A DNA stretch of 28,401 bases. It comes from a virus. The notes under the pieces were generated by a model that saw only the letters and a program-made list of their open reading frames with translations, was not told the origin of the DNA and did no database searches. Within the stretch, counting starts at the first letter, position 1; the number at the start of each line of letters is the position of its first letter. Positions 1 to 28,401 of this stretch are shown here, in pieces. The stretch covers positions 1 through 28,401 of IMG/VR virus record IMGVR_UViG_3300008113_001056; one strand, written 5' to 3'. Made by a program: the position numbers and the translations under genes.

Positions 1-42
1 CTTAAGGTATTATTGAGCCTCTTAATGAATTTGGATGTGAAG

Positions 43-68
43 CCCCAAAGGATTTAAGGGGTTTTTTT
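43..68 (+). terminator. Rho-independent terminator at the left edge
   Basis: CCCC (43-46) pairs with GGGG (58-61) across an 11-nt loop and is followed at once by seven T (62-68). The stem is short but the layout is that of an intrinsic terminator. It would end the transcript of a gene lying left of the window and separates it from the gene starting at 88. Confidence 0.6.
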
Positions 69-87
69 ATTACTAAAAATTTAAATT

Positions 88-282
88 ATGCGAAAAGATT
101 ATTTAGAATTTAAATGCGCAAATATTCCAAGTGATGTTATGTATGTAAGTATTGGTGAATATTTATGTTTTGAATGCATTGAAGGAGAAAGTAGAGCAGC
201 TATTACAATAACAAGAAATGATATTGAGCAATTACTACCTTTTATTTTAAAGTATTATTATAATATCGAACCAAATGAATAG
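88..282 (+). CDS. hypothetical protein, 64 aa
   Basis: This is a small, acidic, probably cytoplasmic protein with no recognised motif. It starts with ATG 27 nt after the T-run of the terminator at 43-68, and no TAnnTTTG promoter box is visible in between. Its end overlaps the start of the DnaD-like gene by 8 nt, so the two are probably translated from one message, and a supporting role in early replication is possible but unproven. The last residues (ILKYYYNIEPNE) are helical and tyrosine-rich. I do not recognise the family. Confidence 0.6.
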   Translation: MRKDYLEFKCANIPSDVMYVSIGEYLCFECIEGESRAAITITRNDIEQLLPFILKYYYNIEPNE

Positions 283-886
283 TTACGAATTAAGCAGAAA
301 ATGGTTTGACTGGACTTTTGAAAATCCAGAACGTATCAATCCAAATCACACAGCACTTTATTTTTTTATTATTGAGCATTGTAATCGTTTAGGATGGAAA
401 GAAAAATTTGGACTCCCTACAACTATGGCAAAAGAAGCTATTGGAATAAGAAGTTATAATACTTATATAAATACATTGAATGATTTAGTTGAATTTGGAT
501 TTATTAAATTGATTGAAAAAAGTAAAAATCAGTATTCAAGTAACATAGTAGCCCTATCAAATTTTGATAAAGCACCTGATAAAGCACTTGATAAAGCAAT
601 GGTAAAGCACGTAACAAAGCAAGGTGAAAGCATTGATAGTATAAATAAACAAGAAACAATAAACAATAAACATATACCTGAACTATCTGAATTTTTAGTT
701 TATGCAATTGAACAATGTTCAAATATAAATCAAGAAGACGTTAAGCATAAATATAAAAGTTGGGTAGTCAATGAATGGAAAGACGGAAACGATAAACCAA
801 TTAAGAACTGGAAAACGAAACTTTTAAATACTATTCCGCATTTAAAGAAAATTGAAATACAACAACAACGAACAATAATTGATTAG
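275..886 (+). CDS. DnaD-like replication initiation / helicase-loader protein
   Basis: This 203-aa protein has the layout of phage replisome-organiser proteins. Residues about 1-85 read as a winged helix (SRKWFDWTFENP, TALYFFIIEHCNRLGW, LPTTMAKEAIGIRSYNTYI, LNDLVEFGFIKLIEKSKN), as in replication initiators that bind the origin. A low-complexity linker with repeats of DKA and many K, Q and N follows (about 97-130). A helical C-terminal part has YKSWVVNEWKDGNDKPIKNWKTKL, the W-x2-N-x-W pattern of DnaD/DnaT-like domains that contact the helicase. It lies 2 nt before the helicase gene, the usual partner order. By family it would open or mark the origin and help load the helicase. The fold is inferred from pattern only, and a transcription factor with a winged helix is the main alternative. 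Confidence 0.7.
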   Translation: MNSYELSRKWFDWTFENPERINPNHTALYFFIIEHCNRLGWKEKFGLPTTMAKEAIGIRSYNTYINTLNDLVEFGFIKLIEKSKNQYSSNIVALSNFDKAPDKALDKAMVKHVTKQGESIDSINKQETINNKHIPELSEFLVYAIEQCSNINQEDVKHKYKSWVVNEWKDGNDKPIKNWKTKLLNTIPHLKKIEIQQQRTIID

Positions 887-888
887 CT

Positions 889-1140
889 ATGTATAAAAGA
901 TTAAATGAATTAAACAGCGAATTATTTTCTATTAGACATGAAAAAAATGTTAAAGGCAAATCTGTAGGTTGGGACTGGAATATGTTACCATACACGATAA
1001 AAGAGGGTTGCACAACGTACATAGGCGCAGCTCCTGCAAGTGGTAAAACAGAACTTTGGTTTGAGTTTTTAATAAACCTTAGTTGTTTACATAATTGGAA
1101 TCATGTAGTTTTTTCACCTGAAACAGGTAGTAGTTATTGA
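889..1140 (+). CDS. RecA-fold (DnaB-like) replicative helicase, N-terminal fragment
   Basis: This 83-aa piece carries the Walker A loop GAAPASGKT (residues 46-54) followed by a helix and then the strand NHVVFSPETG (71-80). That strand is the position after Walker A where DnaB-type helicases have an F-S-x-E motif. The protein then stops at TGA 1138-1140. The rest of the ATPase domain lies in another frame from about 1127 to 1807. A complete phage helicase of this type would hydrolyse ATP to unwind the replication fork. As written, this fragment has an ATP-binding loop but no Walker B or arginine finger, so it should be inactive alone. It follows the DnaD-like gene by 2 nt. See the separate finding on the break. 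Confidence 0.7.
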   Translation: MYKRLNELNSELFSIRHEKNVKGKSVGWDWNMLPYTIKEGCTTYIGAAPASGKTELWFEFLINLSCLHNWNHVVFSPETGSSY

Positions 1141-1180
1141 CCCAATAGATGAAGATTTAACACTTGAAAAATTTTATGAT

Positions 1181-1807
1181 ATGATAGATGAGATTGAACG
1201 AAAACACGAGATAAACATTCATACTACTACAATTGACCCTTGGAATGAGCTAACAGAAGAATTTATACATTCAGATTTAGGGCGCGAAGATAAATACCTT
1301 AGTAGAATTTTAACGATAGCAAGAAAAAACGCACGTAAAACAAACAGACATAATTGTATTATAAACCATGTAAGAGACCAACCTATGGTTCACGCTAAAA
1401 CAATTGCAGGAACAGAAATAAGTTATTTTCCTATTCCAAGTGCAAGAGACTTCGCAGGTGGGCAGGTTTGGTTTAGAAAAGGTTTAAGCGTTTTAATTCC
1501 ATGGAGACCACCAAAAGATTTATTATTAGGAGACGGAACTGGAGCGCAAGAAAATGAAGTACATTTAAAAGTTGCTAAAAGTAAACCAAAGGGAGTTTCA
1601 AAAAACGGAATTTATAAATTATATTTGGATGTCGAAAAATATCAGTATTACATGATTGATAGTTTTGGGCGCAAAGTGTACGCACAACGAACGAAAGAAA
1701 CTACTTCAAATAGCTTCCCAACTAAAATACCAAAACAAGAACCCGACATAGTAAACGGAAAAGAACTATTATCTTTTAGCGAAAAAATGAAACAAACACC
1801 TTTTTAA
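1181..1807 (+). CDS. RecA-fold (DnaB-like) replicative helicase, C-terminal fragment
   Basis: This is the downstream half of the helicase at 889. The reading frame is open from about 1109, and helicase-like sequence begins at about 1130 (VVIDPIDEDLTLEKFYD), well before the first ATG at 1181. That shows the ATG is only the first available start, not the true beginning. Visible motifs are the Walker B-like strand TTTIDPWNEL, a helix of basic residues ending in NCIINHVRDQP (the sensor strand ending in H), and FPIPSARDFAGGQVWFRKG, the Gly-rich motif common in phage DnaB-like proteins. A final QENEVHLKVAKSKPKG resembles the DNA-contact/arginine-finger region, and a likely disordered tail follows. 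It lacks Walker A. Frame relative to the upstream half: +1. Confidence 0.7.
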   Translation: MIDEIERKHEINIHTTTIDPWNELTEEFIHSDLGREDKYLSRILTIARKNARKTNRHNCIINHVRDQPMVHAKTIAGTEISYFPIPSARDFAGGQVWFRKGLSVLIPWRPPKDLLLGDGTGAQENEVHLKVAKSKPKGVSKNGIYKLYLDVEKYQYYMIDSFGRKVYAQRTKETTSNSFPTKIPKQEPDIVNGKELLSFSEKMKQTPF

Positions 1808-1814
1808 ATGTCGA

Positions 1815-1834
1815 TTAGTTAAACATTTAACTAA
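1815..1834. repeat. perfect 9-bp inverted repeat (operator-like palindrome)
   Basis: TTAGTTAAA and TTTAACTAA are exact reverse complements separated by CA. The palindrome sits in the 110-nt gap between the helicase and the coiled-coil gene at 1918. There is no T-run after it, so it does not look like a terminator, and a dimeric regulator site is the natural reading. No good TAnnTTTG box lies in the gap. A possible 11-codon frame (1838-1873) is too short to claim. Confidence 0.5.
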
Positions 1835-1917
1835 AGTATGTCTAAAAAATTAAATAAAATAAACATACTATAACATATAAAAACCTTTATTTTACTTTAA
1901 ACTAATTAAACTAAAAC

Positions 1918-2211
1918 ATGGATGAACTAAACCTAATTTCAGCAAGTGTAAAGCTGAACAACGTTTTCTTAAAGTTGAAACTATCACTAGAAGAAATACA
2001 ACAAAAACACGGACAAAGAACCGATTTAATTAATTCAATGGAACGAACTATAATAGATTTAATGGAAGTTAAAGCTACTTATTCAACCTTAGAAAAAGAA
2101 TTTCGTTCTGCTGTTTCAAGTCAATACAGGCTAGAGCATCAAAACATGGATTTAAAATTTAGAATTAAAGACTTAGAATCACAATTAAAATTTAAAAATA
2201 TTGAACTATGA
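1918..2211 (+). CDS. coiled-coil hypothetical protein, 97 aa
   Basis: Almost the whole chain reads as heptad-rich helix: VKLNNVFLKLKLSLEEIQQKH, then IDLMEVKATYSTLEKEF, then LEHQNMDLKFRIKDLESQL. There is no signal peptide or membrane segment, so it should be a cytoplasmic coiled coil that dimerises or binds a partner. It is the first gene after a 110-nt gap with a palindrome, and its last 4 nt overlap the HNH endonuclease (ATGA). Small coiled-coil proteins occur in the early regions of many Bacteroidota phages. I cannot assign a role. Confidence 0.65.
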   Translation: MDELNLISASVKLNNVFLKLKLSLEEIQQKHGQRTDLINSMERTIIDLMEVKATYSTLEKEFRSAVSSQYRLEHQNMDLKFRIKDLESQLKFKNIEL

Positions 2212-2657
2212 CCAGAGAAGAAAAATGCAAACTTGCAAAAACACGCGGTTACTCGTATAACGTAGAAACAGGGCAAGTCGTAAATAAACACGGAAAACAA
2301 ATAAAGAAAAATATTAAAGGATATACTACTATACAAATGAAAGTACAGGATAAGATTTTTTATTTATACGGTCATCATTTTGCTTGGTGGTCAACTTACA
2401 ATGAATGCGTATATGAATTAGACCATATCAACGGGATTAGAAACGATAATCGAATCGATAATTTACGCAGCGTTACAAGAAGCCAAAATCAATGGAATAG
2501 ATTAACTGCAAAAGGTTATTATTTTGATAAGGTAAACAATAAATACGCAGCGTATATTAAATTTAATAATAAAAGAAAGTTTTTAGGTTTATTCGAAACT
2601 GAAGAAGAAGCAAGAAACGCTTATTTAGCAGCAAAACAAATATATCACGTAATATGA
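2208..2657 (+). CDS. HNH homing endonuclease with C-terminal AP2 domain
   Basis: This 149-aa protein has two clear parts. The HNH core lies at about residues 53-97: HH (56-57), then ELDHINGIRNDNRIDNLR with the catalytic DH at 72-73 and Asn residues at 81 and 85, then SQNQWN. The AP2 DNA-binding domain follows at about 102-144: GYYFDKVNNKYAAYIKF, then KFLGLFETEEEARNAY. This pairing is the hallmark of free-standing phage HNH endonucleases that cut phage DNA at a specific site and spread by homing. It overlaps its neighbours by 4 nt on both sides (ATGA), so it has settled into the operon. It stands about 400 nt after a broken helicase gene, a common target region for such enzymes. Catalytic residues look intact. 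Confidence 0.92.
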   Translation: MTREEKCKLAKTRGYSYNVETGQVVNKHGKQIKKNIKGYTTIQMKVQDKIFYLYGHHFAWWSTYNECVYELDHINGIRNDNRIDNLRSVTRSQNQWNRLTAKGYYFDKVNNKYAAYIKFNNKRKFLGLFETEEEARNAYLAAKQIYHVI

Positions 2658-2839
2658 GTTGTAAACCAATAAAAAAAATTACAAAGCCAATTTCTATAGA
2701 AGTTGAATTATCTTTTCAATATGACAGATTAAGGTTATTATTTGATAACAATGAAAAACATGAATTTGTACAAGGCTTTAAATACTGCATGGATATAATT
2801 TTACATAAAATAGAAAAAGATGAAATGCAAAAACTGTAA
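2654..2839 (+). CDS. hypothetical protein, 61 aa
   Basis: A small protein with a basic N-terminus (KPIKKITKP) followed by an amphipathic region with FQYDRLRLLFDNNEKHEFVQGF. No catalytic or metal motif is seen. It overlaps the HNH gene by 4 nt and the NinG gene by 20 nt, so it sits inside a translationally coupled run. The first 166 nt contain no CpG at all, unlike most genes in the window, which may mean later acquisition or an ORFan origin. Confidence 0.55.
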   Translation: MSCKPIKKITKPISIEVELSFQYDRLRLLFDNNEKHEFVQGFKYCMDIILHKIEKDEMQKL

Positions 2840-3344
2840 GAATAAGTTTGAGCCTATACGCTTTAACATGAAGTATTGTTTAGAACCTGAATGCGTTCGT
2901 GTTTGGGTAGAATCTGAAAAGGCTAAACAATGGAAAAAGACGAAAGCCAAAGCAAAGCTAGACTTAATGACTTTGAGCGACTACATTAAATTAACTCAAC
3001 AAGTCTTTAATAAATATATTAGGTTAAAAGCAAGTGGCGGTTATTGTTGTTCTTGTGGTTCTGAATTAAAAAGCAAATTTGATGCAGGGCATTACATGAA
3101 TGCAAATAATCATTGGGCAGTTAGGTTTGATGAAAGAAACGTCTGGGCGCAGTGCGTTAATTGTAACCAACATAAACACGGGAATTTAATTGAATATCGA
3201 AGTTTTTTAGTTAAACATCATGGAGAAAAGTGGGTTCAAGAACTTGAACAAGATGCTAAGAAAACACGGAAGTTCACTATTGAAGAACTAAAAGAAATAA
3301 TAAAAGAGTATAAACTAAAAATCAAACAATATGAAACCAACTAA
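2820..3344 (+). CDS. ninG: NinG/Rap-like recombination nuclease
   Basis: This 174-aa protein matches the lambda NinG (Rap) family. An N-terminal zinc knuckle has C3, C6, C20 and C25 (CKNCKNKFEPI, then YCLEPEC). A helical linker rich in K and A follows. The second half has CCSCGSEL (76-83), FDAGHYMNANNHWAVRF with H91, and NVWAQCVNCNQHKHGN with C112 and C115, an HNH-like zinc site. A helical tail follows. In lambda, Rap is a structure-specific endonuclease acting on recombination intermediates in Red-type recombination. Here the ERF and exonuclease genes follow within 2 kb, so this forms a recombination module. Its start overlaps the previous gene by 20 nt and its end overlaps the next by 14 nt. 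Confidence 0.9.
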   Translation: MKCKNCKNKFEPIRFNMKYCLEPECVRVWVESEKAKQWKKTKAKAKLDLMTLSDYIKLTQQVFNKYIRLKASGGYCCSCGSELKSKFDAGHYMNANNHWAVRFDERNVWAQCVNCNQHKHGNLIEYRSFLVKHHGEKWVQELEQDAKKTRKFTIEELKEIIKEYKLKIKQYETN

Positions 3345-3585
3345 AGAAATGGAAAAGAAATTACTAGCATTGTGCGGTGTGCTACCTGTACTCGCTGATT
3401 TTATCGAAGATTTAAACATGGAACACGTTTTTACTAAAAATATCAAACGTAAAGCTAATTTGTTACTTGAAGAAATCAGAAAGACGGACGATGGAATTTT
3501 AAAACACACAACGATTGAAAGCCAAACACAACAAATAGACATTCAAATTGCATTTAGACAATGGGTGCAAGAAAATTTTAATTAA
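3331..3585 (+). CDS. hypothetical protein, 84 aa
   Basis: A mostly helical, soluble-looking protein (LLALCGVLPVLADFIEDL, then IKRKANLLLEEIRK). It has no cysteine pair, membrane segment or nuclease motif. The ATG lies 14 nt inside the end of the NinG gene. It is the last gene before the promoter at 3603, and no hairpin terminator is visible between them, so reading into the next block is likely. Function unknown. Confidence 0.6.
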   Translation: MKPTKEMEKKLLALCGVLPVLADFIEDLNMEHVFTKNIKRKANLLLEEIRKTDDGILKHTTIESQTQQIDIQIAFRQWVQENFN

Positions 3586-3602
3586 AAAAAGTTAAAAAGC
3601 TA

Positions 3603-3645
3603 TTGTTATTCAATTAAGAATAGTTATATTTGTCAAACAATTAAA
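3603..3645 (+). promoter_or_regulatory. host-type promoter P1 with palindromic operator candidate
   Basis: The -33 element TTG (3603-3605) and the -7 box TATATTTG (3625-3632) are separated by 19 nt, the Bacteroidota primary-sigma layout (TTG, then TAnnTTTG). Between them lies TATTC-AATTAA-GAATA (3607-3622), a perfect inverted repeat. Downstream, CAAACAATTAAA is shared with two other promoters in this window. It drives the ERF-exonuclease block starting at 3655, with a leader of roughly 20 nt. Confidence 0.8.
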
Positions 3646-3654
3646 TTATACGTT

Positions 3655-4179
3655 ATGAAAACACTTAGGAAAATTCAACAAGAATTAAAATGCCCCAAAG
3701 GCAGTTTTAACTCATTCGGTAAATATAAATACCGAAGTGCAGAACAGATTTTAGAATCAGTTAAACCATTGCTACAAAAACACGATGCGTTATTACTTTT
3801 ATCTGATGAAATTATTCAAGTAGGTAATAAACTTTTTTTAAAAGCAAGTGCGCTTATTTCAGATGATGACGGAACAATAGAAGTTTTTGGATATGCTGAA
3901 ATGGGAGAACACAAAGGAATGTCATCTGAACAATGCACCGGCACAGCTTCAAGTTACGCACGTAAATACGCTTTAAATGGTTTGTTTTTAATTGATGAAA
4001 CGGAAAGCGACCCCGATTCAAAAGACAACACAAAGACGGAAGTAAAAAAACCTGCAATAGATAACGCACGTTTTGAAAAAGCTATCGAATCAATTAGGAA
4101 TAGTGAATTTAGCGTTGAGCAATTACAAGCTAAATTTGAATTAACTGAATTACAAAGCAAAGCATTGTTATTGATATGA
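3655..4179 (+). CDS. erf: ERF-family single-strand annealing recombinase
   Basis: This 174-aa protein carries the ERF signature: MSSEQCTGTASSYARKYALN (89-108) followed by GLFLIDE, the conserved region of ERF proteins. The N-terminal LRKIQQELKCPKG, FGKYKYRSAEQILESVKPLL and the strand pair LFLKASALISDDDG, IEVFGYAEM also fit. ERF proteins form rings that anneal complementary single strands during phage recombination and end joining. The C-terminal 50 residues are a linker plus a small helical region. It is the first gene after promoter P1, followed by a small protein and then the 5'-3' exonuclease, the classical pairing of a nuclease that makes single strands with a protein that anneals them. 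Its stop overlaps the next ATG by 4 nt. Confidence 0.9.
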   Translation: MKTLRKIQQELKCPKGSFNSFGKYKYRSAEQILESVKPLLQKHDALLLLSDEIIQVGNKLFLKASALISDDDGTIEVFGYAEMGEHKGMSSEQCTGTASSYARKYALNGLFLIDETESDPDSKDNTKTEVKKPAIDNARFEKAIESIRNSEFSVEQLQAKFELTELQSKALLLI

Positions 4180-4424
4180 AAACAGCTATTCAAGAATTAA
4201 TACATTTTATTGAAAATGATAAAATGCAAAGTTCATATACTAAACAACAACTTTTAGAATTATTAAATTTTAAATTAGAAAAAGAAAAAGAACAAATAAT
4301 AAATGCGTATGAAGTTGGTTCTGAAAATGGATATAATTTAGGTAAAATTGATGAATTTGAACCAAATGCAAAAATGATAACTGCAGAACAATATTATTAT
4401 AGTATTATAGAAATTATATTATGA
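4176..4424 (+). CDS. hypothetical protein of a Bacteroidota-phage small helical family, 82 aa
   Basis: The chain reads MKTAIQELIHFIEND, a helix with LLELLNFKLEKEKEQIINAYEVGSENGYN, then AEQYYYSIIEI. The same plan (MKTAI, a long helix with EKEQ followed by A, then a Y-rich end) occurs in the protein at 27478, so the two look like paralogues. The function of this family is unknown to me. It is sandwiched between the ERF and exonuclease genes with 4-nt overlaps on both sides, so it may assist recombination, but that is inference from position. It has only one CpG in 249 nt, far below its neighbours. Confidence 0.65.
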   Translation: MKTAIQELIHFIENDKMQSSYTKQQLLELLNFKLEKEKEQIINAYEVGSENGYNLGKIDEFEPNAKMITAEQYYYSIIEIIL

Positions 4425-5092
4425 AAATCAGAGCATCACAATTAGGCAAAATAATGACTTCGCCAAAAACAAAGAGCGAGGTTTTATCTAAGACTTGCAA
4501 AACTTACATTCAAGAATTAGCAATCGAACATAAATACGGAATACGTAAAGAGTTCTGGAGCAGATACACCGACAAAGGCAACGAATGCGAAGATGAAGCC
4601 ATAGAACTTGTAAACGATGTTTTGAATTTAGGGTTTATCTTTAAAAATGACGAGAATCTAAACAACGAATGGATTACAGGAACGCCTGACGTAAACACGA
4701 ATGAAATTCTTTTAGATGTAAAAACAAGTTGGGACGCTACAACATTTCCTTTTTTCGAAGATGAAATACCAAACAAGGATTACTATTTTCAGCTTCAAGG
4801 GTATTTATGGTTAACAGGTAAAACGGAAGCACTTTTATGCTATTGCCTTGTTAATACACCTTTTCAAATAGTAGAGGACGAAGTTAGGCGTGAACATTGG
4901 AAGCAAAACCTAATAGATGAAAGTTTGGATTTAAGGGACTTTGTACAGAAGAAACATAACTTTGACCATATACCAAAAGAAAAGCGCGTAAAAGTCTTTA
5001 AAATAGCAAAAGACGAAGAAATAATCGAAAAGATTAAACAACGAGTAGAAGAATGTAGAGAATACTATAACAATTTAATTGAAAACTTATGA
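4421..5092 (+). CDS. YqaJ/lambda-exonuclease-like PD-(D/E)XK recombination nuclease
   Basis: This 223-aa protein has the YqaJ-type nuclease core. Residues 1-20 (MKIRASQLGKIMTSPKTKSE) match the start of the family. The helix with KGNECEDEAI (52-61) supplies the first acidic residue. GTPDV (87-91) and LLDVKTSW (97-104) provide D90, D99 and K101 of the PD-(D/E)XK site. YYFQLQGYLWLTG (121-133) gives the conserved Gln-rich helix that follows. The product should be a 5'-3' exonuclease that resects double-stranded ends to give the single strands used by the ERF protein. All catalytic residues look present. It overlaps the preceding small gene and the following small gene by 4 nt each. Confidence 0.88.
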   Translation: MKIRASQLGKIMTSPKTKSEVLSKTCKTYIQELAIEHKYGIRKEFWSRYTDKGNECEDEAIELVNDVLNLGFIFKNDENLNNEWITGTPDVNTNEILLDVKTSWDATTFPFFEDEIPNKDYYFQLQGYLWLTGKTEALLCYCLVNTPFQIVEDEVRREHWKQNLIDESLDLRDFVQKKHNFDHIPKEKRVKVFKIAKDEEIIEKIKQRVEECREYYNNLIENL

Positions 5093-5274
5093 ATCAAGAG
5101 CTAAAATTAATGGGTTACTATATTAACGTAACTCGAAAAGACCAAGTAGTACAAATCAAAGATTTACAACGTAGTAAGGTCTGGTACGAAGTAATCCGAC
5201 AGCATGACTCAAACACGATTAAAGAGTTTTGTTGCACTATTGAAAGATTTAAAAACCTATATATCCCAAGATAA
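5089..5274 (+). CDS. hypothetical protein, 61 aa
   Basis: A small, basic protein with alternating hydrophobic and polar residues (YYINVTRKDQVVQIKDL, then VWYEVIRQHD), suggesting a compact beta-rich fold. It overlaps the exonuclease by 4 nt and the next small frame by 1 nt (TAATG). No known motif was recognised, and the role is unknown. Confidence 0.5.
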   Translation: MNQELKLMGYYINVTRKDQVVQIKDLQRSKVWYEVIRQHDSNTIKEFCCTIERFKNLYIPR

Positions 5275-5369
5275 TGAGTAAAACAAGCGTAAAGAGTAAA
5301 ATAGAAATCCTTAAAGCATGGATTGAAAGTATAAACCCAAAATCAATTTATGAAAGACAAAATCGTTGA
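5274..5369 (+). CDS. very small protein, 31 aa
   Basis: The ATG overlaps the stop of the previous gene (TAATGA), and the frame runs to TGA 5367-5369, 20 nt inside the MazG-like gene. The peptide begins MSKTSVKSKIEILKAWIESI and is basic and helical. The coupled start and the fact that it fills an otherwise empty 75-nt gap argue that it is real, but its length makes this tentative. Confidence 0.4.
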   Translation: MSKTSVKSKIEILKAWIESINPKSIYERQNR

Positions 5370-5535
5370 ATCAGTAATTAGTAAGTTTCAGGATCGTTCA
5401 AACGTAGGTATACAGAAATACGGAACAACACTAGATAGAAACGATTTAACACACTTAGAATGGATAAACCATGCACAAGAGGAAGCTATGGATTTCATTC
5501 TATATTTAGAAAAATTAAAACAAATAAATAAGTAA
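5350..5535 (+). CDS. MazG-like / phage nucleotide pyrophosphohydrolase-type small protein
   Basis: This 61-aa protein has the compact helical plan found in phage MazG-like or dATP/dGTP pyrophosphohydrolase-like proteins: KYGTTLDRNDL (23-33) followed by the acidic helix EWINHAQEEAMDFILYLEKL (37-56). In all-alpha NTP pyrophosphatases the E-x-x-E and later D or E residues bind magnesium and a nucleotide. The chain is short for an active enzyme of this superfamily (usually about 90-120 aa or more), so it may work as a multimer or have lost catalysis. It lies in the recombination block, 2 nt before the DUF736-like gene. Confidence 0.6.
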   Translation: MKDKIVESVISKFQDRSNVGIQKYGTTLDRNDLTHLEWINHAQEEAMDFILYLEKLKQINK

Positions 5536-5537
5536 AC

Positions 5538-5768
5538 ATGGAAAAAAGAGACAATTCAGGAGCGTTATTTACAAACGACAAAAGAGAAAAAGAAACGCAT
5601 CCACACTACCAGGGAAAAGCAACTATTAACGGAGTTGATTATTACGTTTCAGCATGGGTAAAAGACGGAGCAAAAGGAAAATTTCAGTCTTTAAGTTTTA
5701 AACCAGTTCAAGAAACAGCGAAACAACCCCAAAAGAGCGGATTTGATGACTTTTTAAGCAACCTATGA
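5538..5768 (+). CDS. DUF736-like protein, possible single-strand DNA binding role
   Basis: The 76-aa chain has the features of DUF736-like proteins: an N-terminal segment ending in NDKREKETHPHYQGKATI, then NGVDYYVSAWVKDGAKGKFQSLSF, which should make a small beta barrel or sheet. A Q/K-rich linker follows, then the C-terminal tip GFDDFLSNL. The short flexible linker with an acidic and aromatic tip recalls the C-terminal tail by which bacterial SSB binds partner proteins, although the match is loose. Its place beside ERF and the exonuclease fits a DNA-binding role. It overlaps the HTH gene by 4 nt. Biochemical function is not established for this family. Confidence 0.6.
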   Translation: MEKRDNSGALFTNDKREKETHPHYQGKATINGVDYYVSAWVKDGAKGKFQSLSFKPVQETAKQPQKSGFDDFLSNL

Positions 5769-5968
5769 CAGAAAGTAAGATACTAAGCAACGTAAACGAT
5801 GTAACGCGAAATTTGATTAATAGTTATTTACAAAAAAACGGAATAACATTAAACGCATTTTCAAAGTTAGTAGGAGTAAACCAAGCTATCTTATTTAAAT
5901 TTGTGAACTACAAAAAAAATGTTAGCACAAAAACGATTGAAAAGGTAGGTAAATTCTTTAATCAGTAA
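5765..5968 (+). CDS. small helix-turn-helix (XRE/Cro-type) DNA-binding protein
   Basis: This 67-aa protein is little more than one DNA-binding domain. The core is LINSYLQKNGITLNAFSKLVGVNQAILFKFVNYKKNVSTKTIEKVGKFF, where ITLNAFSKLVG is the first helix and turn, and VNQAILFKFVN the recognition helix, as in Cro/CI-type regulators. A regulator of the phage's own promoters is the likely role. The palindromes at 3607-3622 and 27120-27135 are candidate sites, but nothing in the sequence proves the link. It is the last gene of the block, and a terminator follows 7 nt after its stop. Confidence 0.7.
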   Translation: MTESKILSNVNDVTRNLINSYLQKNGITLNAFSKLVGVNQAILFKFVNYKKNVSTKTIEKVGKFFNQ

Positions 5969-5975
5969 ACAACAG

Positions 5976-6005
5976 AGCAGGACGTAAAAAATCCTGCTTT
6001 TTTTA
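5976..6005 (+). terminator. Rho-independent terminator after the recombination block
   Basis: AGCAGGA (5976-5982) pairs perfectly with TCCTGCT (5992-5998) across a 9-nt loop, followed by a T-run to about 6004. This is a strong intrinsic terminator closing the transcript from promoter P1. The next promoter starts directly after it. Confidence 0.9.
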
Positions 6006-6010
6006 TTAAA

Positions 6011-6046
6011 TGTTATTCTTTTTATTATATTTGTCAAACAATTAAA
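6011..6046 (+). promoter_or_regulatory. host-type promoter P2
   Basis: The -7 box TATATTTG (6026-6033) is followed by TCAAACAATTAAA, so that 21 nt (6026-6046) are identical to promoter P1. TGTTATTC (6011-6018) also recurs but stands 6 nt closer to the -7 box than in P1, so it is not at the usual -33 position, and only the left half of the P1 palindrome is kept. Transcription of 6057 onward, down to the terminase genes, probably starts here. Confidence 0.75.
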
Positions 6047-6056
6047 CTTAAAAATT

Positions 6057-6392
6057 ATGAAAGATTTATTTTACAGCTGCGAAGAATGCGAAGGTTGGGG
6101 ATTTGTAACGATTGATTTAAACGATACTCATATCCCGTATGAACAGAACCCTATTGACTATGAGTGTATGTCATGTTGTGGCAAAGGAAAAGTTCTACAT
6201 GAAGACGAATACCAAATGAAACTAGACGGAGTTAACGAAATGATTGAGGGCATGGAAACACGTATTGAAGGACTTTCAAGAATAGTAATGAAAGCTAAGA
6301 ACCCAACACTATACGTTGAACGTTTAAAAACTTTGTCTTGCGGTTTATACCGATTAAAAAACTATAAAATAAAATTGCTTAATTTAGCATAA
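6057..6392 (+). CDS. zinc-ribbon protein with two DnaJ-like CxxC motifs, 111 aa
   Basis: Two cysteine pairs lie in the first half: CEECEGWGF (8-16) and CMSCCGKGKV (37-46). The C-x2-C-x-G-x-G form is that of DnaJ zinc-finger repeats, so one zinc ion bound by four cysteines is expected. The second half (EMIEGMETRIEGLSRIVMKA, then LKNYKIKLLNLA) is helical. It is the first gene after promoter P2. A DNA-, RNA- or protein-binding adaptor role is plausible, but the partner is unknown. Confidence 0.65.
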   Translation: MKDLFYSCEECEGWGFVTIDLNDTHIPYEQNPIDYECMSCCGKGKVLHEDEYQMKLDGVNEMIEGMETRIEGLSRIVMKAKNPTLYVERLKTLSCGLYRLKNYKIKLLNLA

Positions 6393-6400
6393 AAAAAAGC

Positions 6401-6655
6401 ATGGAGTTAATTTTATTGTTAGCGGTTGCATGGTGGCTAGTTAGTTTTGAGCCATTGCAGTTGTTTATTGACCATATTTTTAGGCAGTTCCCTATAACAA
6501 ACCTATCAAACTACATACATTCTAGTCTAGGTTGTTGGAAGTGTTCTTCATTTTGGACAATATTAATATATTCAGGTAGCTTTCAGTTTGCTTGTTTAGG
6601 CGCATTAACAGCATTTATAATAGATTTATGTTTGAACAGGCTGAACTCGAAGTAA
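6401..6655 (+). CDS. small membrane protein with CxxC motif, 84 aa
   Basis: Two hydrophobic segments are visible: ELILLLAVAWWLVSF at the N-terminus and SFWTILIYSGSFQFACLGALTAFIIDL near the end. Between them is LGCWKCSSFW, a membrane-proximal C-x2-C as in DUF1360-like membrane proteins. It should sit in the inner membrane with a short loop. It is far from the lysis genes, so a holin role is not favoured. Its last 28 nt overlap the next gene's ATG at 6628. Confidence 0.6.
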   Translation: MELILLLAVAWWLVSFEPLQLFIDHIFRQFPITNLSNYIHSSLGCWKCSSFWTILIYSGSFQFACLGALTAFIIDLCLNRLNSK

Positions 6656-6831
6656 TAAACGAGATTATTAACGCCACAGAGGTGGTGAAATACTCAAAGG
6701 TAAGTCTGAATAGACTAAAAAAGATTAAAGAGCTTAAAACGAAAAAAAAAGACGGTGAATGCTTTTGTTCGAATGTTCGTAGGCGTGTATGGTTTAAAGA
6801 TTTTGTCAGTTGGTTTGAAAGCAATTCTTGA
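6628..6831 (+). CDS. hypothetical basic protein, 67 aa
   Basis: I chose ATG 6628 over an upstream in-frame TTG (6592), because the extra residues would lie within the previous membrane gene. The protein has an acidic helix (EQAELEVINEIINATEVV), a lysine-rich middle (RLKKIKELKTKKK), then GECFCSNVRRRVWFKDFVSWF. The CFC followed by RRRVW resembles a small basic phage protein type that I associate with Bacteroidota phages, though I cannot name it. It overlaps the sigma-like gene by about 60 nt in another frame. Confidence 0.55.
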   Translation: MFEQAELEVINEIINATEVVKYSKVSLNRLKKIKELKTKKKDGECFCSNVRRRVWFKDFVSWFESNS

Positions 6832-7348
6832 TAAATACCTGTCGAAGCATTACGAAGACGTACGAAAATACACTAACTATTTTTTGGTGCGTATGAAAAG
6901 CCGAATAACTGCGGACGTAGTGATTAACAACAGCTATATTTATTTAGTTGGATTGAAAACCGACATAAAGACGGAAGACCAAATGAAAGCATATCTGTTT
7001 AATACTATAAAAAAGCAAATAATTTGGAATACTAGCCAGTCAAACAAAGACGAGCATATTACAGCCTTTGAAAACACGAACGTACAAGAAGCCGAAGATA
7101 ACACCGACCTACAAGATAAAATTGAATTAGAACGTAAATATCAACTCCATAAAAGCTGTATTGAGGTTTATAGAAACAACATTGATGACAAAATTAAGTT
7201 ATTAATATTTGAGGCATATTACGACAAAGGATATTCAACAGCCAGAGCAATGGGCAAATATTTTGATTTACCATTTACAACGGCGCATTTTTGGATTAGA
7301 GAAATAAAAAACGATTTACTTATAATTAAGAAACAACATGAGAATTAA
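6773..7348 (+). CDS. sigma-70-like transcription factor (putative late-gene sigma)
   Basis: The protein has the two-domain plan of small sigma factors. The first half (ILDKYLSKHYEDVRKYTNYF, then ADVVINNSYIYLVG and MKAYLFNTIKKQIIWNTSQSNK) resembles sigma region 2, with the helix pattern that binds core polymerase and the -10 element. An acidic linker follows (EAEDNTDLQDKIELE). The end (IKLLIFEAYYDKGYSTARAMGKYFDLPFTTAHFWIREIKNDL) is a region-4-like helix-turn-helix. ATG 6773 is preferred, but GTG 6755 or a later start at 6893 cannot be excluded. It lies just before the terminase genes, where phages commonly encode late-transcription activators, and a distinct promoter-like motif precedes several late genes. 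Similarity is moderate; a different HTH activator is the alternative. Confidence 0.6.
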   Translation: MFVGVYGLKILSVGLKAILDKYLSKHYEDVRKYTNYFLVRMKSRITADVVINNSYIYLVGLKTDIKTEDQMKAYLFNTIKKQIIWNTSQSNKDEHITAFENTNVQEAEDNTDLQDKIELERKYQLHKSCIEVYRNNIDDKIKLLIFEAYYDKGYSTARAMGKYFDLPFTTAHFWIREIKNDLLIIKKQHEN

Positions 7349-7556
7349 AGACGAATATAAAGGCAAAACGATTGTAAAATACAATTCAATCATGGGAGAG
7401 CAAAGAATAATAGTTGATAAATTAGATGTTACCCGCTTTTCCTATTATCAATCAATTGGACTTGGTTATATTTTTGAACCTGAACCAATTAATTACATAG
7501 GAATAGATGAAGAACCAAAGCAAGAACCTAGAAAAAGACGAAAGAAAAATGGATAA
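7338..7556 (+). CDS. hypothetical protein, 72 aa
   Basis: A small protein with a beta-rich N-terminal half (YKGKTIVKYNSIMGEQRIIVDKL, then FSYYQSIGLGYIFE) and a charged tail ending PKQEPRKRRKKNG. The overall form suggests a small folded domain plus a basic, disordered tail that could touch nucleic acid. It overlaps the sigma-like gene by 11 nt and the next gene by 8 nt. No family recognised. Confidence 0.55.
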   Translation: MRIKDEYKGKTIVKYNSIMGEQRIIVDKLDVTRFSYYQSIGLGYIFEPEPINYIGIDEEPKQEPRKRRKKNG

Positions 7557-7692
7557 AACGCAAAAAGTAATAGATTTTATAAACTCAATCTCAGCTAAAT
7601 ACCTAAACAAGAATAGAACTAAAATTGAAATACCAATAAGTGAATACTACAACCTATTACAGGGAGTTAGACAATTAATAAACGAGAAATAA
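7549..7692 (+). CDS. hypothetical protein, 47 aa
   Basis: ATG 7549 overlaps the previous stop (ATGGATAA), which is more natural than the earlier in-frame ATG at 7507 lying within the previous gene. The peptide is helical (KVIDFINSISAKYLNKN, then SEYYNLLQGVRQLINEK). Its last base is the first base of the small-terminase ATG (TAATG). Function unknown. Confidence 0.5.
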   Translation: MDKTQKVIDFINSISAKYLNKNRTKIEIPISEYYNLLQGVRQLINEK

Positions 7693-8123
7693 TGCCAAAA
7701 CCTAAACTAATAGAAACACCTGAAAAACTCTATTCATACTTTGAAGAGTATAAACAATACATAAAGACGAACCCAAGAACTATTGACAAAGCACTACAAA
7801 GCGGTAAGATAGCAAAAGAAACACTTAGAGTACCTCTAACAATGGACGGATTCGAAGTATTCTGCTATCAAAAAGGATTTACCGTTGAACATTATTTTAG
7901 GAATAGTAATGATTCGTATGGGGAATATTGCACTATCTGCTCATTAATAAAGAAAGAAATACGCGCTGACCAAATAGAGGGCGGTATGGTAGGTCAGTAC
8001 AATCCATCAATCACTCAGCGTTTAAACAACCTAACTGAAAAGACTGATATCACAACTGATGGCAAAGGAATCAACGAAATAAAGGTTAATATTATAAAAC
8101 CAAGTGACACAAACGAAAACTAA
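7692..8123 (+). CDS. terS: terminase small subunit
   Basis: This 143-aa protein stands directly before the large terminase and matches small-terminase proteins of Bacteroidota phages. It has the N-terminal PEKLYSYFEEYKQYIKTNP and the middle VPLTMDGFEVFCYQKGFTVEHYFRN, a helix-turn-helix-like region expected to bind the packaging site. A helix IKKEIRADQIEGGMVGQYNPSITQRLNNL follows, typical of this family. The tail (TDGKGINEIKVNIIKP) is a short strand that in related proteins contacts the large subunit. It would recognise phage DNA and deliver it to the motor. A 53-nt gap without a gene separates it from the large subunit. Confidence 0.85.
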   Translation: MPKPKLIETPEKLYSYFEEYKQYIKTNPRTIDKALQSGKIAKETLRVPLTMDGFEVFCYQKGFTVEHYFRNSNDSYGEYCTICSLIKKEIRADQIEGGMVGQYNPSITQRLNNLTEKTDITTDGKGINEIKVNIIKPSDTNEN

Positions 8124-8176
8124 TTGAAACCATAAACACGGATTGAGTATAACCATACTATGAAAAAAATGTGCAA

Positions 8177-9328
8177 ATGGAATTAAACTCTACTATTATC
8201 TTCGAAAAGAACTTTAACGCGCTCCAAAATAAAGGGGTGCGTTTTGTCATTAATGAGGGCGGTTCACGGTCAAGTAAGACTTATTCGCTTTGTCAATTGT
8301 TAATCGTTTACAGCTTACAAAACCCTCAAAAGGTAGTTAGTATAATTAGAAAAACTTTCCCTGCGTTACGTGCTACGGTAATGCGTGACTTCTTCGAAAT
8401 ACTTAAAGACCTAGATATATATTCAAGTGAACGCCATAATAAGTCAGAACATATTTACACGTTTGATAATGGTTCAATAGTTGAATTCTTTTCGGTTGAC
8501 GATGAACAAAAGATTAGAGGTCGTAAACGTGATGTTGCATGGTGTAATGAAGCAAATGAGTTATTCTACGATGACTTTACGCAGCTAAACATGAGAACCG
8601 AGTTTAAGTTAATTTTTGATTACAACCCTTCGGAGTCTTCAAGTTGGCTTTACGAGTTACCAAAAGACGAATCAACCCTAATTAAGTCAACTTACAAAGA
8701 CAATCCGTTTTTACCTGACAGCATTAAAAAGCAAATAGAGGACTTAAAACGTACAGATGAATCATTATATCAGATTTACGCACTAGGTGAAAAGGCAATT
8801 AGCAAAAGTAACATTTACTCGAATTGGAATTTCTTAAATCATAGACCTGCAAAGTTTGTTAACTACGTTTATGGGTTGGACTTTGGTTATAATCACCCCA
8901 CTGCGCTTGTAAGGGTTTACTGGGTTGATAATGATATATTCATTGAAAAGGTAATTTACGAAAGCTATTTAACCACTACAAACCTAATCGACAAAATGAA
9001 TCAGTTAGGGGTTGAAAAACACGTTACGATATTAGCCGACTATTCACGCCCCGAAATAATAGCAGAAATGAATAACGCAGGGTTTGACGTTCAGAACGCA
9101 AATAAGGTAGTTAAAAAAGGAATTGATAACATTAAAACGTTTGGGGTGTTCTGCGAGGATTCAAAAGAAATAAAAAAGGAATACGATAATTACAAATGGA
9201 AAAAAGTAGGTGACATAATAACGGATGAACCTGTTAAACTATTTGACGATGCTATGGATGCAATACGTTACGCAGTTACTCATATAAGACAGGAATATTA
9301 TACGGATGATTCTTACTTTGCATTCTAA
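8177..9328 (+). CDS. terL: terminase large subunit (ATPase and nuclease)
   Basis: The packaging motor protein, about 383 aa from ATG 8177 (an in-frame GTG at 8171 would add two residues). The ATPase domain shows the Walker A loop GGSRSSKT (28-35), the coupling region FRALR-like FPALRATVMRDF, and the Walker B strand RDVAWCNEANEL. The C-terminal nuclease domain shows YGLDFGYNHPTALVRV with the first catalytic Asp, ILADYSRPEII with the second, and KLFDDAMDAIRYAVTHI with the last pair. These fit PBSX-type (Terminase_3/6) enzymes. It cuts concatemers and pumps DNA into the prohead through the portal (23933). Both active sites appear intact. The protein is at the short end for the family but complete. 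Confidence 0.95.
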   Translation: MELNSTIIFEKNFNALQNKGVRFVINEGGSRSSKTYSLCQLLIVYSLQNPQKVVSIIRKTFPALRATVMRDFFEILKDLDIYSSERHNKSEHIYTFDNGSIVEFFSVDDEQKIRGRKRDVAWCNEANELFYDDFTQLNMRTEFKLIFDYNPSESSSWLYELPKDESTLIKSTYKDNPFLPDSIKKQIEDLKRTDESLYQIYALGEKAISKSNIYSNWNFLNHRPAKFVNYVYGLDFGYNHPTALVRVYWVDNDIFIEKVIYESYLTTTNLIDKMNQLGVEKHVTILADYSRPEIIAEMNNAGFDVQNANKVVKKGIDNIKTFGVFCEDSKEIKKEYDNYKWKKVGDIITDEPVKLFDDAMDAIRYAVTHIRQEYYTDDSYFAF

Positions 9329-9355
9329 ACATAAACACGAAAAAAATTAATATAG
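9325..9355 (+). promoter_or_regulatory. late bipartite element A (YTRAACAWA-N13-TTAATATAG)
   Basis: CTAAACATA (9325-9333) and TTAATATAG (9347-9355) are 13 nt apart and end 2 nt before ATG 9358. The same pair with the same spacing recurs before 19288, 20980 and 23588. It is not the host TAnnTTTG type. I read it as a candidate late promoter with transcription starting at or next to the start codon. Confidence 0.6.
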
Positions 9356-9357
9356 TC

Positions 9358-10620
9358 ATGGCTTACCGCGAAAGACAAAAGATTAGTCAAATGACCCCAA
9401 AGGGTTCTAACTTATCATCTACAGATTTAGTTGAAGTTAGCGTTTTAGAAAGTGGTTCGTATGTCACTAAGTCATTAACAGGTCAACAAATAATTAATTC
9501 AGCATCGGGCGGCAGTTTTGTTCCGTATGTTGGAGCAACGCAGGATGTTGACTTAGACGCGAACAAATTAAGCGCACGTTCGATTTATATTGAGGGGACA
9601 AATGGTGGCGGACATTTACATTTAAAGCATCAATCAATAGATGCAACTGCAACAGGTCAAAGTACCTCGTTATATGCGAATGGAGACGGGGATTTAAAGT
9701 GGAAAAACGATAACCAATATTACACAACTTTAAAAACATCCTTAAACACGGATAACAGAGTTTACACTTTCCCAAATGCAACGTGTGAACTTCAACAAGA
9801 AGTAGCATTAACTACAAACGGAGAAACAGGAGCGGCAACATTTGACGGTGTTACGTTAAACATTCCTAACTACATACCAACGAACGCAATTCATAGAAGC
9901 GCATCTGAAATATTTAGAGGTTTTTATTTTAGCAATAACTCGACAACGGTTACAACAGAGGGCGGTTTAACAGCATCTGCAACGGGTTCAACACTTGCTC
10001 AATCAGTTGCATCAACAAACTTTGCAACTAAGCAAATAAGATTACGTTACTATGGTTCTGTAGCTAGTACAGGGCGATATTCAGGTTTAAGAGGTTCTTC
10101 TTTACTTTGGTTTATCGGTGGTGGCTTTAAGTTTGTTTGTGACGTTAATATATCAGATACAGCATTTAGTTCAAACTGCCAACAATTCTACGGATTAGCA
10201 GGTCAAACAACGGATTTAAACTATGGTGGCGCATCGCAAATATTAGTAAGAACAAACTTCAATTTAATAGGGGTTGGTAGTGATAACGGAGATACAAACT
10301 TACAAGTGTTTCATAATGATGCTTCTGGTAACGATGCGACAAAAATAGATTTAGGGGCTGCTTTTCCTGCTAATAGAACCGCAGGGGCTGCAATGACAAC
10401 CGTCTATAGTATTTTACTATATAATGCCCCAAATTCAACAAGCGTAATTTACAACGTTATAAATAACGAAACAGGAGCAACAGCACGTGGGACGATAACA
10501 ACAGATTTACCTGCTCACACGCAAGGCTTAAATGTCTTTGCTAGTCGCGCAATGGGTTCACCTGTTACAAATACAGGGCAGTTTGATTTAATGAGATTAG
10601 GTTGTTTTTCATTACTATAA
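9358..10620 (+). CDS. tail fibre / receptor-binding structural protein, 420 aa
   Basis: The N-terminal 45 residues (KISQMTPKGSNLSSTDLVEV, then LTGQQII) are an attachment segment of the kind seen in Bacteroidota-phage fibre proteins. FVPYVGATQDVDLDANKL (54-71) begins a repetitive beta region with IYIEGTNGGGHLHLKHQS and LYANGDGDLKWKNDN, which recalls trimeric fibre shafts. From about residue 180 on is a glycine-, serine- and threonine-rich beta domain ending in FDLMRLGCFSLL, probably a jelly-roll head that binds the host surface. There is no signal peptide; it acts in the virion. It is the first gene after late element A and begins the fibre-baseplate block. Confidence 0.7.
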   Translation: MAYRERQKISQMTPKGSNLSSTDLVEVSVLESGSYVTKSLTGQQIINSASGGSFVPYVGATQDVDLDANKLSARSIYIEGTNGGGHLHLKHQSIDATATGQSTSLYANGDGDLKWKNDNQYYTTLKTSLNTDNRVYTFPNATCELQQEVALTTNGETGAATFDGVTLNIPNYIPTNAIHRSASEIFRGFYFSNNSTTVTTEGGLTASATGSTLAQSVASTNFATKQIRLRYYGSVASTGRYSGLRGSSLLWFIGGGFKFVCDVNISDTAFSSNCQQFYGLAGQTTDLNYGGASQILVRTNFNLIGVGSDNGDTNLQVFHNDASGNDATKIDLGAAFPANRTAGAAMTTVYSILLYNAPNSTSVIYNVINNETGATARGTITTDLPAHTQGLNVFASRAMGSPVTNTGQFDLMRLGCFSLL

Positions 10621-10623
10621 GAC

Positions 10624-10866
10624 ATGGAAATATTTGATTTAACATACGAAATAATAATACAAGAAGATAGTGAAGCAAACGTTTGTTTAAGACCTTCACA
10701 CCCTTTAATAAGTCATTACATAGCAACTTATAGAACCTATGAAAATGAAAGTGAAGCGGTTGAAAACCTACCTTCATTTATTGAAGAAATGACTCCGATA
10801 TTATATGAACAATTTGAAGCAATGGAAAACGTGCCATTGTCAATACGTGAACAATTTACACTTTAA
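10624..10866 (+). CDS. hypothetical protein, 80 aa, fibre-associated
   Basis: A small acidic protein (many Glu) with a mixed N-terminal half (FDLTYEIIIQEDSEANVCLRPSHP) and a helical end (SFIEEMTPILYEQFEAMEN). It follows the fibre gene by 3 nt and precedes another small structural-type gene by 11 nt. Fibre assembly chaperones are often small, acidic and placed next to their fibre, so that is a reasonable guess, but no motif shows it. Confidence 0.55.
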   Translation: MEIFDLTYEIIIQEDSEANVCLRPSHPLISHYIATYRTYENESEAVENLPSFIEEMTPILYEQFEAMENVPLSIREQFTL

Positions 10867-10877
10867 TAAATAAAACA

Positions 10878-11150
10878 ATGAGTACAAATTTAATGGGCGA
10901 ATTAGTAGCCAACAAAGGAACGTTTATCCTAAATAATACAAACGAGTTTACAGGCGTAATCGATGCAATCGTAGTTTTACAAGATACGGTTTTCAATGCT
11001 GTTAAAATAGCAGGAACGGACGTAAAGACGGATTATATCGGAACACCTGCAACAGCGGTAAAAGCGGGAGCGATTATAACACCAAAGTCTGATTTACAAT
11101 TTAGTGGAGTAGATTTAACTTCGGGTAGTGTAGCACTTGTTTTAGGTTAG
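10878..11150 (+). CDS. small beta-rich virion protein, 90 aa
   Basis: Short beta strands and loops dominate (GTFILNNTNEFTGVIDAIVVLQDTVF, then ATAVKAGAIITPKSDLQFSGVDL, ending GSVALVLG). There are no charged helices, cysteines or membrane segments. This composition, and its place between two fibre-type genes, suggests a small tail-tip or fibre accessory protein. It is 2 nt before the next gene. Confidence 0.55.
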   Translation: MSTNLMGELVANKGTFILNNTNEFTGVIDAIVVLQDTVFNAVKIAGTDVKTDYIGTPATAVKAGAIITPKSDLQFSGVDLTSGSVALVLG

Positions 11151-11152
11151 TC

Positions 11153-12229
11153 ATGTACGGTTACGGAAACAGCTTTTTTTTAACCACTCGCGCAATTTTA
11201 GCAGAAAGTAATGCGGCTGTTTTACCTGTTAACACGGTTGCACCTGCATTAAGTGGAACAGCACAAGAAGGACAAACTTTGACTTGTTCAACTGGAACAT
11301 GGACGGGAACGCCTACAATAACTTATAGTTACCAATGGAAACGCAACGGAAGTAATATCGGAAGCGCAACTAATTCAACTTATACACTTGTAACTGCGGA
11401 CGTAGGTCAATCAATACTTTGTACGGTTACAGCAACGAATGGAGCAGGTAGTGTTAATGCGGATTCAAACACGGTAACGCCAACAAGCGCAGTCGATCCA
11501 GATGCACAAGCATTCATAACAGCGGCTGCAATAACAGATCCTACACAACAATCGGCTATTAATACTTTGGTAGTTGACTTGAAAGGATATTCAATTTGGA
11601 CAAAGTTCAAAGCTATTTATCCAATAGTGGGTGGTACAGCTTCAAGTCATAAATACAATTTAAAAGATCCAAGAGATTTGGATGCAGCATTTAGATTGAC
11701 TTTTGCAAGTGGATGGACTCACTCCTCAACTGGAATGACACCATTGAATACTTTTGCAAATACTTTTTTCAATCCAAACTCTGGGTTTTCTACTAATGAT
11801 AATGTACATTTAAGTTATTATTCAAGAACTAATAGTAATGGTACAGAAATAGAAATTGGAAGTACAAATAGTGTAGCTGGTCCATATTTAATGTTGGAAA
11901 TAAGAACATCTGGAACAACGTATTATATAATAAATTCAGTCGGTTCTTATGCTACTGCTTCAGACTCAGATTCACGAGCTTTTTACATTGGAAATAGAAT
12001 AGGCACAGCTGAGAAAGGTTTTAGAAATAATACTAATGTAATTTCAAGAACAAGTACAGCAGGCCCAAGACCAAATTTTAACACATATTTAGGAGCTGCT
12101 AATTATGGAGGAACAACAACTTTTTATTCAACCAAACAATGTGCCTTTGCTTCAATAGGAGATGGATTAACAGATACAGATGCGGCTAACTTTTACACAG
12201 CAGTTCAAGCATATCAAACAACAGAATAG
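11153..12229 (+). CDS. Ig-like-domain tail fibre protein, 358 aa, chimeric C-terminus
   Basis: After a short N-terminus, residues about 25-115 form a bacterial Ig-like domain: ALSGTAQEGQTLTCSTGTWTG, then YQWKRNGSNIGSATNSTYTL, then ADVGQSILCTVTATNGAG. Such domains on phage surfaces bind host polysaccharide or mucus-like material. DPDAQAFITAAAITDPTQQSAINTLV starts a linker, followed by a 200-residue beta-rich C-terminal domain ending DTDAANFYTAVQAYQTTE. The Ig part (11153-11580) has about two dozen CpG by hand count, while 11581-12180 has only three. This suggests that the receptor-binding end came from another genome. The stop TAG overlaps the next frame, whose start codon is missing. Confidence 0.75.
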   Translation: MYGYGNSFFLTTRAILAESNAAVLPVNTVAPALSGTAQEGQTLTCSTGTWTGTPTITYSYQWKRNGSNIGSATNSTYTLVTADVGQSILCTVTATNGAGSVNADSNTVTPTSAVDPDAQAFITAAAITDPTQQSAINTLVVDLKGYSIWTKFKAIYPIVGGTASSHKYNLKDPRDLDAAFRLTFASGWTHSSTGMTPLNTFANTFFNPNSGFSTNDNVHLSYYSRTNSNGTEIEIGSTNSVAGPYLMLEIRTSGTTYYIINSVGSYATASDSDSRAFYIGNRIGTAEKGFRNNTNVISRTSTAGPRPNFNTYLGAANYGGTTTFYSTKQCAFASIGDGLTDTDAANFYTAVQAYQTTE

Positions 12230-12435
12230 TAACAAATCAACAAGCTCAAGAATTACAAGGTGTATTTTTTGACAACGATACATTTTTTAATTTCGTTCAA
12301 GATATTAACGATGTATATTTTTTATTTTTAAGTGAGCAAGATGAAGCGGACATTGCACCAACTCAATATGCTTATTTATTAGATATACCGTTAAGTCCTT
12401 TTGAACCAAAACCAACACCACCACCTTTTAGCTAA
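12226..12435 (+). pseudogene. small structural gene with lost start codon (ATA), 69 codons
   Basis: A good frame runs from 12190 to TAA 12433-12435 and ends on the first base of the next ATG (TAATG), as real genes here do. Its sequence (QAQELQGVFFDNDTFFNF, then VQDINDVYFLFLSEQDEADI, then a proline-rich tail KPTPPPFS) looks like a folded phage protein. Yet the frame has no ATG, GTG or TTG after its upstream stop at 12187. ATA at 12226-12228, overlapping the fibre TAG as ATAG, sits where a start is expected. It may be a pseudogene made by the fibre recombination, or be started from ATA by coupling. Confidence 0.55.
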
Positions 12436-13934
12436 TGGCAATAACTTTAATAGCGAGACCGCAAGATATAACACCCGCTTACAACCCTGTTAAATGGATT
12501 GTAGATTCTAGTATAAAAAACTACGATGGCTTTCGCTATGTATTTAAAATCAAAGATTCGTTAAGTAATATTATAGCTGAATATAGACTTTTACCAATAT
12601 ACGGAACTGGCTACGGTGAGCAGGATTTATCTAAGCTATTAAGCAACTATGTAAGTTTTGACTTAAACACGAATGTAACTACTTATTACAATGCCGCGAA
12701 TTCAGTTTTCAATTATAAGATTGAATTAGGCGAGGAATATACAACGCGAGTAGATTATACTTCAACTTTGGTAGATAGTTCGGGTAATGTACGAATAAAC
12801 GTAACAAATAGTTTTGTCGCAGGTGACAGAATAAACATTAAGCAAAACGACAGCGGAGCAGCGAACCCTTACTTAGAGGGATTGTTTACGGTATTGAGTG
12901 CAACGTCTACTTATTTAGTAGTAGATTCTTTGTGGTCACTTGTAACTGATTCATCTATTGACGGAGTTATAACATACGCAGACAACAGAAAGACGTACGA
13001 TTTTGGAGTTGAATATTCAAAGGGCGTAATTAACGCTGCGTTACGTTGGTTAGATTTTCCTGTTTGGAATTATACAGATTTCAGTTTAACAGCCAATAAT
13101 AAAAGATGGCTCACAAATCAACCTACAACTTTTCATAGTACACTAGGTCAAGATATGTATTTAAATGCGTTAAATGCAACGGGAACACCTGACTACGTTA
13201 TTTTCAAAAACTCGAATGGAGAATATTTTTATAAATCAATTTCGGGAACAGATACTATAAACCAAATCGCAGTAGGTGCTAATAACTATGGGGTTTTAAT
13301 TCCAATAGGCGCAGCTACTTTGCCAATGATAAAAACCGATACCACATATTACGATATTTATTATTCAAACGCAAACACGGGAACACCTGCCGAACGTTCA
13401 TTAACTTATAGAATCAACTTAGATACTCGCGTTCAAATTTCAGAGTATCATTGTTTATTTCTTGACCGCATGGGTTCATTTAGTTCTTTCGCTTTTCAGC
13501 TTAAAAACTACGAAAGAGGCGAAGTAACAAGGGATGAATATAATAAAGACGTTACAGGATTTATAAACACTACGCCAACGCCTGACCAATGGAGTTACAA
13601 TACAATCGAAGACGGGTTTAAATCGTTTAATATTAACGTTAAAAAGACGATTGACTTAAACACTAACTGGATGAGTGAATCAATGGGGCGTTATTTCGAA
13701 GAATTAGTAACTTCGCCACAGGTTTATCTTAAATTAGCATCGTACACAAATACGGAAAATTGGTTATATCCTGAAGATGAAAGCGGATGTCCTTTAAGAA
13801 TACCAGAAAGTACGGAATATCAACCTGTAATAGTCACAAACACGAATTACGAAATATTCCAACAACGAAACAAGAACTTAATTAAGCATTCAATAAGTGT
13901 AAGGTTATCAAATCAGGACGTAATCAATGGTTAG
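12435..13934 (+). CDS. baseplate / distal tail structural protein, 499 aa
   Basis: A long beta-rich protein without signal peptide or membrane segment. The start (ITLIARPQDITPAYNPVKWI) and the following IKNYDGFRYVFKIKD and YRLLPIYGTGYGEQDLSKLL resemble large structural proteins of Bacteroidota siphoviruses found beside the tail-tip gene. The end has WLYPEDESGCPLRIPESTEY and VSVRLSNQD-like strands. It overlaps the 914-aa tail gene by 8 nt, so the two are probably made together. A distal-tail or baseplate wedge role is inferred from order (next to the tail-tip and tape-measure genes). Confidence 0.6.
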   Translation: MAITLIARPQDITPAYNPVKWIVDSSIKNYDGFRYVFKIKDSLSNIIAEYRLLPIYGTGYGEQDLSKLLSNYVSFDLNTNVTTYYNAANSVFNYKIELGEEYTTRVDYTSTLVDSSGNVRINVTNSFVAGDRINIKQNDSGAANPYLEGLFTVLSATSTYLVVDSLWSLVTDSSIDGVITYADNRKTYDFGVEYSKGVINAALRWLDFPVWNYTDFSLTANNKRWLTNQPTTFHSTLGQDMYLNALNATGTPDYVIFKNSNGEYFYKSISGTDTINQIAVGANNYGVLIPIGAATLPMIKTDTTYYDIYYSNANTGTPAERSLTYRINLDTRVQISEYHCLFLDRMGSFSSFAFQLKNYERGEVTRDEYNKDVTGFINTTPTPDQWSYNTIEDGFKSFNINVKKTIDLNTNWMSESMGRYFEELVTSPQVYLKLASYTNTENWLYPEDESGCPLRIPESTEYQPVIVTNTNYEIFQQRNKNLIKHSISVRLSNQDVING

Positions 13935-16671
13935 AATTCAATTAGATAATGGATATTTAGACGTAAAAGAGGGAACAGCTTTTCCGCTTAACTTTCAAGT
14001 AGGCGATATTCGCGATTTAACGCAGCGTAAAGGAACTTTCTCAAAGACTATAACACTAAGCGGCACAAAGAACAATAACACGCTTTTAAACAACTATTAT
14101 GACGTCAATATAAAGGCGGGAACTTTTGACATTAATAAAATTACAAAGTGTACCGTTTTACAAAATGGAATTCCAATTGTAACAGATGCTTTACTTCAAT
14201 TAGTGAACGTTAAAAAAGTTCAATTAACAGATGCATACGAGCAAGGCGTTGAATATGAAGTTTTAGTTCGCGATTCACAGGCTGAATTTTACACTACGAT
14301 AACGAATAAAGAGTTAACGGATTTAGATTTTAGTGATTGTAACCATGACTTTAATATTACAGCTATAACAGATTCATGGAATCATACGCAAAGCGATCAT
14401 TACAAGTATTTAATGCCGTTTAACGACACTAATAAATACACGGTTAACCATTTTAAACCTGCTATTTACGCAAAGAGTTATTTTGATAGAATATTTTCGA
14501 ATGCTGGTTTTACTTATGACTGGCAAAGTTTAGCATCTTCGCATTTTGATAAACTATTGATTCCGTATAATGGTGACGTAAACAACTTTGATTATACAGA
14601 TTATCAAGTAAAAGCAGAAACGGTTTATACTACCAACTATTCGCAACCTACAATAGGAACAAATGTAACTTTTTTACAGAATGTTTCGCCATGGACTGAA
14701 ACACTAGATGCTCAAGGCTTGTTAAACCCAACTACGGGCGTTTATGTAGTTCCGTTTAATAGCGACCCAACGCAAGGACAAACTTATACTTTCAATTTTA
14801 GTTATGCCTACGAAATTTTATTAGATAATGTAAACGCTGTTACAGCTTATCTATTAGGTGCGTATCGTTATAATTTAGTAATATCAATTTCAGTTAACGG
14901 AATTAACCAAGTGTTAGCGGATGCTACGGATAAAATACAAATTAGTGGTTTTACACCACCGTATGAATATACAATACCGTCAGGACAAACAACACTTTTA
15001 AACGCTTCTGGCACTACTTCATACCCTGTGCCTGTACGTCTTTACGCAGGGGACGTTATACGAATTAGAGTAGGGGTTAGGTCGTTCGATGTTCAAGGTG
15101 CGCAGTTTAAGGGTCAATGGTCAAACGGAAGTGGCACTGGTTTACGTGTTAATCCTCAAGTTGAATTTAGCGAATTAAAAGTTGATATTACACCTTCAAC
15201 AAATATTCAAGTAATTGGTGGTACTCAAGTAGTAAATGAATTTATACCACAAAAAATAAAGCAATCCGATTTTGTGAAAGCTATATTTCAGATGTATAAT
15301 TTATATGCTTATCCTGATATTAACAACCCTTATAATTTAATTTTAGTTTCTCGCGATGAATGGTACGATGCAGGAGCAGAAAAAGACTGGAGTTCAAAAC
15401 TTGCAAAGAACCAAGAACAGCAACTGATATTTTTACCTGATTTAACTAACAAAAAGTTAAAATTAACGTACAAAGAAGATACTGACACGCCAAATAAAAC
15501 CTATACACAAGCAACCTCTGAAATTTACGGGCAAATTGAATACACGTTTCAAAACGAATACGTAAAAGATACGGATGTAAAAGAGATTTTGTTTAGTCCT
15601 ACGCCTGTAAATAAGACTTCATTCGATGCTTACCTACCAATGATAAGCGGAATCGCACCAAATACGAATATAAGAATACTTTACGATGCGGGTTTACGTT
15701 CATGTCAAGCGTTTAACATATACGAACAAGGCACTACTGGCGTAACAGGATTAACAAGCTACCCGCAAACGGGACATTTTAACGATGCTATCACTCCAAC
15801 TTTTGATATTAACTTCGGAGTTTGTGATTATTACTTCTATCAAACAAGCGTTTTAACGAATAATAATTTATACAACCTATATTGGCGTAGGACGGTTAAC
15901 CAAATCAACGTAGGACGTCTTTTAAGCGCATCATTTTACTTAAATGAAGCTGACATTCAAACATTAAAACTAAACGATAAAATACGCATAGATAATTCAT
16001 GGTGGAATATTAATAAAATCATGGATTACAACGCGAATGAAGACGTATTAACTAAGGTTGAACTGATAAGCGTAGATACCGAGATTGATTTAGCGGATTT
16101 TAAAACACGAATTGCCCGACCATTTGACCCTAATATTTCAGCGAATGGTAATTCAGGCGTATATGTAGACAATACTTTTAATTCAAATGTTAATTTATCG
16201 GACGGTAACGTTGTAATATTAGGCAAGGGAAACACGGTTACAAGTGGTGTTAACGCATTAATCGTAGGAGATGACCACCAAGTAACAGAAACAGGAATAA
16301 ACACAACGAATTTACGAGTAACAGAAACCATAAACGGTCAATCAGTCAGCGAAGTTTTACCTACTTATAAAAAATATATTGCAACAATTAGCCAAACAGG
16401 TACAGCAGACCCAACGGTTACCATTTTAGAAAATACGATAGGCGACATTGTTTGGACTCGTTCATTAGTTGGAGTTTATTATGGGACTTTAACAGGTGCA
16501 TTTACAGCTAATAAAACATCGGTAAATATTTCTGGAGTTTATAAAGGTTCAGCACAAGGAATAAGAAGAAATGATAATGAGGTTAATGTAATTACAACTG
16601 CAACGCTTACAATTACAGAAACAGATTCGTTGTTAGATGAAACATATATAGAAATAAGAGTTTACCCGTAA
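13927..16671 (+). CDS. large tail-tip / tail-associated structural protein, 914 aa
   Basis: The largest protein in the window. The N-terminal part (VRIQLDNGYLDVKEGTAFPL, QVGDIRDLTQRKGTFSKTI) matches the start of tail proteins common in Bacteroidota phages. The middle is beta-rich with a segment NEFIPQKIKQSDFVKAIFQM and NLYAYPDINNPYNLILVSRD, which is like the hub domains of tail-tip proteins. From about residue 735 a glycine- and asparagine-rich stretch (NGNSGVYVDNTFNSNVNLSD) is fibre-like, and the last 120 residues form a terminal beta domain. Its place directly upstream of the tape measure fits the hub that closes the tail tube and contacts the host envelope. No peptidoglycan hydrolase motif was seen. 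Confidence 0.65.
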   Translation: MVRIQLDNGYLDVKEGTAFPLNFQVGDIRDLTQRKGTFSKTITLSGTKNNNTLLNNYYDVNIKAGTFDINKITKCTVLQNGIPIVTDALLQLVNVKKVQLTDAYEQGVEYEVLVRDSQAEFYTTITNKELTDLDFSDCNHDFNITAITDSWNHTQSDHYKYLMPFNDTNKYTVNHFKPAIYAKSYFDRIFSNAGFTYDWQSLASSHFDKLLIPYNGDVNNFDYTDYQVKAETVYTTNYSQPTIGTNVTFLQNVSPWTETLDAQGLLNPTTGVYVVPFNSDPTQGQTYTFNFSYAYEILLDNVNAVTAYLLGAYRYNLVISISVNGINQVLADATDKIQISGFTPPYEYTIPSGQTTLLNASGTTSYPVPVRLYAGDVIRIRVGVRSFDVQGAQFKGQWSNGSGTGLRVNPQVEFSELKVDITPSTNIQVIGGTQVVNEFIPQKIKQSDFVKAIFQMYNLYAYPDINNPYNLILVSRDEWYDAGAEKDWSSKLAKNQEQQLIFLPDLTNKKLKLTYKEDTDTPNKTYTQATSEIYGQIEYTFQNEYVKDTDVKEILFSPTPVNKTSFDAYLPMISGIAPNTNIRILYDAGLRSCQAFNIYEQGTTGVTGLTSYPQTGHFNDAITPTFDINFGVCDYYFYQTSVLTNNNLYNLYWRRTVNQINVGRLLSASFYLNEADIQTLKLNDKIRIDNSWWNINKIMDYNANEDVLTKVELISVDTEIDLADFKTRIARPFDPNISANGNSGVYVDNTFNSNVNLSDGNVVILGKGNTVTSGVNALIVGDDHQVTETGINTTNLRVTETINGQSVSEVLPTYKKYIATISQTGTADPTVTILENTIGDIVWTRSLVGVYYGTLTGAFTANKTSVNISGVYKGSAQGIRRNDNEVNVITTATLTITETDSLLDETYIEIRVYP

Positions 16672-16675
16672 CGAT

Positions 16676-18823
16676 ATGAACGAAATAGAAGTACCTATAA
16701 AGATAACAGGAATTGGAGCGATTAAAAAAGAACTCCGTGACCTAAAAGGCGAAATTGCAAATGCAACGGATAGCGAACAAATCAGAAAGTTATCACAACG
16801 AGCAGGTGAATTAAAAGACCAATTAGCGGATGCAAACGAGCAAGTTAATATATTTGCTTCGGGTTCTAAGTTTGAACAAGTCAACAACGGATTAGGCTCT
16901 ATTAAAGATTCAATCATGAGTTTGGATTTTGCCGAAGCAGGTGACAAAGCTAAACTTTTAACAGGTGCTTTAAAAAATATAAACCCTGCGGACTTTGCAG
17001 AGCAGTTTAAAGGCTTTGGAAAAATTATCGGTTCACTAGGTTCTGCAGTTGGTGTACTTGCAAAGCAGTTTATTTCATTCGGAGTTTCATTATTGGCTAA
17101 TCCTATCTTTTTACTAGTTGCGGTTATTACAGCCATTGTTGCTGCTATACTTATTTTCTTAAATAAAATCGGAGTTCTTAAAAAAGTAATAGATACTTTA
17201 ATGGCTCCCGTAAAAGCATTAATTCAAGGGTTTAAAGATTTAACTGACTGGTTAGGTTTAACAAGTTATGCAGCCGAAGAAAACGCGGCTAAAATGGAAG
17301 CAGCAAATGAACGCGTAATGGAAAGTTCAAAGAAACGTCAAGAAACGGTTGTTGGTGGTTTTGAATATGAAATTAAAATGGCTAAAATCTACGGTCAAGA
17401 TACTTTAGATTTAGAGTTAGGAAAAAGCAAAGCCATAGGAACGGAAGCAAAAAAGCGTTTAAGTTCAGCAGAAAAAGCCTTAGAAGCACAACGCGCACTT
17501 GGTGACAAAGCAAACAAAGAAACAATAAAGAAATTAAAGACTCAAATTGACGATGAGAAAAAGCTAATCATTGACCAACGTAGAGAACGTAATCTATTAG
17601 TTGCACAGGATGCGGTTGATAAACGCGAAGAAGCGAAAAAAGACTTAGAAGAAGACAAGAAAAACAACGAAGCAAAACGCAAGGCTCGAAACGATGCAAA
17701 TAAAAAAGCTATTGACGATGCTAAAAAGTTTGCAGCTGACAGATTAGCAGCACAACGTACTATTAGAGATATTGAAATTTCATTAATAAAAGAAGATTCA
17801 GACCGAGAAATCGTTGCAACGCAGGAAAAATACGCTAGGTTAATTGAAGATACTATCAAGAATGAGAATTTAACAAAAGACGAAAAGATAAAACTTCAAC
17901 AACTTTATCAAAAACAATTAGAAGCCGAACTAGGTAAACAAGAACAAGTTGAACTGGATGCGGAAAAAGAAAAGCAAAAAAAGTTATTAGATGAATATAA
18001 CGCTGGATTAATTAAACAAGCAGAAGAACAAGACAAACAATGGCTTAAACTTCAAGAATTAACAACGTCCAGAACTGAATTTGAAAAAACACAACTTCAA
18101 GTAAAATACGACCAAGAAATTGCAGCGGCGGAAGGTAACGCAGAATTACAAAAAGCATTAACAACAAAGCTACAACAAGACTTAAACGCTATTGATAAAA
18201 AAGCCGCTGAAGATTCTGTTAAAATAACACAGGAAGCCGAAAAGAAAAAACGCGATGCACAACTAGAAACAGCAAACAACGCCTTGCAAATAGCGGAAAG
18301 TTCAACAAAGGCTATACAAGCAGTTGGTGATATTGCTTTCGCTGCTAAAATGTCAAAAGTTAAAAAGGGAAGTAAAGAAGAAGAAGAACTTGCAAAGAAA
18401 CAATTTAAGTTTAACAAGGCGTTACAATTAGCAGGGGCGGTTGTAGATGCGGGTAAAGCTATCACAGCATCGTTGGCAGCAGCACCTTTAGCGGTTGGTG
18501 TTGTTCCTAATCCTGTCGGTATTGCTAATTTAGTAGCAACTGCTGCTGTATCGGCTGCTAATATTGCTAAAATTGCATCTACTCAATTTAATTCAGGAGG
18601 TGGCGGTGGTGGTCAAGCACCTAGTATTCCTGAAGCTAGTTCAACATCAACAACTGCTGCAAGTCCAAATGTAAGTTTATTTGGGCAAGGTAATGACATG
18701 AATAATGTAAGCGCACCACAGGAAGCGCAAACACAAATAACCGTTAAGGCAGTAGTTAGTGAAACAGAAATCACAAACACGCAACAGAAAATAGATAAGA
18801 TAAACCAAAACGCAACGCTATGA
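16676..18823 (+). CDS. tail tape measure protein
   Basis: This 715-aa protein is mostly long helix and coiled coil rich in A, E, K and Q, with one strongly hydrophobic stretch at about residues 138-162 (LLANPIFLLVAVITAIVAAI). A second hydrophobic, alanine-rich region lies near 585-640 (LQLAGAVVDAGKAITASLAA). A glycine run (GGGGGG) at about 643 leads into a flexible tail. This is the composition of tape measure proteins, which set tail length and enter the cell envelope with the DNA. By the usual relation of about 0.15 nm per residue, the tail would be close to 107 nm. It lies 4 nt after the tail-tip gene and overlaps the next gene by 4 nt. Confidence 0.9.
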   Translation: MNEIEVPIKITGIGAIKKELRDLKGEIANATDSEQIRKLSQRAGELKDQLADANEQVNIFASGSKFEQVNNGLGSIKDSIMSLDFAEAGDKAKLLTGALKNINPADFAEQFKGFGKIIGSLGSAVGVLAKQFISFGVSLLANPIFLLVAVITAIVAAILIFLNKIGVLKKVIDTLMAPVKALIQGFKDLTDWLGLTSYAAEENAAKMEAANERVMESSKKRQETVVGGFEYEIKMAKIYGQDTLDLELGKSKAIGTEAKKRLSSAEKALEAQRALGDKANKETIKKLKTQIDDEKKLIIDQRRERNLLVAQDAVDKREEAKKDLEEDKKNNEAKRKARNDANKKAIDDAKKFAADRLAAQRTIRDIEISLIKEDSDREIVATQEKYARLIEDTIKNENLTKDEKIKLQQLYQKQLEAELGKQEQVELDAEKEKQKKLLDEYNAGLIKQAEEQDKQWLKLQELTTSRTEFEKTQLQVKYDQEIAAAEGNAELQKALTTKLQQDLNAIDKKAAEDSVKITQEAEKKKRDAQLETANNALQIAESSTKAIQAVGDIAFAAKMSKVKKGSKEEEELAKKQFKFNKALQLAGAVVDAGKAITASLAAAPLAVGVVPNPVGIANLVATAAVSAANIAKIASTQFNSGGGGGGQAPSIPEASSTSTTAASPNVSLFGQGNDMNNVSAPQEAQTQITVKAVVSETEITNTQQKIDKINQNATL

Positions 18824-19272
18824 TAAGTTACCAAAGTTTAATAAATAAGATTATCAATTTTTACGATAATCACTTACAAGTTAAAAAAGTAGGTTCTGAC
18901 TTTCGGGAGCAGTTGGAAAACTTCGCTACAAAAGACGAGCGTTATCCATTGGTGTACATTTGCCCTGTTGATGCTGCGCCATCTGAATTAGGATTTACTA
19001 CTGAAATTAATTTAGAGGTTTATTGTTTTGATATTATACAAAAAGACCGAGCGAATATAAACGTAATTCTAAGCGATTGCCATTTAATCTTAAACGACCT
19101 TTATAATTGGTTTTTAAATTCAGACGATTACTCTTTCGATATTGTAGGAGTTCCTAGTATGACACCATTAAATAACGATTTACTAGATTACGCTGCTGGG
19201 TGGGTAATGACTTTAACTTGTTCAATCAATAATTATACTGATTGTCAAGTTCCTGAACAAATCGGAGATTAA
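18820..19272 (+). CDS. tail completion / tail terminator-like protein, 150 aa
   Basis: A compact mixed alpha-beta protein. LINKIINFYDNHLQVKKVG is the N-terminal helix, YPLVYICPVDAAPSE and TTEINLEVYCFDII are strands, LSDCHLILNDLYNWFLN is a helix, and DYAAGWVMTLTCSIN is a final strand. This order is that of tail terminator proteins, which cap the tail tube and join it to the head. Bacteroidota phage proteins ending in a WVMTLTC-like strand are found at this place. It overlaps the tape measure gene by 4 nt. The fold is my reading, not a computed match. Confidence 0.65.
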   Translation: MISYQSLINKIINFYDNHLQVKKVGSDFREQLENFATKDERYPLVYICPVDAAPSELGFTTEINLEVYCFDIIQKDRANINVILSDCHLILNDLYNWFLNSDDYSFDIVGVPSMTPLNNDLLDYAAGWVMTLTCSINNYTDCQVPEQIGD

Positions 19273-19283
19273 CATTAATATAG
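19253..19283 (+). promoter_or_regulatory. late bipartite element B (YTRAACAWA-N13-TTAATATAG)
   Basis: CTGAACAAA (19253-19261) and TTAATATAG (19275-19283) are 13 nt apart, partly inside the end of the previous gene, and stop 4 nt before ATG 19288. TTAATATAGTTGTATG closely matches element D (TTAATATAGTTGTG). A start of transcription 7 nt after TAATAT would fall exactly on the A of the start codon. Confidence 0.6.
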
Positions 19284-19287
19284 TTGT

Positions 19288-19701
19288 ATGCCTGATAAGG
19301 AATTTAGATTAAAGTATAAGATAAGAAACAAAGCTGCCAAAGTTTTAAAGCGTGTAATTAAAGAAGATGCGTTAATAGATACGGGTACTTTATACGAATC
19401 AATCCGTATTAATGCTAAATTCACTACGGAAGGTAATCTAAGAATCGAAATACTTGCGGCATATTATTTTGGGTTCTTGAATAATGGTACAATATCAATA
19501 GAACCTTATCACTTAGTTAAGCAATTCAACAAGCGGCTTGAAATGGAGGGTATAATATCGGAAATGTACGCCCAGTATATTGAATGGTTAGGTTCTAAAT
19601 ATCCACTAGTACAAGTTGCGGGTATGCTGCGTAAAAAACAAAACGTAATTTATGACTTTAATCCGTTATTTGGTGAGTTCTGGTCTGCTTTGGATTACTA
19701 A
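19288..19701 (+). CDS. HK97 gp10-like neck / head-tail connector protein, 137 aa
   Basis: The motif ALIDTGTLYESIRINA (28-43 region) is the hallmark of gp10-like head-tail joining proteins (D-T-G-x-L-x-x-S-I). It is followed by strands LRIEILAAYYFGFLNNG that match the family's second conserved part. It acts in the neck of the virion between the portal ring and the tail. It follows late element B and ends head-to-head with the minus-strand gene, overlapping it by 4 nt, with no terminator between them. Confidence 0.7.
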   Translation: MPDKEFRLKYKIRNKAAKVLKRVIKEDALIDTGTLYESIRINAKFTTEGNLRIEILAAYYFGFLNNGTISIEPYHLVKQFNKRLEMEGIISEMYAQYIEWLGSKYPLVQVAGMLRKKQNVIYDFNPLFGEFWSALDY

Positions 19702-20438
19702 AAATTCAATTCTTTACGCATCCCTAAAAAGTTAAATACTAGAATCAAAGGCAAATCACAAACAGCGTTAAACTTAGTTAAGTCTTCGTTGCATAGATTC
19801 CAGATTAACTGCTCCCATGCCCATTTTTGACTCTTTTTTTCTTCTTCAAGTTCTTTTTGTTCTTCGATGTCTAGAGGTTCATCTGTTTCAAAATCATCTT
19901 CGTAGGATTCAGTCATTAAATTCTTGTACTGATCGATGATTCCTTCGCGAAATTTTATGTATTCAGGTAGCAACCCAAACACGGAACTAATCGGAAAATC
20001 CATAAACCATTCTAAGCGGTCATTTGAATTAAAATTATAAGGTTCTAACGTCTTATCATTCCATTCGTTTAATTTATAACGCCTGTAAAGTATTGCAACG
20101 ATGTTAGGCAGCTTATTTATATAGTCATCTGAAAAGTAAGTTTCTAAACTGATAAACTCCCCTAGTGTAATCTTATTAAATGGCTTCAATTCAAAGTCCC
20201 CTAATTGCGTTTCATAGCGTTTAGGGGGTTCATCTCGTATAAACTTAACTTCGATTAATAACTCGTCAAGTTCTTCGATTGATATATCGTCTAAATCTTC
20301 AGGGTAACAATCCAACAAAGTACAAAGTACGTCTATTTGATAATTAAACATTCCATCTTCTTGCGATAGGTTACGAAGTTCTATGAATGTTTCAATCGTT
20401 ATTTGATTCCACGCTTTCGGCAGCTTGTTTTTTAGCAT
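19698..20438 (-). CDS. tail assembly chaperone-like protein (second, gpT-like), 246 aa
   Basis: A soluble, acidic, helical protein. It opens with WNQITIETFIELRNLSQEDG and has a second similar segment FNKITLGEFISLETYFSDDY, then NIVAILYRRYKLNEWNDKTL. The helices LLPEYIKFREGIIDQYKNLM, an acidic run with EEQKELEEEKKSQKWAWEQL, and LILVFNFLGMRKEL follow. Two-gene tail chaperones bind the tape measure before tube assembly. Its start lies 47 nt inside the previous gene, just upstream of an A6 run, as in gpG-gpT pairs that use frameshifting. It is read on the minus strand, against all neighbours. Its assignment rests on order and general form. Confidence 0.55.
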   Translation of the reverse strand: MLKNKLPKAWNQITIETFIELRNLSQEDGMFNYQIDVLCTLLDCYPEDLDDISIEELDELLIEVKFIRDEPPKRYETQLGDFELKPFNKITLGEFISLETYFSDDYINKLPNIVAILYRRYKLNEWNDKTLEPYNFNSNDRLEWFMDFPISSVFGLLPEYIKFREGIIDQYKNLMTESYEDDFETDEPLDIEEQKELEEEKKSQKWAWEQLIWNLCNEDLTKFNAVCDLPLILVFNFLGMRKELNF

Positions 20439-20934
20439 GGTTGGAGATTGTTTCGGTTACAAATGTAAGGTAAGGGATAGCAATTTCGGCAGGTTGCAAT
20501 CTAAACAACTTTGATTTATGTTTCAAATGCGCATTGTCGTAATGTTCAGTATTGCTTAAATCAGTACGTTTAAACATCAAAGCCAAAATATCACTTACTG
20601 AATGTTTGTTTTCTTTAACAATTATCTTTTCAATTAGTTTAGTATCTTTTACAGATAGTTTCATTTCGGCTTTATACGTGTACCCTTCAAGTTCTAACTC
20701 TGAAACTGGTTCTTTATTGTCTAAATTGTCCGTATTAAACTCTTTCGTTTTTTCGACAAAGTATTTAAAATCGTCCCATTCATCTTCTTCAACCCCTACA
20801 ACTTCAAAAACTTTAATTTGTTTTTCGATATTATCAAAATCAGAGTTGTTATGAATTGCGCTAATTTTTTCAAATTCTTCAACCGTTATTTCATTCATTC
20901 TGTTGGCTATGTTGCGCCCGAATACTTCAATCAT
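20392..20934 (-). CDS. tail assembly chaperone-like protein (first, gpG-like), 180 aa
   Basis: An acidic, helical, soluble protein: NEITVEEFEKISAIHNN, then IEKQIKVFEVVGVEEDEWDD and FKYFVEKTKEF. A middle beta hairpin (ELELEGYTYKAEMKLSVKDT) is followed by a helix rich in H and K (NAHLKHKSKLFRLQPAEIAI), and it ends SNHAKKQAAESVESNND. Size, acidity and the overlap with the next minus-strand gene fit the first of two tail chaperones. The host-type -7 box TATATTTG lies 17 nt upstream on the minus strand. An A6 run (forward 20428-20433) inside the overlap could permit a -2 or +1 slip into the second gene. Confidence 0.55.
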   Translation of the reverse strand: MIEVFGRNIANRMNEITVEEFEKISAIHNNSDFDNIEKQIKVFEVVGVEEDEWDDFKYFVEKTKEFNTDNLDNKEPVSELELEGYTYKAEMKLSVKDTKLIEKIIVKENKHSVSDILALMFKRTDLSNTEHYDNAHLKHKSKLFRLQPAEIAIPYLTFVTETISNHAKKQAAESVESNND

Positions 20935-20945
20935 ATCTATAATTT

Positions 20946-20975
20946 TTGAACAAATATAAATAATATTTAATATAG
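20946..20975 (+). promoter_or_regulatory. late bipartite element C (YTRAACAWA-N12-TTAATATAG)
   Basis: TTGAACAAA (20946-20954) and TTAATATAG (20967-20975) are 12 nt apart and end 4 nt before ATG 20980. The A of that ATG is 7 nt after TAATAT. The upstream half overlaps the minus-strand TATATTTG, so part of its conservation here may be due to that promoter. Confidence 0.55.
20951..20958 (-). promoter_or_regulatory. host-type -7 box for the minus-strand tail-chaperone pair
   Basis: The minus strand reads TATATTTG at 20958 down to 20951, an exact TAnnTTTG box, 16 nt before the ATG at 20934. The -33 position reads TTA, a weak match. This is the only place in the structural region with a good host-type box next to a gene start. 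It overlaps the plus-strand late element C. Confidence 0.55.
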
Positions 20976-20979
20976 AGTA

Positions 20980-21951
20980 ATGACAAAGGATTTACCAATC
21001 TATAAAATCACAATCGACCCCGAGTATTCTGACGGTCAAGAATTAGGGATTGAGCAAATTGCTTTTACTTCTAATCCTGCGATTAAAGTTAAAGGTATGG
21101 CTTTCAATCAAAGCAAAAGATTGTTATTCGCAGACGATGTAAAATACCGCGTTACCGCTCCCGCTATGATTCCAATGGAAATTTATAGACGTGACGATGA
21201 GACAGGCGAATATTACGTTCAGTTTACAGCTGAAACAATCGAACAAATCCACGCTAAATTCATGCAGGATTTAAAGAATAGAGATGTGTTCAACTTAGAA
21301 CATGACCAAGAGCAAACCGTACCTGCGTATATTCTTGAATCATGGATTGTGGATAATCCAAAACTAGATAAATCATTTACTACATTCGGTATTGAAGTTC
21401 CTAAAGGTACGTTAATGTTAACCGCCCAAATCACGGATAAAGAATACTATCAAGAATTAGTAAGTAAAGACCAAATCGGATTTAGTATTGAGGGTTTTCT
21501 AGGTTTGAAAATGAGTAATCAATTAAAATTAAATAATATGAAGTTACCGGATGGTGAGCATTTAATTGAAGGTAAAATCTACTCAGTAAAAGATGGGGAG
21601 ATTATCGAAATTAAAGACGCTCCAAAAGAAGAAGTGGCGATGGAAGACAGCGTAGTCGAAGAAGAAGTAACAACTGAAACTGAGCCTATTGATGAACAAC
21701 CTGCACCTGCTGAACTTGAAGAAGTTGCTATGGCTGTTGACGTTGCGACAGATGCGGAAGCAGTACTTGCAATCGTTGCACCTGTACTTGAAGAACAAGT
21801 AAACAATCTACTAAAAATTATTGCTGACTTAAGAACTCAAATGGAGGAAATGTTAGCAGAAAAAGCCGAAGAAGAAATTGAATTGAAATCTGAGGTTAAA
21901 ATGTCAATTGCTGAAAAGTTCAGCGAATTAAACAAATTAAGTAATAACTAA
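20980..21951 (+). CDS. XkdF-like prohead protease with fused scaffold region, 323 aa
   Basis: The first 175 residues match XkdF-like putative serine proteases: YRVTAPAMIPMEIYRRDDET, then EYYVQFTAETIEQIHAKFM, then NLEHDQEQTVPAYILESWIV with H108, and IGFSIEGFLGL with S169. The positions of His and Ser fit the catalytic residues of prohead proteases. From about 205 on is an acidic, low-complexity linker (many E, V and A) and then a coiled helix (VNNLLKIIADLRTQMEEMLA) that looks like a scaffold. One polypeptide therefore seems to carry both the maturation protease and scaffold, and the protease would cut the scaffold away. It stands directly before the capsid gene and after late element C. Confidence 0.8.
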   Translation: MTKDLPIYKITIDPEYSDGQELGIEQIAFTSNPAIKVKGMAFNQSKRLLFADDVKYRVTAPAMIPMEIYRRDDETGEYYVQFTAETIEQIHAKFMQDLKNRDVFNLEHDQEQTVPAYILESWIVDNPKLDKSFTTFGIEVPKGTLMLTAQITDKEYYQELVSKDQIGFSIEGFLGLKMSNQLKLNNMKLPDGEHLIEGKIYSVKDGEIIEIKDAPKEEVAMEDSVVEEEVTTETEPIDEQPAPAELEEVAMAVDVATDAEAVLAIVAPVLEEQVNNLLKIIADLRTQMEEMLAEKAEEEIELKSEVKMSIAEKFSELNKLSNN

Positions 21952-21966
21952 AATCAAATAATAAAA

Positions 21967-22899
21967 ATGGAAAGAAAATTAAAATTCGACCTAGAAGTAG
22001 AAGCTAATGCTTTGCTTTGTCCAAACCCTAACGAGTTCTATTCTCGTGCTTATTTAACAGCTGATACCGCTGATACTTACAGAGCTTTGCCTTCAATCAA
22101 ATCAAAGACAAAACTTGGTAACGTAGCTTTTGGTTCAATTTTACAGGCATCTAGCTGTAATTTTTCAGCGCCTACAGATACACTAAACGCAATTGACATT
22201 GATGTTTGTGCATTTTCTGCAATGGCTCAAATCTGTCAGTTCGATTTAGAGCAGTCTTTTGTTGCTTTGCAAATGACTCAAGGTTCTAACGGTGATTTCT
22301 CTGTACCTTCATTCATGAACTATTACTGGGGAGTTATGGCGAGTCAAATTGAAGAAGACATCGAATTGATTAGATGGCAAGGTGATACAGAAAGCGTAAA
22401 CCCTTTACTTGCTTTGTGTGATGGTCACTTGAAAAAACTTTGTGCTGATGAAGCTAACTTAGCTTATACAGGCGGTGGTGCGGTTAACTCATCAAATGTA
22501 CTAGCAACATTGAATGTAGTTGTTAACAGCCTTCCTGCTTCGGTTAGATTTAAGAAAACTGATTTAAGAATCCGTGTTTCTTCTAACGTTGCTGCTGCTT
22601 ACGAACTTGCTGCTGCTTCAGGTAATACTTTAACATATGTTTCTGCTCCATTGCAAATGACTTACTTAGGTATTAAAGTTGTAGTTTGTGAAGGTATGCC
22701 AGATAACACAATCGTAGCTTCATTGAAAGACGATTTAATCTATGCATTCGATGCAGAAGGAGATGCTAAAGCATTGAAAGCTGTTAACTTGACAGATACC
22801 GTTGCTGAGCCTTATATCAGAACTAGAGCAAACGTTAAAGCAGGATTTTATCACACAAACCCTGAGCAAATTTCTGTTTGGGCTGCTTGTTTTGATTAA
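21967..22899 (+). CDS. major capsid protein (HK97-like fold), 310 aa
   Basis: Position between the protease-scaffold and a strong terminator, size, and composition identify the major capsid protein. Features include the N-terminal MERKLKFDLEVEANALLCPN, the central NYYWGVMASQIEEDIELIRW (long spine-type helix), SNVLATLNVVVNSLPASVRF, LTYVSAPLQMTYLGIKVVVC, and the closing RTRANVKAGFYHTNPEQISV, typical of capsid proteins of Bacteroidota phages. Codon choice differs from neighbours, with many GCT (Ala) and few rare codons, as expected for the most abundant virion protein. No delta domain or cleavable N-terminal arm is obvious, and assembly would rely on the fused scaffold upstream. Confidence 0.85.
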   Translation: MERKLKFDLEVEANALLCPNPNEFYSRAYLTADTADTYRALPSIKSKTKLGNVAFGSILQASSCNFSAPTDTLNAIDIDVCAFSAMAQICQFDLEQSFVALQMTQGSNGDFSVPSFMNYYWGVMASQIEEDIELIRWQGDTESVNPLLALCDGHLKKLCADEANLAYTGGGAVNSSNVLATLNVVVNSLPASVRFKKTDLRIRVSSNVAAAYELAAASGNTLTYVSAPLQMTYLGIKVVVCEGMPDNTIVASLKDDLIYAFDAEGDAKALKAVNLTDTVAEPYIRTRANVKAGFYHTNPEQISVWAACFD

Positions 22900-22923
22900 T
22901 CAATAATTAACTAAAATAGTAAT

Positions 22924-22951
22924 GGGGTGGGGATAACCTCGCCCCTTTTTT
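22924..22951 (+). terminator. Rho-independent terminator after the major capsid gene
   Basis: GGGGTGGGG (22924-22932) pairs with CCTCGCCCC (22937-22945), including two G-T wobble pairs, around a 4-nt loop ATAA, followed by six T. A strong hairpin that would end or reduce the capsid transcript. Confidence 0.9.
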
Positions 22952-22952
22952 A

Positions 22953-22979
22953 TAAACATTAAAAAAAAATATATAATAT
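22953..22979 (+). promoter_or_regulatory. weak, divergent copy of the late bipartite element
   Basis: TAAACATT (22953-22960) lies the usual distance before ATAATATG (22973-22980). This resembles elements A-D but lacks the final G box, differs at two upstream positions and overlaps the ATG at 22978. The major tail gene lies between two terminators and so needs its own promoter, which makes this weak match worth listing. Confidence 0.3.
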
Positions 22980-23508
22980 GTCATGTGAAGCATTAGAGAG
23001 TATCGTTAAATCATGCGATAACAACTCGGGTGGTATCTACAAGGTGTGGATAAACCAACAAGATAACATAGCATCTTACACGTTAAATTCAACGTTAAGC
23101 TGGACTATCGATTCAATTACATTAACTGACCCTGCGGACATTTATACGGAGTTTGAAATCCGTAGAAATACAGGTTCATTTACAGAAGAAGCTGCAATCG
23201 ATTTAGTAAATGGTTCTTCTTACTATACGCAAACAATTACTTTATTGTTTCACCGTAGAGACCAATCTAAATCCCAAGCTATTAAAGTTTTGGGAGCAGG
23301 TCAACAATACCTTAACGCAATTGTTTTAGATGCTAACGGTAAGTATTGGTATTTTCCTTTCTTGCAATTAACAGCAACTGGCGAAGGTTCAGGAACTGCA
23401 AGAGCGGATGGTTCTAAATATTCGGTAACTTTAACAGCTGAAAACGAATTTCTTGCATACGAGGTAACTGAATCAACGGTACAATCTGTTATTACGGTAG
23501 CACCTTAA
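22978..23508 (+). CDS. major tail (tube) protein, 176 aa
   Basis: A beta-rich protein with the signs of a tail tube subunit: GGIYKVWINQQDNIASYTL, then SSYYTQTITLLFHRRDQSKS (the exposed loop and strand), LDANGKYWYFPFLQLTATGE, and SGTARADGSKYSVTLTAENE near the end. The last motif is typical of tube proteins in Bacteroidota phages. It polymerises into the tail tube around the tape measure. It lies alone between two terminators, as highly expressed virion genes often do. ATG 22978 is the only sensible start. Confidence 0.8.
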   Translation: MSCEALESIVKSCDNNSGGIYKVWINQQDNIASYTLNSTLSWTIDSITLTDPADIYTEFEIRRNTGSFTEEAAIDLVNGSSYYTQTITLLFHRRDQSKSQAIKVLGAGQQYLNAIVLDANGKYWYFPFLQLTATGEGSGTARADGSKYSVTLTAENEFLAYEVTESTVQSVITVAP

Positions 23509-23530
23509 ACCTACTATTCTCTAGAAAATG

Positions 23531-23557
23531 AGCATCCTTCGGGGTGCTTTTTTTTTA
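23531..23557 (+). terminator. Rho-independent terminator with UUCG loop
   Basis: AGCATCC (23531-23537) pairs with GGGTGCT (23542-23548), with one wobble, around the very stable loop TTCG, followed by a run of eight T. It closes the major tail gene transcript. Confidence 0.92.
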
Positions 23558-23585
23558 AACAAAAAGACGTACTAATTTAATATAG
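23555..23585 (+). promoter_or_regulatory. late bipartite element D (YTRAACAWA-N13-TTAATATAG)
   Basis: TTAAACAAA (23555-23563) and TTAATATAG (23577-23585) are 13 nt apart and end 2 nt before the GTG at 23588. It starts in the T-run of the preceding terminator, so the downstream genes need a promoter here, and no TAnnTTTG box is present. Confidence 0.6.
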
Positions 23586-23587
23586 TT

Positions 23588-23929
23588 GTGATTTACATTA
23601 ATAAAGATGAAGTTAACAATATAGTTCTAACACTAAGTGAGGTTAGTTCTTTGTCTAATCCATTCTATTTATTCGTGTTTCAAAACGAAATGAACCCCGA
23701 AAGCGAACCAATTTTATTCAGTTCCACCGACATTTCAACTTATCCCGAAAGATTTAATCAATTCTTACTAGATGAGCCTGTAGATGTTCAACTAGTTAAA
23801 GGTCAATATTCCTATTCAGTTTATGAAGCAATAACCGCGCCTAGTGAAATTGAAGATACAACAGGAATAGTTATTGAAGAAGGTCGAATGGTGGTTTCAG
23901 GTGCGCTTATAAACTCAATTTACGACTAA
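23588..23929 (+). CDS. structural protein, 113 aa (head or neck accessory)
   Basis: A beta-sandwich-like protein that starts with GTG 23588 (no ATG fits): YINKDEVNNIVLTLSEVSSL, FYLFVFQNEMNPESEPILF, RFNQFLLDEP, then VQLVKGQYSYSVYEAI and GIVIEEGRMVVSGALI. Proteins with this alternation are frequent in flavobacterial phages between the tail and portal genes; I do not know their exact role. It follows terminator and late element D and precedes the portal by 3 nt, so it is expressed with the head genes. Confidence 0.6.
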   Translation: MIYINKDEVNNIVLTLSEVSSLSNPFYLFVFQNEMNPESEPILFSSTDISTYPERFNQFLLDEPVDVQLVKGQYSYSVYEAITAPSEIEDTTGIVIEEGRMVVSGALINSIYD

Positions 23930-23932
23930 CTT

Positions 23933-25153
23933 ATGGCATGGTATAATATATTCAAACAAAGTGAAAACAAAAGTATTGAAGTGGTTGAAGGTTATCAATC
24001 TTTTAGTACACCGTTTAGTAAAATTGGCGGTGGAAATTTATCATTGCCTTATGTAAACGGACGTTATCAAGTAGCTGGTTATATTCCATTCGGGATTGAA
24101 AATTTATATCCTGAAACTTTGAATCAAATGTATTATTCTAGTCCATTACACGGTGCAATAGTTGATTACAAAACGAATGCTGTAATCGGTGGTGGGTTTA
24201 ATATCATGATTGATAAGTTAACAAACGAGGAAAAAGTTGATTTATACGCATTCGAAAAAAAGATTAAACTTAAAAAGATTGCTCCAATAGTAACAAAACA
24301 GCTTGTAATTCATAACAGGGTTTACTTTAAATTGTGTTTTTCAGACAAAGGAAAGTTAACCAAAATAGAAAACCTTTCACCTGAAAAATTAAGACGTTCA
24401 CGTGACGGAAAAACGTATTTTATTTGCGAGGACTGGTCATCTAGAATAGACGTTTTAGAAATTGTTCCATACCACCCACTAAACAAAGAATACGAACAGC
24501 TGTTTATATACGAGTTACCTTGTATCGGTCAAGACTACTATCCGCTACCGCAGTATTCAAGCGCGTTAAACTTTGCGTTTTTAAGCGGTGAATTGAGTTA
24601 TACCATTGATAAGTTAAAAGGCGCGGAAAACGCAGGGAAAGCGGTTGCATTCTTTGCTAACTCAGCGGAACAGATGCCGAAGATTGAAAGTTTACCAACT
24701 AACTCAAACGATAAACTCTTTCAAGAGGCTTCAAGTTTGAATACAGAACAGATTTGTTTTGCTCACACTATCGACCCTATATTAATGGGAGTTCGTACAA
24801 CAGGTTCTTTGGGTTCTGGTTCGGATATTAAACAAGCCTATGTAATATTCGAAAAAAACGTAGTTAAACCTTTGCGAGAAAATGTCGAAGATATATTTAA
24901 TGAGTTATTGCATATTGCAAAAGTAAAAGGTGAGTTAAAAATAAACAACTTTCAAATCATTAACGAAACGATTGTTGAAGTTGAGGAGAGCGCATCTAAA
25001 ACAAGTGACGCGTTAAACTCATTAAGTCCTTTGGTAGCTACAAAAGTTTTGGGTTCAATGACTCCAAACGAAATCAGAGCCCTTGCAAGTTTGCCACCAA
25101 TTGAAGGTGGTGATATTGTGCCTAGTACAAACCCTGAAACACCTGTTGTATAA
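23933..25153 (+). CDS. portal protein, 406 aa
   Basis: It forms the ring at one head vertex through which DNA enters and leaves. The N-terminal GYIPFGIENLYPETLNQMYY and SSPLHGAIVDYKTNAVIGGG match portal proteins of Bacteroidota phages. IVTKQLVIHNRVYFKLCF and IENLSPEKLRRSRDGKTYFI form the next part. FLSGELSYTIDKLKGAENAG and RTTGSLGSGSDIKQAYVIFE are the stem and clip regions, and LGSMTPNEIRALASLPPIEG is the typical end. The large terminase docks on it and the adaptor gene follows with a 1-nt overlap (TAATG). It is complete and of normal length. Confidence 0.88.
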   Translation: MAWYNIFKQSENKSIEVVEGYQSFSTPFSKIGGGNLSLPYVNGRYQVAGYIPFGIENLYPETLNQMYYSSPLHGAIVDYKTNAVIGGGFNIMIDKLTNEEKVDLYAFEKKIKLKKIAPIVTKQLVIHNRVYFKLCFSDKGKLTKIENLSPEKLRRSRDGKTYFICEDWSSRIDVLEIVPYHPLNKEYEQLFIYELPCIGQDYYPLPQYSSALNFAFLSGELSYTIDKLKGAENAGKAVAFFANSAEQMPKIESLPTNSNDKLFQEASSLNTEQICFAHTIDPILMGVRTTGSLGSGSDIKQAYVIFEKNVVKPLRENVEDIFNELLHIAKVKGELKINNFQIINETIVEVEESASKTSDALNSLSPLVATKVLGSMTPNEIRALASLPPIEGGDIVPSTNPETPVV

Positions 25154-25707
25154 TGCTATACTTTATAACTGAAAACTACCTAAAAACGAACACGCCAATA
25201 ACAGCAAATGTTGACGTTACAGATGTAACTCCGTATATTGCTACACAGGCACAGCTTCGCGTTATGCCAATTTTAGGCACTACGTTTTTTAATTATATGC
25301 TTCAAGTCTATAATAACCAAACAGCAACGAATGATGAAGAAACTTTAATAAAATTTATACAGCCTATTATAGCGTGGCGTTCTGCTGAAGATGCAGTTTT
25401 CGGTTTAACATACCAACTTAAAAACAAAGGTTTACAAACTCAAAACGGGGACTTTTCTAGTTCAGTAAGTCAAAGAGAAGTAGCTTTTGGAATGGAGCAT
25501 TACGCACAAAAAGCAGCATTTTTCGAAGAGCGATTAATTAAGTATTTAATTAAAAATAAATCATTGTACCCTGAATTTATTTCACTAGAAAATAGAGATA
25601 CTGATTTAAGACCTATGATTGATTGCTTTGGTTGTACGGGGTGCTGTCATGGTACTTGCAACTATGAACACGGAAACGGATATAATACTCAAATACTTAT
25701 ATTGTGA
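25153..25707 (+). CDS. head-tail adaptor protein with cysteine-rich tail, 184 aa
   Basis: Mostly helical, with MLYFITENYLKTNTPITANV at the start and ATQAQLRVMPILGTTFFNYM, LIKFIQPIIAWRSAEDAVFG and YAQKAAFFEERLIKYLIKNK following. This is the plan of DUF6712/gp6-like adaptors, which sit under the portal ring. Placement right after the portal gene (TAATG overlap) supports this. The odd part is the C-terminus: CFGCTGCCHGTCNYEHG (158-174 region) contains five cysteines and two histidines in 17 residues, a possible metal or disulphide cluster that ordinary adaptors do not need. The next gene starts GTG and overlaps by 4 nt. Confidence 0.7.
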   Translation: MLYFITENYLKTNTPITANVDVTDVTPYIATQAQLRVMPILGTTFFNYMLQVYNNQTATNDEETLIKFIQPIIAWRSAEDAVFGLTYQLKNKGLQTQNGDFSSSVSQREVAFGMEHYAQKAAFFEERLIKYLIKNKSLYPEFISLENRDTDLRPMIDCFGCTGCCHGTCNYEHGNGYNTQILIL

Positions 25708-26012
25708 AATTTATATTACAAGAAATCGGATTTAATATAGGAATAAGCGTAGCTGGGTTTTTCGGTTCGTTGATTCTTATAGGTAAAAAACAAAAGAGTA
25801 ATTTAAAAACTACGTTCTTTGCTATTATAACAGGAGTTGCAAGTGCTAACTACATAACGCCAATAATCGTTGATATAATTAGACTATCTGATAAATACGA
25901 AATGAGCGTTGCGTTTATCCTTGGATTCTTAGGAGTTAAAGGTGTTGAGTTTGTAAGTGATTACTTTATTCAAAAAGCTGAACAAAATGGAAGCGATAAA
26001 AATAATAAATAA
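25704..26012 (+). CDS. membrane protein, putative holin, 102 aa
   Basis: It starts with GTG 25704, which overlaps the previous stop (GTGA). Three hydrophobic stretches are visible: IGISVAGFFGSLILIG, TTFFAIITGVASANYITPII, and SVAFILGFLGVKGVEFV, ending in a charged tail (KAEQNGSDKNNK). Size, three membrane spans, and a place two genes before the endolysin make it a class I or LydA-like holin candidate. It would form holes in the inner membrane to release the endolysin. The next small membrane gene is a competing candidate. Confidence 0.6.
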   Translation: MKFILQEIGFNIGISVAGFFGSLILIGKKQKSNLKTTFFAIITGVASANYITPIIVDIIRLSDKYEMSVAFILGFLGVKGVEFVSDYFIQKAEQNGSDKNNK

Positions 26013-26265
26013 TATTTCTGACCTAATAATAGCTATTAGTTTAGTTTTCTTTTTGTATTTTGTTTATCAAGAAAACGGAAAGATTCAGCAGTTAAGTTAT
26101 TTAGAACGCGGATTCGTCCGTGTTGCGCTATCTTTAGGCGCTTCGGGTTCGCTTTACGATGCTTTAAGCTGTTCTAATAACGCGGCTGTATTAATTCATG
26201 TAAGCTTTGCTATGATATTCTGTTGGGCAGCTTACTTTCATTACCAATACTTTATAAAAAAATGA
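25987..26265 (+). CDS. small membrane protein, holin/antiholin candidate, 92 aa
   Basis: ATG 25987 is preferred over an upstream GTG (25957), because it leaves a short overlap with the previous gene. Three membrane spans are likely: ISDLIIAISLVFFLYFVYQE, RVALSLGASGSLYDAL and AVLIHVSFAMIFCWAAYFHY, with a charged end (YFIKK). It is joined to the endolysin by an ATGA overlap. Two adjacent small membrane proteins before an endolysin often form a holin and a partner; which is which cannot be told here. Confidence 0.6.
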   Translation: MEAIKIINNISDLIIAISLVFFLYFVYQENGKIQQLSYLERGFVRVALSLGASGSLYDALSCSNNAAVLIHVSFAMIFCWAAYFHYQYFIKK

Positions 26266-26780
26266 ATTACGACTGGCTATATAATGAGGGCGCACCACGT
26301 TTATTAGTACAAGCTATTAAACATATAGGAGTTAAAGAGGTTGAAGGTAAAAAGCACAACCCTATAATCTTAAATTGGGCGCGTGAACTATGTTTAGACA
26401 AAGTTTATAATTCAGATGAGATTCCTTGGTGTGGTTTATACATAGCTTATATATGCAAAATGGCTGGATTAGACGTAGTTTCAAAACCTTTGTGGGCGTT
26501 ATCATGGTCAACGTGGGGAAACGAAGCGACAGAACCAATGTTAGGCGATATCTTAACATTTAAAAGAGATGGCGGTGGCCATGTAGGAATTTATGTAGGA
26601 GAGGACAAAACTCACTATCATGTTTTAGGCGGTAATCAGGGCAACTCAGTAAGCGTTTCACGTATCGCAAAGACTAGATTATTTAAGGCACGTAGAACGG
26701 CGTGGAAAATTGCACAACCTGCAAACGTTCGAAAAGTACATTTAGAAGCAAAAGGAGTAATCACAACAAACGAAAAATAA
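26262..26780 (+). CDS. endolysin, TIGR02594/CHAP-like peptidoglycan hydrolase, 172 aa
   Basis: A lysis enzyme in the TIGR02594 family: PRLLVQAIKHIGVKEVEGKK at the N-terminus, DEIPWCGLYIAYICKMAGLD with the catalytic C57, GGGHVGIYVGED with H107, and HYHVLGGNQGNSVSVSRI with N125 as the third member of the triad. The W-C and H-V-G motifs are those of NlpC/P60- or CHAP-like peptidases. It should cut peptide bonds in the host wall. There is no signal peptide, so it relies on a holin upstream. An in-frame TTG at 26223 was ignored because ATG 26262 overlaps the previous stop as ATGA. Confidence 0.85.
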   Translation: MNYDWLYNEGAPRLLVQAIKHIGVKEVEGKKHNPIILNWARELCLDKVYNSDEIPWCGLYIAYICKMAGLDVVSKPLWALSWSTWGNEATEPMLGDILTFKRDGGGHVGIYVGEDKTHYHVLGGNQGNSVSVSRIAKTRLFKARRTAWKIAQPANVRKVHLEAKGVITTNEK

Positions 26781-26782
26781 AA

Positions 26783-27007
26783 ATGGCAAAGAAAAAGAAA
26801 ATTGATGTTGACGTTCAAGTAAACGATACGCACATTGAAGTAAAAAGAGATGAGAAAGAATCGAAAGTATTATTAGATTCAAATAAACTAGACATTGAAG
26901 TTACGAAAACGGAGGACAGCGTTGAGGTGAAAGTTGAGGCTCAAAATCCGTTTTTGGGCTTCGCAGGAAAAATATTAGGGAGATATATATCTAAGAAATT
27001 AAAATAG
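26783..27007 (+). CDS. small basic beta protein, 74 aa, end of lysis block
   Basis: A start at ATG 26783 gives MAKKKKIDVDVQVNDTHIEV. The chain then alternates strand-like parts (SKVLLDSNKLDIEVTKTEDS, VEVKVEAQNP) and ends with FLGFAGKILGRYISKKLK, an amphipathic and basic helix. The lysine-rich ends suggest binding to a membrane surface or nucleic acid. It lies 2 nt after the endolysin and before a terminator, so it may help lysis, but no lysis-protein motif such as a lipobox is visible. Confidence 0.55.
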   Translation: MAKKKKIDVDVQVNDTHIEVKRDEKESKVLLDSNKLDIEVTKTEDSVEVKVEAQNPFLGFAGKILGRYISKKLK

Positions 27008-27008
27008 T

Positions 27009-27016
27009 TATATTTG
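27009..27016 (+). promoter_or_regulatory. isolated host-type -7 box (TATATTTG)
   Basis: An exact TAnnTTTG lies at 27009-27016, 33 nt before a terminator stem, with no gene between and no clear TTG at -33. It could be chance or the promoter of a very short RNA of about 50 nt. Confidence 0.3.
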
Positions 27017-27048
27017 TACTGCTTTTTCATAATGGTTTAATTGTTAAG

Positions 27049-27076
27049 AACCCCTTTTAATCGAGGGGTTTTTTTA
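27049..27076 (+). terminator. Rho-independent terminator closing the lysis block
   Basis: AACCCCT (27049-27055) pairs perfectly with AGGGGTT (27064-27070) around an 8-nt loop, followed by a T-run to 27075. This ends late transcription. The stretch 27008-27168 has no gene and holds this hairpin plus two promoter boxes. Confidence 0.92.
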
Positions 27077-27115
27077 TTGCCCCAAAAAAAAATTAAAAAA
27101 TATTTCATAAAATAC

Positions 27116-27157
27116 TTGTTATTCTAAAAAGAATATATATCTTTGTTGAAACAATTA
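27116..27157 (+). promoter_or_regulatory. host-type promoter P3 with palindromic operator candidate
   Basis: TTG (27116-27118) and TATCTTTG (27138-27145) are separated by 19 nt as in P1. TTGTTATTC is identical to P1, and TATTC-TAAAAA-GAATA (27120-27135) is the same palindrome with a different 6-nt centre at the same place. AAACAATTAAAC follows the -7 box. It drives the cluster of small genes from 27169. Confidence 0.8.
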
Positions 27158-27168
27158 AACAAAACAAC

Positions 27169-27315
27169 ATGAAAAAACACTTTACAAATTTACTAGACCA
27201 AGTAACACCTGCCAACGATGAACAGAAAGAGTTTTTAAGCACGATTTTAGGCTTCTGGACGTTCTTATTTGCATTGATTGGTATATCTTATTTACTTTTA
27301 AATTTAATGCCATGA
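27169..27315 (+). CDS. small membrane protein, 48 aa
   Basis: The frame begins with ATG 27169, 24 nt after the -7 box of promoter P3, and ends TGA 27313-27315, overlapping the next ATG as ATGA. The N-terminal half is polar (HFTNLLDQVTPANDEQKEF), and the second half is one membrane segment (ILGFWTFLFALIGISYLLLN) ending LMP. As the first product of an early promoter, it might modify the host envelope or exclude other phages, but there is no direct evidence. Confidence 0.6.
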   Translation: MKKHFTNLLDQVTPANDEQKEFLSTILGFWTFLFALIGISYLLLNLMP

Positions 27316-27494
27316 GAGAGCCTAAAAAAAGCAATCCAACATTATTAGAAATATTAAACTATTGGTTGGAGCAAGAAAAGAAAAACGTAGGTAGAATGAA
27401 TATAGCGCATTACATGAAAGTTTGCAGCGCAAAGGCTTACAATTTAAGATGGAATGAAGAATCTAAAACTTGGAGTTATGAAAACAGCTATTGA
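27312..27494 (+). CDS. hypothetical protein, 60 aa
   Basis: A basic, mostly helical protein (LLEILNYWLEQEKKNVGRMN, then AHYMKVCSAKAYNLRWNEES) that opens with REPKKSNPT. It overlaps both neighbours (4 nt before, 17 nt after), as do all genes of this cluster. No known motif. Confidence 0.5.
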   Translation: MREPKKSNPTLLEILNYWLEQEKKNVGRMNIAHYMKVCSAKAYNLRWNEESKTWSYENSY

Positions 27495-27696
27495 TTGGAT
27501 ATACGAGCAACTTGTAACAAGTGATAAAAACGAGTTTTCAAGTGATGACCTAGCTAAAATCTACGACCAAGCAAAGGTTATTGAAAAAGAGCAAATGAGA
27601 ACTGCCCACATTGTAACATGGTGTAATAAAGATATTGATTTTAACGCGTATTATAAAGAGCAATATGAAAACGAAAGAAGTAACACTAACGATTGA
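27478..27696 (+). CDS. small helical phage protein, paralogue of the 4176 gene, 72 aa
   Basis: ATG 27478 gives the same opening (MKTAI) as the gene at 4176, and an earlier in-frame ATG (27454) is thought not to be used. The plan is again a helix (DWIYEQLVTSDKN), a longer helix with AKVIEKEQMRTAHIV, then AYYKEQYENE rich in Y and E. These small EKEQ proteins occur repeatedly in Bacteroidota phages; their role is not known to me. It overlaps the preceding gene by 17 nt and the next by 32 nt. Confidence 0.6.
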   Translation: MKTAIDWIYEQLVTSDKNEFSSDDLAKIYDQAKVIEKEQMRTAHIVTWCNKDIDFNAYYKEQYENERSNTND

Positions 27697-27892
27697 GTAT
27701 AGCACGTTTGACGACTTGCAAAACATTTTAGACCGTGTTTATGCAGAACTAACCCAAGGTAAAGAATACTTCGAAGACGTAATTCACACCGATAACGGTA
27801 AACGTTTAATTCATTTTATGCAGAAGTACAAGCAAATGCGTACATTTAAGGTCGTAAACTCGGATTCAATAATTGTAAAAAGTAAAATATGA
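27665..27892 (+). CDS. hypothetical protein, 75 aa
   Basis: Starting at ATG 27665 (preferred over an upstream in-frame start at 27635), the chain is KEVTLTIEYSTFDDLQNILD, then VYAELTQGKEYFEDVIHTDN and KYKQMRTFKVVNSDSIIVKS. The order strand-helix-strand suggests a small alpha-beta fold. It overlaps the next gene by 4 nt (ATGA). No function recognised. Confidence 0.5.
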   Translation: MKTKEVTLTIEYSTFDDLQNILDRVYAELTQGKEYFEDVIHTDNGKRLIHFMQKYKQMRTFKVVNSDSIIVKSKI

Positions 27893-28071
27893 CACCCAAA
27901 GAACTTGCGCTTAGCTTAACAGAAGATTTCTTCATTGGCTTAGAGATTAAAAACTATAAATTAGCGGTTAAATGCGCTATATATACAGCACACCAACGAA
28001 TACAAGAAACGTTCGACATTGAAAGAATAAAGTATTTAAAACAAGTAGTTAACGAATTAGAAAAGCTATGA
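27889..28071 (+). CDS. hypothetical helical protein, 60 aa
   Basis: An almost purely helical chain (PKELALSLTEDFFIGLEIKN, then AVKCAIYTAHQRIQETFDIE, then IKYLKQVVNELEKL). It overlaps the next gene by 4 nt (ATGA). The shared MTP start and EKL end with that next gene may mean common ancestry, though the middle parts differ. Confidence 0.5.
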   Translation: MTPKELALSLTEDFFIGLEIKNYKLAVKCAIYTAHQRIQETFDIERIKYLKQVVNELEKL

Positions 28072-28259
28072 CACCACAAGAAGCAAAAAAATATATAAAG
28101 CAATATTTAGATACTCATAATAATGAATTTCCGATTGTTGATGAAATAGCACTTAGATTACATACTCCATTAGTTATTTCAGATATAACGTTTGTAGGTT
28201 TATTGTGTATTGCTTATAATTTAAGACCAATAGAAAAACACGAAATTGAAAAGCTATGA
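28068..28259 (+). CDS. hypothetical protein, 63 aa
   Basis: Opens with MTPQEAKKYIKQYLDTHNNE, then EIALRLHTPLVISDITFVGL and a short final helix (IEKHEIEKL). No membrane span is long enough to be sure, and no motif is recognised. It joins the next small frame by ATGA. Confidence 0.5.
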   Translation: MTPQEAKKYIKQYLDTHNNEFPIVDEIALRLHTPLVISDITFVGLLCIAYNLRPIEKHEIEKL

Positions 28260-28363
28260 AGTTATATTACCCGCGACAGAAATACGAATACCGAAGGCTT
28301 AAACGTTGGAAGAAAAGAGTAAACATTTCTAATAATTTCTATAAAAATTTTGAGTTTGATTAA
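28256..28363 (+). CDS. very small, strongly basic protein, 35 aa
   Basis: ATG 28256 overlaps the previous stop (ATGA), and the frame ends TAA 28361-28363. The peptide KLYYPRQKYEYRRLKRWKKR, followed by VNISNNFYKNFEFD, carries about eleven R and K in the first 21 residues, so it may bind nucleic acid. It ends the cluster just before the next promoter. Confidence 0.5.
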   Translation: MKLYYPRQKYEYRRLKRWKKRVNISNNFYKNFEFD

Positions 28364-28382
28364 ATAATTATTTTTATATTTG
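28353..28382 (+). promoter_or_regulatory. host-type promoter P4 at the right edge
   Basis: TATATTTG (28375-28382) is an exact -7 box. TTTG (28355-28358) is near the -33 position, though about 3 nt closer than in P1 and P3. The gene it would serve lies outside the window. Confidence 0.55.
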
Positions 28383-28401
28383 TAAAATAGTTCGCTCTCA
28401 C

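Follow-up and report, generated by a model that had tools for sequence, protein, structure and literature searches.

A split replicative-helicase gene in a metagenomic viral contig probably reflects a short assembly dropout

The replicative-helicase gene of a 28,401 bp IMG/VR virus record, analysed here over its whole length (the window), lacks 122 bp present in nearly all relatives and is broken between its Walker A and Walker B motifs. Comparison with related contigs makes it very probable that this lesion is a short dropout made in assembly and not a real broken gene. A block of 99 bp is also missing from the portal protein gene of the same window. The features concerned are as follows.

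889–1140, + strand: N-terminal part of the helicase, from Walker A to SPETG; 88–91 % identity to relatives over residues 1–82
1126–1138, + strand: junction GGTAGTAGTTATT, the site of 122 bp missing relative to 175 of 184 relative loci
1130–1807, + strand: C-terminal part of the helicase in frame 2, from Walker B onward; up to 87 % identity to relatives
23933–25153, + strand: portal protein gene without exactly 33 codons (99 bp), in frame, at about 24601/24602; the block is present in 80 of 80 relatives

The N-terminal part of the helicase was encoded in frame 1 from the ATG at 889, through Walker A (GAAPASGKT), to HVVFSPETGSSY, where it ended at a premature TGA (1138–1140). Homology resumed in frame 2 from about codon 1130 (VVIDPIDEDLTLEKF...) and continued to the stop codon at 1805–1807. 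The initial annotation had described the gene at 889–1807 as broken, with its middle missing and a change from frame 1 to frame 2, and this description was borne out by both the ORFs and the relatives. The window therefore does not encode the Walker A–Walker B core in a single continuous reading frame, being frame-broken and about 40 residues short. The junction was compatible with a possible microhomology of 4–5 bp (TAGT or GTAGT, at about 1130–1134). The missing segment was not found elsewhere in the 28,401 bp, and the exact junction was found in no other viral contig.

Searches of viral contigs yielded about 190 related loci with the helicase gene, some contigs being counted twice. At position 1131 the relatives were exactly 122 bp longer than the window in 175 of 184 comparisons, and 110 or 113 bp longer in the remaining nine. 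This comparison with intact homologues, which had been proposed as a check, defined the missing piece as 122 bp or about 40 residues, and the original estimate of 60–90 residues was thus too high. Leaving aside loci cut by a contig end, nearly all of the loci could be read through without a stop, as one continuous ORF with no shift site; the only broken copies were those of the window, of L009 (a 104 bp deletion) and of L087, which has a small frameshift near residue 160 (about 2888–2898) compared with the approximately 96 % identical contigs L096–L099. No homologue without the segment was found among those examined, including distant ones at 20–33 % identity, and bacterial loci with 20–29 % identity retained the segment, as did two cultured Flavobacterium phages, FCV-1 and FL-1. 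The homologues in Flavobacterium phages FCV-1, FCL-2 and FL-1 resembled the helicase at about 31–33 % identity over 76–77 % of the protein, missing segment included, but differ from the window copy in being intact, and they are annotated as hypothetical proteins. A nucleotide search of cultured phage records gave no match. Both helicase remnants were conserved relative to four relatives (dN/dS 0.03–0.16), so that any real loss would have to be very recent.

The label of replicative helicase, given initially from the sequence, was supported by both fold and profile. An AlphaFold2 model of the intact relative P0003 (pLDDT 86, pTM 0.83) had a RecA-type motor fold, and its best matches among solved structures by Foldseek were DnaB (4esv) and Twinkle (8e2l), with an E-value of 4e-14. 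A profile of 26 relatives matched DnaB chains (E-value 0.002). Single-sequence Pfam searches of close relatives were silent and a PDB sequence search with a single protein returned nothing useful. The block lost from the window corresponds to the helices at residues 82–94 and 107–120, which follow the strand that ends in SPETG and precede the strand IVID. The family thus shares with DnaB and Twinkle the RecA-type motor-domain fold, as modelled for P0003, and the Walker A and Walker B motifs, but the window copy differs in lacking two core helices and in its changed frame, and in its deposited form it would not function as a member of the family. Taken literally, the gene is predicted from the fold to make no working helicase.

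The second missing block was in the portal gene. The DNA flanks of this site were 94.0 and 98.7 % identical to those of L272, with exactly 99 bp skipped between them, and the corresponding 33 residues, present in all 80 portal relatives, were absent from the window. Loss at this site is in frame and hence easily overlooked. A scan of the whole window showed that the helicase and portal sites were the only ones at which relatives agreed on one size of extra block. An extra block at 27074, seen in 13 relatives, was not counted, as it is intergenic and its size varies from 66 to 124 bp. Comparison of the window with eleven relatives, nine of them near-full-length and two partial, revealed no other split gene.

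Clean losses were also found in sibling contigs. The near-full-length contig L009 (IMGVR_UViG_3300008114_000154) is missing 104 bp from the Walker A region of this helicase gene, at contig position 3864/3865, whereas L011 and L012, whose flanks are 100 % identical to it over 1.9–4.0 kb, retain these 104 bp. L010 has lost 108 bp in another gene and is elsewhere identical to L009. Indels of at least 10 bp were counted in 60 contig pairs with at least 98 % identity (202 kb). Twelve independent indels were identified (24, 33, 36, 104, 104, 108, 114, 120, 135, 142, 186 and 263 bp), of which seven fell at 104–142 bp. Their junctions had 0–5 bp of microhomology, the 120 bp case being the least clean. 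Losses of 104–142 bp occurred in seven contigs, six of them from records numbered 33000081xx or 33000082xx and the seventh from 3300044639. The losses in this range in L010, L029, L046, L130, L160 and L197, which affect various genes and are judged against contigs of 98–100 % identity, are probably assembly dropouts. A similar survey of the portal region (19 pairs, 91 kb) revealed indels of 10, 47 and 383 bp only and none of 104–142 bp, indicating that this class of error is not found everywhere.

These observations are best explained if a 122 bp block was dropped from the metagenomic contig and its two flanks were joined directly, as a local misassembly; the sampled phage itself would then probably carry an intact DnaB/Twinkle-like helicase gene. 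Support for a dropout comes from the portal loss and from the restriction of agreed block sizes to these two sites, from the clustering of sibling losses at 104–142 bp and the contrast between L009 and the intact L011 and L012, and from a junction absent from other viral contigs between two remnants that both still look constrained. Local misassembly is a better fit than two recent natural deletions to the pair of clean losses, each of about 100 bp, in conserved and functionally unrelated genes and to the sibling losses that have intact counterparts. The missing blocks and the sibling losses are directly visible in the sequences; from them we infer a cause in assembly or gap joining. In a benchmark of virome assemblers with phage Q33, at least one local misassembly was recorded for all assemblers but one (PMC6350398). 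The window resembles local misassembly as defined there, in that at both 1131 (122 bp) and about 24601 (99 bp) the flanks are collinear with relatives, a short block is gone and the join is clean, but it differs in that relatives, and not the sampled phage's true genome, served as the reference. Contig ends fell within 1.5 kb of the helicase in eight of 22 near-full-length contigs, against an expectation of 2.2 (p about 0.001 by simulation). This clustering suggests that the region is prone to break in assembly, although physical genome ends could contribute.

Several points count against a dropout. The possible microhomology at the junction could also have been left by a real deletion, the lengths of several sibling losses are divisible by three, as those of natural in-frame variants would be, and the portal-region survey lacked indels of the relevant size. 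In addition, L009 has near-identical contigs that keep its block, but the nearest relatives of the window were only about 85–90 % identical in the helicase (94–99 % in the portal gene, L272), and no near-identical sibling showing the intact form directly was found among the related contigs. 

Runs of N, a sign of scaffold gaps, were present neither in the window nor in 261 loci. Unusual sharing of the missing blocks between strains was not borne out for the helicase, where pairwise DNA identity was 0.72 in the block and 0.74 and 0.78 in its flanks, and had weak support for the portal gene (0.79, flanks 0.72 and 0.78). Nor were the ends of the sibling deletions consistently placed at boundaries of exact matches between strains.

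Since the conclusion rests on comparison, a small probability is retained for the alternative that 122 bp were truly and very recently deleted, perhaps through slippage at the short repeat GTAGT, inactivating the helicase in a population relying on its host or on co-infecting phages. This is what the deposited sequence shows; the junction has the possible microhomology, and the remnants are undecayed, as a recent event predicts. It would, however, require that the portal gene independently and recently lost about 100 bp as well, its junction is shared by no other contig, and among the approximately 190 loci loss within this segment recurs only in L009, for which the contigs that share its flanks exactly are intact. 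It is quite improbable that a real phage population has lost a core segment of its replicative helicase along with part of the portal protein and persists on host or helper functions. Reliance on the host helicase, one of three options raised by the initial annotation, is an unnecessary assumption and would leave the portal lesion unexplained; of the other two, assembly error was the best supported, by the portal loss and the sibling dropouts, and a defective prophage found no support.

A decaying prophage with a helicase pseudogene might account for one frame-broken gene and one shortened gene, but it is extremely unlikely: no integrase was detected among those window proteins that were tested, matches in bacterial genomes were limited to seven loci (best identity 29 %), no other gene was split relative to the eleven relatives compared and the codons of the remnants are conserved. 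The broken gene might still be expressed, either through programmed frameshifting at the junction or in the form of two polypeptides; in favour of this reading, each frame is open on its own side and an ATG at 1181 could serve as the start of the C-terminal part. The product would still be short of about 40 residues, including two RecA-core helices that no examined homologue lacks, and the uninterrupted ORFs of the relatives offer no shift site, making a working frameshifted or split helicase very unlikely.

If an assembly dropout is the correct explanation, clean losses of about 100–140 bp in public viral collections can mimic the breakage of essential genes or the in-frame loss of domains. 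Lesions such as those in the helicase and portal genes would mislead gene calling and the inference of dependence on host replication, and comparison of near-identical contigs provides a cheap test by which such losses can be caught.

Two further differences from related contigs were observed. In the contig of L009, the counterpart (L258, 12540–13280) of the window gene at 18820–19272 carries 310 bp more DNA, its C terminus being extended by about 97 unrelated residues. The replication-initiator-like gene upstream of the helicase (275–888) looks mosaic, with positions 275–660 being 94–96 % identical to L025 and L104 and positions 661–888 closest to L162 (87 %).
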